Shown here: piece by piece, positions 1-64,000 of the stretch
How positions within the stretch are numbered: position 1 is the stretch's first letter
Layout of the letters: each line of letters begins with the position of its first letter
From: Novipirellula galeiformis
Lineage (GTDB): Bacteria > Planctomycetota > Planctomycetia > Pirellulales > Pirellulaceae
Length of the DNA stretch: 64,000 bases
Reading direction: 5' to 3'
Assembly (NCBI RefSeq): GCF_007860095.1
Contig: NZ_SJPT01000002.1
Coordinates: 682,001-746,000, forward strand
Notes under the pieces: model-generated
Seen by the model: the letters and a program-made list of their open reading frames with translations, nothing else
Told to the model about the DNA's origin: nothing
Database searches by the model: none
Translations under genes and position numbers: made by a program

Positions 1-235
1 CTGCGGGTTCGTTTTGCCGCCAAGAGAGAGTTCGCAGATTCGACGGTGTCCAATGGATTTGTTTCCTTCCGGGCCGCTGGGACGGATTCGCCAGAGGGAT
101 CGTCCCCCCTTGCCGCCTCATTCACGGCGGGAGCAGCGAGGGAGGGAAACAGCCCAACGGATCGGATTTTCGCGTACTTGGGGCGTGGGAATTTGTCGGT
201 CAAGTGGTTAGAATTCCGCGGTCCACAAATCAAAC
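1..235. other. Left-edge non-coding stretch before the tRNA
   Basis: No reading frame here has a plausible start, ribosome binding site or recognisable motif; the two short open frames are arginine- and proline-rich as expected of random GC-rich frames. A TAGAAT hexamer at 209-214, about 22 bases before the tRNA 5' end, is a candidate -10 box, but no good -35 box is placed correctly. Confidence 0.4.
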
Positions 236-309
236 GCGCCCATAGCTCAGTTGGATAGAGCAGTTGACTTCTAATCAACAGGTCGTAGGTTCGAATCCTA
301 CTGGGCGTG
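236..309 (+). tRNA. trnR(ucu): tRNA-Arg, anticodon TCT
   Basis: A full cloverleaf can be drawn. The seven-base acceptor stem pairs 236-242 with 302-308, the outermost pair being G-U. The D stem is GCTC/GAGC. The anticodon stem is GTTGA/TCAAC around the loop CTTCTAA, giving anticodon TCT, which reads AGA. The T arm is GTAGG-TTCGAAT-CCTAC. The discriminator is G309 and CCA is not encoded. It is transcribed towards the glycolate oxidase operon, whose last gene ends about 300 bases away on the other strand. Confidence 0.95.
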
Positions 310-608
310 CTTCTTGTTGCTCTTTTCTCTCTGCGTTTGGCTTTTTACGGGCCAAAGTCTGCATGATCCTGCCAAAGCCTGCATGAATCGGTAAGCGTCT
401 TAGGCCCAAATTCGCAGGCGCTGCTGCCCAAAGCGCATCGGGGCAAAACTCATCGGCATCTACTTTGAAAGCGTTCGTGGCGCAAGCCGTCCGGTTACGG
501 CGGGCGAAACGTTCGAATTCGACCGGGCGGCTCACGCCGCACCGCTAGAAAACAACTCGTTTAGAGCCAACGTCGCTGGCGTTTCAAATCAACGTCGCGG
601 GCGTGGGG
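310..608. other. Convergent spacer between tRNA-Arg and glcF
   Basis: No gene is supported; the minus-strand open frame across the tRNA 3' part is an artefact. The spacer holds an imperfect direct repeat of CAACGTCGC-GGCGT (about 567-603). GGGGC (605-609) and GCCCC (616-620) can pair as a small hairpin over the glcF stop codon, without a T-run, so it is at best a weak terminator. Confidence 0.4.
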
Positions 609-1874
609 CTAAAGTGCCCCGGCGTACGCGTCTCGTAAGATTTGGATCGTGTGACGGACATTCACATCGGATCCTGCGGAGAGCAAATGACTTTCCAATT
701 GCGTTAAACAGCCAATGTTCCCGGTCGCGACCAGATCGGGGGTGGTGCTCAGCACGTTGCGAACTTTGTCTTCACCGAGCGTTTTGGCGATCTCAGGTTG
801 ATCCACGTTATAAGTTCCCGCCGAGCCGCAGCAGAGATGCGAATCGGGGATTTCGAGCAATTCCACTCCGGGGATCAACGAGAGCAAGCTCCGCGGCTCA
901 CTACGGACCGATTGAGCATTGGACAAATGACAGGCGTCGTGGTAGGCAATTCGAACGGGTTTGCGGGTCTCGGGCAGCGGCGCAAGTTCCCCCAGTTCCT
1001 GTAAGACCACCGAGACATCCTTGACCTTGCCAACGAACGCTTTGGCACGAGCTTCAAACTCGGTGCCTTTTAGAATCAGGGCGTACTCGTGCATCCCCGA
1101 GCCACATCCCGCCGCATTGGTCACGATCGCATCGACGTCATCGGGAAAGGCGTTCAAGTTGGCGACCGCAAATTTTTGAGCTTGGCTAAGGTTGCCGACG
1201 TGCCAACTGAGCGCACCGCAACAGGTTTGCTTGGGGGGCACAACGACCTCGACGCCATTTCGAGTCAAGACGTCAATGGTGGCCGAGTTGATGTCGGGAG
1301 CAAGCACCGATTGAGCACACCCGCTGAGCAGGGCAACGCGCGCACGTCGGGTGCCGATCGCGGGATTGACCGCGGCCCAGGTTTGCTTCGGAGGCAACCG
1401 ATCGGGCAACAATTTCAGCATCGCGGCGATCGACTGGGGGAGCAACGGCGCGAGCGGGCGTGCGAAGCGGCCAAGTCTCGCTGCCAAACGAAAGCGACTG
1501 GGATAGGGCAAGGTGGCATTCGTCATCGCTCGGGAAAGTCGGTCGATCAGCGTCCGTTTCCGCTTCGCTTCGGTCGTGGCGCGATAGGGGCTGATCAGAT
1601 CGCGATAGGGGACTCCCGATGGACATGCAGGCTCGCAGGCCAAGCATCCCAAACAGCGATCAATGTGCGGCGAGGCGTCGTCAACCGAAAGGGTCCCTTC
1701 GAGCACATCCTTCATCAACACGATGCGGCCGCGCGGAGAATCGGGCTCTTGACCGAGGACGTCGTAGGTCGGGCACGCTGCAAGACAAAAACCGCAATGC
1801 ACACAGGTGCTGACGGCCGCCGCCATCTCTTCGCCGAGGGGACCGAGTTTCGTGGTGGGAATGTTGTGTTGCAT
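609..1874 (-). CDS. glcF: Glycolate oxidase iron-sulfur subunit GlcF
   Basis: A 421-residue protein that passes electrons from the flavin subunits of glycolate oxidase to the quinone pool or another acceptor. Two ferredoxin-type 4Fe-4S motifs are visible: C24-x2-C27-x2-C30-x3-C34-P and C74-x2-C77-x2-C80-x3-C84-P. The C-terminal half carries two cysteine-rich CCG-type repeats (CCGALSW and LCCGSAGTYN), as in GlcF and heterodisulfide-reductase-like subunits. It is the last gene of glcD-glcE-glcF, about 107 bases after glcE. Length and domain order are normal for GlcF. LutA and GlpC share the motifs, but adjacency to GlcD and GlcE makes GlcF the best reading. Confidence 0.93.
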   Translation of the reverse strand: MQHNIPTTKLGPLGEEMAAAVSTCVHCGFCLAACPTYDVLGQEPDSPRGRIVLMKDVLEGTLSVDDASPHIDRCLGCLACEPACPSGVPYRDLISPYRATTEAKRKRTLIDRLSRAMTNATLPYPSRFRLAARLGRFARPLAPLLPQSIAAMLKLLPDRLPPKQTWAAVNPAIGTRRARVALLSGCAQSVLAPDINSATIDVLTRNGVEVVVPPKQTCCGALSWHVGNLSQAQKFAVANLNAFPDDVDAIVTNAAGCGSGMHEYALILKGTEFEARAKAFVGKVKDVSVVLQELGELAPLPETRKPVRIAYHDACHLSNAQSVRSEPRSLLSLIPGVELLEIPDSHLCCGSAGTYNVDQPEIAKTLGEDKVRNVLSTTPDLVATGNIGCLTQLESHLLSAGSDVNVRHTIQILRDAYAGAL

Positions 1875-1981
1875 GAAAATCTATCAAAGTTTGCAATTCA
1901 TCATCGATATCCTCGACGACTCGTCCCCACGCTACGTTTCGCTGACGAACGTAGGTTCAAGGGAGCGGTAAAGAGGGATCG

Positions 1982-3073
1982 CTACGATTTAAATCGGCCG
2001 GTGGGATCGAATGCCTGTTGAACGGCGGCCTCGATGTTCGTTTCGTTGTGCGGGTTCAGCTTCGTACGGTTGGAGGGACCGCAAACGCAGAGCCCGCGAT
2101 GGTTGTGGGTGACGAGCAGCGATTCCAATTCATCGAGCCCATCCTCTTCCGTCAACGCTGCCCAAACGACGTTGCCACATCCACTAATGTGCAGCTGGAT
2201 CGGCATCGCCGCGGCAATCGTATCGCACAACGTCGCTGCGTGTCGGGTCGTGCTGGGGATTTTGACAACGTGACTGCCGTCGCCACTCCAATTCAATTCG
2301 GTGATCGAATTCCATAAGGCATTGGCTTCGTCTTCGTCGAGGCGTTCAAGATTACCAAATTGCGATTCGATTTCCGCTGCGATCAATCGGTTAGCCTCAG
2401 CCGGTCCGCGTTGACGCATATAGAGTGTCGACGTGTCGTAGTGATAATCGATGGCATCCAACTCCCAGCGACGCAGCGCCGCGTCGGCCATACGATCGGT
2501 CGCTTGTTGCGATGACTCGCAGGGCAACTTGAGCGTCGCTGTGGCGGGCGGTTTCGGGAACACCTTGAAGGTGACCTCGAGCATGGCACCGAGTTCGCCC
2601 GCACTTCCCACCAACAGTTTCGGGATATCAAACCCAGCGGCGTTTTTGACCACTTTGCCGCCAACATGAACGACCGTTGCGTCGCCCAACATCAACTTCG
2701 CGCCGATCAAGAAGTCGCGAATTGAACCGTAGCGAAATCGTCCGGGCCCACTCAGCCCCGAAGCGATCGTACCGCCCAAGGTTGCCCCCGCGCGGATCCG
2801 CATCGGATCGAAAGGCAAATATTGGCCGCGTTCGGCCAGCACTTCCGCGACCTCCGAGACCTTCGTTCCCGCCAATGCGGTGAACGTGTACTCCGAAGGT
2901 TGGTATTCCACCACACCACTGAGTTGGCCAAGCGAGACCACGTCGCAGGAATCATGGTGCGAGCAAAGCGGCGGTTTGGTTTGATTGCCAACGACCTTGA
3001 CCCGTGTTGACGCTAGCACCGCGTCTCGAACTTCGTCAATGGAATTGGGTTGCAGGGCTGCGTTACTACTCAC
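1982..3073 (-). CDS. glcE: Glycolate oxidase FAD-binding subunit GlcE
   Basis: A 363-residue FAD-linked subunit of the GlcDEF complex that oxidises glycolate to glyoxylate. The N-terminal FAD_binding_4 fold is seen in the loop [19 protein letters not shown] (about 93-112) and the GlcE-typical [12 protein letters not shown] (138-149). Compared with GlcD it is short and lacks the long C-terminal oxidase domain, as expected for GlcE. The start is GTG: AAGGAG lies eight bases upstream and the frame overlaps the end of glcD by 8 bp, so the two are translationally coupled. Confidence 0.92.
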
Positions 3074-4517
3074 GCGAGATCACTCCTTGTTTTTCAAGCG
3101 GATGCAGGCCCGACATGGACAACGACGGTGCATCGGCAGCGGGGAACATTTTCCCGCGATTGGCAACTTCCTGGGGATCAAATGCGCCGCGAATGCGATG
3201 GAACAACTCGATCGTTGCGGCGTCAAACATGTCAGGCAGAAAGTCGCGTTTTTCCATCCCCACGCCATGTTCGCCCGTGATCGATCCGCCCATGTCGATG
3301 CACATTTTAATGATCCGGCTACAGACCTCTTCGGCGCGATGGAATTCACCGGCGACGTTTCCATCGTACAGAATCATGGGATGCAGATTCCCATCGCCCG
3401 CGTGAAAGACATTCGCGACTCGAATCCCGCTATCCCGCGAGATTTCTTGAATGTGAACGAGTGCTTCGCCGAGACGATTGCGAGGCACCACGCCGTCTTG
3501 GACGAGGAAATCGGGGCTGATGTGGCCGACGGCGGAAAACACGCACTTGCGACCTTTCCAAATCGACAACCGTTCCGCTTCGGTCGTGGCGATATGTTCG
3601 GCGAACGGGTCGGTTCGCGCGATGATCGTTCGCAACTGCTCCGTCTCGTACTCCACTCGCTCACGCGGACCTTCGAGTTCGACGATCAAGACGGCCGCAC
3701 AGCCTTTGGGGTAGCCGCAATTGACCGCCGCTTCAGCGGCCTCGATCGATAACGCATCCATGATTTCCATGGCCCCGGGCAACAATCCCGATTCGATCAC
3801 GGCGGAGACGGCATCACCGGCCGCTTGCAGCGTCCGATAGCCGACCAAGACGGTGTGGAATTTTTCGGGCTTCGGTAGCAATCGCAACGTGATCTCCGTC
3901 GCGATCCCAAACAATCCCTCGCTGCCGCAGAATAACCCGGGATAATCGGGACCGATCGCATCGGTGCTGTCCGAACCAAACTCGACACACTCTCCGTTGG
4001 CCAACACCACTTTCATTCCGGTGACATGATTGGACGTCATCCCGTACTTCAGGCAATGGGCACCGCCGGAGTTAAACGCGACATTGCCGCCGATCGTGCA
4101 AACCGTTTGACTCGATGGATCCGGGGCGAAATAGAGCCCGTGTTGTAACGCGGCTTGCGTGACCTTGATATTCACAACGCCCGGCTGGACCACCGCGGTG
4201 CGATTGACGGGGTCCAACGACAAGATTTTCTTCAAACGATTCAATGCGATCACAATCCCGCCAGCGATCGGCAGCGATCCCCCGGAGAGACTCGTCCCGC
4301 TGCCTCGGGCCACGAAGGGAATCTTCGCTTCATGACACCAACGAACCGTCGTCACGACTTCCTCGGTCGTCTCGGGAATGACCACGGCCAGCGGTTTTTG
4401 GTGAAACGCGGTTAATCCATCCGATTCAAATGCCACGCCAAAGGCCGCGTCCTGCATCACCCGTCCAGGCGGCAATCGTTCGATCAGACGTGGGAGGGCT
4501 TGCTGCGTTGAATTCAT
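3066..4517 (-). CDS. glcD: Glycolate oxidase catalytic subunit GlcD
   Basis: A 483-residue FAD-linked oxidase, the catalytic subunit for glycolate (or a related 2-hydroxy acid). The FAD_binding_4 domain spans about 42-220, with [10 protein letters not shown] (71-80) and [11 protein letters not shown] (142-152). The FAD-oxidase C-terminal domain holds HAGDGNLHP (372-380) and GEHGVG (415-420), the usual substrate and flavin-contact motifs. It is the first gene of the operon. On minus, TACAAT lies only about seven bases before the ATG (ATTGTA on plus, 4524-4529), so a very short or leaderless transcript is possible; no good -35 box accompanies it. D-lactate dehydrogenase is a relative, but GlcE and GlcF next door favour glycolate oxidase. 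Confidence 0.93.
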
Positions 4518-4620
4518 GGCCGCATTGTAGCAAACGGAGGAAGCGAGGAGGGATGGGGGGGCGACGCGTGCAGGGGACCGCGACGCGACGCGTCATTTGA
4601 TCAGCCCGGAGGGGGGCCTT

Positions 4621-4632
4621 CAGCGATCGCTG
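4621..4632. repeat. 12-bp perfect palindrome containing GCGATCGC
   Basis: CAGCGATCGCTG lies in the 213-bp spacer between glcD and the upstream reductase gene. It reads identically on both strands. It may be a chance GATC-rich palindrome, a regulator site or a short stem; no partner copy was noticed in this spacer. Confidence 0.4.
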
Positions 4633-4730
4633 ACTAGGGTAGCACTGAAACCGCTCCGCGTCAGCATGGACGGGTCCGCCGAGCGACCGATTTGGAGAAG
4701 GATCTCAGCTTGGGCAAGGATCTGCGGACG

Positions 4731-5654
4731 TTATCGATTTTCCCAATCGATCCCCGACATCTCGGCCAGGGCTAGGACCAACGCATGGGTGCCACAGCGG
4801 CCGTAGCCCTTCGCTTTGACCGATTGATAGAGTTGCTCGCCCAAGGCGAGCCCCGGCATCGAAAGTCCCATGCGGCGACTTTCGGCAAGGACGATGCCCA
4901 TGTCTTTAATAAAATGTTCGACAAAGAAGCCAGGATCAAAATTGTTTTCGATGATCCGAGGCCCCAAATTGCTCAGCGACCAACTGCCCGCGGCACCCGA
5001 ACCGACCGATTGCAGCACGGTGTTCAGATCCAAGCCTGCGCGATGTGCATAGATCAGTGCTTCGCACACGCCAATCATCCCCGTGGCGATCAACGTTTGA
5101 TTGACCATTTTGGTATGTTGGCCTGCCCCGGCTGGGCCTTGATGCACGATCGTTTTGCCCATCGCTTCGAAGCATGGTTGCACCGCCGCGACCACGTCAG
5201 CTTCCCCTCCGATCATGATCGACAACGCTCCGGAGCGAGCACCGAGATCGCCTCCGGAAACCGGTGCATCGAGCCAATGAACGCCCTGTTGCTTGGCGAA
5301 CCCATTGATTTCGACCGCCAACGAAGGTTCGCTGGTCGTCATATCGACGATGATGTTTCCTTCATCGCAACCGGCCAAGATGCCGTCGTTCTGACACAGA
5401 AAAACCTGCCGGACATCGCGAGGAAAGCCGACGATTGCGAATACCACATCGGATTGCTCGGCGACGCCGCGCGGCGAATCGGCCCACGCCGCCCCTCGAT
5501 CGAGCAACGGTTGGGCTTTGGAACGCGTTCGATTGTAAACGGTCGTTGCGAATCCCTTTTCGATCAGGTGCCCACACATGCTGGCGCCCATCACCCCGGT
5601 TCCGATCCAACCGATGCGAGTGTGTCCGGGGGCAATGTTCATTACGTTGGTCAT
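4731..5654 (-). CDS. NAD(P)-dependent beta-hydroxyacid dehydrogenase (GarR/GlxR/MmsB family)
   Basis: A 307-residue oxidoreductase of the 3-hydroxyisobutyrate dehydrogenase family. The dinucleotide-binding motif [12 protein letters not shown] (about 15-26) opens the Rossmann domain, the substrate-site motif [14 protein letters not shown] follows at about 128-141, and the C-terminal helical domain contains the family's GxxxK region ([14 protein letters not shown]). The family reduces tartronate semialdehyde to glycerate or oxidises 3-hydroxyisobutyrate. Placement just upstream of glcDEF on the same strand suggests tartronate semialdehyde reductase acting after glyoxylate, but no glyoxylate carboligase is in the window, so the substrate is open. 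A second Met at residue 5 (5642) is an alternative start. Confidence 0.85.
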
Positions 5655-5747
5655 GGAAAACGCTCTTTAGCGAGGGAAAGACGATAGCTTTAGCGGTGGC
5701 GAGGAGGGTGAGTCGCGGGTTAGCCCCCCTCTTGATTTGACATTGGG

Positions 5748-6353
5748 TTACTTAAAACCGCCCGTGGTGGTCCAGAACACAGCCAACATGCACAACCAAA
5801 CGATATCGAGAAAGTGCCAATACAGGGCGGCGAAATCAACCGGCCAATGCCGTTCGTGATCATAACGGCCTTGTAGCAGCCGGACCGCGACAATCCCCAG
5901 CGAGATGATTCCGCCGGCGACGTGAAGTGCGTGCAAAAACGCCAGCACGATCACCATGCCGACGAGTCCTTTGCCGTTTCCTTGTTGCACGACGGGGCCC
6001 GAAAGCATGGTGTACATCGAATGAATTTGGAACCCCGTGAACAGGATCGCCAAGACCGCACTGAGCCCCATCAAGCCGGAGGTCAACAAGCGTTTTTCGC
6101 GACGAATCGAAGCGGTGGCAAGATGCAGCAACCCGCTGATCCCGAGCAAGCACACCGTGCTGGCCAGAAAGGTCATCGGAATCGGGACATTGGACAACGG
6201 ATCATCGCGCCGCGAGTACGCGTAGAATCCATACAGGATGATGCTGGTGATAAAAAAGACGAGCAACGAGCCAATGAACAACCATCCTCCCTGTTGGTAA
6301 CGACGGTCCGTTGGCAAACGGTCGGTAGGATGGGGGATCGCGGTGTTGGGCAT
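5748..6353 (-). CDS. Cytochrome c oxidase subunit III (heme-copper oxidase)
   Basis: A 201-residue integral membrane protein with five predicted transmembrane segments. Subunit III hallmarks are clear: HALHVAGG in the fourth helix, and HWPVDFAALYWHFLDIVW in the last, matching the conserved W-H-F-x-D-x-V-W signature. The ATG at 6353 was chosen; a longer frame to 6443 adds 30 residues of non-membrane, Cys-rich sequence with no family resemblance. Five rather than seven helices fits the short bacterial form. Subunits I and II are not adjacent, so it is an orphan here. It may serve an oxidase encoded elsewhere, or an alternative-complex-III-linked oxidase. Confidence 0.88.
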   Translation of the reverse strand: MPNTAIPHPTDRLPTDRRYQQGGWLFIGSLLVFFITSIILYGFYAYSRRDDPLSNVPIPMTFLASTVCLLGISGLLHLATASIRREKRLLTSGLMGLSAVLAILFTGFQIHSMYTMLSGPVVQQGNGKGLVGMVIVLAFLHALHVAGGIISLGIVAVRLLQGRYDHERHWPVDFAALYWHFLDIVWLCMLAVFWTTTGGFK

Positions 6354-6900
6354 CGAAAATTCTAGAACAAACCTAAACGGGGGACAGGTCGCACATTCTA
6401 GTGAACTTTCACCAACTTGATTAGGGGCGCAGAAATGTCGCATCTTCCCCTAGCACGCACCTTAAAATCACGGAACGTGTCCGCCAATTCCCGTGAAAAA
6501 ATGCGACGACGATCCCCCGCACCGCGACACCGCCATCGGGGCCTCAGCAAGACGTGAGGCCTCAGCAAGACGCGGGGCCTCAGCAAGGCTCGAGACCCGT
6601 AAAATCGTTTGTACCCGATCGTTTCGATCTTCGATCGACTTTGATAGGGGATAGCTCCGTATTCGATCACTTTACGTTTCGAGAGGTAGCGATGGCGTTC
6701 TGAGGCACAGGGCAAAGCGTTTCGCCCCCCTTTGCGATATCGACGAAGGTCGTCTCCAATGGTTTGAATACGACCGCGCGGAAGGGATTCGACAACGAAG
6801 GATCCTGTCGTATCCGCGGCGTAACTGAACCGCGTGTGTTCCGCAACAAGCAAATTCAGCGACAAGCAAAACGTGTCACTTGATGTTGACCCCATGAACG
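6354..6900. other. Divergent intergenic region upstream of coxIII-type gene and ABC exporter
   Basis: About 550 bases without a convincing gene. A 165-residue minus-strand frame (6398-6895) is low-complexity (repeated LLRPRV), produced by the tandem repeat inside it. The region must carry promoters for both flanking units; no clear -35/-10 pair was seen. Confidence 0.45.
6541..6594. repeat. 18-bp tandem repeat, 3 copies
   Basis: Three successive 18-base units starting GCCTCAGCAAG at 6541, 6559 and 6577. The first two differ at two positions; the third diverges in its last seven bases. The array sits between divergent genes and contributes to no supported protein. Confidence 0.85.
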
Positions 6901-7638
6901 ATGTTGGCTGCCATGACGCAAAGGGCTCACGACAAGACGGCTGTGTTTCGCGCCGTCGACATCGCCAAAATCTACGAGATGGGCGAGGTCAAGGTGCATG
7001 CGTTGCGTGGGGTCACACTGGAGCTCTATGAACACGAATTTGTTGTGCTGCTGGGAGCGTCCGGTAGTGGCAAATCGACACTATTGAACATTTTGGGCGG
7101 ATTGGATGTGCCCACGTCGGGCACCGTTCACTACCACGGGCTGGAATTGACGCAGAGTGGCGATGCGGAATTGACACGCTACCGTCGCGAGCACGTCGGT
7201 TTCGTCTTCCAATTCTATAATCTGATCCCGAGCTTGACCGCTCGCGAGAATGTCGAATTGATCACCGAGATTGCCGACTCGCCGATGGATGCGCTGGCGG
7301 CGCTCGAGTTGGTCCACATGCAGGATCGAGCAAACCATTTCCCGGCTCAGCTTTCGGGCGGCGAGCAGCAGCGAGTGGCGATTGCGCGAGCGATCGCCAA
7401 GAATCCCAAGGTGTTGCTTTGTGACGAACCGACCGGAGCACTCGATGTACAGACCGGCATTGTCGTGCTCGAAGCGATCGCGAGAATCAATCGAACCTTG
7501 GGAACGACCACGGCGGTGATCACGCACAACGCGGTGATCGCACAGTTGGCCGATCGTGTGATCACGTTGTCGGATGGTCAGATCTCGGGCATTGAAGACA
7601 ATCAGGGCAAAATCGCGGCAGCGGATTTGCGATGGTGA
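6901..7638 (+). CDS. ABC exporter ATP-binding protein (LolD/MacB type)
   Basis: A 245-residue ATPase of the MacB/LolD/FtsE group. Walker A is GASGSGKST (about 52-60), the Q-loop region is [20 protein letters not shown], the signature is LSGGEQQR, and Walker B plus D-loop is [12 protein letters not shown]. The H-loop histidine is in AVITHN. It is followed after 3 bp by a double-FtsX permease and then a membrane-fusion protein, so it powers an export or envelope-remodelling machine. An ATG at 6913 is an alternative start; neither has a strong ribosome binding site. Confidence 0.93.
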
Positions 7639-7641
7639 GCG

Positions 7642-10005
7642 ATGCTTAAACTTGACCAAAAACTGATCCGCGACCTGTACCATATGAAGGGACAAGTGCT
7701 TGCGATCATGGTCGTGATCGCTGCGGGGGTGGCAACGTTCGTGATGTCGATGTGCGCCTACCACTCGCTACAACAGAGCAAAGAAGCGTTTTATCGCGAT
7801 TATCGCTTCGCAGATCTCTTTTCACAGACTCGGCGAAGCCCCACCGCAATCGTGCCAAGGATCAAGGAGATTGATGGCGTCGCTGCGGTGGAAACACGAC
7901 TCGTTTTCGATGTGCTGCTCGACGTGCCGGAGATGTCCGAACCCGCAACGGCGAGACTGATCTCGGTTCCAGATTCAGGCGAAAGTTTACTCAATAAAGT
8001 CTACATTTCGCGGGGGCGAATGATCGAACCGCTGCGAACCGGCGAAGTCGTCGTCTCGGAAGTGTTCGCCGACGCCCATGGCTTCGTCGCGGGAGACCAA
8101 GTGCGAGCGATCATTAACGGCAAACGGCAAACGTTAAAGATCGTAGGGGTTGCGTTGTCGCCGGAATACGTAATGCAGATTCAACCCGGCAGCATCATGC
8201 CCGACCATAAACGCTTTGGCATCTTTTGGATGAACGAGCGTGATTTGGAAGCCGCGTTTGATATGAGCGGGGCCTTCAATGGTATCACGTTGAAACTTGC
8301 CTATGGAAGTCATCCCGATCAGGTCATCGACCACCTCGACCGACTGTTAGAACCTTATGGCAGTGTAGGGGGATACGGTCGCAGCGAACAACTGTCCCAC
8401 CAATATCTATCGGACGAACTGAAACAACTAAGATCCACCGCGATCATGGCCCCCGTCATTTTCTTATCGGTCGCTTCGTTTCTATTGAACATTGTCGTCT
8501 CGCGGATCATCAGCCAACAACGAGAACAGATAGCCGCGTTGAAAGCGTTCGGATACACCGACTACGAGGTGGGATTGCACTACTTGAATTTGGTTTTGAT
8601 CATTTCGCTATCCGGGACGATCATGGGCACCGGATTTGGGCTTTGGATGGCATCGGGGATGACGTCAATGTACGGCGAGTTCTACAAATTCCCAACCTTG
8701 TCGTTTCGGATCGATGGGATGGCGATCGCGGTTAGCTTTTTGTTGACGACCGCAGCGGCTTGCCTGGGGACATGGATTTCCGTCGGCCGTGCGATCCGAT
8801 TGGCACCCGCCGAAGCGATGCGTCCGGAACCTCCACCGAGTTTCAAGCCGACGATGGTAGAGCGATTGATTCCTCGAGAGCGATTACCCGCCGAGATGCG
8901 AATGATCGTGCGCAACATCGCTCGCAAGCCGTTCAAAGCCAGTCTGTCGGTGCTCGGGATCGCCATGGCCGCTGCGGTGATGGTGTTAGGAAACTTTTCG
9001 CTTGATGCGATGAACTACATGATGGATTTCCAGTTCCGCAAGGCACAACGGCAAGACTTGACGGTCACGTTTTTCGAACCAGCAACAGCCTCGGTGATGT
9101 ACGAACTGAGTCAATTGGACGGGGTGCTGGCCAGCGAGACGATGCGGTCCGTGGCGACGCGAATTCATTTTCAAAACCGCTCTCGGCGAATCGGACTGTT
9201 GGGCATCGAGCCCAACCCACAACTGTATCGACTGCTCGACAAACAAGAGCGAGTGGTGCCGGTGCCCGAGTTCGGGATCATGCTCAACACCAAACTGGCC
9301 AGTTTATTGGACGTCGAGCGTGGCGAATTTGTCACGATCGAAGTGCTCGAAGAGAAGCGACCGACGTTAATCGTCGAGGTCACGGCGTTGGTCGAGGAGT
9401 ATGCAGGGCTAAACGCCTACATGAACAAGCAACAAATGCACGCGATGTTGAAGGAATCGAGTGTCGCATCGGGGGCGTTTTTGAAGGTGGACACGAATCG
9501 AATCGACGAATTGTTTCATCAGTTAGAACTCCGCCCTGGGGTCGCGAGCGTAACGATCAAGGATGCCGTGCTCGACAGTTTTCGCGACACCGTAGCCGAG
9601 AACATTCTAATGATGAGATCCTTTATCATCTTTTTTGCAGCGGTGATCGCGATCGGAGTAGTTTACAACAGTGCTCGGATTACCCTTTCCGAGCGAAGTC
9701 GCGACCTCGCAACGATGCGAGTGGTAGGGTTCACGCGGCGTGAGGTTTCGATGATGCTACTCGGTGAGATCACGCTATTCACACTCGCTGCGATTCCACT
9801 TGGTTGTCTGATTGGATATGGATTGGCCGCGTTGATGGCGAGCGGACTCGACACCGACAATTATCGCATTCCGTTAGTGATCAGCGGCAATACCTACGCT
9901 TTGGCTGCGGGGGTTGTGATCGTGGCGACCTTTCTCTCCGCGCTGGTGGTGCAACGTCGCATCGCTCGATTGGACTTAGTCGGGGTGCTAAAAACCCGAG
10001 ATTGA
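7642..10005 (+). CDS. ABC exporter permease with two FtsX domains
   Basis: A 787-residue membrane protein. An N-terminal transmembrane helix (about 15-38) is followed by a large extracytoplasmic MacB_PCD-like region. The first FtsX core is at about 270-390, with motif SQQREQIAALKAFGY. A second anchor (about 433-450) and second periplasmic region precede the C-terminal FtsX core at about 655-780 (SERSRDLATMRVVGF). Such duplicated FtsX proteins act as single-chain permeases with a MacB-like ATPase. It starts 3 bp after the ATPase stop and is separated by 1 bp from the adaptor gene. The substrate cannot be read from sequence; lipoproteins, peptides or amphipathic compounds are typical for the family. 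Confidence 0.9.
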   Translation: MLKLDQKLIRDLYHMKGQVLAIMVVIAAGVATFVMSMCAYHSLQQSKEAFYRDYRFADLFSQTRRSPTAIVPRIKEIDGVAAVETRLVFDVLLDVPEMSEPATARLISVPDSGESLLNKVYISRGRMIEPLRTGEVVVSEVFADAHGFVAGDQVRAIINGKRQTLKIVGVALSPEYVMQIQPGSIMPDHKRFGIFWMNERDLEAAFDMSGAFNGITLKLAYGSHPDQVIDHLDRLLEPYGSVGGYGRSEQLSHQYLSDELKQLRSTAIMAPVIFLSVASFLLNIVVSRIISQQREQIAALKAFGYTDYEVGLHYLNLVLIISLSGTIMGTGFGLWMASGMTSMYGEFYKFPTLSFRIDGMAIAVSFLLTTAAACLGTWISVGRAIRLAPAEAMRPEPPPSFKPTMVERLIPRERLPAEMRMIVRNIARKPFKASLSVLGIAMAAAVMVLGNFSLDAMNYMMDFQFRKAQRQDLTVTFFEPATASVMYELSQLDGVLASETMRSVATRIHFQNRSRRIGLLGIEPNPQLYRLLDKQERVVPVPEFGIMLNTKLASLLDVERGEFVTIEVLEEKRPTLIVEVTALVEEYAGLNAYMNKQQMHAMLKESSVASGAFLKVDTNRIDELFHQLELRPGVASVTIKDAVLDSFRDTVAENILMMRSFIIFFAAVIAIGVVYNSARITLSERSRDLATMRVVGFTRREVSMMLLGEITLFTLAAIPLGCLIGYGLAALMASGLDTDNYRIPLVISGNTYALAAGVVIVATFLSALVVQRRIARLDLVGVLKTRD

Positions 10006-10006
10006 C

Positions 10007-11212
10007 ATGAAGTTTTCCTTGAAAACATTGCTGTGGGGCATTCTGCTAATCGCGGCCATCATGGCGGGCGTGTTTGCCATGTTCCCCAAGCCGGTGGCCG
10101 TGGAGTCGGCGACGGCCAAAATCGGTTTGTTACGAGTCACCGTGCAAGAAGACGGCAAGACGCGAATTCGTGAGAAATACGTCGTCTCGGCCCCCGTCTC
10201 GGGACGCGTCTCACGCATTGAATTGGATGCGGGAGACCAGTGTAGCGAAGCGACGTTGTTGGCGGTCATTTTACCCAGCGCGCCGGCGATGCTCGATGCT
10301 CGCGCACGAGCCGAGGCGATCGCGCGTGTGCAAGCGGCCGAGGCCGCGTTGCAACGTGCCCAATCGAACCGCGAACAGGCGGTGATCCACCACGAGTTAA
10401 ACATCACAAAACTCACACGTGCGCAAAAGCTGCGTCCCAGCAATGCGATTTCGCAAAGTGAGTTTGACATTGCCCAAACGGAAAGTTTAGCGAGTGCCCA
10501 AGCGATCCAAACGGCTCGTTTCGAGACCGAAATCGCGAGTTTCGAATTGACGATGGCCAAGGCGGCGGTGAATCAATTTTCCGAATCCGCGGAAGACACG
10601 AACGTCGACCCCTTCGAGATCGCAGCCCCGATTGCGGGTCGAGTGTTGCGCGTGATACAAGAAAGCTCCGCTGTGGTCGCCGTGGGGACCCCATTGATTG
10701 AACTAGGCGATCCGCGAAATCTTGAAATTGAAATTGACGTCTTGTCCAGCGACGCCGTCCGCATCCAACCGGGAGCAAAGCTGACGGTCGAACACTGGGG
10801 CGGCGAAACGCCATTGCAGGGATACGTGCGCGTGATCGAACCTCGCGCGTTCACCAAAGTGTCTTCACTGGGCGTCGAGGAACAACGTGTCAACGTGATC
10901 GCGGATTTTAATGAACCGCCCGAGCGAATTGCTTCACTCGGCGATGGCTATCGCGTCGAAGCCAACATTACTGTCAACGAAATTCCCGATGCGTTGATCA
11001 TTCCCAACAGTGCCTTGTTTCGCCATCAACGAAAGTGGCATGTACTAACGATCAACGACGGCAAAGCCGAGTTGCAAGCGGTCGAGATTGGTGCACAAAA
11101 CGAATCGGAAACTCAAATTACGGCGGGGCTAGAATTAGGCACCGAGGTGATCGTCTATCCCAGTGACACGTTAAAACCGGGAACCTTGGTTCGTCCCACC
11201 ATCCGTTCTTAG
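10007..11212 (+). CDS. Periplasmic membrane-fusion (HlyD/MacA-like) adaptor
   Basis: A 401-residue protein with an N-terminal signal anchor (about 7-26), a split lipoyl domain (RIREKYVVSAPVSGRVSRIE near 49-68 and IAAPIAGRVLRVIQ near 205-218) and, between them, an alpha-helical hairpin rich in Ala, Gln and Glu. A beta-barrel region follows, then the membrane-proximal domain. This is the MacA/HlyD order. Being last in the ATPase-permease-adaptor operon, it should link the inner-membrane permease to an outer-membrane exit. No TolC-like gene is in the window. Confidence 0.9.
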   Translation: MKFSLKTLLWGILLIAAIMAGVFAMFPKPVAVESATAKIGLLRVTVQEDGKTRIREKYVVSAPVSGRVSRIELDAGDQCSEATLLAVILPSAPAMLDARARAEAIARVQAAEAALQRAQSNREQAVIHHELNITKLTRAQKLRPSNAISQSEFDIAQTESLASAQAIQTARFETEIASFELTMAKAAVNQFSESAEDTNVDPFEIAAPIAGRVLRVIQESSAVVAVGTPLIELGDPRNLEIEIDVLSSDAVRIQPGAKLTVEHWGGETPLQGYVRVIEPRAFTKVSSLGVEEQRVNVIADFNEPPERIASLGDGYRVEANITVNEIPDALIIPNSALFRHQRKWHVLTINDGKAELQAVEIGAQNESETQITAGLELGTEVIVYPSDTLKPGTLVRPTIRS

Positions 11213-11301
11213 TCCGTTCGTTCTTAAGTCGCTTGGTCTCGTGCGAAAAACACGTCGCTGAGAAAAAGACGTCCCGAATCGCTTCGGCGCGTCGATCAAC
11301 G

Positions 11302-11339
11302 TGTCACTCGCCAACAAACCTGTCACGCGCCAACAAAGT
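11302..11339. repeat. 19-bp tandem repeat, 2 copies
   Basis: Two copies beginning TGTCACTCGCCAACAAA and TGTCACGCGCCAACAAA lie back to back between the convergent adaptor and OsmC-family genes, directly before the OsmC stop codon. Confidence 0.75.
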
Positions 11340-11340
11340 G

Positions 11341-11757
11341 CTACTCGTAGACAAACGTGATCGGGGCATCGATGTCGGCGTGCAAGCTTTGATGAACCGG
11401 ACATTGGTGAGCGGCATTTTCCAACCGTTTCCGCATGTCGGTGTCGACGACACGTCCTTGGGGGACCGTCACGATCGTCTCAAGACGCCCGATCCGTCGG
11501 AGCGGCTTGGCGACCATATCTTTGGTCACGCTGACGGTCGTCCCGTTCAGATCGAGGTCGTGTCGATCGGCCATCAAGCCAATGATCGTGAGCACGCAAC
11601 TGCCTAGCGCCGTGGCGACCAAATCGGTCGGCGAGAAACTCGTCCCTTGCCCGCCATTATCGACGGGGGCATCGGTGGTCAACTCCTTGCCGCTGGGGCC
11701 GTGGGTTGCTCGCACGCCGAGATTCCCGGTGTAAACGGCTTGGATATTAACAGACAT
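11341..11757 (-). CDS. OsmC/Ohr-family peroxide reductase-like protein
   Basis: A 138-residue cytoplasmic protein of the OsmC family, which reduces organic peroxides with a pair of reactive cysteines. Both are present: C54 in ALGSCVLT and C119 in AHQCPVHQ. The segment GTSFSPTDLVATALGSC is characteristic of OsmC/YhfA proteins. The ATG at 11757 was chosen; a GTG three codons upstream (11766) is in frame but adds nothing typical. It is monocistronic or co-transcribed with the upstream regulator gene on the same strand. Confidence 0.9.
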   Translation of the reverse strand: MSVNIQAVYTGNLGVRATHGPSGKELTTDAPVDNGGQGTSFSPTDLVATALGSCVLTIIGLMADRHDLDLNGTTVSVTKDMVAKPLRRIGRLETIVTVPQGRVVDTDMRKRLENAAHQCPVHQSLHADIDAPITFVYE

Positions 11758-11827
11758 GGAAATCACTCGTACGGAAAAGCGGAAAGGATAGAGTTATGTT
11801 GCATTCAGCGCGTCGCGACGACGCGAT

Positions 11828-12988
11828 TTAGGGATTGCCCTTAGGGCTTCGCCGGTATTGTCCGGGCGTCATCTTCGTTTCGCGGCGAAAGACGACGTGC
11901 ATGTATTCGGGGTGATCAAAGCCGCAAAGTGAGGCGATGCGTTCCATCGGTAGATCCGTTTCCGTCAACAGGCGACGAGCTCGTTTGATTTGTACATGTC
12001 GGATCTCTTGTTGCGGAGAACGCCCCAACAATTTTCTCAATTGACGTTCCAAGGTGCTACGTGAAAGCCCGGAATGGTTGATCACATTTTGCACGGTGAT
12101 TCCATCGCACGCCTGTTCCCGAATGTAGGAGAGCGCCGCGGCGATCGATGGATCATCAATGGCCACAATGTCGGATGATTGACGGACTTGGATGCCTAAC
12201 GGAGGAATCAGGTGAAGCTTGTTCTCGGCCGCTTCGCCCGCCATCAACCGCGCCAAAAGTTCCGCAGCCTGGAACCCAATTTCCTCGGCGTTAGGAATGA
12301 CGCTCGAGAGTGACGGATCACACAACTCGCAAAGCACGCGGTCATTGTCGGTGCCGATCACTGCCACTTCCTCGGGAATCACAAGCTCCGATTGGGCACA
12401 CGCTTCGAGGACTTGTTGCCCGCGGACATCATTGCAACAAAAAATCCCCACGGGCTTGGGCAAACCGAGCAACCACTTCAACAATTCGGCTTGTTCATCT
12501 TCGGCCGAGCGAGCTTCCTCACCTTGCCAAATGGAGCGATAGATCTCACACGCCTGGGTCGACGCGGGGGCGTGCCGGACGAACGCTTGTTCGCGGAGAG
12601 TCGACCATTCTTCGGACTGAAAACCACAGAAGGCGAAATTTTGAAAACCGCGTTCGGTCAAGTGTTCCGCCGCCAAACGACCGATTTCAGCATCGTCGGA
12701 CCGGATCACGGGAAAGCCAAAATCTTGGCCGCGGTCGGTCAATTCCACCATCGGAATTCCATTATGCCGCACCGTCTTGGCGAACTCAGCCGTCGTCACT
12801 CGAGAAATGATGCCGTTGCCGGTCCAGTTGGCCAGCCAAGCGGGCGGTTTCGCCGTCAAATCTCGTTGCTCGAGAAAAATGGACCAATCGTGGTGGGTTC
12901 GTCGAAATCGAATGACTCCCTCGAGAAGCTGGCGCCCGTAGATGGTCGACGTCTCGATCATCAACGCGACCCGTTTTTTCTTCAACAT
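11828..12988 (-). CDS. XylR-like AraC-family transcriptional regulator
   Basis: A 386-residue DNA-binding protein. Residues about 1-270 form a periplasmic-binding-protein-like sensor as in LacI/XylR (start KKKRVALMIETSTIYGRQLLEGV; later VGIFCCNDVRGQQVLEACAQ and VAVIGTDNDRVLCELCDPSLSSV). The C-terminal ~100 residues form a double helix-turn-helix of AraC type (VINHSGLSRSTLERQLRKLL and ERIASLCGFDHPEYMHVVFR). Such regulators in planctomycetes usually sense a sugar. No sugar-catabolic gene lies beside it, so its target may be distant or its own promoter. Confidence 0.9.
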   Translation of the reverse strand: MLKKKRVALMIETSTIYGRQLLEGVIRFRRTHHDWSIFLEQRDLTAKPPAWLANWTGNGIISRVTTAEFAKTVRHNGIPMVELTDRGQDFGFPVIRSDDAEIGRLAAEHLTERGFQNFAFCGFQSEEWSTLREQAFVRHAPASTQACEIYRSIWQGEEARSAEDEQAELLKWLLGLPKPVGIFCCNDVRGQQVLEACAQSELVIPEEVAVIGTDNDRVLCELCDPSLSSVIPNAEEIGFQAAELLARLMAGEAAENKLHLIPPLGIQVRQSSDIVAIDDPSIAAALSYIREQACDGITVQNVINHSGLSRSTLERQLRKLLGRSPQQEIRHVQIKRARRLLTETDLPMERIASLCGFDHPEYMHVVFRRETKMTPGQYRRSPKGNP

Positions 12989-13127
12989 GAGAGTATGCGT
13001 TGTGACAGGAGAGCGGCAAGTCGGCCAACAAGTTGGAACCGAGTCTAAGAAAATAACGCCCGGAGCACCATTCGGGTAGGCTATTTAGCTGTCAAATCCT
13101 GGGCGCATCGCCACGACAACTTCACGA

Positions 13128-13133
13128 TACAAT
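13128..13133 (+). promoter_or_regulatory. Candidate -10 box for the DUF58-vWA run
   Basis: TACAAT lies about 140 bases before the ATG of the DUF58 gene, in the 285-bp divergent spacer. It matches the sigma-70 -10 consensus at five of six positions, but no clear TTGACA-like box lies 16-18 bases upstream. Confidence 0.3.
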
Positions 13134-13273
13134 AGACGCACGCTGCTCATCGCCTGTCCTTACCCCGCCAGTGCGGTGTCGCATTGCTTGGGCACTTGCC
13201 GTGCGACCGTTTACCCGCGAACTCTCCTGTGAACGGAGGCGTACCGATTTCCAGCTCTCTCGGTTCCAAAGTC

Positions 13274-14176
13274 ATGCGAATCCTCGACCTCGTCACTCCA
13301 GGTGAACTTTCCCGTGTCGCCGCACTGCAATTGTTAGCGCGGCAAATCGTCGAAGGTTTCTGCTCGGGACGTCACCGATCGCCCCACAAAGGGTTCAGCG
13401 TCGAATTCAAACAGCATCGTCAATACGTCCCCGGCGATGAGTTGAAGAACATCGATTGGAAAGCGTTTGGCAAGAGTGACCGTCTGTACATCCGTGAGTA
13501 CGAAGAGGAAACCAATCTACGCTGCACGCTACTCGTCGACCGCAGCGGATCGATGCAGTATTGCGGCGAACGTTCCAACGGCTTGAGCAAGGACCAGTAC
13601 ACTCAGCGTCTGGGGGCGTCGCTGGCCTACTTGATGCTCGCCCAACAAGACGCCGCTGGCGTGATCACGTTCGATGACCGACCGCGATCGATCGTGCCGA
13701 CACGGGGGCGTCCGTCGCATCTTCGCTCGGTCCTCGCCGCGCTCAGCGGTCCACCGCAAGGCCGTGAAACGGACTTGGGAGGAGCGCTCCGCATGTTGGT
13801 TCCCAAGTTAGGACGACGGGGATTGGTCGTGATCTTGTCCGATGCGATGGGAGATCTCGAATCGCTGAATCGTTCCTTGGCGCAAATTCGATCTCGAAAG
13901 CATGAAGTCGTTTTCTTTCAGATCCTAGATCCAGATGAAGTTGATTTCCCGTTCACCGGGCGCGTGCAGTTTCGCGATCTCGAAGGGATGGCCGAGGATC
14001 AAACGGTCGATGCCGTTTCCATTCGCAATGCGTATCTCGAACGACTCGCACAACACAACACACGACTCCGAGACACTTGTCGTCGCCATCGCATTGACCT
14101 CGTCTCGATTCGCACCGACCAGCTTTACGACGACGCGTTGCACCAATATGTCTCGCTGCGGAGACAATTGTCATGA
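13274..14176 (+). CDS. DUF58 domain protein
   Basis: A 300-residue cytoplasmic protein. The DUF58 core is seen in FCSGRHRSPHKGFSVEFKQH and GDELKNIDWKAFGKSDRLY (about 36-86), followed by a vWA-like fold starting LLVDRSGSMQY, with a MIDAS-like D-x-S-G-S-M. DUF58 proteins usually work with a MoxR AAA+ ATPase and membrane vWA proteins in envelope or enzyme maturation. Here the vWA proteins follow, but no MoxR gene precedes it. The ATG at 13274 starts the conserved domain; an in-frame TTG at 13184 would add 30 non-conserved residues. The stop overlaps the next start as ATGA. Confidence 0.9.
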   Translation: MRILDLVTPGELSRVAALQLLARQIVEGFCSGRHRSPHKGFSVEFKQHRQYVPGDELKNIDWKAFGKSDRLYIREYEEETNLRCTLLVDRSGSMQYCGERSNGLSKDQYTQRLGASLAYLMLAQQDAAGVITFDDRPRSIVPTRGRPSHLRSVLAALSGPPQGRETDLGGALRMLVPKLGRRGLVVILSDAMGDLESLNRSLAQIRSRKHEVVFFQILDPDEVDFPFTGRVQFRDLEGMAEDQTVDAVSIRNAYLERLAQHNTRLRDTCRRHRIDLVSIRTDQLYDDALHQYVSLRRQLS

Positions 14177-16572
14177 TGTTGTTAAACGGACTGCTCGCCT
14201 TGGGGGCACTCGCGTTCACCATCCCGCTCGCGATCCACCTGCTCTATCGAAGCAAGTTCAAAACGATCCAATGGGGCGCGATGCACCTACTCGAACCCGT
14301 CGTGCGGATCAATCGCCGGCGGATTCAATGGATGCACTTGTTGTTGCTATTGGTCCGATGCCTGCTGCCGATCCTGTTAGCGTTTTGTTTATCGTTGCCG
14401 CTACTAACGGGATGCCGTGCGCTGCCCGGTGACGTACCGCAAACCCTGGTGATCGTCGTTGACGATTCGTTGAGCATGGCGGCACGAGACGCCTCGGGAG
14501 TGTCGCGTATCGAACGCGTCAAGCATGAACTGGCTGACTATTTAACCGGGCTGACACGACGCGACGAGATCATTTGGATCCCAGCAAGTGAAATCCGCAC
14601 GGCTCCCTCAGTGTCTGGTCGCGGGACCATGGGCACCGCCGACGCACTCGCTCGACTACGAAACTTGGCGGCAACGACGGGACCATTCGATTTGGCCCAG
14701 GTGATTCGCGCAGGGATCACCGCGGCCGATCACGGTTCCCATCTCGAACGACGCGTTATGATCGTGTCCGATTTTCAAAGTTGCAATGTCAACGATGCGG
14801 CGATCGATGGCCTAAGGACGCTCACGCACGCATCGCCGAGCGACCACGCACCTCCCTTGGTTCAATTTTGGGACGTCGGTGGCGATGCGAGTTCACTCGA
14901 AAACGTATCCGTTGATTCCATTGAAACGCTCTCGCCCGCGGTCGTGCCGGATCGGCAAACTCGATTTGCCGCACGGGTTCGAAACGCAAGTGACACCCCC
15001 GTCGATAAGGCTCGCGTAAGCTGGGCGTTCAACGGCGTCGCTGTGGAACCAGAGCTGGTTTCAATTCCAGCCCGATCGACGTCATTGGTCCATCACACCG
15101 CGGCCCTTTCTAAATCCGGGATCCACGAAATCTCCGTCTCGGTAGACCATCCCGATGCATTGATCGAGGACAACCAAAGAAGCATGGCGGTGGAAGTGAT
15201 TCGCGAAATCGACGTCGTCTTGGTCGATGGTCAACCGGGCGCCAAGCCGCTCGAAGGGGAAACCGATTATTTGGCGATCGCGTTGAGTCCTTTCGCCTTT
15301 GCACACCAAGAGGAGGTCGATGCCGTGCGTGCGTCCGTCATCTCCCCTGCGGAATTGCTGAAACGGATCACTCACGCCCCGCCGAACATCATCGTGTTAG
15401 CGAACGTTGCATCGCTGAGCGAAGACCAGCAAACGAAGATCGCCGAATTCGTTTACGCAGGAGGTTCCTTGATTCTGTTTGACGGTCAAAATCTTGACGA
15501 TGCGACCTATGCCAAGTCATGGAAGTACGGAAGCACGACGATGCCGCTGCCGGCGAAACTTGAGGAGATCGTTGGCGTCCCGTCGGGCGACCGTGACTCC
15601 GCGATGCGTTTGGGCGATTTGAACTCTCAGTACACACCATGGTCGCGACTTGCTCCCGCCGAGCAACGCCCTCTCTCAGGAGTGGACGTGCATGCCTATC
15701 GAAAGCTTGTCCCGATCACGCCGCGAAACGAACCCAATTCGCAGCAAGAATCCGAACCGGAGTCGGAGCCTCGAGCGGATGCGGAGTCCGTTGTTTTGTT
15801 GGTCATGGCCAATGGCGATCCTGTCGTCGTTTCCGCCCAACGTGGTCGTGGGCGAATCGTCCAATTTGCCATCCCTTGCGACGATTCTTGGACATCGCTG
15901 CCATTGCGTCGCGTTTACTTACCGATGATGCAGCAACTGACGCTCGATTTGATCGGCAGCGGCAAAGCGACCACCGTGAGCACCGGCGAACCGATGCTGA
16001 TTTCACTCGACGAGTTTCGCAGCAACCCGCGCCACGAATCCACACCCCAGGATGCCAAGGACGCGAACGTCGTGATTCCGACCGGTCAAGCTAAGTCCGC
16101 CCGTGACTCAGAATCAAGCGGTGACGCCGAGCTCGATGTCGAGGCTCCCTTCTTTACCGCCCAGACACCACATTCAAGTGAAGTCAGGATCGAATTGCCT
16201 GGGGATTGGCAACGCGATGGCACCGCGCCCCTGCTGTGGACGCAAACCAATCATGCCGGTCTGTATCGATTCCGCCAACTGCGTACCTTGCCAGATGACG
16301 TGCAAGTGGTGACCTCGACGATTCGAGTTGCTGAAGTTCCCGCGGAAGAGTCTCAATTACGAGCGACCGAGGGTGACCGCTTGACGGCCGTCGCAGAGAT
16401 GATCGGAGCCACGCTCCATCGGGATGTCGCTTCGATCCAAGACGCCGAGCAAACACGTCGGTTTGGACGCGAGATTTGGCGTTGGTTCCTGTACGCACTG
16501 TTGATCGCGATGGTCTTGGAAATGGTGGTACAGCAGCAACTCGTTCAGAAGAATCGCGGGGGAGTTGTCTAA
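14173..16572 (+). CDS. BatA-type membrane protein with vWA domain
   Basis: A 799-residue membrane protein. The first ~90 residues match the BatA N-terminal domain: two hydrophobic helices around LYRSKFKTIQWGAMHLLEP. A vWA domain begins at about 93 (LVIVVDDSLSMAARD, MIDAS D-x-S-x-S). A long extracytoplasmic region follows, including an amidotransferase-like part (about 340-440), and a C-terminal transmembrane helix (about 770-790). It overlaps DUF58 by 4 bp and the next gene by 1 bp, so the three are coupled. A role in envelope stress tolerance or protein-complex assembly is inferred from the Bat family; substrates are unknown. Confidence 0.87.
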   Translation: MMLLNGLLALGALAFTIPLAIHLLYRSKFKTIQWGAMHLLEPVVRINRRRIQWMHLLLLLVRCLLPILLAFCLSLPLLTGCRALPGDVPQTLVIVVDDSLSMAARDASGVSRIERVKHELADYLTGLTRRDEIIWIPASEIRTAPSVSGRGTMGTADALARLRNLAATTGPFDLAQVIRAGITAADHGSHLERRVMIVSDFQSCNVNDAAIDGLRTLTHASPSDHAPPLVQFWDVGGDASSLENVSVDSIETLSPAVVPDRQTRFAARVRNASDTPVDKARVSWAFNGVAVEPELVSIPARSTSLVHHTAALSKSGIHEISVSVDHPDALIEDNQRSMAVEVIREIDVVLVDGQPGAKPLEGETDYLAIALSPFAFAHQEEVDAVRASVISPAELLKRITHAPPNIIVLANVASLSEDQQTKIAEFVYAGGSLILFDGQNLDDATYAKSWKYGSTTMPLPAKLEEIVGVPSGDRDSAMRLGDLNSQYTPWSRLAPAEQRPLSGVDVHAYRKLVPITPRNEPNSQQESEPESEPRADAESVVLLVMANGDPVVVSAQRGRGRIVQFAIPCDDSWTSLPLRRVYLPMMQQLTLDLIGSGKATTVSTGEPMLISLDEFRSNPRHESTPQDAKDANVVIPTGQAKSARDSESSGDAELDVEAPFFTAQTPHSSEVRIELPGDWQRDGTAPLLWTQTNHAGLYRFRQLRTLPDDVQVVTSTIRVAEVPAEESQLRATEGDRLTAVAEMIGATLHRDVASIQDAEQTRRFGREIWRWFLYALLIAMVLEMVVQQQLVQKNRGGVV

Positions 16573-19028
16573 TGGACTTGTTTCCAACGATTCGGTTTGC
16601 CGGTGAGATGCCCGCTGGCGTCGTTTTGGCGATCGCGCTAGCGGCGGCGTTCGCGGTGATGTGGTATTACGTTCGTGAAACCCGCACGCTCGCCACTCCC
16701 TATTCGTATCTGTTACCGGCCCTTCGCGGCGCCGCGGTCGCATTGGTCATTTTCATTTTAGCCGGTCCGGTTTGGCATCGGCGTCAAGTCATTGGCACGC
16801 TGGGCAAAGTGACGTTCGCGATTGACGCTTCGGCGAGCATGTCGGTCACCGACAGCACCAACTTTGAGCCCTCCGAATCGCGACTTCGCCGGGCAACGCG
16901 ACTTTTGGAGGGAACACCTGAAAATCCCGGCTGGGTCCCACAACTCAGCGAAACCCATGAGATCGACGTGATCGCCTACAGCTCGGGAACGCCGGTCCGG
17001 TTGTGGTCCAGTGGCGACGAAGAGTCTCTAACGGCTTCATTGCATTTAATTGCCGATGGCAACCGTAGCAACTTGGCTTCGGCGATCACATCGATGGCTA
17101 CCGAAGTGAATTCGGAGGTGCTCAGTGGAGACGCTAAGCCGAGTGCTAACGCAGAATCGGATCACGATTCGAGTGACGAGTCCGAAACCGCAAATGCGGC
17201 TGAAAATTCGCAGACGCAAACCCGTTCGGCCTTGGTGATCATGACCGAGGGACGGCACAACTTGGGGCCTTCGCCGGTCGACGCTGCCCGGCGGGTTGGA
17301 TCAACGGCGATGCAGGTGGTGACATTGGGGATCGGATCCGAAGACGAACCTAGCGACATTGGTATCTCTCAAGTGCTCCGCCCCGACACGGTGGCTGCGG
17401 ACGGAAAGCTAACCGGAAAGTTGATCGTCAAGCAATTTGGGATGAGCGGTCGACCGCTGGGATTGCGGATTGAACATCGCGGGGAAACGGTTTGGCAGCA
17501 GCGAATCGCTCCCGACGTCGAGGGAGACACCGAAGTGCCTTTTGACTTTGATGTCGAACCCTTGGTCAAGGCGTTGCAAAACGAGTCCATTCGAGGTGTC
17601 AGTCGTAGCGCGGTGGTATTGGATTTGCGTGCGGTGATCGATGGGGCCCCCGAATCGGACCATCCCCGCAATGATTTGGCGACAAACCAAAACATCATGA
17701 CTCAAAACAATTCGATGTCGTTCCGCGTTGCCGCCTCGACACGGGATCGCCGGTTATTGATTCTTGATGGCTCGAGTCGTTGGGAAACACGCTACTTGCA
17801 TAATTTGTTTGATCGTGACCCGGCCTGGCAAGTCGACCTGGTGTTGTATGGACCGGGCACCGACACCGCGACCGTACAACGGGGCGACCAAGCGGGTCAA
17901 TTCCCTGCCACGGGGGAAGCGATAGCGAAATACGACGCCATTATTTTGGGCGAGGTGCCGGCGGAACAAATCAATTCAACTGATGTGATGTTGCTACGAC
18001 AATTTGTCAGTCGTGGGGGTGGGTTAGTCGTTGTCGATGGACGCTACGACCGATTGCGTCCCCTCGTGCAAACTCAATTGTCGGATCTCGTTCCCGTTAC
18101 GTATCCAAACGATACAGGCGTAATCGACGGTGGCAAATTGGAGCCTCGCGGGGTGGGGTTGGAACATCCAATGATGTTGCTACGCCCCTCCGCAGGAACG
18201 GACATCGGTGAAGTCGTTGATCAGTGGAACCGTTTACCCGAGCCGATTTACGTCAACAAGGTCGAGGCCCAAGCCGGCGCTGAAGTTTGGGCCCAGGTCC
18301 GCCAACGTGGCGACGACGCGTCGCCATGGTTGGTCACCCGATTGTACGGTGCAGGTCGCGTCTTCTATTTTGCTTCGGACCAAACGTGGCGATGGCGTTA
18401 TAAGTTGGCCGATGAGCTGCACGCTCGGTTTTGGAACCAAGTACTCAGCGCCGTGATGCAACCGCCCTATTCGGCGAGCGATTCGTTTGTCGCACTCGGC
18501 ACCGATCGTGTGGAGTACGAAGTCGGTGACCGCTCGCTGATCCGTGTGCGGTTACAGGGCCCAAGCGGAAAACCGCTGGGCGACGCCACCGTCGATGCGT
18601 TATTGGTGGCCGAGGAACGGGTCGTAGCGACGGTCCCCTTGTCGCTAGAAAACCCCGCACGCGGTACTTACCAGGGACAAACTCCGCCGTTGGAGCAGGG
18701 CGAATTTGAAATCCACATTCGAGCAAGCGGTTTCGATGCGAGTGCCCTTCAAGCGACCACGCCAATTTGGGTAGGCACGCCCGATCACGCCGAACTTCGA
18801 CGCGTCGGATTGGACAAGAACGCCTTGGTTCAGATCGCCCAGGCAGGCAAGGGCAGGTATTACCATGAATCATCGGCCGAGGAGTTGCTTGAGAACTTGA
18901 AACCGCTTTCGAGTGGCTCGGTGATTGAGTCCGATGTTTTGATCTGGCAGTCTTTCTATTGGTTTTGGTTGGTCATCGCGTTGTTGACTGCAGAGTGGTT
19001 GTTACGCAAACGAGCTGGATTGGTGTAA
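16572..19028 (+). CDS. Membrane vWA/glutamine-amidotransferase-like protein
   Basis: An 818-residue protein. Two N-terminal transmembrane helices (about 15-35 and 48-68) precede a vWA domain with VTFAIDASASMSVTD. Around 395-530 lies a class I amidotransferase-like fold (RLLILDGSSRWETRYLHNLF and FVSRGGGLVVVDGRYD) lacking a recognisable Cys-His-Glu triad, so probably structural. A C-terminal helix (about 790-812) ends in Arg/Lys. The acidic linker near 175-210 is Ser/Asp/Glu-rich. The ATG at 16572 overlaps the previous stop as TAATG; an upstream in-frame extension to 16476 overlaps the preceding gene and is not conserved-looking. Confidence 0.83.
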   Translation: MDLFPTIRFAGEMPAGVVLAIALAAAFAVMWYYVRETRTLATPYSYLLPALRGAAVALVIFILAGPVWHRRQVIGTLGKVTFAIDASASMSVTDSTNFEPSESRLRRATRLLEGTPENPGWVPQLSETHEIDVIAYSSGTPVRLWSSGDEESLTASLHLIADGNRSNLASAITSMATEVNSEVLSGDAKPSANAESDHDSSDESETANAAENSQTQTRSALVIMTEGRHNLGPSPVDAARRVGSTAMQVVTLGIGSEDEPSDIGISQVLRPDTVAADGKLTGKLIVKQFGMSGRPLGLRIEHRGETVWQQRIAPDVEGDTEVPFDFDVEPLVKALQNESIRGVSRSAVVLDLRAVIDGAPESDHPRNDLATNQNIMTQNNSMSFRVAASTRDRRLLILDGSSRWETRYLHNLFDRDPAWQVDLVLYGPGTDTATVQRGDQAGQFPATGEAIAKYDAIILGEVPAEQINSTDVMLLRQFVSRGGGLVVVDGRYDRLRPLVQTQLSDLVPVTYPNDTGVIDGGKLEPRGVGLEHPMMLLRPSAGTDIGEVVDQWNRLPEPIYVNKVEAQAGAEVWAQVRQRGDDASPWLVTRLYGAGRVFYFASDQTWRWRYKLADELHARFWNQVLSAVMQPPYSASDSFVALGTDRVEYEVGDRSLIRVRLQGPSGKPLGDATVDALLVAEERVVATVPLSLENPARGTYQGQTPPLEQGEFEIHIRASGFDASALQATTPIWVGTPDHAELRRVGLDKNALVQIAQAGKGRYYHESSAEELLENLKPLSSGSVIESDVLIWQSFYWFWLVIALLTAEWLLRKRAGLV

Positions 19029-19031
19029 ACG

Positions 19032-22000
19032 ATGTCGACGGCGAACCGCTCTTGCACAAATCATCTAGAACTTGACCCTACGACCGCGGCGACCTTGCAA
19101 GCGTTCGCGCGGCGACGTCGTTGGTTGATCGTGCTGCGTTGTATCGCGATTACGGTCGTCGCATTTATCGCTGCCCTAATTGCCGTAGCAATCGCGGACT
19201 ACCTATGGTTGCTTCCCGATGCGGTCCGCATGACGCTGACGCTCGCCGCTTACCTAGTTACCGCCACGGTGTTGTGGTTCTTTGGCTTACGCCATTTGCA
19301 TCACGATGACCCACAGGAGTTGGCTCGCCAATTTGAAACCAACGCACCGACGGTGCGTGACGACTTGCTCTCGGCGGTCGAGCTTGCCAATCCCGAATTT
19401 GCCAACGGATCCCCTGAACTTCAAAGCCGGTTGCAAAACTCGGTGGGACGTCGACTCCAAAAAATCGACATCCGTGGATTATTGCCGATCACGATGATTC
19501 GGAAGTGGTTGGTGTCGGGGGTGGTGGTGATCGTCGTTTGTGTTCTCTTGATGCTGATTCCTTCGTTTCAGTTTGGCCGGCGTTTGGCCCGCGCGATGTT
19601 ACCGATAGCTTCTATTGAACGCGCCTCCAAGGTTCAATTGACCATTGTCGAGCCCGCGCCGCCAACGCAGTATGTCGCCGAAGGAGACGCGGTCGCCGTC
19701 GTCGTTGCCGTCACGGTGCCCGGCCCCGAGCAACTGCGATCTTCACAATCCGACACGAGTGGAGCTTATTCCGACGAGGTCCTATTACAGTGGGTCGTCG
19801 AGAACGAATCGTTCGAAACTCCGATGTTAGCCCGGACGGCGCGATTCGTGGCGGACTCGGACGACTCGACTCAAGTTACCGACTCCGGTTCACGTCCGAA
19901 CGTCTTTGCCGCCAACTTGTCGATCAAAAACAAACCGGTTCAGTACCGTGTTCTTAGCGGCGACGCCGTGACGCTTTGGCATACGCTTACACCGCTGCCG
20001 CGACCACGCGTCGCCTCGTTTGAGAAACGCTATGAGTTCCCTGAGTATGCAGCCCTGGAAGATATTACCGAGACCGCCGATCATGGCGATTTGACAGCGA
20101 TTGCTGGGACGATGGCTCATTTGACGGTGCGATTCGACCAACCGGTGCATTCCCCAGTGTTGCGTTATGGTAACAAAGGGGTTTCGCTCGACTTGCAACC
20201 ACTCGCTGCGGATGAGATGACGTTCACGGTCGCGTTGCCGATTCAAACCCCCGGCAATTACCAAATCGATGCGATAAGTATCGAATCCCAACTCGACAAC
20301 CCGTTTAGCCCCCAGTATTCGATCACGCCGATTCTCGATGGCCCGCCGGTGGTTCGTTGGGGCGAGGAAGTGAAAGCAACAAGTCTCGCGTCGCCGCTGG
20401 ACGTGCTCGCGCTGAGTGCATCCATTGAAGACGACCTGCCGATCGAGCAGGTATTTTTGGAATTTGTCATCAATGGATCGGAGCCATCGAAGTTTGAAAT
20501 CGACATCCAATCCGCTGCCAAAACCCTTTCGCCGCTCTGGAACTGGGATTTGATGCAGCGCAATGACGCCCCCAGCCAAGCCCAGGCGTTGGTGCAAAAC
20601 GACATCCTGCAATTGCGTGTCGTCGCACTCGATCGCAAAGGCCAACGTGGCGAATCACGTGTCGTCGAGGTGTTGATCGTCGATGAGGGTTTTTCGCAAT
20701 CAAGGCAAGACCATTTGGATGTGCTGCATGACATCGTTGGCGACACGGTGGGTTGGCTCTCCGATGCACAAACGTTGATCGCTGGATTGCGTAAGTTTGC
20801 CTCCGAAACGGAGTCCAATGATCTCCCAAAAGCAACGCGGGAGTCACTGCGTGATAGCGCCGTCACATTGGGCGAAGAAAAAGATCAATTGCTTGAACGA
20901 ATCAAAGCCGGGCTTCCCCAGAGCCAAAATCCCGTTGAAGCGACATGCCTTGAACGCGTCGGACTCTGCGTCATTGATTTGCAATCCAAGATCGACGGTG
21001 CGGTTGCGAGCTTCACCGAAGCCTCCCCCACGCCCGATGACGCGCCCGATGACACAGCCAATCGGGCGCGTCGTGAGCAGTTGAGCCAAATCGATAAACA
21101 ACTCGGCAACGCCGACACCCAATGTTCACGGGTCGATGAGTTTGCTCGCTCATTACTCGCTCATCATAGCAATGTGGGTGTGTTGACCGACGCGGTAGCC
21201 CTGCTACGAAGTGTGAACCCAATCGCCGAGGAAGGCTCGTCGGTTGCGATTGAACTGTACAAGCGTTATGTCAACGTCGCCATCGCCCGCATGAAGACGA
21301 TTGACGCGTTGATCGATCGTCATCAAACACTAATGCCCGAAGCTCATCGCAAGCACCTCGGCAACTGGGATGATTTCTCCAGCCTGTGGCAAATTCGCTT
21401 GGGCAATACGATCGAAGATCCGCCGGGCAAGGACAACTTGCGGGCGTTGATGCGACAATACGCTGACGAGTTGCGAAGCCGAGTGCAAAGCAACATCGTG
21501 GACCAGCGTCTCGGCGGTCAACTGAATCGACTGCTCCGAGAACTGGACGATCGGCGGCAAGCGGCTGAGGAGCAACTCCGCAGCGCGAACCAGGATGGAC
21601 GCACCGCGAACAAGCTAAGTCAAGAGCTTGAATCGATTGACGATGCCAATCAAGCGATTGCGACGACACGCCAATGGAAAGAGAAACAATCCGCGTACGA
21701 ATTCACGGTGGCTGACGTACTCTCGCGTCTCGGTCAAGAGGAAGCTCTGCATCGCACGCGGCCGATCGTAGACCTCCGGTATGCCGCAGATATAACGTTG
21801 TTTCGCCGCGCGGTCGAGAACGTCACTTCCGATGGTTACGTTGACTACAAAGAGGAACCGATCGGCGAGGTCCACGAGAAACTGGCGGCCGCATTCGCGC
21901 TGATTCATGCTGCTCATGAGGTGCCGCTTCTGCGAACCGAACTCGAGTCGCTGCGATTGGCAGAAAACCGGCTTGAGTTCTATGCCGAAGCGAGAATTGA

Positions 22001-24806
22001 ATCTCCGTTGTGGATCGAACGCTTTGTATCCGGGCTGGACACCGCAACCAAACGTCTGAGGGCCGCCGGGGTCCCTTCCTCCATCGCCAATGACCTCGGT
22101 CGCTGTGCCACCAGCGATTCCATTCGTCAAGCCAGCGAGCGAATCCGTCAACGTCGCTGGGACGAAAAAGCGATCGTATCCACCTCCGTATGGCTACGTT
22201 CGGCGCTGGTGGAACTCGACGCGGCGATTGAACCTCTGACTCCCCTTGTCGAGGAAGCACGCAACGTCATCCTCCGCTACGTGCCAACGATCACGGAACA
22301 AGCACACCAAGCGGCGGAGAAAGCTGCTGCGGCGGAACAGCGAATCAAACAACGAGAGAATGCATCGCCGGAGACCACCGAAACGTTAGCCGAACAGCAA
22401 CAAGACGCTGAACAAGCGGCATCCGACACCCTCCAGGCATTGGCCGATCGTGCCAATAACGTCGACCTTACCAACGCACAGGAACGTGCACTCGCTCGCG
22501 ACGCAGATGCGGCGTCGGCACAGATAGCGGATGCGTTAAAACGAGCTCAACAACAAATGGACACCGCCGCGAGCGCGGCTGCCGAAGCCGCTCGCAGCGA
22601 ACGGCTCGATCAGACAGCCCAAGCGCTCGCGGACTTAAAGGATGCCCTTCAGCAGACGGCGGAACATTTCGAGCGTGCGGACGAACGCGCGGATGTGACC
22701 GCATCACGGGAACAATTGCGTGCCGCAGAACGAGAGCTCCAAATCGCAGAGGAGTTACAGCGACAGTTCGAGCAAGCCGAATCATTAGCGAACGCCGCAA
22801 ACCAATCGCCCCAGGAACTGATGCGCCAGCTCGAGCGGGAGCTCAAGCGAAACGCACTGATGCAGCAAGAACTTTCAGAGATCGCGACCAATGCCGCCCA
22901 ATCCGCCGCCGCCACTCTCCAGCAAGCGGCCCAGTCGGAACGTCAAATCAACAAAAGCTTGGAACGTTCCGACCCCAAGATCCAAGAGCAAAAGAAGCTG
23001 ATGCAGCAGGAGATGTCCGCGATCGCTGACAAAATTGATTCGGTGCGTAATTCCCTTTTGAACCCGAGCGAGCGAGCTGCAAACTTGGGCAAACAACCGC
23101 AACTGCGAAAGGAAGTCGCACAATTACAAAAGGATCTGGAGACCGCAGCTCGAACGGCCCGTGAGCCATCGTATGGGGATCCCTTGATGTCCGACCTCCA
23201 TCAATCCAGCAAGCAAGCGTCCCAGGCGATTGAGTCATCAAAACAAGCAATCGAACAGGCAGAAAAACTAGCCAAAACCGCGGCAGCCGAAGTGTTCAGT
23301 GACAACAAGCAACAACTGCAGAATCTGCAACGGCAAGCCAGCCAACTACAAAAAGAGTCTCGGGATCGCCGTGCCCAAGATGCCAGCCGACTACGCGGGC
23401 AATGGGACAAAGCCGAGAACGAGGCGAAAGCGAGGGGGCGTGAGGCAATGCAACAAAAACGTGAGGCAGAGAGACTACAAAGCAATGCCCAGAAGGAGCT
23501 CGCTAAGAACAAAGACAATGCCGGACAACAGCAACAGCTCGCCCGAGCCGAGGAACGGATCGCGATGGCAAAATCGGCAGTGGACGCGGCCGCCCAATCC
23601 GAAGCGGTTGCAAAGCAGCGGAAACAACAAGCCGAGGCTAACAAGAATGAGATCAACCGCGAGAAGAGTGAGTCCCTTGATCAAGCCAACCCGGCCGCGC
23701 AAGCGGCCGAACGAATGACTGCACAAGCCAAGGAACAACTGAATCACATCGAACAACAACTCAAGGGCATGGCGGAGCAATCCGCAACGATGGAGGCATT
23801 GAACGCCTCGACCGAGGCAACCCAGAGCGCCGAGCGAACCCAAGCTGAGATCACCAAGCAAACCGAAAGTGCCGCTGAGCAATTGGAACGCGCCGCACGC
23901 CACGAAGAACGCCTTGGTAAACATGCCGCCGCTCAAGCGTTAAAGCAAGCGGCCGATTCGGTAGATAAAAATGCGGTGGCGAGCGCTGCCGAGGCGCACC
24001 AAGTCGTAGAGGCCGCCAGCACTGAAAAGGCAAAATCCGCCGTAGCCAACCAAAAGGTGGCCGAAGCGTCCGCGCGGATCCAAGCAGAGGCAGAGCGGAT
24101 TTCAGGTGTGATCAACCAAACCTCGCCCCTCGCATCGCCCGATAGCGAACCCATCACTGATTCGCCTTCGGCAACGCCATCGGGGCAACCCTCTTCGCCT
24201 GCGTCAGCGGCACCGGCGGCCAATTCGCCAGAAGCCCGAGCGCGGCAATTGGCGCAAACACTTGACGAACTCGATCAAGGGATGGCGGAAAACGCGGAGT
24301 CAAGCAAGAACGCCGGACCAAGTCAATCCGGAGAAGAACAATCCGCGGAGGGTCAAGCATCCGAGCAGGGCGTCTCGTCGGAGTCGGCCCAAGCGGCCAG
24401 CGATTCGAAATCCGGTCCAGGCCAATCTCCATCGGCGGGCGAGATGTCGCCCACCGTGAAGGCAGCAATGCAGCAACAAGCACAAAACATGGCCAAGCAG
24501 CGACAAAGCCAAGTCAACGCGGCTCAGCAAGGCCACAAACCAAATCCAAGTGAATCGATGCCCAGTTCATCCCCCAATAGCGAGAGCGTTGCGTCGTCCA
24601 ACGGAATCGCCGATAGCGAGTCGATCGATACGAAGAACCAAGACCGAACCGGTTCGTCATGGGGACAACTTCGTCAACGACGTACCGACGACGCCAACGA
24701 ACCGGAAACCAGTTTAGGGGCCCCCGAGTACCAACAGCAAATCGAAGCCTATTTTCAAGCTGTCGCCCGCCGAGCTGCAGAAAAGGCATCGACGCCCGAG
24801 CGATAA
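19032..24806 (+). CDS. Giant membrane-anchored coiled-coil protein (DUF4175-like)
   Basis: A 1924-residue protein. Three hydrophobic helices near the N-terminus (about 33-57, 62-82 and 156-177) anchor it. Residues about 185-560 look like beta-rich extracytoplasmic domains. From about 560 to 1640 the chain is almost entirely heptad-like, Ala/Gln/Glu/Lys-rich coiled coil, and about 1690-1870 is Ser/Pro/Gln/Ala low-complexity. The C-terminus has a short ordered segment (YQQQIEAYFQAVARRAAE). It starts 3 bp after the vWA gene and so belongs to its operon. Resemblance to the DUF4175 proteins of such clusters is in position and layout rather than a motif. Function is unknown; an envelope-spanning tether or scaffold is my inference. 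Confidence 0.75.
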   Translation: MSTANRSCTNHLELDPTTAATLQAFARRRRWLIVLRCIAITVVAFIAALIAVAIADYLWLLPDAVRMTLTLAAYLVTATVLWFFGLRHLHHDDPQELARQFETNAPTVRDDLLSAVELANPEFANGSPELQSRLQNSVGRRLQKIDIRGLLPITMIRKWLVSGVVVIVVCVLLMLIPSFQFGRRLARAMLPIASIERASKVQLTIVEPAPPTQYVAEGDAVAVVVAVTVPGPEQLRSSQSDTSGAYSDEVLLQWVVENESFETPMLARTARFVADSDDSTQVTDSGSRPNVFAANLSIKNKPVQYRVLSGDAVTLWHTLTPLPRPRVASFEKRYEFPEYAALEDITETADHGDLTAIAGTMAHLTVRFDQPVHSPVLRYGNKGVSLDLQPLAADEMTFTVALPIQTPGNYQIDAISIESQLDNPFSPQYSITPILDGPPVVRWGEEVKATSLASPLDVLALSASIEDDLPIEQVFLEFVINGSEPSKFEIDIQSAAKTLSPLWNWDLMQRNDAPSQAQALVQNDILQLRVVALDRKGQRGESRVVEVLIVDEGFSQSRQDHLDVLHDIVGDTVGWLSDAQTLIAGLRKFASETESNDLPKATRESLRDSAVTLGEEKDQLLERIKAGLPQSQNPVEATCLERVGLCVIDLQSKIDGAVASFTEASPTPDDAPDDTANRARREQLSQIDKQLGNADTQCSRVDEFARSLLAHHSNVGVLTDAVALLRSVNPIAEEGSSVAIELYKRYVNVAIARMKTIDALIDRHQTLMPEAHRKHLGNWDDFSSLWQIRLGNTIEDPPGKDNLRALMRQYADELRSRVQSNIVDQRLGGQLNRLLRELDDRRQAAEEQLRSANQDGRTANKLSQELESIDDANQAIATTRQWKEKQSAYEFTVADVLSRLGQEEALHRTRPIVDLRYAADITLFRRAVENVTSDGYVDYKEEPIGEVHEKLAAAFALIHAAHEVPLLRTELESLRLAENRLEFYAEARIESPLWIERFVSGLDTATKRLRAAGVPSSIANDLGRCATSDSIRQASERIRQRRWDEKAIVSTSVWLRSALVELDAAIEPLTPLVEEARNVILRYVPTITEQAHQAAEKAAAAEQRIKQRENASPETTETLAEQQQDAEQAASDTLQALADRANNVDLTNAQERALARDADAASAQIADALKRAQQQMDTAASAAAEAARSERLDQTAQALADLKDALQQTAEHFERADERADVTASREQLRAAERELQIAEELQRQFEQAESLANAANQSPQELMRQLERELKRNALMQQELSEIATNAAQSAAATLQQAAQSERQINKSLERSDPKIQEQKKLMQQEMSAIADKIDSVRNSLLNPSERAANLGKQPQLRKEVAQLQKDLETAARTAREPSYGDPLMSDLHQSSKQASQAIESSKQAIEQAEKLAKTAAAEVFSDNKQQLQNLQRQASQLQKESRDRRAQDASRLRGQWDKAENEAKARGREAMQQKREAERLQSNAQKELAKNKDNAGQQQQLARAEERIAMAKSAVDAAAQSEAVAKQRKQQAEANKNEINREKSESLDQANPAAQAAERMTAQAKEQLNHIEQQLKGMAEQSATMEALNASTEATQSAERTQAEITKQTESAAEQLERAARHEERLGKHAAAQALKQAADSVDKNAVASAAEAHQVVEAASTEKAKSAVANQKVAEASARIQAEAERISGVINQTSPLASPDSEPITDSPSATPSGQPSSPASAAPAANSPEARARQLAQTLDELDQGMAENAESSKNAGPSQSGEEQSAEGQASEQGVSSESAQAASDSKSGPGQSPSAGEMSPTVKAAMQQQAQNMAKQRQSQVNAAQQGHKPNPSESMPSSSPNSESVASSNGIADSESIDTKNQDRTGSSWGQLRQRRTDDANEPETSLGAPEYQQQIEAYFQAVARRAAEKASTPER

Positions 24807-24946
24807 ACGATAAACGAGAGATTCCGCCCGCATCGCCTCCGCGACACACCCCCTTTGTTCCATTCGTTACCTCTGTCCTCTCAATAATCCAACGCGTGCG
24901 ATTACAGTGGCTGTGATCGCAGCGGAAACGAACTCCCTAACGACCG

Positions 24947-26062
24947 ATGACATCATTCTCACTCAACCGTCGCAGGCTGCTTCAAAACGCGATCGCAGCT
25001 GCATGCCTGCCCATCATCAGCCATCGTCTGGGCGAGCGGAACTGCATTGCCGACGAACCGCTTAGCACCCTCTACATACCTGACGACATCGATCGCGCCG
25101 TCAAAAAGGGGGTTCAATACCTTGCCGACACGCAACGAGATACAGGGGCTCTCGCCGATCGCAATCATCACGTCACCATGACGTCGCTTGCGATCATGGC
25201 CATGGCATCGATTGGAACGCAACCGGGCGACGAGTCTGAATGGGGGCAAGTGATGCAGCGTGCGATCGACTTTGTGTTGACGCCTAAGCATCAAGACGAC
25301 ACAGGTTACTTCGGCAAATCCGATGGCTCCCGAATGTACGGCCATGGAATCATCACCCTGATGCTCACCGAAGTGCTCGGCATGGGAGCATCGATCGACC
25401 AAAACACTCGCATCCACAAAGCTTTAGTGCCCGCACTCAAGCTGATTTTGGCCGCACAGAAAGTGAGCAAGCCGCAAACGCATCAAGGAGGATGGCGTTA
25501 CGAGCCGCGCAGTACGGACTCGGATCTTAGCGCATCGGTTTGGCAATTGATGGCGTTGCGTTCGGCAAAAAACGATGGAGTCGATGTCCCGGGCGAAGCA
25601 ATCGACCAGGCGGTGAAGTACTTAGAAGCCTCCTACACCTCACCACGCCGATCGCGACGTGGCACAGGCGAAGTCAGTGGTTTTAGCTACACTCCGGGCA
25701 CCCACCAAGCGACATTCACGATGACCTCGGCCGGCTTGCTGGCGATGCAGGTTTGTGGTTTGTACGATTCTCCGATGGTTGCGGGGGCGGCGGAGTGGTT
25801 GATGCAGAACCCACCGCAAGTCAACGAACGCTATTTCTTTTACGGGATCTACTACTACGCCCAAGGGATGCACCAAGTCGGTGGCAAGCACGCGGAGACG
25901 GCCGCCGGTTTGGTCCCAAAGTTGTTGCTCGACACTCAACATCAGGACGGTTTCTGGAAACCCCAGAGGGAAGAGAACAGCTATGGACAGGTTTACGCGA
26001 CCGCGTTGGCGGTGCTCAGCTTGAGCGTCCGCTATCACTACCTGCCGATCTACCAACGCTAG
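24947..26062 (+). CDS. Tat-exported terpenoid-cyclase/prenyltransferase-fold protein
   Basis: A 371-residue protein. The N-terminus NRRRLLQNAIAAACLPIIS has a twin arginine followed by a hydrophobic stretch, a likely Tat signal. The mature part has repeats of the alpha-alpha toroid seen in squalene cyclases and prenyltransferases: GVQYLADTQRDTGALAD, LILAAQKVSKPQTHQGGWRY and LLLDTQHQDGFWKPQ (QxxGxW-like). No DxDD or prenyl-binding catalytic motif is evident, so it is probably non-catalytic. It follows the vWA/coiled-coil run after 140 bases on the same strand and may be part of that complex. Confidence 0.82.
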   Translation: MTSFSLNRRRLLQNAIAAACLPIISHRLGERNCIADEPLSTLYIPDDIDRAVKKGVQYLADTQRDTGALADRNHHVTMTSLAIMAMASIGTQPGDESEWGQVMQRAIDFVLTPKHQDDTGYFGKSDGSRMYGHGIITLMLTEVLGMGASIDQNTRIHKALVPALKLILAAQKVSKPQTHQGGWRYEPRSTDSDLSASVWQLMALRSAKNDGVDVPGEAIDQAVKYLEASYTSPRRSRRGTGEVSGFSYTPGTHQATFTMTSAGLLAMQVCGLYDSPMVAGAAEWLMQNPPQVNERYFFYGIYYYAQGMHQVGGKHAETAAGLVPKLLLDTQHQDGFWKPQREENSYGQVYATALAVLSLSVRYHYLPIYQR

Positions 26063-26070
26063 AGATGCGA

Positions 26071-26082
26071 CGTCGTACGACG
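26071..26082. repeat. 12-bp palindrome after the toroid-fold gene
   Basis: CGTCGTACGACG is a perfect palindrome 8 bases past the stop codon. It lies in the 225-bp convergent spacer before the PDZ-caspase gene and could be part of a terminator stem, although no T-run follows. Confidence 0.35.
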
Positions 26083-26287
26083 CTCATGTTGGTTTGATAC
26101 AACCGCCGGTTCATGCATGGTTGGTGGCGTCTCAACCAGCGTGATCCGCTGCCCTCACACGTTGCGGCGTTCGATGCGTTTCAAGGATGAAACAAGCTTG
26201 TGCGGGCAGCACGCGTCCCCGGCCAAAGGACGCTGTTCCTCGCCGTTGTCTCTCGCTCGGCTAACTCGTTTCGATCAAGCGTTTCGC

Positions 26288-27916
26288 TCAATTCACGCCC
26301 GTTTCCACCGTCAACGAATCCGATAGCGTGCGTGGTCCGGTGGGCGGATTGCCACGATAGGGGTCAGCGTTCACGGCGAAACGGAACGCTTGAGGTCGCA
26401 TGTTTTGTTGGCCACGCAAGCTGTTCAACACGCTGCTTGCAGTATTCCCTGGATTGGCCAGGATCGCCATTTTCCGCTGCTGGAAGTACGCATTCGAATT
26501 TTGCGAAACCGTATTCAGAAACGCATCCCAATCGGAATCCTTGTTGATTCGTTGACACAAGTTATAGGTGAACCAACCTCCAAGACTTGACGTGAACCAG
26601 CTGAACTCATCACGGGAACTCGCGCTGATGTCGATTTCGCCACGATTGAACAACAGAAGTCTTTCTAGCGGCGTAAAGTCGTTGATCCGCGTCTGAGTCA
26701 TCCGCTGTTCCAACACGCTACGTGGCCGAGCGATGGATTGGACATTGCATGTGTCGGTGATCAACGTGGTCAGCCGTGTTCCTTTGCGACGCAACCGATC
26801 CCATAGTTCGTGGCGCATCAGATCTCCGCTGGGGATTTGAAAGAAATGACCTTGCGATGGATCATTGAACCCGGCTCGCGCGGGATCATAGGCGCCGTGT
26901 CCCAAGTAGTAACAAAAGAGCGTGTCGTTGGGCGAGGTTTGGATGGAGTTGACCGCACGAATGATCGCGGTTGCATTACACTCCGGTCCAGTGATCTCTC
27001 GGAAGCTGCCAACAAACTCGGGTGCAATGGCGGTCTGAATCTGGGTGGACAATGCGTCGACGCTTCGTGAAATCGCCTCGCCGATACTTTGATCTTCAGT
27101 CAAGCCGCAAATCAAAACATGAATCTTTCGGTCCCCGTTCGTGAGGGGAACACCCGAATTGACCAACACGGCTTGGGCGCGAAGGGGAACGAGTCGACCG
27201 GTGTTGATGTCACGCAGCGTCAGGTTGACGAAGCCTCCTGTCGCTCGGGCCTGCTCCATCAGTTGGAAGAATTGGGGGAAGCTTTGAACGGGAACGCCAT
27301 TGAGCGAAGTCAGCACGTCACCCACTTCCGCCCATGTGATTGCACCATCGCGGTTGGTTAGTTTTGTCAGCGGGCCATTGGGCGTGATTTGATCAATGCG
27401 AATTCCACCGGGAACCTCCATGCCGCGGAATTGCAGGCGATACACCATCGCGTCGTCCAGATTGGGCCGATTGGCGATGTGAACGAGGTCCCCTTGGGCG
27501 CTCCAATGAATCCGTCGGCCCGAATTGACATCCATGATGGTGAGCATCACACGCCCTTGATTCGGTTTGGATCGATCCATTGCTCGATAGTAGTCATCCA
27601 TCGAATTCAACGGGACACCATCGACGGCGGTGATCACATCTCCGACCTCCAAAATGCCTCGTCGGTTGGAACCGTCGGTACGCGTGATCCGTGTTGCCGG
27701 TCCATTGGGAGTGACCGAATCCACCACGAGCCCGAGTCCAGGTTGGGCGTGAGCCATAAATCCTAGACGGTAAGTCTCGGAGACGATCCGGGTGCCCGGC
27801 GCCGTGTCATCGAACTGCGCTGTATCGACTTGCACCGCTTGCGGTTGAGCCCGAACGTCACTTGGCCAGACGAGCGCGGCTAGGACTAACATCCACAGGT
27901 AACGAGAGCGGTTCAT
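26288..27916 (-). CDS. Secreted double-PDZ plus caspase-like (C14) protein
   Basis: A 542-residue protein with a signal peptide (MNRSRYLWMLVLAALVWPS, cleavage likely after VRA). Two PDZ domains follow: about 55-135 (GLGLVVDSVTPNGPATRITR) and 165-245 (GGIRIDQITPNGPLTKLTNR). A caspase-fold domain starts at about 264 (KIHVLICGLTEDQSIG). The catalytic dyad is visible: H340 in YYLGHGAYD and C390 in LITDTCNV. The exported location is unusual for caspase homologues, which are mostly cytoplasmic. GAGG lies about 11 bases upstream of the ATG. It faces the toroid-fold gene convergently. The substrate is unknown. Confidence 0.87.
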   Translation of the reverse strand: MNRSRYLWMLVLAALVWPSDVRAQPQAVQVDTAQFDDTAPGTRIVSETYRLGFMAHAQPGLGLVVDSVTPNGPATRITRTDGSNRRGILEVGDVITAVDGVPLNSMDDYYRAMDRSKPNQGRVMLTIMDVNSGRRIHWSAQGDLVHIANRPNLDDAMVYRLQFRGMEVPGGIRIDQITPNGPLTKLTNRDGAITWAEVGDVLTSLNGVPVQSFPQFFQLMEQARATGGFVNLTLRDINTGRLVPLRAQAVLVNSGVPLTNGDRKIHVLICGLTEDQSIGEAISRSVDALSTQIQTAIAPEFVGSFREITGPECNATAIIRAVNSIQTSPNDTLFCYYLGHGAYDPARAGFNDPSQGHFFQIPSGDLMRHELWDRLRRKGTRLTTLITDTCNVQSIARPRSVLEQRMTQTRINDFTPLERLLLFNRGEIDISASSRDEFSWFTSSLGGWFTYNLCQRINKDSDWDAFLNTVSQNSNAYFQQRKMAILANPGNTASSVLNSLRGQQNMRPQAFRFAVNADPYRGNPPTGPRTLSDSLTVETGVN

Positions 27917-28437
27917 GGCAAACGACCTCTACAATCCGGATGGGGGGGGTGGTGTTTGTGTTATATCTCCTGAAAATTTTCCAGTCAAACGATTCGTTCG
28001 GACGGATGCCAGGCAGTCAACAACCGCGTTGCTGGCAAAACGATACGCATCCTGCACTACGAAACGCCGTCACGACTGCGGCGAAAGCCGACGCAAAGAA
28101 TGTTGGTCAACGCAGAAGCCCTTTCGAGATGGGGGCCCCTGCGAAAGGCCCGTCTCTTGGCGTCCTTCCCGTTGGGCCCGTCCCGTGGGGCCCGTCTCGT
28201 GGAGCCCTTCCCGTGGAGCCCGTCCCGATGGTCGGGGGATTGCCCCTTCGTATCGGTCACCAAGATTGCGTTATAAACGGTTCGGAGAGCGGTTGGCGGT
28301 GATTGAACGGGGGGTGCCGATCGTTGTTTTGCGATGGGGTGATGCGATGATCCACAACTTGATGACGACTGCAGCCCCCTCTATGCTCAGCGTTTTAAAT
28401 TTGGATTAAGGGCACACGCGGTTAGGGAATCGAGATC
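27917..28437. other. Divergent intergenic region before the sulfatase gene
   Basis: 521 bases with no supported gene. It lies between divergent genes and must carry both promoters. It contains a run of eight G's near 27942-27949 and the 14-bp tandem array described separately. Open frames here are composed mostly of the repeat. Confidence 0.5.
28148..28231. repeat. 14-bp tandem repeat, 6 copies
   Basis: Six contiguous 14-base units of the form GCCCGTCCCGTGGG, at 28148, 28162, 28176, 28190, 28204 and 28218, each differing by a few bases. The array ends about 205 bases before the sulfatase start codon. The 14-bp period is not a multiple of three, so it is not coding. Confidence 0.88.
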
Positions 28438-29880
28438 ATGCGAAGGGCAATTTTATGGATCGTTGGCGTTTTAGTGACGGTCCCCACGGTGCTGCAATCG
28501 GCCGAACGCCCAAATGTTTTGCTGATCGTCTCGGATGACCAGGGTTACAACGACCTTGGTGAACTCGGCAACGGCATCTTGACTCCGAATCTCGACCGCT
28601 TGGCCAAGGAGGGAACACGGCTCACCAACTTTTATGTCGCGTGGCCGGCCTGCACGCCGTCCCGAGCGAGTTTGTTGACGGGACGGTATCCGCAGCGGAA
28701 CGGGGTTTACGACATGATCCGCAACGAGGCTCCGGATTACGGTCACCGCTATTCCGCCGAAGAATATGCCGTCTCGTTTGAGCGTGTCGGCGGAATGGAC
28801 GAACGTGAAGTGATTATTCCGGAAGTGCTGAGGTCGGCGGGCTACAAGAACGGGATCTTTGGGAAGTGGGATCTCGGAACGTTGAAGCGATACATGCCCA
28901 CGTCACGTGGCTTCGATGACTTCTATGGTTTTACCAATACGGGAATCGACTACTTCACGCACGAGCGATACGGGGTGCCGTCGATGGTTCGCAATCTGTC
29001 GCCCAGCGAAGCGGACAAGGGAACGTACTGTACCTATTTGTTCGAGCGTGAGGCACTGCGGTTTCTGGGCGAACATGCCTCGCAGGATCCGTTCTTTTTA
29101 TACGTGCCGTTCAATGCACCGCACAACTCATCGGCCCTCGAGCCGGAAATTCGCTCGTCAGTCCAGGCACCTGAGAAGTTCAAGCAGATGTACCCGCCTG
29201 TGAAAGCGGAAACAAGAGTCACAAACAAGTATCGGTACGGGACACCGGCTACCGTGGCCACCGCGGAATCGCGACGTCGGGACTACCGCGCCGCGGTGAC
29301 GTGCATGGACGCATCGATCGGCAAGTTCATCGATACATTGGAACGCAAGCAGATTCTTGACAACACGATCGTCATCTTCTTTTCGGATAACGGTGGCAGC
29401 GGTGGAGCCGACAACGCCCCCTTGCGAGGACGCAAGGGGCAAACATGGGAGGGCGGTATTCGCGTGCCCTGCATCGTACGTTGGCCTGACGGCGGTGTGA
29501 AAGCGGGCCACGTCAGTGATCAATTTCTCTCAAGCCTAGAACTGTTGCCGAGTCTCGCCGCGGCGGCCGACACGCCGCTGCCAACGGGCGTCGTCTTGGA
29601 CGGCTACGATTGGTGGCCTACGCTGCGGGGCGAAGCGTCGTCACCAAGAACCGAAATGTTTTGGAAGCGTCGAGATCTGATCGGAGCACGCGTTGGCAAA
29701 TGGAAGTGGGTCAAGATGGGCGACGCGGGAGGTCTCTTCGATCTGGAATCCGACATCGCTGAGAAAAAGGATCACTCCAAATCGCATCCTGAAATACTCG
29801 CCATGCTGAAAGCACGCTACGCAGACTGGATCAAGGAAATGGAATCCGCGGAGCCACGCGGCCCGTTTCGTGATTTCTAG
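28438..29880 (+). CDS. Secreted arylsulfatase-type sulfatase
   Basis: A 480-residue hydrolase of sulfate esters. A signal peptide (about 1-22, ending LQSA) is followed by the metal-site motif VLLIVSDDQG (D33, D34) and the sulfatase signature C72-T-P-S-R-A-S-L-L-T-G, in which C72 would be converted to formylglycine. The second signature is GYKNGIFGKWDLG (usually GYxTxxxGKWHLG), with Asp replacing the common His. The C-terminal domain is complete. Planctomycetes use many such enzymes on sulfated algal polysaccharides. It converges on a large secreted glycosidase-like gene with only 54 bp between stops. The substrate is unknown. Confidence 0.93.
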   Translation: MRRAILWIVGVLVTVPTVLQSAERPNVLLIVSDDQGYNDLGELGNGILTPNLDRLAKEGTRLTNFYVAWPACTPSRASLLTGRYPQRNGVYDMIRNEAPDYGHRYSAEEYAVSFERVGGMDEREVIIPEVLRSAGYKNGIFGKWDLGTLKRYMPTSRGFDDFYGFTNTGIDYFTHERYGVPSMVRNLSPSEADKGTYCTYLFEREALRFLGEHASQDPFFLYVPFNAPHNSSALEPEIRSSVQAPEKFKQMYPPVKAETRVTNKYRYGTPATVATAESRRRDYRAAVTCMDASIGKFIDTLERKQILDNTIVIFFSDNGGSGGADNAPLRGRKGQTWEGGIRVPCIVRWPDGGVKAGHVSDQFLSSLELLPSLAAAADTPLPTGVVLDGYDWWPTLRGEASSPRTEMFWKRRDLIGARVGKWKWVKMGDAGGLFDLESDIAEKKDHSKSHPEILAMLKARYADWIKEMESAEPRGPFRDF

Positions 29881-29934
29881 AGCATCTTCCGTTTTGGCGT
29901 AGCGGAGGGGCCAGCCGATGGCATTGGGCGAGGT

Positions 29935-32900
29935 TCACATTCCGTTGACTTGTGCAGCTGGATCGTACTCCGCGATACTCTTTTTCACTCGGCTGGATTC
30001 ATCTTGGCTGACGATGATCTCCGAAAGGTAGATCGAAGCTCGCCGAGCGGGCTGAAAATCTTGAACGAGCAATGTTTTTTCAGGGAGTTGAACGACCACA
30101 CCTGTCAATTGGATGGGGTAGCTGACGATGCCATCTCCGTCAAAACGCCATTGGCTGTTCGCGGGCCAAGGATAAATCCCGCCGGGGTATTGCCCGGGCA
30201 GTGGAATGCCGAGATATCGCCAGCCATCAAAGTTGATCCGGCTGAGGCCAAAGAGGTCGTTGGTGTTCCAGTCAGCGTGCTGGTCGGGGTTATACGAATC
30301 GAGCATCTCCGGCGGTAGCCAGTCCGCCAACCAACGGTTGCCGCTTTTACCGGGCGCCCCAATCGAGCTCCAACGCTGACCTTTGGCGTCCTCGAAGCGG
30401 AAGATAATACGCCCCCAACCGGAGTTGCCATTGACCCAGATGCCGAGCTCCGACGGTTGCCCTTGAAGTGGGATTGGTTTGTTCGCGATCAGCTCCGCAT
30501 ACATCGGCATCGTCGCCTTGCCTCCCTCGATTGATTGGGGAGTGACCTTGATCACATTGTCTCGCCCTTCAAACGTCGGCAGATGTTGAAACTTAAAATC
30601 CCCCTTACGGCGAGGTTCCATCGGGTTATAAGCTTCCAATTCGGGGCTGCGTTGATCGCTCACCGTCCAGCTATCCAGAGCATTCATTGGCGAAACAACC
30701 GCAGTCGTTCCGCGAGGAGTGGACGCGTAAACCGGCGTGCCGGGCTCGACGCTGCGGATAGTGACGTCACGATCGATCCGCAGGTAGGCCGGCTCGCCAG
30801 TGACGGTGATGGTGGCTTTGTTGTCAGTCAGAGGAAGCGAGGTTTCCACCGCTTGCCCATTGATGTAGGCGACGTTGGCGGTGTGATTGAAGGTGAACGT
30901 GACGGGGCGTTGACCGTGAATGGTCCAGAGGGCGATCACGCGTTTGCCATCCTTGCGATCAAAAGCGAGGGCATACAGGCTGTCGCTACCCATGTCGAGT
31001 TTGTGATCAAAGGTGGCGCCGTCGAGCATCCAGGTGAGTGTCCCCAGTGCAACAGCGGCCGGCTTGGGGTTCACCTCGGGCCACTTGTGCATGATTCCAC
31101 TGGCGCCCCAGTTACTGAAGTAGTAGCTGTTGGCCATGTCGGTGATCGAGCCGACCCGCAATTGAGGCATCCCCCAACTCATGCCGTGAAGAAGATGGCG
31201 TGCGAAGTATGCCGCTTGCGTTTCCAGACTAAGGTTTCCCGGGTTCGTCGAGGGATAATCGATCTCATAACACTGCGCAATTCCTTTTTCGGGATAGCCA
31301 TAGTGGTCGAGCAATTGGCGATCCATCCAAACGCTAGCGTTGTTGGCGACGATGTCCGGTGGTTGGACTTCCGGAGCCCGGCCGAATACGCCCGCTTCGT
31401 TGCCTGCGTTGTCGAATAGTTCTCGAGGGAACCCACGACGCAGGAATTCTTCGCGCAGTGGGATCGGGCCGTTGCCGATGTTGATCGTCACCGTTGGATC
31501 ATGCGCCCGCATCCGCTTTGCCGACTCCACAGCCAATTCATACATTGCATCCCAGCGTTTGCGTTCTTCCTCATTCAATTTGTAGGGTTCACGATCGGTG
31601 AATAGGTCTGGCACACGGGTAACGTGGCCGGCCGAGATCGAGTCTTCGTGAAAGATCAACAAATTCTTGAGCAGGTCCGGGTGCTGGCCGCGCAGCGTTT
31701 CGTACTTGGGAATCAGTTCTTCGACTTTGCCACTGCTACGGACCGAGTATTCATTGCCTTTGACGACGCCGTATTGTTGGCGTTTTTCGTGAGGGTAATG
31801 GAACATGCCGTAACGAATCCCCAGTTTCTGATACACGGGTCCGGTGAAATCAGGGTCGTCGGCGGTGAGGTGACCGCCACAGAAATCCCAAACACCAACC
31901 GGGGATTCATTGTGGTAGGGGCGTTTCACATCGGGCAGTACGGCGAAGCTGGATTGACGCTCGAGTAAACGATTGCCTGACGCGTCAAGCAACTCGATGA
32001 CGATGTCGTAGTAGCCGCGAATGGTTGCCGGGACCGCTACCGCGACGTGTTTGCTTTGGCCGGCGTCGACCGAACCGGAACGACGAACGTTGATGGTTTC
32101 GCCGTTGACGTAGGTGCCGGTGGCGTTCAGCGTGAAGGGTTGGGCATCGGGAGAGATGTTTGTTAGCGCGACATCGAACGTGGGCGTTTGGGATTCCACA
32201 AACAGGTGGCCGTTCTGCTTGCTGGTGACTCGCATCTGCAGCGGACTGCGTTCGAAGGTAATCGCCGCGATGCGTACGCCGCTCGGCGGTCCCTGGGGAC
32301 GCCAACGGAATCGGTTTGCGTCGGGGGTGCGACGCGCCAACCGAATCTCCTTGGTGATCTCAACATCCATCACGACATCGAGAATGTCTTGTGCGAACGC
32401 TTTCGACATGTCCACGCGAACGCTTCGCATCGGAGTGTCGTCGTGTCCGTCACGCGGGATCGGGGCGGGAAAATCGTAGCGGACGGCCTGGCCACGGTAG
32501 CCGCTGTTGTATCGGCCCGCACGCAGCGTCAGAGTGTTGGAGGTGTTGGGATTGGCGTCAGCCGAAGCTAGCACGTAAGCGGCGGTGTAGTCGGCCACCG
32601 GGATCTGGATCATCGGCATTCGCTCATCGCCCAAGAAATACTGGCCCGAGTCGTAACGCTCGTAGTAGCTGCTAGGATTTCGTTTGCCATCGATCCAGTC
32701 GGCGTGCTTCAGATCGAGCAGCGAATACCCTTGGTTGGCCAATTCGTAGGGAATCGTTCCGCGTGCGTCGGGAGTGATCGGTGACTGGACCGCCGTGTTC
32801 ACAGCGGCGGAGAGATCAACGGTGTGGTACCGCCAACTCTCTGTATCAACAAGTGGATGCGTGGCAATGGTGGCGATCGTATCGCCCGCGTCGGCGAGCA

Positions 32901-33480
32901 ACTGCACTGCGATGTCGCCAGCTTGGTTGTCGACGGACGTTTGCCCAATGATTTTGCCTTGCAGGTAGAAACGCAACGAATTCGCTTCGAAAGCAATACG
33001 GCACGGGAGCCTTTGGTCACGCCAAGAGCGAGGGGCGATGCCATCCTCTCCAGCGCGGGTGATCGCAATCTGATTGCGTTGCTCAGGCCAATAGGTCAGC
33101 CGTGTGCTGGCACTCTTGCTCCATTTTCCATCGCTCCATGTGGCAGCGGTGGTGGAAAGGATTCTCCCATCGGCGTCACGAACGATGGTTACCTTGAGCA
33201 GGTTGACCGGCGTGCCGACGTCTTGATGTCGACGCGTCAAAAGGAACTGTAGTGGTTTACCCTGGGAAGCCAATTTCAGGGTCAGGTCGAGCGTTTGTTG
33301 TTTGGAGGTTGATAGGTGATAGTCCCATTGCTTGCTGGAGCGGGTGGCTTGCCACACCGGTTGGTTGCCCTCAGCAGGTCGCGCCACAGTGGTTGTCGAA
33401 CAAAGAAACAGCGCTGCCAGTGTTAGGGCACACGTCGTTCTCATACCAAGCAATCGATATTGGAACCGAAAGGAAACCAT
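29935..33480 (-). CDS. Large secreted protein, glycoside-hydrolase-like
   Basis: A 1181-residue exported protein with a signal peptide near the N-terminus (MRTTCALTLAALFLCSTTT). The first ~500 residues are beta-rich and look like carbohydrate-binding or jelly-roll domains. A central region (about 520-850) resembles a TIM-barrel glycosidase: GVWDFCGGHLTADD, then AMYELAVESAKRMRAHDPT, then QCYEIDYPSTNPGN with a candidate acidic residue. The C-terminal third is again beta-rich. The ATG at 33480 has GAAGG about nine bases upstream; the open frame continues to 33546 only because a short tandem repeat lacks stops. I cannot name a GH family. Convergence with a sulfatase suggests sulfated polysaccharide breakdown. 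Confidence 0.65.
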   Translation of the reverse strand: MVSFRFQYRLLGMRTTCALTLAALFLCSTTTVARPAEGNQPVWQATRSSKQWDYHLSTSKQQTLDLTLKLASQGKPLQFLLTRRHQDVGTPVNLLKVTIVRDADGRILSTTAATWSDGKWSKSASTRLTYWPEQRNQIAITRAGEDGIAPRSWRDQRLPCRIAFEANSLRFYLQGKIIGQTSVDNQAGDIAVQLLADAGDTIATIATHPLVDTESWRYHTVDLSAAVNTAVQSPITPDARGTIPYELANQGYSLLDLKHADWIDGKRNPSSYYERYDSGQYFLGDERMPMIQIPVADYTAAYVLASADANPNTSNTLTLRAGRYNSGYRGQAVRYDFPAPIPRDGHDDTPMRSVRVDMSKAFAQDILDVVMDVEITKEIRLARRTPDANRFRWRPQGPPSGVRIAAITFERSPLQMRVTSKQNGHLFVESQTPTFDVALTNISPDAQPFTLNATGTYVNGETINVRRSGSVDAGQSKHVAVAVPATIRGYYDIVIELLDASGNRLLERQSSFAVLPDVKRPYHNESPVGVWDFCGGHLTADDPDFTGPVYQKLGIRYGMFHYPHEKRQQYGVVKGNEYSVRSSGKVEELIPKYETLRGQHPDLLKNLLIFHEDSISAGHVTRVPDLFTDREPYKLNEEERKRWDAMYELAVESAKRMRAHDPTVTINIGNGPIPLREEFLRRGFPRELFDNAGNEAGVFGRAPEVQPPDIVANNASVWMDRQLLDHYGYPEKGIAQCYEIDYPSTNPGNLSLETQAAYFARHLLHGMSWGMPQLRVGSITDMANSYYFSNWGASGIMHKWPEVNPKPAAVALGTLTWMLDGATFDHKLDMGSDSLYALAFDRKDGKRVIALWTIHGQRPVTFTFNHTANVAYINGQAVETSLPLTDNKATITVTGEPAYLRIDRDVTIRSVEPGTPVYASTPRGTTAVVSPMNALDSWTVSDQRSPELEAYNPMEPRRKGDFKFQHLPTFEGRDNVIKVTPQSIEGGKATMPMYAELIANKPIPLQGQPSELGIWVNGNSGWGRIIFRFEDAKGQRWSSIGAPGKSGNRWLADWLPPEMLDSYNPDQHADWNTNDLFGLSRINFDGWRYLGIPLPGQYPGGIYPWPANSQWRFDGDGIVSYPIQLTGVVVQLPEKTLLVQDFQPARRASIYLSEIIVSQDESSRVKKSIAEYDPAAQVNGM

Positions 33481-33978
33481 GAGCGACCTTCTAGGGGCGG
33501 GGGCATCGGCGCGAGTGCACGGGGCGAGTGCATTGGGCGAGTGCATTGGCGCGAGTGCATCGGCGCGAGTGCATCGGGAGCGGGGGATTCGTCCATTGTA
33601 ATGGTGTGACGGCGCGTGATGGGCTTCACGCGAGAAAAACTGGATTCAAGTCGGATCCAATTTCGGGACGGCGGTCGTTTCCACCGCTTGGTGCGACGAG
33701 TGCGCCACCATTCGCCTCGCCATGCCTATCGAAAGCCGTCCGCACTCACAAAACGAGCTGGATCGGAAAGCAACGTCGCGGCACGATCATCGAGACCGTC
33801 GCTGGCCCACGGCAACGTCGTCGGTTTAGAAACGATATGAAAACTTGAATCTAAACCGACATCCCCATCGTTGCTGATGACGGGTAACACGCTCGGACGA
33901 GGGAAATCGTCACGCGTTCGCTGGGTTCAAACCATCTTCACCGATCCGATCACGCGAGCGAGTCAGCTCTGAACAGCA
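33481..33978. other. Intergenic region upstream of the glycosidase-like gene
   Basis: 498 bases separate the glycosidase-like gene start from the YbaK-family stop. The proximal part is the 13-14 bp tandem array. From 33600 to 33978 no gene with a plausible start or motif is seen. Confidence 0.45.
33511..33578. repeat. 13-14 bp tandem repeat, 5 copies
   Basis: Five units beginning GCGAGTGCA start at 33511, 33524, 33537, 33551 and 33565; the first two are 13 bases and the rest 14. The array ends 31 bases before the chosen start codon of the large minus-strand gene, so it lies in that gene's 5' untranslated region or promoter. Confidence 0.88.
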
Positions 33979-34440
33979 TTACATCGCAAATTTGCCGATC
34001 GTCGGTTTACATAAACGCGAGAAATCGCGGTAGCTCATTTGCATCAGCTCGCTGTGATTCCCTGCGTTGAACGCGATCTGATCGTCTTCGCACAACTCTT
34101 CGCCAACGTAAACGTCCATCCCGTAGAGATTGCCAAAGGGCGGCATCGCTCCCAGATCACAATCGGGGAACAGATCACGAAACTCATCTTCGTCGGCAAG
34201 CGTCACTGTTTTGGCCCCCGCGAGCTTAGCGAGTCGTTGCAGATCAACATCGTGGGATGCAGGAACGACGGCCATCGCCATTTTTCCGTTGAGCCGGACC
34301 ATCACCGTTTTGGCCATGTCGTGCTGCGGGACGTGGGCGGCGACCGCGGTAGCAATGGCCGACGTCGCCGGCCGATGAGAAATCATTTCATAGTGGACAT
34401 TTTGATCGTCCAAAAACTGTTTCAATTTTTGCGCGGGCAT
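33979..34440 (-). CDS. YbaK/EbsC-family aminoacyl-tRNA deacylase
   Basis: A 153-residue cytoplasmic protein of the YbaK/ProX family, which hydrolyses mischarged aminoacyl-tRNA. Family features are YEMISHRPATSAIATAVAAH (about 17-36), KTVMVRLNGKMAMAVVPA (the conserved lysine region, about 44-61) and GAMPPFGNLYGMDVYVGEEL (the G-x-x-P-x-G loop). The ATG at 34440 was chosen because GAGGAGA precedes it by about six bases; an upstream extension to 34530 has no such signal. Whether it acts on Ala-, Cys- or other mischarged tRNA cannot be told from sequence. Confidence 0.88.
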   Translation of the reverse strand: MPAQKLKQFLDDQNVHYEMISHRPATSAIATAVAAHVPQHDMAKTVMVRLNGKMAMAVVPASHDVDLQRLAKLAGAKTVTLADEDEFRDLFPDCDLGAMPPFGNLYGMDVYVGEELCEDDQIAFNAGNHSELMQMSYRDFSRLCKPTIGKFAM

Positions 34441-35449
34441 GATTATCTCCTCGAGATTGAGTGAATCAACCGTTGCTGCGATGTCGTTGCGACAAGGCGG
34501 CGTTGGATGATGGAAATGCAACAAAGACAACGGTTAAACGTACGACCGAAGGTTAGGACTCCTACACGGACGTGCATGCAAATTGGGAAAAGAGCTTCTT
34601 GCCATTCCAAGTGAATCCAGGATGGCGGTTCAGCTAATTTTACGCTTCACGCCACAGAGGTCACCGATTGCGTAACGGCTCGTTGCCTTCAAGTCCGCCA
34701 CTGCGGACACTTTCCATCCCATGCGGAAGTACCGGTCCGGCGAAACCGAGTGAGCGATGACCGATCATTCCAGTTGCGACAGCATCCGCATCCAAGTGGT
34801 CCGTAAGGTGCGCGCCGGGTTTGCAGTAAGATTCCGTAAAGGGCGACACCCACCACCATCGACTGCTTCGCAAAACGTCGCCAGCAACGAAGTGAGGCAT
34901 GGCCCTGGCTCGCTGTAAATGCCGTTTTGTTGGTTTCAGCTAATGGTGGGTCGAGTTCCCCAAACCGCTCCAGACAATTTTCATCGCGGACTTAGGCACT
35001 TGGTTCACGTTATGCCGGAGTCCTTGTTTTCAGTAACCGAGTCGCGAGGTGTAGGGTTGCACGAGAAAAGGTTGCGACCATCCCACCCTCGGCAACCGTG
35101 GATGAGCCCCGGAGAATCACTGCAGTAGGCAAACAAGTTGGTTCGGCACATCAAGTTTCACCGCATACGTTTGGCCCACCGAGGTCGCGGAACCCTCGGC
35201 CGGCCCCTCGCCCGGTCCGCTTCAACATTTGGAAGATCGGCCCAGAAATTGCACTCACCGCTTTGCCAACTCACGTGATTGATACTGAATCCCACACCCA
35301 AGGAAACAGCGTGCAATCACAAAACGACGATATACCCTATCGTCGAGACAAGGCGTACTGTTGCGACGTTCCGTGCGAGTGATATCTCAAGCGGACGTCG
35401 CCCACGAACCACAACTTTGCAGAAAATGGTTTCACCAGGGGGGAATATC
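34441..35449. other. Gene-poor stretch 1
   Basis: About 1 kb with no supported gene. Open frames are short, Arg/Pro/Ser-rich and lack ribosome binding sites. I looked for integron attC-like sites and transposase remnants and found nothing convincing. It may hold decayed genes or small RNAs. Confidence 0.4.
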
Positions 35450-35638
35450 ATGTCACGTTTAGTTGGGATTGGCTTTGCTTTTTTCGACGTGGTCGCGTCC
35501 GTTGCTTCGTTATTTAGCACTCCGGGATCGCTGCTGATCTTAATGCTCTCGGTAATCTCGTCGTTCGCTCTAGCATTAATGTCAGCAACCGTGCGAGCCG
35601 TATTATGGCCAAGCTATTTCTGGGGCGAATCGCAATAA
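35450..35638 (+). CDS. Small hydrophobic membrane protein (hypothetical)
   Basis: A 62-residue frame starting MSRLVGIGFAFFDVVASVAS. Most of it is hydrophobic with two possible membrane segments (about 5-20 and 25-50), ending in a short polar tail (YFWGESQ). A run of six G's lies about five bases before the ATG and could act as a ribosome binding site. No family is recognised. It is isolated in a gene-poor region, and composition alone supports it, so it may be spurious. Confidence 0.4.
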   Translation: MSRLVGIGFAFFDVVASVASLFSTPGSLLILMLSVISSFALALMSATVRAVLWPSYFWGESQ

Positions 35639-36464
35639 GCCCTAGGTTGGCTCGCCAACGAGACGTTAACTGATTCCGCTGACATCCATTGCCGCCCGAT
35701 CGCCCCAACGGACTTTCGCTAGCTTTGTGTCAGTGGACTCGTGGGCCTACACCAAGCACCAATGGATCCATCATTGCGATACTTGGCACGGCATGCTGAG
35801 CTGTTTTGATGTACTCACCAGACACGCGTTGATTCCGAGATGACGGTTCGCTCACCACGCATTTCGTCTGTGCTGCAGTCAAATTACAGGACCGTTAATC
35901 GATCCCAAAACTCGCAACCGACTGCTTAACACACACGAAATGTTCGACATGCGCGTTGTGTTCCGATCCTCACCCACCGCAGCCGAAAGATTCCGTAAAC
36001 CAATTGCATGGCATTGACGCTGCAAAGCGAGCTGACGCGATCGCGTTTCCGGCAATGCTGAATCTAAGATCATCGGGACGGGCTTGCGTGAGAGAAAAGT
36101 GTGACGGCGACGGATTTCGCAACCCACTCACAATGCATCCCAAGTGCTGCGGATGATTGCACATCCACCACGTTGGTTGATCTCCGCGCCATCGTAAGCA
36201 CTAACCGAGTCCGATGCGAAGCGGGCTCCGAAATTGCGAGACTTCGGGACGAGCCGGCACACTTTCCGTGCCCCCAAAAAGTGAATGCAGGAGGCGGGAC
36301 GTTTGGCACGCAAGCTGCATGCCACCTAGCTCATGGATCGCATTGGTCACTTGGTGTGACAAGGTGATGCAGTCGAACGGGGCAATGAAGTGATCGGAGT
36401 GACCGTCACGTTTCGCTTCGTGCCCCTAAGATTTTGTGCCTCTAAGATCTAGCACGGTTACAAG
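35639..36464. other. Gene-poor stretch 2
   Basis: About 830 bases without a supported gene. Just before the next gene there is a short direct repeat of GTGCC-CTAAGAT (near 36420-36450). Nothing else was recognised. Confidence 0.4.
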
Positions 36465-36959
36465 ATGGGACCTAGGTTCATGATCGTCAAAGCACTCATT
36501 GTCTGTTGTAGTTTGTTCGTGTTAGGTACCGATGCCATTTGGGCTCAGGACATCATTGTTTATCGGACCACGACGTCGGTGCCTATCGCGGCGGGAGCCC
36601 CGGATCCGATCGTGGTTGCGCGGCCAGTCATGCCGTCGGTTGTGCCACTTAACACGGCGCCACGCCCTGTCGTGAGCTACCGGCCCGTCGTGAGCTATCG
36701 GCCTGTTATGAGCTACCGCCCCGTCAACGTTCAAACTCCTGTGATTGCCTACCGTCCCCTCGTAGATGGCACTCCCTATCCTCAACCAGTCGTGTCCTAT
36801 TCGCCGGTTGTGCCTGGAGCGAATCAAGGAACGATCGCTGTTCCCACGGTCTCGCAGTGGAACGCACCCCAGGTGATTAATCCCCCCGTGATCGTTCGTC
36901 CCAAGGTTTACATACCAGGGCGACCCATCCGCAATTTCATTCAAGCGATCACGCCATGA
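36465..36959 (+). CDS. Secreted YRPV-repeat protein
   Basis: A 164-residue protein with an N-terminal signal peptide (hydrophobic about 8-22, ending IWAQ). The mature chain is Pro/Val/Tyr-rich. Its centre repeats PVVSYRPV-type octads: about four near-perfect copies at residues 67-90, and looser ones to 115. The C-terminus is VYIPGRPIRNF. Such proline-valine repeat proteins occur in planctomycetes and are probably extended envelope or matrix proteins, but no function is known. An in-frame ATG at 36480 gives a more typical signal peptide. Confidence 0.65.
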   Translation: MGPRFMIVKALIVCCSLFVLGTDAIWAQDIIVYRTTTSVPIAAGAPDPIVVARPVMPSVVPLNTAPRPVVSYRPVVSYRPVMSYRPVNVQTPVIAYRPLVDGTPYPQPVVSYSPVVPGANQGTIAVPTVSQWNAPQVINPPVIVRPKVYIPGRPIRNFIQAITP

Positions 36960-37203
36960 GCCAAAGAATCCAGGGTGCCAACGGAGTTTGGCCAAACGCA
37001 CCTGCTAGCTGCCACCGTGTCGCAGCCAACGAGTGGAGGCGAACGACACGAGCATGATTCGTTTTCATCCCACAACTCGCCCCCACTGCGTAAGTCTCAT
37101 TTGCTCCTACAAGCGTGAGTCTCCAGGTGGTGCGATGCAGAAGCCCATCGTTTGATTTTGTTTTCCTGTTCCATTCTTCATTCCATCGCACGAGGGACTG
37201 ACA

Positions 37204-38106
37204 ATGAAGACCTTTTCCATCGTCGTTTCCACGATTCTCTTCCAGCTCGCATTACCGGGGGCCATTCTGGTCGGCGACGAACCCGGTCAACTCGACCGCG
37301 ACTCCGATGCGTCCCCAAGAATCGCCAGCGTGAGCCACCTCACCGTCGACCATCTGAGGAAATTGAACGGAGAGGTCCAGGAATACGAACGGTTGAGGGC
37401 GGTCTTAGAGTTAGCCGATGCAAGCTACCAATTTGTTTGCAACGACATTCGAGATTACACATGCACCGTCGTGGTGCGGGAACGCGTTAAGGGACGTCTT
37501 CAGTCGCCAAGGTACTTGGATGCCAAGGTGCGACATCAAAGAATTGAGAATGGGAAAATCGTGACACCCTTAAGCATTTACGTCAAATTCAAGGCACCCG
37601 AAGAAGTGAAACAGCGTGAAGTGCTGTATGTGGATGGCCAAAACGATGGGAAACTACTCGTTCGCAATGGAGGGGCGCGGTTGGCGTTTTTGGTCTTGTC
37701 ACTCGATCCCACGGGCCGGATCGCAATGCACGATAGTTTGTATCCAATCACCGAACTTGGAATCAAACGCCTGATCCAGCGTATTGCCGACGTTGGGAAA
37801 AGAGAGTTGGTATATAACGAACACACCGTAACGCTGCGGGACGATGTCAAGCTACACGATCGTGTTTGTACTCGAATCGACTTGACCCATCCCAAACGCC
37901 GCGACCATTTCGAGTCTCATCTCGCCCGAATCTATGTTGACAATGAGCTGAAGATTCCGATTCGCTATGAGTCGTATGATTGGCCGGCCGAAGGAAGCGA
38001 TGATCCTGTGCTGCTGGCTGAATATACTTACCTCGACCTGAAGCTTAACGTGGGACTGACAGACGCCGATTTCGACAAAACGAACCCCGCCTATCAATTT
38101 CGCTGA
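37204..38106 (+). CDS. DUF1571 domain secreted protein
   Basis: A 300-residue protein with a signal peptide (MKTFSIVVSTILFQLALPG). The DUF1571 domain covers about 75-300: FVCNDIRDYTCTVVVRERV, then YVKFKAPEEVKQREVLYVDG, then GRIAMHDSLYPITELGIKRL. DUF1571 is largely a planctomycete family of unknown function; lipoprotein-carrier-like folds have been suggested for related families, which I cannot confirm. GAGGGA about 8 bases before the ATG supports the start. It follows the YRPV-repeat gene on the same strand after 244 bases. Confidence 0.85.
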   Translation: MKTFSIVVSTILFQLALPGAILVGDEPGQLDRDSDASPRIASVSHLTVDHLRKLNGEVQEYERLRAVLELADASYQFVCNDIRDYTCTVVVRERVKGRLQSPRYLDAKVRHQRIENGKIVTPLSIYVKFKAPEEVKQREVLYVDGQNDGKLLVRNGGARLAFLVLSLDPTGRIAMHDSLYPITELGIKRLIQRIADVGKRELVYNEHTVTLRDDVKLHDRVCTRIDLTHPKRRDHFESHLARIYVDNELKIPIRYESYDWPAEGSDDPVLLAEYTYLDLKLNVGLTDADFDKTNPAYQFR

Positions 38107-39064
38107 TCAACTGCTTGGCCAATCCGTTCCTGAATTCCCTTTCCCGCTTGCCGAACTAAGGCAACGAGGTAATGCCGGTGAGCGTTGATGGATGAGTCAC
38201 GCACCACGACAATCACGCCTCCGTGGGATCGCCAAGCAAACCCCCGCGGTCTAAACGTCTTGCAACCGACTGAGCGTCAAATTCCGATCCTTGTCTCTGC
38301 GAGATTGTGTTCGGTTGCGTCGGAGAAACGGAGGGCGTTAACGGCACGATGATCCCTTCCTGGGTTCGCGGACTCAAGCGACGCAGCGGCCTGCATTCGG
38401 CTTGACTTTAGATCCCTCGACCGCGGTTAGGACGCGCCACTTCCGCAACACTGCGTTGCGGTTCGCTGTCAGCAAAAGCATCGGGAAAGCAGGTTCAAAT
38501 CCTTCCCCTGCTTCGCGTCTTCGCAAGCATCTTCGGCCATGCACCGAGTATTGTTGAACGACATCCCCCCATGCATCCACATGACCGAGAGCGTTCTTGG
38601 TGCATTGCGATGTGGAAACGTCGTCGTGGTCGGGCGTGGCGTGTGATCGGACCTCGGTAGCCCGCATCATGCTCACTGCGTTATCATCTTGCTGCCCCCC
38701 CAATAACGGCCTCCTTATCGGGCGTTCGATCAACGCGTCATCGAACAAGTGGCCGCATGTTAAGCGTCCGACGACAATCGCTGGAAAGTCGCAACGGAGG
38801 AGGAATCCGTCGGTCCAGCGTTAACGTCTGGAGCAGAGCATGAGTCCGAGACTTAGTTAGCTTCCCGCGTGAGGCGGCATAGTGCATACTCTGACGCGTT
38901 ATTAGTCGCCCCAAAAAGCAACCTTTCGAGTTTCGCCCTATCGTCAAGTCACACTGCGTGAGAACCGATATGGGCCCCCGATCGTGACAACGGCGTATTG
39001 TCATGCTTGAGGGTGGAGTGCCGAATGGTCGAGCGACAAAGATTGAAAGCCTATCTGGTTACGG
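38107..39064. other. Gene-poor stretch 3
   Basis: 958 bases between the DUF1571 gene and psd. No supported gene is present; short frames are Arg/Ser-rich and start poorly. A pair of GTTAA-containing elements about 60 bases apart (38759-38825) loosely recalls recombination half-sites, but they do not form a clear inverted repeat. Confidence 0.4.
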
Positions 39065-39988
39065 ATGCAAATTGATATGGTCACCCCTCCACCACGCCTT
39101 CCGATCACGTTTTTTAACCGATATACGGATCAAATCGAACAAGAGGAGATTTACGGCGAATCGTTCTTGCGGTGGACGTATGAAAGTCGGGCCGGTCAGA
39201 TCGCTCTTGCCTTGGCCGCCAAACGTGTCTGGTTTTCAAAATGGTACGGATGGCGGATGGATCGCCCCGCCAGCCGAGCGAAGGTGTTGCCATTTATTGA
39301 AACCTACCGACTCGATCCAAACGAGTTTCTCGATGCTCCCGAGTCATTCCGTAGCTTTAACGAGTTCTTCTATCGCAAACTGAAGCCGTCGGCACGCCCA
39401 ATCGATGACAACTCCGACTCCATTGTGTTCCCCGCAGACGGGCGTCATTTGGCGATCGCGGATGTCTCACTCGCGGATGGTTTTTGGGTGAAAAGCCAAA
39501 AAATGGACCTCGCCCGGCTACTTGGAAGTCGGGAGTTGGCGGACCGATATGCCCGAGGCAGTATGTTGATCTCGCGTCTTTGTCCGGTCGATTACCATCG
39601 TTTTCACTTTCCCGTTGCCGGCAAAGCGAAGGAGACAACGATGATCCCGGGATCGCTATCTTCGGTCAATCCGATTGCGTTGCGCAAACGATTGGCGATC
39701 CTGTGGGAGAACAAACGGGTGCTGACCGAGATCGATACCGCGGCGTTGGGTACGGTCCAGATGATCGAGGTCGGAGCGGCCTGTGTCGGAGGAATATGGC
39801 AAACGTTCGCAGCGGGGGACGTCCCCAAGGGCGGCGACAAAGGATACTTCACTTTTGGCGGATCGATGACGATGGTTTTATTTGAGCCCGGACGAATCCA
39901 ATTCACACAAGATCTACTGCACCACTCGTCGCAGCAACGCGAACTCTATGCACGCATGGGCGATGTCGCCGGACACCGTGCAAACTAG
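39065..39988 (+). CDS. psd: Phosphatidylserine decarboxylase
   Basis: A 307-residue enzyme converting phosphatidylserine to phosphatidylethanolamine at the inner membrane. Conserved family features are FNEFFYRKLKPSARPID (98-114), VFPADGRH (121-128), LCPVDYHRFHFPVAG (172-186) and the C-terminal FGGSMTMVLFEPG (264-276). Cleavage would occur within GGS (265-267), making the pyruvoyl group from Ser267. The GGS variant replaces the LGST of proteobacterial enzymes but is known in other family branches. No phosphatidylserine synthase gene is adjacent. Met5 is an alternative start. Confidence 0.92.
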   Translation: MQIDMVTPPPRLPITFFNRYTDQIEQEEIYGESFLRWTYESRAGQIALALAAKRVWFSKWYGWRMDRPASRAKVLPFIETYRLDPNEFLDAPESFRSFNEFFYRKLKPSARPIDDNSDSIVFPADGRHLAIADVSLADGFWVKSQKMDLARLLGSRELADRYARGSMLISRLCPVDYHRFHFPVAGKAKETTMIPGSLSSVNPIALRKRLAILWENKRVLTEIDTAALGTVQMIEVGAACVGGIWQTFAAGDVPKGGDKGYFTFGGSMTMVLFEPGRIQFTQDLLHHSSQQRELYARMGDVAGHRAN

Positions 39989-40009
39989 GGCACACTAAGA
40001 ATTGATATG

Positions 40010-40070
40010 GGATGTAGCTCCGGATCCCACCGCCCAATCACCAGCTATCCGGTAGGAGCCGGCTCTACAA
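40010..40070. repeat. Palindromic extragenic element or terminator
   Basis: In the 147-bp convergent spacer after psd, GTAGGAGCCGGCTCTAC (40052-40068) is nearly self-complementary around the perfect palindrome GAGCCGGCTC. A related GTAGCTCCGGATCC lies about 40 bases earlier. It could be a shared terminator or a REP-like element; no T-run follows. Confidence 0.4.
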
Positions 40071-40135
40071 GCTGTGCGAAAAGACTCTACCGTCCTAGCT
40101 TCGTCGTCGCGATTACGATCTCGCTATTTCAAGGC

Positions 40136-41602
40136 TCATCCCTTCGTCAAGATATCTTCGAGGACATGACCATGCACATCGGTTAGGCGTCGCTCGAAAC
40201 CGTTGTAATAATAGGTCAACCGCTCGTGATCGAGGCCCAGCAAATGCAAGATGGTGGCGTGGAGATCGTACACCGTCGAGACGTTTTCGATCGCTCGATA
40301 GCCGAATTCATCGGTGGCTCCGTAAGTGAACGGTGCCTTGACTCCCGCGCCCATCATCCATGCGGTGAAGCCTTCGGGGTTGTGGTCGCGCCCGCTGGCC
40401 CCCTTTTGAAACGTAGGCATTCGACCAAATTCAGTGACCCACACGACCAGCGTATCCTCGAGCAATCCTCGCTGCTTCATATCTCGCAGTAACGCCGCGC
40501 ATGGCTGATCCAGCACCGGGCCGTGTTGACTGTATTGCTCGAAGAGATGTTTGTGGCCATCCCAATTGCTGACCCCTTCGCCGCCCGTTTGATAGGCTCC
40601 GTTAAAAAGCTGAACAAAACGCACGCCTTGCTCGATCAAACGCCGAGCCAAAATGCAATTCTTGGCAAAATCGGCCTTCAGCGGATTTTTGGTATCGTCA
40701 GCTCCATAGGCACGCCAAGTGTGCTTCGTCTCGGTCGTTAAATCGGTCACTTGCGGCACGCTCAATTGCATCCGAGCGGCGAGTTCGTAGCTGGAGATCC
40801 GTGCGGCAAGTTCGCTGTCTCCCGGGAACTGCTCGAGATGTCGTTGGTTCATCTGTTCCAAGAATTTACGAGTGGCGCGATCGGTCTGGGCGGAGGTGCC
40901 CGGCGGAATCTCCAGGTGGCTCAGTGGCTTGGTGGCATTGAACTGCGTGCCCTGAAATGCGGCCGGCAGAAAACCAGGCCCCCAATTGTTAACGCTCGAC
41001 TGAGGGGTGCCACGAGGATCGGCGATGGCGACGTAGGATGGTAGGTTTTCATTTTCCGTTCCGAGTGCCCACGTCGTCCAAGCGCCCATGCTCGGGAAAC
41101 CATCGAGCGTATTCCCGGTCGACATTAAATTTTCGCCGGGACCGTGCGTGTTAGTTTTTCCCGTCAACGAATGCAGAAAGCACATGTCATCGGCGAGTTC
41201 CGCTAAGTTGGGCAATAACTCGGAAACCATCTTGCCCGACTCGCCTCGTGGTTTGAACTCCCAAGGGCTTTGGGTCAACATGCCCTGCTCGCCTTGGAAT
41301 GTGACAAGATTCTCGGCACCGGGAAGGGGTTGACCGTTCCGCTTAATCAGCTCGGGTTTAAAATCAAACGTATCGAGTTGGCTGCACGCACCGGCACAGA
41401 AAATAACCAGCACGTTTTTCGCTGCGGCACGATGGTGCGGTTCACGTGCGGCAAAGGGACGCGCCGGATCAATCGATGGCCCAACGGAAGAGGGCGTTTT
41501 GGCAAGCAATTGTTGTTGATCGAGTAGACTCGTCAAGGCGATCCCGCCCAACCCGGTCGCAGCGTCCGCCAAGAATTTGCGTCGATGAAGAAGTTCGTTC
41601 AT
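40136..41602 (-). CDS. DUF1501 protein, Tat-exported
   Basis: A 488-residue protein of the DUF1501 family, related to sulfatase/alkaline phosphatase-fold proteins. The N-terminus [20 protein letters not shown] is a twin-arginine signal. Family segments include [20 protein letters not shown] (about 64-83), [19 protein letters not shown] (about 413-431) and [26 protein letters not shown] is placed four to five bases before the ATG. It lies 19 bp downstream of a DUF1549/DUF1553 gene on the same strand, the standard planctomycete pair. The biochemical function of the pair is not established. Confidence 0.92.
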
Positions 41603-41621
41603 GGTGCTCCGCAGACATTGA

Positions 41622-44600
41622 TTAGGGAATGAAGACGAACTCGTTGGAATTCAGAATCACGCGAGTGAATTGATCGAGCCCATGCTGTTCAATGAACCGC
41701 GTGCTATCGCGAATTTCCTGCTGCGACGGTCGTCGCTGGAAACAGAGCTGCCAAGCACGCGTGATCTGTGCAGGAATTGAATCCGCTTCTTGTTGCAATC
41801 GCGTGGCAAGTATTCCCGTCTGCTGCATCACAAAGGGACTATTGAGAAGATTCAACGCTTGCAGCGGCGTGGTTGATCGGCTGCGTTTAGGAGTGACCAT
41901 GCTCGCATCGGGGCAATCGAAGGCGCCAAAGACCGGCTCTCTTTCTTGGCGGACCTTGGTCATGTAAATCATGCGGCGCCAATCCTCAGGCCCATAGACG
42001 GATTTGGGATGGTAGTGCCGGACGTTCTCTAGCTCCACTTCAAAACCGCTGAAGCCTGGACCGCCCAACTTTGCGAGATCCAACGAGCCACTGGCCGCCA
42101 GCATCGAATCGCGAATCCCCTCGGCCTCGAGTCGTCGCGTCGGGAACCGCCACAGCAGCCGAGCATTGGCGTCCACGTTGAGTCCTTGAGGCGTGGGGCG
42201 ACTGGATTGTTGCCACGTGTGCGAATTCAAGATCAGCCGATGAAGATGCTTGAGCGACCATTCACTCTCCATCAATTCAACCGCTAGCCAATCGAGTAAT
42301 TCAGGGTGCGTGGGTGCGGTTCCGTTGAGCCCGAAGTCGCTTGGCGTGTCTACAATGCCAACCCCAAAATGAAACTGCCAAAGTCGATTGACGATGACTC
42401 GAGCGGTCAGCGGGTTTTCTTTGCTGGTCACCCAATCGGCGAATGCCTCTCGTCGTTGCTGTTCGGGCGTATCGAGAGGCAAGTCGAGCGACGCGAAAAC
42501 CGCGATGCCGTCTGGCCCGACTCGGTCACGTTTCGCATCCGGTTCACCACGGTACAAACGATACGTTGGACCGGGTTGCTTAAACCGTCCAATCCAAGCT
42601 TTCGTCGTCGATTGCAGTTCAGCTCTTTCCGCCTGGATTTGTTCCAATCGCTCAAGCCAAGCCTGGCCTTGTTGAACGTCCGACTCGGGGAATCCGGTGA
42701 ACACGTAGGGGGACTGGTTCGTCGACTTCGATGGCGTCAACCGATCGGCCGAAGACGCCAGCAATTCCCAGTGGCCGGGGTCGGAGGCACATTCGATGCG
42801 GTACTCAATAGCGAGGCGATCCTGGTACTGCCCTTCGCGATCGCGTGCCCATTCGATCCGATCGATCGTGGTCACCGCCGGCAACTCGATCTGGACCCAC
42901 CCTCCCGACTCGGCAGCAGCGATCCAACTGCGTTGGTTACCGTATTGACCGTCGTTAATCTGTGTTAGCTTGTGTATCGGATGCTTGAAATCGCCGGAGG
43001 ACGTCGCAATGGCTCCGCTGCTAGCGAGAGCGACGTTAAGCTCGCCCGAGAAAATTTCAAGTTCATCAATACAAGGCTCACTTCCATTGGTTGCATCGAT
43101 CCAAAAGCGAACGTACTTTGCTTGGCGTGCTGGAAAGCGTTCGATGTTGTGCGTTGCTTTAACGCTTTCACGAGGTGCATGAGACGCAGTGCCCGAGTCT
43201 TCTGATACGGCTTGGAACACGATCACATCACTGGTGATGGCGCTGCCGTTCTCGCCCCCTTCGAGAACGATCCGATCGTTGGGTTCAATCCAATGCACAC
43301 CAGCGTCGTACAATCCGCTCCAAAGTTTTACGCCTGTCGGCTGCCCTGATCCGTCGGCGAGTCGTTGTTGATCGATCTTCGCGATTTCGGTTCGCCCGGT
43401 GCCGGATTGCAGGATATAGCGAGCATCGGTGGTATGCGATTTGAAGCCAGCGCCCCAACTGAGCCAAATCCGATACCTTCCACGCTGATTCGGTTGGTAG
43501 TGAACGACCTCTTTTTTAAACTCATTTTTCCACCACGTATAACGGCCGCCACCGAGATTGGGGCTCACGCCACCAAGGTCCGCAGCGACGCCGGAGGGTG
43601 TCACCCGCGGTTCAGCCTCCGCGTCATCGATCGCGAACAGACTCGAATTACGGCCCCGCACGAATTTCGCCAACGAATCCTCTAAGCCCTGGATCTCGTG
43701 CTCAATCTCGGCAAGCTTCTGCTTGGATTGCTCGCTTAACGGGATCACCCCATCGCCATGTTGAACTCCCGCAAAGACGGCTTGCATTGCGTAGTAGTCT
43801 TTCTGAGTGATCGGATCAAATTTGTGGTTATGGCACCGAGCGCACCCCGTGGTTAACCCCAAGAACGCGGTACCGCAGGTATTGATCATGTCATCGAGTT
43901 CGTTCATGCGTTGCATTTGCAACAATTTCGCGTCCGGACTCTTGACCTGGTCTACGGGCCCAGCCACTAAGAACGCGGTTCCGATCGCGGATCCCATTGC
44001 GTCGCCCGCAATTTGTTCACGAACAAATTGATCGTAAGGTTTGTCATCATTAAGCGAACCGATGACCCAGTCCCGATAACGCCAAGCCGTTGGCCGTTCG
44101 CGATTCATTTCAAAACCATGCGTTTCAGCAAAGCGAACCAGATCGAGCCAATGGCTGGCCCATCGCTCGCCGTAATGCTGGCTAGCAAGCACCCGATCGA
44201 CAAGATTGCCCCACGCGTGTTCCTCGGGATCGTTGACAAACGCGTCGACTTGTTCGGGTGTCGGGGGCAATCCGAGCATCACGAGATACAACCGCCGTAT
44301 GAGCACCCGACGATCCGCTTGTGGCGATGGCGACAACCCGATCGTGCTGAGTTTGTGACGAATGAATCCATCGATGTTATCGGCCGTGACCGGACGCGTG
44401 ACTCGACGGAATGACCAGTGCGTCAATTCAGTCGTCTCGGTCGCGGGGCCGTAGTGTTCAGGTGTCTTGGCACCATCGGCAATCCATCGTTCGATGTGTT
44501 TGATCTGCTCGGCGGACAAAGAGTCATCGGGAGGCATTTCAAGCCCAGATTCTTGGTGTTTGATCAATTTCACCAAGAAACTAGCGGCCGGGTCACCCGG

Positions 44601-44873
44601 CACCACCGCCGCTTCACCTGAGTTGCCACCGCGGAGCATGTTAGCCAACCGGTCGAGTCGGAGTTGACCGCTGGGTTCATCTTCACCATGACAATCGAGA
44701 CAGTGCTCCTGTAGGATCGGTTCAATGTCGTTCGTGAAGTCAACCGCGAGAAGATAGGACGAAAACGTAAACGAAAGGATCATCAAGAGAAACGCCGCAC
44801 ACAATCGCTGCGCGGGCCGAGGCCTTCGTCCAATCATTAAACATCCCATCAATCGGTCGATAGTGGCGGTCAT
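41622..44873 (-). CDS. Planctomycete cytochrome-like DUF1549/DUF1553 protein
   Basis: A 1083-residue secreted protein. After a signal-anchor (about 22-43) comes a PSCyt1-type heme motif, C58-L-D-C61-H62-G. DUF1549 spans about 155-365 and ends in [22 protein letters not shown] discoidin-like (F5/8 type C) carbohydrate-binding region lies about 580-720, suggested by [23 protein letters not shown] and [23 protein letters not shown]1553 fills the C-terminal 300 residues ([24 protein letters not shown]). It is the upstream partner of the DUF1501 gene. A role in extracellular polymer degradation is commonly proposed but unproven. Confidence 0.9.
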
Positions 44874-45734
44874 GGCAGGGCACCTACCGATGCTGGGCTT
44901 AGGGGCTCAGTCGGCACTGGGGAACATCACGTCAGCGAATTATAACAGAACACAACTGTTAACGTGGCAGCCGGACATGTTGGGTTCGTCTGGGACCGCC
45001 TTTTGATCACACCACTCCCTATGGCGAGGCCCGCGTCGTCCACTCTCTCTCGATCTGTTGAAAATCGAATGCGATCCATGACCTGGATTCCCGCTCGCGA
45101 GCGGTTCGAACACGAAATCCTCCTTTCTCCCCAACAATGACAAACGACTAACCGGGGAATCATCGTAGTTTCGCTTCCGCAACGTATCCGCTCCAATCTC
45201 AAGGTCCGTTCAAGACCTTAGCGAGTCTGCGGGTTCCAACCTTTTCGGCGCGTAATACCGCATCGACTACGTTTTGCTCCCGAACGAGCTTACGCTCAGC
45301 AGATCCCAGGGCTGTTCGTCACCCAGAACGGTGATCCGTGGAGGATCAAGTCGCATTCGATGGCGTACTTCGATCGTTTCCCACGCCAAACGCTGAACCA
45401 GATAGACCAAGACCAAGTCGCCAATCAACCGTCCCGACTCTCCACACATAGGTCTTTGTGATAGCGGGCCTGATTAGGCGAAGCGGTGTCACGTCGGCCA
45501 CCTCGTCGCTCAGGGTTGTCGGTTGGTAAAAGTGCAACCCTTTGTCCGTACGCCTCCCAAAGTCCTTGAACCGTGGAATTCGCGGCGGAGACTCGCTTTG
45601 GCTGCTTACAAACGTGGCTGGTGTCACCAACGTGAGAAAACTCGTCGTATCCATTTGCGGATTAAAGAAGCACCGACGCCGGAGCCTTGCCTCACCCTTA
45701 GCCGCATGCGACTGGCCGCCGTACACGTGGCCAT

Positions 45735-45811
45735 AGGAATCGTGGCCAACGGGAATCGTGGCCACAGGAATCGTGGCCACAGGAATCGTGGCCAACGGGA
45801 TCGTGGCCAAC
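45735..45811. repeat. 15-16 bp tandem repeat, 5 copies
   Basis: Five consecutive units of the form AGGAATCGTGGCCAC or GGGAATCGTGGCCAAC, preceded by a partial unit. The units contain TGGCCA palindromes. Read on minus most keep a five-codon period, which creates a spurious VATIP-repeat frame. Confidence 0.88.
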
Positions 45812-45897
45812 GGGATTACGTCCCCCATCCGCCCATCGGCCCATGAACATTCTCGCCGAATCATTCGAGCCTATTTGCTATCGTCGTGTTTGCGGCC

Positions 45898-45936
45898 CCT
45901 CGAGCCTACCTCGAGCCTACCTCGAGCCTACCTCGG
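45898..45936. repeat. 11-bp tandem repeat, 3.5 copies
   Basis: Three perfect copies of CCTCGAGCCTA at 45898, 45909 and 45920 plus a partial fourth. Each contains the palindrome CTCGAG. It lies about 190 bases upstream of the sigma factor start. Confidence 0.9.
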
Positions 45937-46045
45937 ACCGCATTCGCTCCGCTTAACCCTTCGCAGGTTAATGACTTACGTCTTCCTAACCGCGTTTGCA
46001 ATCAACAAAGTGCTCGACGAAGTGAAGGGGGAAACGGGATCCGAA

Positions 46046-46073
46046 TTGAACAAGTTCGGAAATTATTTATCTT
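46046..46073 (+). promoter_or_regulatory. Candidate promoter of the sigma-kinase operon
   Basis: TTGAAC (46046-46051) and TATCTT (46068-46073) are separated by 16 bases in an AT-rich stretch and lie about 55 bases before the start codon. The -35 box matches consensus well and the -10 box moderately. Confidence 0.4.
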
Positions 46074-46126
46074 AATGCAGTGACGGATTCGTCCAAAGTC
46101 AGCCTGGATAGGTAAGGAGACGAGCG

Positions 46127-46756
46127 GTGTTGAATGAAACAAAACTTGATGCTGCGTCGGAACGCTTACGCCGAGCAATCCAAGGGGATCGCGAGAGCCT
46201 TGAAACGTTGCTACCAAGCTACATCGGCTATTTGAAGGTGCTGTCGCGAACCCAGTTAGACAAACGCATCCAGCACCGCGTGAGTCCCTCGGACTTGGTT
46301 CAAGAAACCTTACTCGAAGCGCATCGTGACTTTGCTAAATTCCAAGGGACGACCATCGAAGAATTCACCGGATGGCTTCGGCGAATCCTCGTCCACAATC
46401 TGGCTCAAGCGGTGGGAACCCACATGTTAGCTGCAAAGCGTGACGTACGTCGCGAACAAGTGATCGAGAATTTCTCGGGCGCCATCGACCGGTCACACCT
46501 GCGTCTTTCGGCATTATTGTTCGACCGTCGTCGCACCCCAGCCTCCGAGGCCGATCATCAAGAGTCGCTCACGCGAATGGCAAACGCACTTGAAACCTTG
46601 CCCTCAGACTATCGCCAAGTGATCGTGCTGCGACATCTCGACGGATTGCCCTTCCGCTTGGTCGCAGAGCGGATGCAGCGGACGCCGGGGGCGGCACGAA
46701 TGCTGTGGTTAAGGGCAATTGAACAACTTCGTTTAACGATGGCGATAAACTCATGA
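46127..46756 (+). CDS. RNA polymerase sigma factor, ECF-like planctomycete type
   Basis: A 209-residue sigma-70-family factor. Region 2 is HRVSPSDLVQETLLEAHRDFAKF (about 50-73) followed by FTGWLRRILVHNLAQAVGTH. Region 4 helix-turn-helix is LPSDYRQVIVLRHLDGLPFR with LVAERMQRTPGAARMLWLRAIEQL (about 160-205). The start is GTG at 46127, chosen because AAGGAGA lies eight bases upstream and the coding content begins there. It overlaps the kinase gene by 4 bp (ATGA), so both are made together, implying phospho-control or shared signalling. Its target promoters are unknown. Confidence 0.9.
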   Translation: MLNETKLDAASERLRRAIQGDRESLETLLPSYIGYLKVLSRTQLDKRIQHRVSPSDLVQETLLEAHRDFAKFQGTTIEEFTGWLRRILVHNLAQAVGTHMLAAKRDVRREQVIENFSGAIDRSHLRLSALLFDRRRTPASEADHQESLTRMANALETLPSDYRQVIVLRHLDGLPFRLVAERMQRTPGAARMLWLRAIEQLRLTMAINS

Positions 46757-49635
46757 TTCCCACCCCTTGGACGCCGTCAAACACGCCCAGCACAGGTCGC
46801 GTCAATGCGGCCGGTTGGCTTGATTTACCCGAAGCAGAGCAGTTACGCCTGGCGGAGTTGCTCGATCAATACGCCTGCCGGTTGGAACAGGGTGATACCA
46901 GCGGTGCCGCAGTGTTGCTCGAAGAGCATCCGGAGTTGTTCGACCACTGTAGGGGACATTTGGAAAGTCTGGACCTGCTTTGCCGGGCGAGTGCTCCGTT
47001 GAATCCACCCGATATTATGTCAGACCCCTCAGCGGCAGCCGACACGAATCTGCTGGGTGATTATCGGCTCGGACGCGAAATCGGACGCGGCGGGATGGGC
47101 GTGGTGTACGAAGCGACGCAAATGTCGTTAAGGCGGAATGTGGCGATCAAGATACTGCCATTTGCGGCGGTGTTGGATCAACAACAAGTCGCACGTTTTC
47201 GCAACGAAGCCCAGGCCGCCGCTTCGCTTCACCATCCCCATATCGTTCCGGTGTTTGCCGTCGGTTGCGAACGGGGCGTGCACTATTACAGCATGCAACT
47301 CATTGATGGACATACGCTCGAACAGGTTATCAAAGAGATGTCTGGGGAGGGTCAAGGTAACAACATCGAGCCGGTCAAACCCGTTGCGATTTTTGATCCC
47401 GATGAAGAATCGACGATCGCGCTGCCGATCGGGGATCGGATGAAAGGGAGCTCGCGTCGATCCGCTACGAGTGCCCGCCCAGGATCGCTGGATTCCCCGT
47501 CGAAAGAGAACACACGGCGAATCGATGCGGGGACCACCGTCCAAACCATCCGTAACCGCAACTTCATCGAGAATACGGTTGACTTGATCATTAGTGTTGC
47601 CGATGCGCTCGATTTTGCCCACCAACAGGGCGTGGTACACCGTGACATCAAGCCATCGAACTTGCTGATCGACTCAGCGGGGAAGGTCTGGGTTGCCGAC
47701 TTTGGATTAGCTCGAGTGCGTGGGCTCGGCGACCTGACGGTCGAGGGCAAGGTAATGGGAACCGCCCGCTACATGAGCCCAGAGCAAATCGGCGGACGTC
47801 CACAAGAAATCGATCATCGCACCGATATCTATTCGCTCGGCGTCACGCTGTACGAATTATTAACCCTGCGCCCGGCATTCACCGACGTGAATCGCGACCA
47901 ATTGTTCGCGGCGATCGAGAGCGACATGCCCACCCCGCCGCGGCGGCTGAATCAATCGATCGCGATCGACCTCGAAACGATCATGCTAAAAGCGATCGCC
48001 AAACGAAAGGATGATCGATATGCCACCGCTGGGGAAATGGCGAACGACCTTCGACGTTTCCTCGAGGGGAAACCGACTTTAGCTCGTCGTCCAACCCCGG
48101 TCGAACGCGCCTTTAAGTGGGCGATTCGTCGGCAACGCTTGGTGACGGTCTCCTTTGCGATTGCGATCGTAGTCATGGTTGGCTTGACGTTCGCTACCCT
48201 ATTGATCTCACACCAAAGTCGGCTTAAAGAACAAGCAACCGCTCGCGCCCATTTACACCTTGATCAAGCTCACGCTTTAGTCGATCGAATGGGCGGTTTG
48301 ATGACGCAACGACTGCCCGCGGTGCAAGTCGTCGCTCCATTGCGGATGGAGATGTTACGTGAAGCTGAACGCTACTACTTAGACTTCCTTCGCTATGCCG
48401 AACACGAACCGTCACTGCAGACAGAATTGGCGAAGGTGCAATTTCGCCTCGCCGCGACCTACTCTCATTTGGGAGATGTGGCTGCCGCCGAATCGAAGTA
48501 CCAAGAATCGCTGCGTAGCTACGAAGCGGTTCAGGATGGCGACCAGTGGAACGCGGAAGTCCAGGCCGACTTTGCATTGTGTCTGAACAATTTGGCGACG
48601 CTGCGGAAGGAACAGGGCCGGTTTACCGAGGCCTTGGCGAGCTATCGCAAAGCGACGGCATTACAAAATTCACTGTTGGCATCCCACGTCCACTCAGCTC
48701 GCTTTTTACGCGAGTGGGCAATGACTCAGAATAATTTTGCATTGCTACTTTGGCAATGTGCGGAGCAGCAACAAGCCGAGCGATTACTTGTCGAGATTGA
48801 ATCCCGGCTGACGGAGGTGCTTGGCAGTGCGCCGCCCGATTGGGACGCGTGGCAGCAACTAATCGAGTCCCGCAATGTGCTCGCCGCGATCTTACTTGAC
48901 AATGACATCGCACGGGCCGAAGGGTTACTTAAAACAAACATCGATGATCTTGAAACCATGGGTGCGTTGTCCGGTGCGCAAAGCCAGCGTGACTGGAAGC
49001 TCGAGACCGCAATCAATTCTCTGACGCCTGCGACCCAGTGGGCCGTCGCGCAGAACAATCTGGCTACGCTACTCAGTCGCAAAGGTGACTACGACTTGGC
49101 GACAAAGCATGTCCGGCTTTCGATCGAAATGCTCAATCAAGCTGCCGAGAACAACCTCAACGATATTGATACCCAGGAACAACTGGGGATCGCACACAAC
49201 AATCTCGGCCAATTGATTTGGAGTCAAGGTTCGGGCGAAGACGCCCAAGCCGAGGCCGCGTTAGCCGAGTTCAAAATAGCGGAGACGACATTTCGAAACC
49301 GGCTAGCCGTCCAGGCAAATCATGCGGATTCGATAAGTCGGTTGGGTGGCGTGTTGCACAACATCGGAATGGTCCAACAACGCTGTGGCAACCTCGCCGC
49401 CGCCGTCGACCGGGTGACCGAAGCCATGGAACTGCAAGCCGAGGCGGTTAAACAAGCCCCATTTCATCAAGGCTATCGGGAGTATTTGGAAAGTCATCGC
49501 GAACTTCTCGACCAAACTCTGAGTCGAATTAAGAAGTCAGGAGCCCCGCTCGCGCTGGAACGGGAACATCCCGACACAGCGTACCACGACGGCGTGCAAT
49601 GGACGTGGCTTCGAGCAACAAATAACGGGCGGTAA
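46753..49635 (+). CDS. Transmembrane Ser/Thr protein kinase with TPR-like C-terminus
   Basis: A 960-residue PknB-type kinase. The P-loop is IGRGGMGVVYE (110-120), the ATP lysine K133 is in VAIKILP, the catalytic loop is HRDIKPSNLL (296-305), DFG is at 316-318 and MSPEQ at 341-345, so it looks active. Between the hinge and catalytic loop, about 75 extra Ser/Arg/Asp-rich residues (about 196-270) are inserted. A transmembrane helix (about 463-485) leads to an extracytoplasmic tail of tetratricopeptide-like repeats (for example AATYSHLGDVAAAESKYQES and NNLATLRKEQGRFTEALASY). It is coupled to the upstream sigma gene and 11 bp from the LEPR-XLL gene. Confidence 0.92.
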   Translation: MIPTPWTPSNTPSTGRVNAAGWLDLPEAEQLRLAELLDQYACRLEQGDTSGAAVLLEEHPELFDHCRGHLESLDLLCRASAPLNPPDIMSDPSAAADTNLLGDYRLGREIGRGGMGVVYEATQMSLRRNVAIKILPFAAVLDQQQVARFRNEAQAAASLHHPHIVPVFAVGCERGVHYYSMQLIDGHTLEQVIKEMSGEGQGNNIEPVKPVAIFDPDEESTIALPIGDRMKGSSRRSATSARPGSLDSPSKENTRRIDAGTTVQTIRNRNFIENTVDLIISVADALDFAHQQGVVHRDIKPSNLLIDSAGKVWVADFGLARVRGLGDLTVEGKVMGTARYMSPEQIGGRPQEIDHRTDIYSLGVTLYELLTLRPAFTDVNRDQLFAAIESDMPTPPRRLNQSIAIDLETIMLKAIAKRKDDRYATAGEMANDLRRFLEGKPTLARRPTPVERAFKWAIRRQRLVTVSFAIAIVVMVGLTFATLLISHQSRLKEQATARAHLHLDQAHALVDRMGGLMTQRLPAVQVVAPLRMEMLREAERYYLDFLRYAEHEPSLQTELAKVQFRLAATYSHLGDVAAAESKYQESLRSYEAVQDGDQWNAEVQADFALCLNNLATLRKEQGRFTEALASYRKATALQNSLLASHVHSARFLREWAMTQNNFALLLWQCAEQQQAERLLVEIESRLTEVLGSAPPDWDAWQQLIESRNVLAAILLDNDIARAEGLLKTNIDDLETMGALSGAQSQRDWKLETAINSLTPATQWAVAQNNLATLLSRKGDYDLATKHVRLSIEMLNQAAENNLNDIDTQEQLGIAHNNLGQLIWSQGSGEDAQAEAALAEFKIAETTFRNRLAVQANHADSISRLGGVLHNIGMVQQRCGNLAAAVDRVTEAMELQAEAVKQAPFHQGYREYLESHRELLDQTLSRIKKSGAPLALEREHPDTAYHDGVQWTWLRATNNGR

Positions 49636-49646
49636 GGAAGGGACCA

Positions 49647-50870
49647 ATGGCGCGTCAGCAAAGGAAATATCGTACCACCGCCCCTCTTCGTCATCGACAT
49701 ACGACGATGAGAATCGAGCGTTTGGAGCCTCGTACCCTGTTGGCTGGCGTGGCCGATCTCGGTGCCGACTCCGCGTTTCCGCCCGCAAGCGACACTGCGT
49801 TTGAGTCAAGCGATCACCCCCGTGATGAAATAACGCGCCACGTTGCGTTGGCCGCCGATCCGACCACGCGTGAATTCTCAGGCGTACCAGCGTTCAAATC
49901 CGCGGACGACAGCGCCATGCCGACTAAGATTTCGGAGGCGGCCAATGGAAACGTGCGTTCGAATTGTCGCCCTGACACGATCGACGATTACGTTGGCAAA
50001 GAGGAAGAAATTTGTCAGCCCGATCCGCCCGTCGTAGAAACGAGTGAAGCCGAACAAGACGCTGCGACCGATATCGAACCCGTTCAAATGTTTGACGGAT
50101 CATTGCGGATAACCGGCAGCGGCGTGAAAAACGCCGCGGACGTCGAAACGCAAATGCGTTCATCGCCGATCGCAATCGTTGCGACATCGCCCTCCGCGCC
50201 GCTAAGGTCCACGCCGCAAACCGCTTCGCTTGCGCCGAAGGAAATCGGTTTCGCGTCGAGCAGCCCCTTTCGCTATTTTCAAAATTCCAATCAATCCGAG
50301 AATGACGCTTTGGATTCTCTACGCACCGAATCGATTGCCAAGTATGCGGTGGCTGAGACCTATATGGCGTTCGAGCTCTTGGCGGCGGGCGAAGTGATTG
50401 AACCGGAAGCTCAGCAAAGCGTCGACCACGTGAGTCGGCACATTGCGGAACGCGACCAAGCGGGAACGGAACGCCAAGTCGCGAGTTCGTCTCGGCACGT
50501 GCTCTCCACACCACCTCCCATCGAGAGTTCGCAGGTGCGTGTTTTGATGAACAAGGGAACCTCCGCACTCGAACTTGCCGCCGAGGCCATTCGAGATGCC
50601 GATGCAGAGATCGCGGCGACGCTGAGAAATCGTGAACAAGACTCGATGCCCGTGGAAACCGTGTCGGCTAAATTGCCAATCAACGCTCTGGCTGCGACCG
50701 GTGGTGAATCGCTAGTCGAAGCCGATGAGAGTGTTCGCGGTAGTGGATTTGCAACGCAAATGAAAATCACGCTCTACGGCATGATCTCGCTCATGCTGAC
50801 GATCCGCCCAAAATCCGCGGCGGTAGCACTCATCCCAAGAAATCCGTTTGCGACCGCTAAAACCGAGTAG
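49647..50870 (+). CDS. LEPR-XLL motif protein, third gene of the sigma-kinase operon
   Basis: A 407-residue protein starting with a basic stretch and then MRIERLEPRTLLAG (21-34), the LEPR-x-L-L motif found at the N-terminus of many large planctomycete surface proteins. The rest is low in hydrophobicity, Ala/Ser/Glu/Thr-rich and probably disordered. Near the C-terminus (about 371-395) is a hydrophobic segment, MKITLYGMISLMLT, that could be a membrane anchor. AAGGAAGGG lies a few bases before the ATG, 11 bp after the kinase stop, so it is co-translated. It is much shorter than typical LEPR-XLL proteins. It may be a kinase substrate or anti-sigma-like partner; that is inference only. Confidence 0.7.
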   Translation: MARQQRKYRTTAPLRHRHTTMRIERLEPRTLLAGVADLGADSAFPPASDTAFESSDHPRDEITRHVALAADPTTREFSGVPAFKSADDSAMPTKISEAANGNVRSNCRPDTIDDYVGKEEEICQPDPPVVETSEAEQDAATDIEPVQMFDGSLRITGSGVKNAADVETQMRSSPIAIVATSPSAPLRSTPQTASLAPKEIGFASSSPFRYFQNSNQSENDALDSLRTESIAKYAVAETYMAFELLAAGEVIEPEAQQSVDHVSRHIAERDQAGTERQVASSSRHVLSTPPPIESSQVRVLMNKGTSALELAAEAIRDADAEIAATLRNREQDSMPVETVSAKLPINALAATGGESLVEADESVRGSGFATQMKITLYGMISLMLTIRPKSAAVALIPRNPFATAKTE

Positions 50871-51234
50871 CCACTGAACCGCATGTTTGCCTAAGGAACG
50901 AAGTCAAGCCAGAATTCAGTGGCGTGGTCGCGCAAGATCCCGGTGGCCGTTCGGTTAGGCGAGCTCGCGATTTCGAATGCTCGCGATTTTGAATGCTCGC
51001 CGTCGGAATTTCGATTCGTGGGCGATTACTGCGAGTTAGTGTTCCCCCAAAAATTGGCTGCGTCAAACCCAACGCTTCGCTCATCAAACACGAGTCCAAA
51101 GCGTGTGCTCGATGACCTAGACAGATGACTCAAAAAGATAACCTCGACAGCTAACCTCGGAACTGGTCCGGTGGCCTAATACGGTTTTGCCACCCAAGGC
51201 CTTCGGCACACCTTGTTTCGCTGGTTTCGCGGGC
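50871..51234. other. Convergent spacer with a short tandem repeat
   Basis: 364 bases between the LEPR-XLL gene and the DtxR-fused permease gene, which end towards each other. No gene is supported. It contains the 16-bp tandem repeat listed separately and no clear terminator stem. Confidence 0.45.
50963..51000. repeat. 16-bp tandem repeat, 2.4 copies
   Basis: Units GCTCGCGATTTCGAAT (50963) and GCTCGCGATTTTGAAT (50979), one mismatch apart, followed by a partial GCTCGC. Confidence 0.8.
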
Positions 51235-52563
51235 TCATTGTTCGCCCTCAGACTCCGACGGGATCCTGCTGCCGTGAGGATCCTGGATGGGGGCATCCAT
51301 TTCGTCGTTCAACTGGGTCCTCATTTGCCGATCGGTAAAGTGCTCAAATTGCTCGGCTTTCTCGTGCAATCGCTCTTCATTCACACTCGCCCTGGACAAC
51401 AGATATTGCTCCCATAATCGATGCGAACGAACGAGTTGGCGGGCATGATTGCGACCAACGTCGGTCAATGCGACTTGCCCCTGTTGGACGATGACCTCGC
51501 TCCGATACCGCAAGCGATGAATCGCAAACCACAGCGACCATGAACCGGCTAAGAGATCGTGAGCCAACTCGGTGGTGGAGGGAGACTGAGGCAAATCACG
51601 TTCCTCGCGCCGGTACAGCAACGCCACCACATCGTCGGTCAAGATTTGAAGCGACAACAACCGTTGACGCACCCATTTTACGATCACGCCATGGCGTGGC
51701 GAAAAGGCGACCGCCAGCAACAAGAGCACTCCCGTCGCGACCGCCATCATCCCGGCCGTCGTGGTGCTGCGATATCCGAACCACGCGGGAACCGAGACCG
51801 CGCCAAAATGTCCAATCACCGCAGCAAACGCGGCTAACACGACACTCAAACCAATCATCATTGGCAACCGGTCGGTCAACATGAACGCGGTCGCAGGCGG
51901 AACCACAAACATCGCCACGACTAAGATGTTTCCGACACTTTCGAAGCTAGCCACCGCGGTCACCGCCACAAGCACCATCAACGAATAGTGCATCAAGTTG
52001 GCATTAAATCCGCTGGTGGTTGCCAACGCCGGATCAAACGAGCTGAGTTTCAGTTCCTTATAGAATACGAGGACAAACAACGCATTGAGCATCGCGACGG
52101 TCCCCAGCGTTGCGACCGCTCGAGGAACCTCAAAACCCGCCACCACGATTTTATCCAACGGCGTCAACTCGATCGCCCCATAGAGCACGCATCCTGGATC
52201 GAGGTCGACGTGATCGGCCGCTTGAACGATCAACACCAAGCCGAGCGCGAATAACGAAGTGAACACCACCCCCATCGACGCTCCCTCATCGACTTTTCCG
52301 ACCCCACGGATCCACTGAGTAAACAGCGCCGTCATCACGCCCACGATCACGGCGCCCAAAAACATCGGCAAACTGTTGCGTGTTCCACTTAAAAAGAAAG
52401 CCGCAGCCAAGCCCGGCAACACCGCGTGGCTGATCGCATCGCCAAGCATGCTCATGCGCCGCAGCACGAGGAAGTTACCCAACAACGCAGCGGCAACGGC
52501 CGCCAAAATACCTGCGGCGATGATCCAACCGTCGAGACTCCAACTCCAATTCGCCGTCAACAT
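51235..52563 (-). CDS. Metal ABC permease 2 fused to a DtxR-like domain
   Basis: A 442-residue protein. Residues 1 to about 295 are an ABC-3 family (ZnuB/MntB/TroC-type) permease with about eight helices and the motif RRMSMLGDAISHAVLPGLAAAF (35-56). The C-terminal ~145 residues resemble the DtxR/MntR family: a degenerate winged helix (VIVQQGQVALTDVGRNHARQL) followed by the dimerisation/metal region HRLWEQYLL, AEQFEHFTD and DPHGSRIP. Those motifs normally contribute metal ligands in DtxR proteins. The gene is last of the importer operon, 3 bp after permease 1. The fused domain may sense cytoplasmic metal and gate transport. Confidence 0.88.
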   Translation of the reverse strand: MLTANWSWSLDGWIIAAGILAAVAAALLGNFLVLRRMSMLGDAISHAVLPGLAAAFFLSGTRNSLPMFLGAVIVGVMTALFTQWIRGVGKVDEGASMGVVFTSLFALGLVLIVQAADHVDLDPGCVLYGAIELTPLDKIVVAGFEVPRAVATLGTVAMLNALFVLVFYKELKLSSFDPALATTSGFNANLMHYSLMVLVAVTAVASFESVGNILVVAMFVVPPATAFMLTDRLPMMIGLSVVLAAFAAVIGHFGAVSVPAWFGYRSTTTAGMMAVATGVLLLLAVAFSPRHGVIVKWVRQRLLSLQILTDDVVALLYRREERDLPQSPSTTELAHDLLAGSWSLWFAIHRLRYRSEVIVQQGQVALTDVGRNHARQLVRSHRLWEQYLLSRASVNEERLHEKAEQFEHFTDRQMRTQLNDEMDAPIQDPHGSRIPSESEGEQ

Positions 52564-52566
52564 GAT

Positions 52567-53991
52567 CTACGACACCTCCGTCAACGGATGCGGACTTGGC
52601 GGAACTAAGGTGTCTTGTCGGTCTAACATGGCCTCGAGTTCACGAACCAGCTCGGGTTCCAACACATGTTCAATTGCATCGGCTTGTCGGTCCACTCGGC
52701 TGGGAGCAACGTCGGCATAAGTAATCAAAAACAGCTCCCATAAACGGTGCTGACGCGTCAACCTCGCCGCCTCGGCGAACCCTGCTTTGGTCAAGCCGAT
52801 TCGTTCGCCGATTTGAAGTAGCATGCCCGATCGCCGCGCCCGACGGATCGCTCGTCTCAACCGTCGAGGTGACCAGCTGCGTTGGTCCAACAGCTCCGCA
52901 AATTTGATGTCAGGCTTCTGGGCGGATTCCGCCTCGCTCAATTCGAACGCGGCTCGCAGCAGATGTTGACGGTCGATGGCGCGGTTGAGCCGTCTTCGCC
53001 GCAACGAACGAACCAACACTCCGCGCGATGTGCCCAGCAGCATACTTAAGAGAAAGAACGCGGTGCATACCAACACGATCATCGCGCCGGACGGCAGCCG
53101 CGAAAACAAGGCACTGACACCGCCACCCAACATCCCACTGATCGCGCCAATCAGCCCGGAAATCAAAAACATCGCCCACAATTTTTCGGTCCAGAAACGG
53201 GCCGCCGCTGCAGGAATGATCAATAACGCGATCACCAATATGAGTCCAACCGCCTGCAGTCCGACAATACAGACCGTGACCACCAATCCCATCAATGCGA
53301 TGTCTAAACGGATGGTCGGAAACCCACGCGCCCCAGCAAATCCTTCATCAAAACAGAGCAGTTTGAACTCTTTGAACAACAGCAAGCAGGCCCCGATACA
53401 TCCGGCTGCGACGAATCCGATCAACCGAACGTCCTGCAGTCCCATCGAAGCGGTCTTGCCATAGATGAACGATTCGAGCCCCGCCACATGGCCTTGTTGC
53501 ATTTGCTGGCTCACGCCCAACAATGCCATTCCGCCGCCAAAGAAGACGCTCAGCACCGCTCCGAGCGCGGTATCCTCTTTGAGCCGAGTTGCATGACGAA
53601 GCAGCAATATTACGGCCAACCCGAGCAATCCGGTGATCGTCGCTCCGGAGAGCAGAATCGGCAAGGATTTCCCGTCCGCCCCGACCCAGGTCGCGATCAG
53701 AAATGCCAAGACAATTCCAGGCAACGTGGCGTGCGAAAGCGCGTCCCCCATCAAGGCCCGTTTTCGCAATAGCGTAAAACTGCCCACCATGCCCGCGGCA
53801 CACCCCAGCAATGCGACCCCTAAAATCACCACTCGCGTGTTGTATTGCTGTAGCAACAGCAACTCGGTCCATTGTTCCCAGGAGGGCCATTGCAGTCGTC
53901 GATCGGTGATCGATTGGGCCGCTACCACTTGGGCGAAGGGAAAGTTACCTGCGGCAAGCACGCCCACCGATAGGATGGCAACGGCGTTCAT
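52567..53991 (-). CDS. Metal ABC permease 1 fused to a DtxR-like domain
   Basis: A 474-residue protein. After a short N-terminal helix (about 3-24) and a loop, an ABC-3 permease core spans about 50-325 (LLRKRALMGDALSHATLPGIVLAFL). From about 335 a DtxR-like module follows: a winged helix-turn-helix (KFAELLDQRSWSPRRLRRAIRRARRSGML then IGLTKAGFAEAARLT), then HRLWELFL, ADAIEHVL and a C-terminal SPHPL. The helix-turn-helix is better preserved and much more basic than in permease 2. It overlaps the ATPase gene by 4 bp (ATGA). The two permeases presumably form a heterodimer whose DtxR parts meet on the cytoplasmic side. Confidence 0.88.
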   Translation of the reverse strand: MNAVAILSVGVLAAGNFPFAQVVAAQSITDRRLQWPSWEQWTELLLLQQYNTRVVILGVALLGCAAGMVGSFTLLRKRALMGDALSHATLPGIVLAFLIATWVGADGKSLPILLSGATITGLLGLAVILLLRHATRLKEDTALGAVLSVFFGGGMALLGVSQQMQQGHVAGLESFIYGKTASMGLQDVRLIGFVAAGCIGACLLLFKEFKLLCFDEGFAGARGFPTIRLDIALMGLVVTVCIVGLQAVGLILVIALLIIPAAAARFWTEKLWAMFLISGLIGAISGMLGGGVSALFSRLPSGAMIVLVCTAFFLLSMLLGTSRGVLVRSLRRRRLNRAIDRQHLLRAAFELSEAESAQKPDIKFAELLDQRSWSPRRLRRAIRRARRSGMLLQIGERIGLTKAGFAEAARLTRQHRLWELFLITYADVAPSRVDRQADAIEHVLEPELVRELEAMLDRQDTLVPPSPHPLTEVS

Positions 53992-54788
53992 AACGAGCGT
54001 TCTCGCTGACGCATCGCCTCGGAAACCTCGTCCAACAGCGTCAACCGACCGCCGTAGGTCTTTTGCAGATTCTCCGGAGTGAAAACTTGGTCCACCGGGC
54101 CGTGAGCGACGACACGCATATTGAGCAGCACGACATAGTCAAAGAATTCTGCAACCGTTTGTAAATCATGATGGATCACAACGGCCGTTTTACCACGCGT
54201 CTGCATCTCTCGTAACACGTCGACGATCGCCAACTCGGTGGCCGCATCGACGGCCGCAAACGGTTCATCCATCAAATACAAGTCGGCATCCTGGACCAGC
54301 GCCCGGGCCAAAAAGGTGCGTTGCTGTTGCCCGCCCGAGAGTTGACTGATTTGGCGTTTGGCGAGATCGGCGATCCCAACGCGGTCAAGCGCTTCCATCG
54401 CCGCCTCGCGATGCTTTTTACGTGCCGGCAAGCACCAGCCGATTTCACGATACAACCCCATCGTGACCACGTCCAAGGCATCCACCGGGAAGTCCCAATC
54501 GACCGTTTCTCGCTGCGGCACATAGCCCACTCGCCCCCGCATTTTAGCGTACGGCTGGCCAAACACCTTGACCCGTCCCGAAGCTCGCGGGATCAAATCC
54601 ATCACTGCTTTGAGCAGCGTGCTCTTCCCGGCTCCATTGGGACCAACCACCCCCACGAGTGAACCTGGGGGCAGATCAAAGCCGACATCCCAAATCACCG
54701 GTTTACGGTGGTACGCGACCGTCAAATCATCAATTGACAAGGGAATGGAATTCACCGCGGTCGTGCTCGTGTTGACAATACCGGCCAT
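53988..54788 (-). CDS. Metal ABC importer ATP-binding protein (Mn/Zn type)
   Basis: A 266-residue ATPase. Walker A is GPNGAGKST (about 49-57), the Q-loop region is VGYVPQRETVDWDFPV (the W-D-F-P typical of Mn/Zn/Fe ABC ATPases), the signature is LSGGQQQRTFLARAL, and Walker B is LYLMDEPFAAVD. The H-loop is VVIHHDL. Its start overlaps the substrate-binding protein stop by one base, and its end overlaps permease 1. It energises import of a divalent transition metal. Confidence 0.93.
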   Translation of the reverse strand: MAGIVNTSTTAVNSIPLSIDDLTVAYHRKPVIWDVGFDLPPGSLVGVVGPNGAGKSTLLKAVMDLIPRASGRVKVFGQPYAKMRGRVGYVPQRETVDWDFPVDALDVVTMGLYREIGWCLPARKKHREAAMEALDRVGIADLAKRQISQLSGGQQQRTFLARALVQDADLYLMDEPFAAVDAATELAIVDVLREMQTRGKTAVVIHHDLQTVAEFFDYVVLLNMRVVAHGPVDQVFTPENLQKTYGGRLTLLDEVSEAMRQRERSL

Positions 54789-55819
54789 TATCGAGTGGGC
54801 CCCGCTGCGTGCGATAGTTTGCCTTGGAAACCGTGTTCGGGTGCATCGCCGCCGAGCGCGCGCGTGACTAGGGTGAGATTGTGGTCGATCATTCCGACAT
54901 AGGTGCCTTCATACTCTCCGTCCGGCCCCATTGCATCGGAATAAAGTTCACCACCGATGCTCACTTCTTTGCCACGCTCGCGAACGCCTTCGACCAACGC
55001 CTCGATGTTCTTGCGTGGAACGCTCGTCTCAACAAACACCGAGCGGATCCCACGCTCACTAATCATCCCCACCAGTTCATTGATGCGCTGCAACCCCGCC
55101 TCCGACTCAGTCGAGAGCCCCTGCACACCTTGGACATCCATCTCGTAAGCGCGACCGAAGTAATTGAAGGCATCATGAGATGTGATCAAGACGCGGCGAT
55201 CGCGGGCAATCGAGCCGATCGATTGCTTGCCATACGCGTGCAGCTCGCCAAGCAATTTTGTATACGCCGCTGCGTTAGCGTCATAAGCAGCGGCATGCGA
55301 CGGATCAAAATCAGCCAACGCCTTGGCTACCGCGTCAACGCATTTTGACCACGCCAACACGTCCATCCAAACATGGGGGTCGGGATGCCCCGCGAAATCC
55401 TCGGGCTCGAGCAGGTAGGTTTCGTCGATGGACTCAGTCACCGCCACCACGGGTTTGCCGCGTGCGATCTTGACCAAGACGTCGGTCATTTTACCTTCCA
55501 GCATCAAGCCGCTGTAAAAAACCACGTCACTATCCATCATCATTTGGACATCGTCACGCGTCGCTTTGTACAGGTGCGGATCGACTCCGGCGCCCATGAT
55601 CTGAGTCACCTCTATATACGAGCCCCCAACGGTGCGAACGATGTCTGCCACCATCCCCACCGTCGCAATCGCCCGGATCGGGTACTCGCCGCGATAGAGT
55701 TTCGCTGCAGGATCGCCGTTAGTGGAGGCATTGTCCGAGTTGGACGTCGAGGGGCCACAGCCTGCTAAGACCAATAACCCCACTAACAACACAAATGACT
55801 TATCCACCAAATACCTCAT
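54788..55819 (-). CDS. Metal-binding lipoprotein of the ABC importer (Mn/Zn type)
   Basis: A 343-residue extracytoplasmic solute-binding protein of cluster A-I (MntA/TroA/ZnuA). The signal ends in a lipobox (LLVLAGC), so the mature N-terminus is a lipidated Cys. Metal-site motifs include GVDPHLYKAT and HPDPHVWMDV, with a later conserved ITSHDAFNYFGRAY and FVETSVPRK. The histidine-rich loop of ZnuA is absent, which favours manganese or iron over zinc. The ATG at 55819 gives a normal lipoprotein signal; an in-frame GTG at 55843 is an alternative. It heads the operon downstream of a DtxR-type palindrome. Confidence 0.92.
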   Translation of the reverse strand: MRYLVDKSFVLLVGLLVLAGCGPSTSNSDNASTNGDPAAKLYRGEYPIRAIATVGMVADIVRTVGGSYIEVTQIMGAGVDPHLYKATRDDVQMMMDSDVVFYSGLMLEGKMTDVLVKIARGKPVVAVTESIDETYLLEPEDFAGHPDPHVWMDVLAWSKCVDAVAKALADFDPSHAAAYDANAAAYTKLLGELHAYGKQSIGSIARDRRVLITSHDAFNYFGRAYEMDVQGVQGLSTESEAGLQRINELVGMISERGIRSVFVETSVPRKNIEALVEGVRERGKEVSIGGELYSDAMGPDGEYEGTYVGMIDHNLTLVTRALGGDAPEHGFQGKLSHAAGPTR

Positions 55820-55848
55820 CGGATACGGAGAGCTGGCCAACACTGAAC

Positions 55849-55862
55849 TTAGCCTTGGCTAA
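55849..55862. promoter_or_regulatory. DtxR/MntR-type operator candidate
   Basis: TTAGCCTTGGCTAA is a 6-2-6 inverted repeat whose TTAG...CTAA ends resemble half-sites of DtxR, IdeR and MntR operators. It lies about 30 bases before the lipoprotein ATG and just downstream of the promoter-like sequence on minus, where a repressor would block transcription. A second inverted repeat, ACTACA(10)TGTAGT, lies at 55862-55883. Confidence 0.5.
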
Positions 55863-55877
55863 CTACAGGCAAGCTAT

Positions 55878-55906
55878 TGTAGTGGACGCCCTGTTTTGTG
55901 CAATAC
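55878..55906 (-). promoter_or_regulatory. Candidate promoter of the metal importer operon
   Basis: On minus, TTGCAC, a 16-base spacer, then TACAAT. The -10 box matches consensus at five of six positions and the -35 box at three. Transcription would begin roughly 15 bases before the palindrome at 55849-55862. Coordinates are approximate by a few bases. Confidence 0.45.
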
Positions 55907-56131
55907 CCGTTAAAGTCGCCGATGAGATCCACGGCCGCCTCCGAGGGCGAAGATCGCGCTGCATCAGGTCAACAAACGCGTTCAGGTCACCAATCACGTC
56001 GCCCCGACGCTACGCTTTACTCACAACGCCCGACGGCAACCCATGCTGTTGCTGGGGCGACGCTCGCCTCCGCTTCAACCCGATCTTCATCCCAGGTGGG
56101 CCCCCGATGATTGGCGTTCGGCGTGGTCCCT

Positions 56132-57253
56132 TTACGGCCGTTCCTCGATTGGCACGAATGACCTTGGCCCGTGACCGCTGTACTCGGCCGCCGGACGGAT
56201 CAAGCGATTCTCCGCACGTTGTTCAAAGGCGTGTGCACACCATCCCGCCGTCCGGGCAAAAACAAACAGCGGCGTGAACATTGATGTCGGAATGCCCAGG
56301 CAATGGAAAACCGTGGCGCTATAAAAATCAAGATTCGGGAACAACCCTTTCTCGCGGCGCATCACCCCTTCGATACGTTCGGCAATCGCGTACAGTTGTG
56401 TCAGCGCGGTCTCTTCGCAAAGCGACTGTGACCAGCGTTTGATGATCTCAGATCGAGGGTCAGCCGATTTGTAGACTCGATGTCCGAAGCCCATGATCTT
56501 CTCTTTCCCATTCAGTTTTGCCAGCACACCTTCCTCAGCGGCTTCGGGGTCGACATAAGTTTCGATCAACTCCATGGACGCTTCATTGGCGCCACCATGC
56601 AATGGACCGCGCAACGTTCCGATCCCGGTGGTGACCGCCGAGTACAGGTCCGACATCGTCGACGCCGTGATTCGGGCAGCGAACGTTGACGCGTTGAATT
56701 CGTGTTCGGCGTACAAAATCAGTGATACATCAAGCGCTCGAGCGAGATGTTCCGAGGGGGACGTGTCATGCAACAAATGTAAGAAGTGTCCCGCCAAGTC
56801 CAAATCGTCGGTCTCGACCTCGATTTGATGGCCACCATGATGAAAGTGATGCCAATAGCAAAGCATCGACGGAAACGTGCCCAACATTCGTAACGCAATT
56901 GCGTGTTGCTCGTCGAATGAACTCTCGGGCTCAAGACAACCGAGTACCGAACACCCCGTCCGTAGCACATCCATGGGATGCGACGTTGCGGGTAATTGCT
57001 CGAGAATTGTCTTCAACGCGTCGGGAAGCGCCCGTTGGCTTCTTAAGTCTTCTCGGAACGCGACGAGTTGTTCGTAGCTCGGCAATTCGCCGTTCAGCAA
57101 CAACCAAACCACCTCTTCGAACGACGCGTGCTCGGCTAGGTCCTCGATCGCGTAACCGCGATAGGTTAATCCGAATCCTTTCTTGCCGACCGTGCTGATT
57201 GCGGTGTGACCGGCGACGACGCCCGCCATGCCTGATGACTGTGTTTGAATCAT
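56132..57253 (-). CDS. prpC: 2-methylcitrate synthase / citrate synthase
   Basis: A 373-residue enzyme of the citrate synthase family, short form. It should condense propionyl-CoA with oxaloacetate to 2-methylcitrate, often with side activity on acetyl-CoA. The catalytic triad is visible: H219 in RGPLHGGANE, H258 in MGFGHRVYK and D309 in NLDFYSATVF. The N-terminal AGVVAGHTAISTVGKKGFGLTYRGYAIEDL is typical of PrpC and short citrate synthases. ATG at 57253 is chosen, with GAGGG about five bases upstream; a GTG at 57265 overlaps the prpB stop. Linkage to prpB and to a PrpD domain nearby supports PrpC. Confidence 0.9.
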   Translation of the reverse strand: MIQTQSSGMAGVVAGHTAISTVGKKGFGLTYRGYAIEDLAEHASFEEVVWLLLNGELPSYEQLVAFREDLRSQRALPDALKTILEQLPATSHPMDVLRTGCSVLGCLEPESSFDEQHAIALRMLGTFPSMLCYWHHFHHGGHQIEVETDDLDLAGHFLHLLHDTSPSEHLARALDVSLILYAEHEFNASTFAARITASTMSDLYSAVTTGIGTLRGPLHGGANEASMELIETYVDPEAAEEGVLAKLNGKEKIMGFGHRVYKSADPRSEIIKRWSQSLCEETALTQLYAIAERIEGVMRREKGLFPNLDFYSATVFHCLGIPTSMFTPLFVFARTAGWCAHAFEQRAENRLIRPAAEYSGHGPRSFVPIEERP

Positions 57254-57264
57254 AATAGCCCTCA

Positions 57265-58149
57265 CTATTTCCGGTTTGATTTGCCTTCGGACAGTTCTTT
57301 CGCGTAGTAATCGAGTACTTCGTAGAGCTCCTCTCGTGTTTGCATCGAATCGATCAAATCAATTTGGGTCCCTGCACCACGCAGTGTTTCGTAGACGCGT
57401 GCGGCCACGGCATTCATCGCCCGATAGGCGGTCAACGGGTACAACACCAATCGTATACCCGCATCGCGCAGTTCGTCCACTGAAAACAAGGGCGTTCGCC
57501 CGAACTCGGTGATGTTCGCCAACACCGGAATTTCCACCGCCGCAGTAAATTGCCGGTATTCATCGAGCGACGTCAGCGCTTCGGCAAAAATCATGTCCAC
57601 CCCGGTCTCGACATACTGCGTCGCACGTTCGATTGCCGCATCGATCCCCTCGACCGACGCCGCGTCGGTCCGCGCCATGATCACGAAACTCGAATCGCTT
57701 CGCGCATCCAACGCCGCCTTCAAGCGATCGTTCATCTCGGGTACCGAAACGAGTTGTTTGCCCGGACGATGGCCGCATCGCTTGGCGTCGACCTGGTCCT
57801 CCAGATGCATCCCCGCCACACCGCCGCGGATAAGCTCGCGCACGGTTCGCTCGATCATTAACGCACTTCCCCAACCGGTGTCGGCATCGACCAAGAGCGG
57901 CAAGTCGGTCACCGACGTGATCCGCCGAGCATCATCAAGGACATCCGCGAGTGTCGTCACTCCCAAGTCGGGTAGCCCGTGCGAAGCGCTTGCCACTCCC
58001 GATCCAGACAAATAGAGCGCCCGAAATCCTGCTCGTTGGGCCAACAGAGCACACATGGCGTTTACCGCGCCAGGGACTTGCAGCGGAAGCTCACGGTCAA
58101 CCGCCCAACGGAAACGTTGCCCTGCAGTTGAGGGTTGCGACGCGGACAT
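57265..58149 (-). CDS. prpB: 2-methylisocitrate lyase
   Basis: A 294-residue member of the isocitrate lyase/PEP mutase superfamily, cleaving 2-methylisocitrate to pyruvate and succinate. The metal-site motif is [12 protein letters not shown] and the catalytic loop is [11 protein letters not shown] with the active-site Cys (about C125). [18 protein letters not shown] and [19 protein letters not shown] match PrpB closely. The ATG at 58149 aligns with the usual PrpB N-terminus; a longer version from 58197 is possible but its ATG lies only about 14 bases from a TATA-like box. It precedes prpC with 11 bp between the chosen genes and is transcribed away from the mutase genes. Confidence 0.92.
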
Positions 58150-58210
58150 AGCTAGCTCGCGGAAGAGTGGCTTAGCAGCCCAGATGGGACTTGCCATTTT
58201 TAAACTCGCG

Positions 58211-58245
58211 TATAATCAATTGTATCAACTTGATTGGAGCTCGTC
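58211..58245 (+). promoter_or_regulatory. Divergent prp/mcm promoter region with perfect -10 box
   Basis: TATAAT (58211-58216) is a perfect -10 hexamer on plus for the mutase operon; the same AT-rich DNA gives TTATAC on minus for prpB. Downstream, ATCAA(10)TTGAT at about 58215-58234 is an imperfect inverted repeat that could bind a regulator of both operons. GGAG (58236-58239) is the ribosome site of the mutase gene. Confidence 0.5.
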
Positions 58246-59862
58246 ATGCAATCGGTAAACGATGAACCCATCGCTGAGAAATTGGTAAGGACGACCCTTA
58301 GCGGGGCGTCTATCAAGCCCTTGTACACCCCCGCCGACTTGCCAAGTTTTTCCCCAGAGGCGGAGTTGGGACAACCAGGCCAGTTTCCCTACACACGGGG
58401 AATCCACGCATCGATGTATCGGGGACGATTGTGGACAATGCGGCAATTTGCCGGCTTTGGTCGACCACGCGACACGAACGCTCGCTTTCGTTTTTTGCTC
58501 GATCAGGGGCAAACCGGACTCAGCACGGCCTTCGACCTGCCGACGTTGATGGGGCTCGACAGCGATGATCCTCGCTGCTGTGGTGAAGTCGGGCGACTCG
58601 GCGTGGCGGTCGATACCGTCGATGACATGCTCGCGTTGTTCGACGGGATCGATTTGCACCAAGTGTCGGTATCGATGACGATCAATGCTCCCGCGATTGT
58701 CGTGATGGCGTTCTATTTGTCGGCTGCGCGCCAGCGGGGATGGGATTGGAAAGCACTGCGTGGCACGATTCAAAATGACATTCTGAAGGAATTCCACGCA
58801 CAAAACGAATTCGTGTTCCCCCCCGAGCCTTCGGTCCGTTTGGTTGTTGATCTCATTGAGTTTTGTACGCCGCATGTTCCGTTATGGAACACGGTCTCCA
58901 TCAGCGGCTATCACATTCGCGAGGCCGGTTCCACCGCGGCACAAGAATTAGCCTTCACCTTGGCCGACGGACATCACTATGTTCGCCAGTGCCTCGCTCG
59001 CGACCTGCACGTGGACGCGTTCGCGCCACGATTGAGTTTCTTTTTCAACGCCCACAACGATCTGTTCGAAGAGGTGGCCAAGTACCGAGCCGCCCGCGCG
59101 TTGTGGGCGGCGACGATGAGAGATGAGTTTGGCGCGAAGACCGAAGCTGCATGGAAACTTCGATTTCATGCTCAAACAGCAGGTTGCGCGCTGCAAGCGG
59201 TGCAGCCAGAGGTGAATTTGGTGCGTGTTGGATACCAAGCACTCGCAGCGGCGTTGGGCGGATGCCAATCGCTGCACACCAACTCGATGGACGAAACGTT
59301 AGCGTTACCGAGTGAACATGCGGTAACGCTCGCCTTGCGCACGCAACAGGTATTGGCCCATGAAACCGGAGTCACCAACACCGTTGACCCATTGGGCGGC
59401 AGTTACTTCATTGAGAGTTTTACGCGTCAAATGAAGCAGGACGCACGTGCATACTTTACTGAGATCGCCGACCAAGGGGGCATGATCGCTGCGGTCGAAA
59501 ACGGCTATTTTCGACGCAAGATTTCTGACGCAGCGTTCGCGTATCAATTAGCGATCGACGCACAAGAGAAATTGATTGTCGGCGTCAACGCGTTCCAGCA
59601 AGCCAACGAGGAACCGATCTCGGTGATGCCCTTCGACGAGTCCACCGAGGACGATCAACTTGCATCACTACGCACCGTCAAAGAGCAACGCAGCGGTGAC
59701 GAGGTTCGCCGCACGCTGACGCAGCTAAAGCAGACAGCAGAAACGGGAAACAATGTGTTTGCGGCATTGTTACAAGCTTCCGATGCCCGAGCGACGGTGC
59801 AAGAGTGCATGGATGCGATGGCTGAAGTGTACGGACGCTTTCGACCTGCTGCGGCTTGGTAG
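58246..59862 (+). CDS. mcmA1: Methylmalonyl-CoA mutase large (catalytic) subunit
   Basis: A 538-residue TIM-barrel subunit of the B12-dependent mutase that interconverts methylmalonyl-CoA and succinyl-CoA. Conserved segments are FPYTRGIHASMYRGRLWTMRQFAGFG (about 46-71), GLSTAFDLPTLMGLDSDDP (about 89-107) and SISGYHIREAGSTAAQELAFTLADG. The CoA-channel and dimer regions continue to LGGSYFIESFT near 390. It lacks its own cobalamin-binding domain, which is the next gene, as in archaeal-type split mutases. GGAG six bases upstream marks the ATG at 58246; a TTG four codons earlier is less likely. Confidence 0.95.
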   Translation: MQSVNDEPIAEKLVRTTLSGASIKPLYTPADLPSFSPEAELGQPGQFPYTRGIHASMYRGRLWTMRQFAGFGRPRDTNARFRFLLDQGQTGLSTAFDLPTLMGLDSDDPRCCGEVGRLGVAVDTVDDMLALFDGIDLHQVSVSMTINAPAIVVMAFYLSAARQRGWDWKALRGTIQNDILKEFHAQNEFVFPPEPSVRLVVDLIEFCTPHVPLWNTVSISGYHIREAGSTAAQELAFTLADGHHYVRQCLARDLHVDAFAPRLSFFFNAHNDLFEEVAKYRAARALWAATMRDEFGAKTEAAWKLRFHAQTAGCALQAVQPEVNLVRVGYQALAAALGGCQSLHTNSMDETLALPSEHAVTLALRTQQVLAHETGVTNTVDPLGGSYFIESFTRQMKQDARAYFTEIADQGGMIAAVENGYFRRKISDAAFAYQLAIDAQEKLIVGVNAFQQANEEPISVMPFDESTEDDQLASLRTVKEQRSGDEVRRTLTQLKQTAETGNNVFAALLQASDARATVQECMDAMAEVYGRFRPAAAW

Positions 59863-59881
59863 TGGTGGGGGAATCCATTTT

Positions 59882-60271
59882 ATGACACAACAAACCATTG
59901 CTAAACGAATCTTGTTGGCCAAAGTCGGACTTGATGGCCATGACCGTGGGATCAAGGTTGTCGCTCGCGGATTGCGAGACGCGGGGTTCCATGTGATTTA
60001 CAGCGGCCTTTGGCAATCCATCGAGTCGGTCGCCCAGGCCGCCGAGGACGAGGATGTCGATTGGGTTGGAATCAGCGTGCTCAACGGCGCCCACATGACA
60101 CTCATCCCCGCATTATTGCAGGCTTTTCGAAAACGCGATCTGAACCACGTCGGCGTGATCGTGGGCGGGATCATTTCACACGCCGATCAACAAGAGCTAA
60201 AACGACTCGGTGCGCGAGCCTGTTTCGGCCCCGGCACATCCATCGAGTCGATCGTCCAATTTCTGAAGTAG
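59882..60271 (+). CDS. mcmA2: Methylmalonyl-CoA mutase cobalamin-binding subunit
   Basis: A 129-residue Rossmann-like B12-binding protein. The motif D-G-H-D-R-G (about 19-24, DxHxxG) supplies the histidine ligand of cobalamin, followed by [14 protein letters not shown] and the GG of [11 protein letters not shown]. It starts 19 bp after the catalytic subunit stop. It is the small half of the split mutase and ends 23 bp before the GTPase-PrpD fusion gene. Confidence 0.94.
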
Positions 60272-60294
60272 CCCGAAACCGCACGGATGACGAG

Positions 60295-62547
60295 ATGCCG
60301 CGTCCCCGCAATCGCAACGACCTTCCGACCCTCGTCGCTCGACTTTCGCAGCGAGACCGTGGGGCACTGGCACGTCTGTTGACGTTTGCGGCGTCGCGAA
60401 CACAGCACTCCGAATTGATTGCTGCCCTTGCCAGCGCAACGACGCATGCTTCACCGGTGATCGCAATGACCGGCAGCGGAGGCGTGGGAAAGAGCAGTTT
60501 GGTCGGCTGCCTTTCGAATCATTTTGCCTCGCGTGGCGAAGCGGTCGGCGTGCTCGCTTGCGATCCCCAGAGTCCTGTTACGGGAGGTGCGTTGCTGGGG
60601 GATCGATGCCGCATCGTCAACTCCGAATTCGCCGACCGCGTCTTTGTCCGTAGCCTGTCGACCGCTTCGGGGCACCAAGGTGTCGCACAAAACTTGGCAT
60701 TGATGTTGCTCGCGATGCAAGTCTACGGATTCGATCGAATTTTTGTCGAAACCGTTGGCATTGGTCAAGGCGATATCGCGGTGCGTGATCTCGCCGATAT
60801 CGTCGTCCTGGTAATCCAACCGCAAACCGGCGACGAACTGCAATGGGAAAAGGCAGGCATCTTGGAGGTCGTCGATTTAGTCGTGGTCAATAAATCGGAT
60901 CTAGCGGGAGCCGACCAGACGAAACGTGACGTAAAACAACAGCTTCACTCACCGGCGCTGCGTGCCATCCCCGTCATCAGCACCTCGATTGCGAAGAGAG
61001 AAGGAATCGAAACGCTTTGTCTAGAAATCGACCAAGTCCTCCGCAAATCTGCTAAAAAGGAGATGAGCGATGCGGAGTCTTCCGGCCAGTCCGACGTTTT
61101 GGTAGGACGCAAAATGCAAAGCATTGAACCTTCAGCGGTAATAGCGAGTTCCGATCTCGTGTTGGATCAGATCGCCGACTATGTGTGTGCTTCCGCAAAC
61201 TTTAGCGATGAAGCGTGGGCCACAGCTCGAGTCTGTCTGCTCGACAGCCTGGGGTGTGGGTTGCTCTCGCTTCGCTACCCGCAATGCACCAAGTTGTTAG
61301 GCCCGGTCGTACCGGGGGCGACGCTGCAAAACGGTGCACGGGTGCCTGGGACCTCGTACGTCTTGGATCCCGTCACCGCGGCGTTCAACCTCGGTTGTAT
61401 GATCCGTTGGCTCGATTACAACGACACCTGGCTGGCCGCAGAATGGGGGCACCCGTCGGATAATTTTGGCGGCATTCTAGCAGTAGCGGATTATCTCAGT
61501 CGCCAAGATCAAGCGTTAGCCATGCGCGATGTGCTGGTCGCTGCCATCAAGGCCTACGAAATCCAAGGGGTGTTGGCGCTACAACATGCCTTCAATCGAG
61601 TCGGGTTGGATCATGTGATTTTGGTCCGGATTGCAACCACCGCGGTGGTGACGCGTATGCTCGGCGGGACACGACGACAAGTAATCAATGCGCTCAGCAA
61701 CGCTTGGCTCGATGGCGGGGCGCTGCGCACCTATCGCCATGCCCCCAACACTGGAACCCGCAAAAGCTGGGCGGCCGGCGATGCCACCCGTCGAGGAGTC
61801 CAGCTTGCGTTATGGAGCATGGCCGGTGAGATGGGCTACCCCACCGCCCTTTCGGCACCGCGATGGGGCTTCGAAGATGTCGTCTTGGCGGGAGAAACGC
61901 TATCGATTCCTCGACCTTTGGGCTGCTATGTCATCGAAAATATCCTTTTCAAAGTCGCATTTCCCGCAGAATTCCACGCTCAAACCGCAGCCGAAGCGGC
62001 GATCCAATTACACGATCAAGTCGCCGGTCGATGGGACGCAATCGAGCGGATTCGGATTGAAACGCAGGAATCAGCGATGCGAATCATCAACAAAACGGGC
62101 CCCCTCTCCAACGCCGCCGATCGTGACCATTGCCTCCAATACATTGTCGCGGTGGCGCTGCGAAAGGGACGACTTGATTCGGATCACTACGAACAAGCCA
62201 CAGCCGACGATCCCGCCATCGACGCGATGCGCGATCGAATGGAGGTCGTCGAGAAACCCCGGTATTCGACCGATTACCTCGATCCCGATAAACGCTCGAT
62301 CGCAAATGCGGTCCAAGTCTATTTCTCCGATGGAACAGCGACGGAGCGAATCGAAGTCGAATACCCCCTCGGCCACCGCCGCCGTCGCGCAGAAGCGTTA
62401 CCGAAGCTACGTGACAAATTCCGAGTCAACGTCGGGTCTCGATTCGCTCCGGGACGCGTCTCATCGCTCGAGCAATTTTTTGATGCCGGAGACGACTTCA
62501 ACGACATGCCGGTCCGCAACTTCATGAACGAGTTTGCCCAGACATGA
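60295..62547 (+). CDS. Fusion of MeaB/ArgK-type GTPase and PrpD 2-methylcitrate dehydratase
   Basis: A 750-residue open frame with two modules. Residues about 1-255 are the G3E-type GTPase that loads and protects methylmalonyl-CoA mutase: Walker [10 protein letters not shown] (60-68), [17 protein letters not shown], the [13 protein letters not shown] motif and NKSD (199-202). The C-terminal dimerisation arm of MeaB seems missing. Residues 274-750 (477) are a full-length MmgE/PrpD protein, with [23 protein letters not shown]. They would dehydrate 2-methylcitrate. A linker (about 256-273) joins them. An in-frame ATG at 61114 (Met274), with AGGA seven bases upstream, could also initiate PrpD alone. 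The ATG at 60295 begins the GTPase domain; upstream frame overlaps mcmA2. Confidence 0.9.
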
Positions 62548-62597
62548 AAAAGAATCAACTAAGTATGCCCGCACGGTCCTATTCCTAGGAGAGATTG

Positions 62598-64000
62598 GTG
62601 GCAACATTGCGTAACCTCACTGACGAATTGCTTCACCAAGAGGCGACGCTGCGGCAAGGTGGAGGTGCGGACGGTCAGCAACGACAACGACGCCATGGTC
62701 GATTGCCGGTGCGTGAGCGAATTGCGTTGCTGTTGGACAAAGATTGTCCCTTTTTTGAATTGGGCGTGTGGGCCGCATACGGGATGTACGAATCGTGGGG
62801 TGGCGTTCCCGCGGCCGGGATTGTGACAGGCATCGGAACGGTCAAAGGGCGAGCCGTCTTAGTCGCCGCCAACGACGCGACGGTCAAGGCAGGGGCGATG
62901 TTTCCTCAGTCGGTAAAGAAGTTGCTCCGCGCGCAAAAGATTGCCAATCAGTTTCGTTTGCCGGTGATCTATTTAGTCGATTCGGCCGGGGTGTTCCTGC
63001 CGTTGCAAGATGAAGTGTTTCCGGACGAGGACGATTTCGGTCGCATCTTTCGCAACAACGCCGTGCTCTCGGCGGCGGGGATCCCGCAATACGCCGCCGT
63101 GATGGGCAATTGCATCGCCGGTGGGGCGTACCTGCCTGTGTTGTGCGACAAAATGCTGATGACCGACGGCAGTCAGCTCTGTTTGGCTGGCCCCGCTTTG
63201 GTCAAAGCTGCGATTGGACAAACGGTCGATCCTGAGGACTTGGGGGGGGCGGCGATGCACGCAGCGATCAGCGGCACGGTCGATTTCCATGAGCCCGACG
63301 ACCCTTCCTGCCTAAAGCGATTACGTGCTTTGGTGGACCTGTTACCGAAACCGGCGGAGACTCATCTCGAGCAACAACCGGTAATCGGTGACCGCCTCTA
63401 CGATCTCGTCTCAGCAGACGGTCGAGGCGAATACGATGTGCGTGAGGTGCTCCGATGTATCGTCGACTCCGATTCGTTGCAGGAATATAAGGCCGAGTTT
63501 GGGAAGACGATAGTGACCACGTTTGCCAAAATCGGTGGGCACGCGATCGGGGTGGTCGCCAACCAAAAAGTTCGTTGTCGAACCGCCAGCGGCGAGATTC
63601 AAATCGGCGGCGTGATCTATCCCGATGCAGCGGACAAGGCCGCACGGTTCGTGATGGATTGTAACCAAACGCGAATCCCCTTGGTGTTCGTTCAGGATGT
63701 CCAAGGATTTATGGTCGGCAAACAAGCTGAACAAGCGGGAATCATTCGCGCCGGCGCGAAGCTGGTCAATGTCGTTAGCAACTCGATCGTCCCCAAATTG
63801 ACCGTCATCATCGGAGGTTCATTTGGTGCGGGTCATTATGCAATGTGCGGCAAAGCCTACGACCCGGCCCTGATCCTCGCCTGGCCGTCAGCGAAATACG
63901 CCGTCATGGGAGGCAATCAAGCGGCCGACACCTTGCTCGCTCTACAACTACGCGAAGCCCAACGCAATGGGCGTGTACTTGCGGAACAGGAAGTCGGCGA
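62598..64000 (+). CDS. Acyl-CoA carboxylase carboxyltransferase beta subunit (partial)
   Basis: At least 467 residues, running off the window. It is a biotin-dependent carboxyltransferase of the propionyl-/methylcrotonyl-CoA carboxylase beta type: LPVRERIALLLD, SAGVFLPLQDEVFPDEDDFG, NCIAGGAYLPVLCD, PLVFVQDVQGFMVG and SFGAGHYAMCGKAYDP then YAVMGGNQAA. The D-E-V-F-P-D-x-x-x-F-G segment leans to the methylcrotonyl/geranyl-CoA group, but the neighbours suggest propionyl-CoA, feeding methylmalonyl-CoA to the mutase. GTG at 62598 is chosen because AGGAGA lies about five bases upstream; TTG at 62595 is adjacent. A biotin carboxylase subunit is expected downstream. Confidence 0.92.
   Translation, partial: MATLRNLTDELLHQEATLRQGGGADGQQRQRRHGRLPVRERIALLLDKDCPFFELGVWAAYGMYESWGGVPAAGIVTGIGTVKGRAVLVAANDATVKAGAMFPQSVKKLLRAQKIANQFRLPVIYLVDSAGVFLPLQDEVFPDEDDFGRIFRNNAVLSAAGIPQYAAVMGNCIAGGAYLPVLCDKMLMTDGSQLCLAGPALVKAAIGQTVDPEDLGGAAMHAAISGTVDFHEPDDPSCLKRLRALVDLLPKPAETHLEQQPVIGDRLYDLVSADGRGEYDVREVLRCIVDSDSLQEYKAEFGKTIVTTFAKIGGHAIGVVANQKVRCRTASGEIQIGGVIYPDAADKAARFVMDCNQTRIPLVFVQDVQGFMVGKQAEQAGIIRAGAKLVNVVSNSIVPKLTVIIGGSFGAGHYAMCGKAYDPALILAWPSAKYAVMGGNQAADTLLALQLREAQRNGRVLAEQEVG

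Follow-up and report, generated by a model that had tools for sequence, protein, structure and literature searches.

An in-frame fusion of a MeaB-type G protein with 2-methylcitrate dehydratase, conserved in two genera of planctomycetes

The locus described herein lies near the 3′ end of the window, a stretch of 64,000 nucleotides from Novipirellula galeiformis (Table 1). Two genes of the methylcitrate cycle, prpC and prpB, are read divergently from an operon that opens with the two subunit genes of an adenosylcobalamin (AdoCbl)-dependent acyl-CoA mutase (icmA and icmB), continues with a single gene in which a MeaB-type G domain is joined to 2-methylcitrate dehydratase (PrpD), and proceeds to an acyl-CoA carboxylase carboxyltransferase (CT) subunit gene. 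For icmA, the ATG at 58246 was used (the list of open reading frames begins at the TTG at 58234), and for icmB the ATG at 59882 was picked by alignment (the list begins at 59753). Beyond the window, genes for an AtuA-family protein, an enoyl-CoA hydratase (ECH) and an ACAD9/VLCAD-like acyl-CoA dehydrogenase (ACAD) extend the operon (L165:8320-12727, window-equivalent 64320-68727); the same set is also found downstream of prpD in several planctomycetes. An IS200-like Y1 transposase gene lies further downstream (L165:16363-17064). With cmscan, run over the window plus six loci, neither a cobalamin riboswitch nor any other known RNA was detected in the operon; the only Rfam match was a tRNA gene at 236-309 (+) of the window.

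Table 1. Genes and parts of genes at the fusion locus, in window coordinates.
Feature	Position	Strand	Evidence
prpC, 2-methylcitrate synthase	56132..57265	-	NF009006 556.6 bits, cut-off 550
prpB, 2-methylisocitrate lyase	57265..58197	-	TIGR02317 403.1 bits, cut-off 354.4; NF008455 459.3, cut-off 353
icmA, AdoCbl-dependent acyl-CoA mutase catalytic subunit, isobutyryl-CoA-mutase-like	58246..59862	+	PF01642 697.5 bits
icmB, cobalamin-binding subunit of the same mutase	59882..60271	+	PF02310 98.8 bits; TIGR00640 144.3 bits, cut-off 57.45
meaB::prpD fusion gene, 750 aa	60295..62547	+	Pfam and NCBIfam profiles
MeaB-type G domain, residues 1-247, without C-terminal dimerisation arm	60295..61035	+	PF03308
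Linker, residues 248-285, unconserved, with ATG 61063 and ATG 61114	61036..61149	+	dN/dS
2-methylcitrate dehydratase (PrpD) part, residues 286-750	61150..62547	+	TIGR02330, 5mux, AlphaFold2
Acyl-CoA carboxylase carboxyltransferase (CT) subunit	62595..64000, continues past the window to 64181	+	PF01039

The frame of the fusion gene is open throughout, with its sole stop at the 3′ end; the other two forward frames over the same interval contain 23 and 16 stops. The original prediction, made from the letters of this DNA, that MeaB and PrpD are joined in one uninterrupted frame was borne out. Both domains are matched by Pfam, with PF03308 (MeaB) covering residues 25-261 (182.6 bits, above the gathering cut-off of 23.1), MmgE_PrpD_N (PF03972) residues 292-536 (288.4 bits) and MmgE_PrpD_C (PF19305) residues 556-720 (186.3 bits), and no stop lies between them. 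The PrpD part is also full length, as had been proposed: TIGR02330 is matched over positions 1-466 of 468 with 730.6 bits (cut-off 458), the best solved-structure match is 5mux (652 bits), and the AlphaFold2 model of this part lies mostly above 90 pLDDT. For most of residues 1-284 the model falls below 50, with a single MeaB row in the alignment, and it is uninformative on the G domain and the junction.

The fusion is intact in five genomes of two genera, namely the source genome (G000) and G001 in one, and G008, G073 and G103 in the other (g7). Among the three genomes of the source genus, the third (G002) is split, each half lying at the end of a different contig; in g7 each fusion lies on a single contig and shares 65-66% identity with that of the source. 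Five intact genomes, three of them single-contig, rule out a sequencing or assembly artefact, and the fusion is real and conserved. Two separate genes in relatives, with a conserved start at 61114, had been named beforehand as the outcome that would speak against a joined product; the opposite is seen, as four further genomes carry the same frame (744-750 aa, 65-67% identity). No further fusion was found among 241 genomes of the family (68 genera), nor in overlapping samples of 396 order, 397 class and 392 phylum genomes (for the phylum, among the matches listed, best first), in which PrpD and MeaB match as separate genes. Outside the phylum, none was present among the best 80 of 594 stretches from a scan of genome contigs, and none of the five pattern matches in viral contigs is a relative.

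Pairwise comparison of the five intact genes gave a dN/dS of 0.13-0.24 in the MeaB half (all 10 pairs) and of 0.07-0.16 in the PrpD half (8 of 10 pairs, two being saturated); both halves are under purifying selection. For the linker, with 28 aligned codons, it is 0.97-1.41 in the three close pairs that can be read, the other seven being saturated. In a tree of MeaB parts the fused ones form one clade (support 91/90), whose sister is the separate MeaB of the related genome G316 (99/99). The fused PrpD parts likewise form one clade (95/88), and the PrpD of G316 is placed elsewhere. A single origin of the fusion is the simplest reading.

Nine P-loop and switch I, II and III residues of MeaB listed in PMC10481361 (K68, S69, D92, D105, R108, E154, D182, Q185 and K188) were compared via alignment to 8dpb, and all nine are identical in the fusion. 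Both halves look functional. The six fusion-lineage genomes yielded no second full MeaB: their other PF03308 matches cover 40-55 profile positions with at most 24.1 bits; in each of the five intact genomes the fusion is the sole full MeaB found. PF19305 also matches once in each of these five, which makes the fusion their sole PrpD. With no other full MeaB and no other PrpD in each genome, functioning pathways would require both halves to be active. The cobalamin adenosyltransferase family PF01923 is present in all seven genomes asked.

According to alignments with solved structures, the operon mutase has Phe at the position of Tyr89 of methylmalonyl-CoA mutase (MCM) and Gln at that of Arg207; 5req is the Y89F mutant. 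Phe and Gln (F/Q) at the two specificity positions mark isobutyryl-CoA mutase (ICM), and the two IcmF rows in the alignment, both F/Q, agree with this rule. The same pair occurs in every operon mutase in which both positions are visible. Internal controls gave F/Q in the IcmFs, Tyr/Arg (Y/R) in the MCMs of G147, G001 and G002, and I/Q in the HCM-like enzyme of G055, which has Asp at the position of HCM Asp117. The two determinant sites of acyl-CoA mutase specificity, with Tyr and Arg in MCM, are given in PMC7238569, citing Jost et al. Because Phe and Gln stand where MCM has Tyr and Arg, the operon mutase looks isobutyryl-CoA-mutase-like rather than like a typical MCM. When 34 mutases are placed in one tree, the 18 operon enzymes group in a single clade (99/98) and 11 Y/R enzymes in another (96/94). 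Two F/Q enzymes of another family (G740 and G801) group, though weakly supported (87/72), with the Y/R enzymes, and the Phe/Gln pair does not mark one clade. The original interpretation was supported in part: a single conserved MeaB-PrpD protein does lie in an operon with an AdoCbl mutase, with prpB and, in the source genome, prpC adjoining, but the Phe/Gln pair speaks against that mutase being MCM. One stretch of G001 (L166, G001:C2:134000-152000) holds a Tyr/Arg MCM pair and no MeaB.

Among solved structures, CT is closest to AccD1 (408 bits), followed by an entry titled propionyl-CoA carboxylase beta (393 bits) and by methylcrotonyl-CoA carboxylase (392 bits); classical PCC beta chains score lower. 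The acyl-CoA dehydrogenase is nearest to ACAD9/VLCAD, not to ACAD8, so that isobutyryl-CoA is not singled out as the substrate.

Gene order at these and other loci suggests how the two halves may have come together. At the fusion loci, prpB, with or without prpC, is divergent from icmA-icmB-[meaB::prpD]-CT-AtuA-ECH, and ACAD follows wherever the stretch is long enough; both prpB and prpC adjoin the fusion in G000, G008, G073 and G103, and prpB alone in the stretches examined of G001 and G002. G316 has icmA-icmB-meaB-CT-AtuA-ECH and, on a different contig, prpB-prpC-prpD. In G1134, prpC-prpB is divergent from prpD-CT-AtuA-ECH-ACAD, with no icm genes in 12 kb (L103 is similar), and G101 has prpB-prpC-prpD-CT-AtuA-ACAD. 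A merger of a mutase cassette with a prpD cluster is suggested because G316 has the icm-meaB-CT operon, G1134 has the prpD-CT cluster, and the MeaB and PrpD trees disagree on G316. The CT of the source is 80% identical to that of G316 and 67-69% identical to the CT of prpD-CT clusters; G316 may have lost prpD from a once-joined cluster rather than show the state before the merger. An operon-type mutase (at least 67% identity) occurs in 11 genomes of the family, seven of which also match PrpD with an E-value of 1e-50 or lower, and in six of these seven the two are joined (for G002, as judged from its contig ends). The exception, G890, has both genes unfused and shows that the combination can exist without the fusion. 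There, prpC-prpB is divergent from icmA-(icmB::meaB) and an acyl-CoA synthetase-like gene (named by sequence, not by family search), and prpD-CT-AtuA-ECH lies on another contig. Outside the phylum, a mutase was found near prpD at one of the 80 best-matching PrpD loci, that of Paenibacillus contaminans, in which prpB-prpC-prpD is followed directly by an IcmF gene of 1094 codons (L058:3943-10692). Beside the prpD of G264 (L226:10602-15843), many overlapping frames share a repeated peptide pattern that looks like a CRISPR-type repeat array.

As predicted, the usual C-terminal arm of MeaB is lost: the TIGR00750 match covers positions 2-238 of 300 and scores 188.9 bits, below the curated cut-off of 240.75. 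In the MeaB of M. extorquens, the dimerisation arm begins after about residue 293, according to PMC9974510. The fusion was compared with 14 relatives of its MeaB part from the same order that are not fused to PrpD, the long form and IcmF being left out. Ten of them stop no more than 8 residues away from fusion residue 250, including the closest relative, that of G316; the other four, from family f14, have an additional 56-58 residues. Four long MeaBs have 71-82 extra residues. An adjoining F/Q mutase was seen for 10 of the 14 relatives, G023 has one on a separate contig, and none was found in the stretches examined of G182, G149 and G157. In G147, a long MeaB adjoins a Y/R MCM and a short MeaB adjoins an F/Q mutase. 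The idea that PrpD replaces the arm, which tied arm loss to the fusion, does not agree with these ten relatives, which are likewise arm-less. Arm loss thus tracks the F/Q type of mutase rather than PrpD. If G316 has lost prpD, it would not by itself show that arm loss preceded the fusion, but the other arm-less relatives would still do so.

The explanation favored here, which is considered probable, is that the merger of a prpD cluster and a mutase cassette yielded a bifunctional protein, part chaperone and part dehydratase, in which each half retains its usual function. The N-terminal half would be an arm-less MeaB-type G-protein chaperone for the upstream icmA-icmB mutase, which, through GTP binding and hydrolysis, would open the mutase for loading and repair of adenosylcobalamin. 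The C-terminal half would be an ordinary 2-methylcitrate dehydratase that, together with the products of the divergent prpB-prpC, completes the methylcitrate cycle. The two would be tied by a flexible linker, so that they are made 1:1 and kept together. Judging from gene content, the mutase, acyl-CoA dehydrogenase, hydratase and CT of the operon may act on short or branched acyl-CoAs; part of these would end as propionyl-CoA, to be removed by the methylcitrate cycle. The merger of operons would have put both cassettes under one promoter, and in-frame joining would have come after. Switch III pairing would likely be reached by oligomerisation, as in IcmF, perhaps aided by PrpD. The TIGR00750 score of the MeaB part was counted against this bifunctional reading, as were the unfused genes of G890 and the F/Q enzymes G740 and G801 that fall with the Y/R clade; the adjacency in Paenibacillus contaminans is an independent point in its favor but a single case in 80. 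The frame, its conservation, the selection acting on each half, the catalytic residues and the gene context are observed, whereas the biochemical activities, the substrate and any benefit of the tether are inferred.

A serious rival, although a tentative one, is neutral read-through, in which the stop between neighboring operon genes was lost and the joined protein acts as two proteins with a functionless tether. The gene neighborhood would account for the joining, the dN/dS of the linker is about 1, and both G890 and G316 manage without the fusion; against this, the fusion has been kept while the MeaB parts of the two genera diverged to 57-59% identity, and no re-split was seen in the five intact cases.

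PrpD is oligomeric in known cases, and a further, rather doubtful possibility is that its dimer is a platform that holds the arm-less G domains close enough for GTP hydrolysis via switch III, functionally replacing the arm. The fusion lacks the arm and keeps the switch residues, and PMC10481361 and PMC9974510 state that GTP hydrolysis by MeaB needs switch III of the neighboring protomer, across the dimer. IcmF, itself without the arm, requires oligomerisation for an active pair of G domains, as described in PMC10481361. The 10 of 14 unfused relatives that are arm-less too presumably manage without PrpD, the linker (about 30-40 residues) shows no conservation, and the AlphaFold2 model is silent on the very region concerned; these points weigh against a platform. 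An extension of this idea, which appears unlikely, is that the PrpD dimer scaffolds the G protein and that the assembly or ligand state of PrpD controls GTP hydrolysis, and so the B12 loading of the separate ICM-like mutase. If true, a metabolic enzyme would be the regulatory half of a metallochaperone.

It was originally suggested that the G domain serves MCM and that the fusion balances propionyl-CoA between competing methylmalonyl and methylcitrate routes, which is now improbable. NCBIfam does assign the operon mutase to the broad MCM N-terminal subfamily, and a Y/R MCM pair is encoded elsewhere in G001 and G002 (three PF01642 matches each), the fusion being the only full MeaB found in G001; in these two genomes it might also serve MCM. 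The Phe/Gln pair of the operon mutase speaks against this suggestion, as does the single PF01642 match in each of G000, G008, G073 and G103: no MCM or second mutase was found in these four of the six fusion genomes, the source genome (a 30-contig assembly rated 100% complete) included.

Production of a separate PrpD alongside the full fusion from the internal ATG at 61114 (residue 274) is very improbable: this ATG and its upstream AGGA do exist, as noted at the outset, but the position aligns with a non-Met residue in all four other intact fusions (in an uncertain linker alignment), the G073 linker has no ATG at all and the other three have theirs at different places, which rules out a conserved internal start and leaves a second product that would at best be peculiar to the source species.

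Compared with MeaB/MMAA (ArgK family, PF03308), the fusion has the same P-loop and switch residues and likewise lies beside an AdoCbl mutase, but it is without the C-terminal arm, scores below the TIGR00750 cut-off and has as its partner PrpD, an enzyme that does not use B12. With IcmF it shares an arm-less MeaB-type domain within a larger polypeptide and a Phe/Gln mutase as client. The architecture is a different one: IcmF unites a B12 domain, a G domain and its mutase in a single chain, whereas the fusion locus has three genes, with a separate client and with PrpD as the partner of the G domain. The stand-alone arm-less MeaBs of planctomycete icmA-icmB-meaB operons have the same operon order and the same G-domain end. 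The nearest of them, that of G316 (L132, 56% identity), has, unlike the fusion, a stop codon right after the G domain, with prpD on another contig. As a PrpD/MmgE protein (TIGR02330), the fusion is full length and well over the cut-off, but it carries a 285-residue N-terminal extension.

MeaB joined to its client is known from IcmF; MeaB joined to a metabolic enzyme that is not its client was not met in the searches, and no publication naming both MeaB and PrpD turned up in the library searched. Where MeaB had earlier been separate or fused to its client, the chaperone is here fused to a non-client enzyme, in genomes in which it is the sole MeaB found. This makes the fusion a natural test of how a G-protein chaperone functions without a dimerisation arm, and hints at a functional link between isobutyryl-CoA-mutase-like chemistry and the methylcitrate cycle. 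It also serves as a warning that operons of MeaB and a mutase should not be read as MCM before the two specificity residues are checked. A second kind of MeaB fusion exists in the same family: in G023 (L139), G147 (L140) and G890 (L224), a cobalamin-binding subunit is fused in frame to an arm-less MeaB beside F/Q mutases, in the order icmB::meaB that corresponds to the N-terminal half of IcmF. Those of G023 and G147 count among the ten arm-less relatives, and that of G890 is additional.
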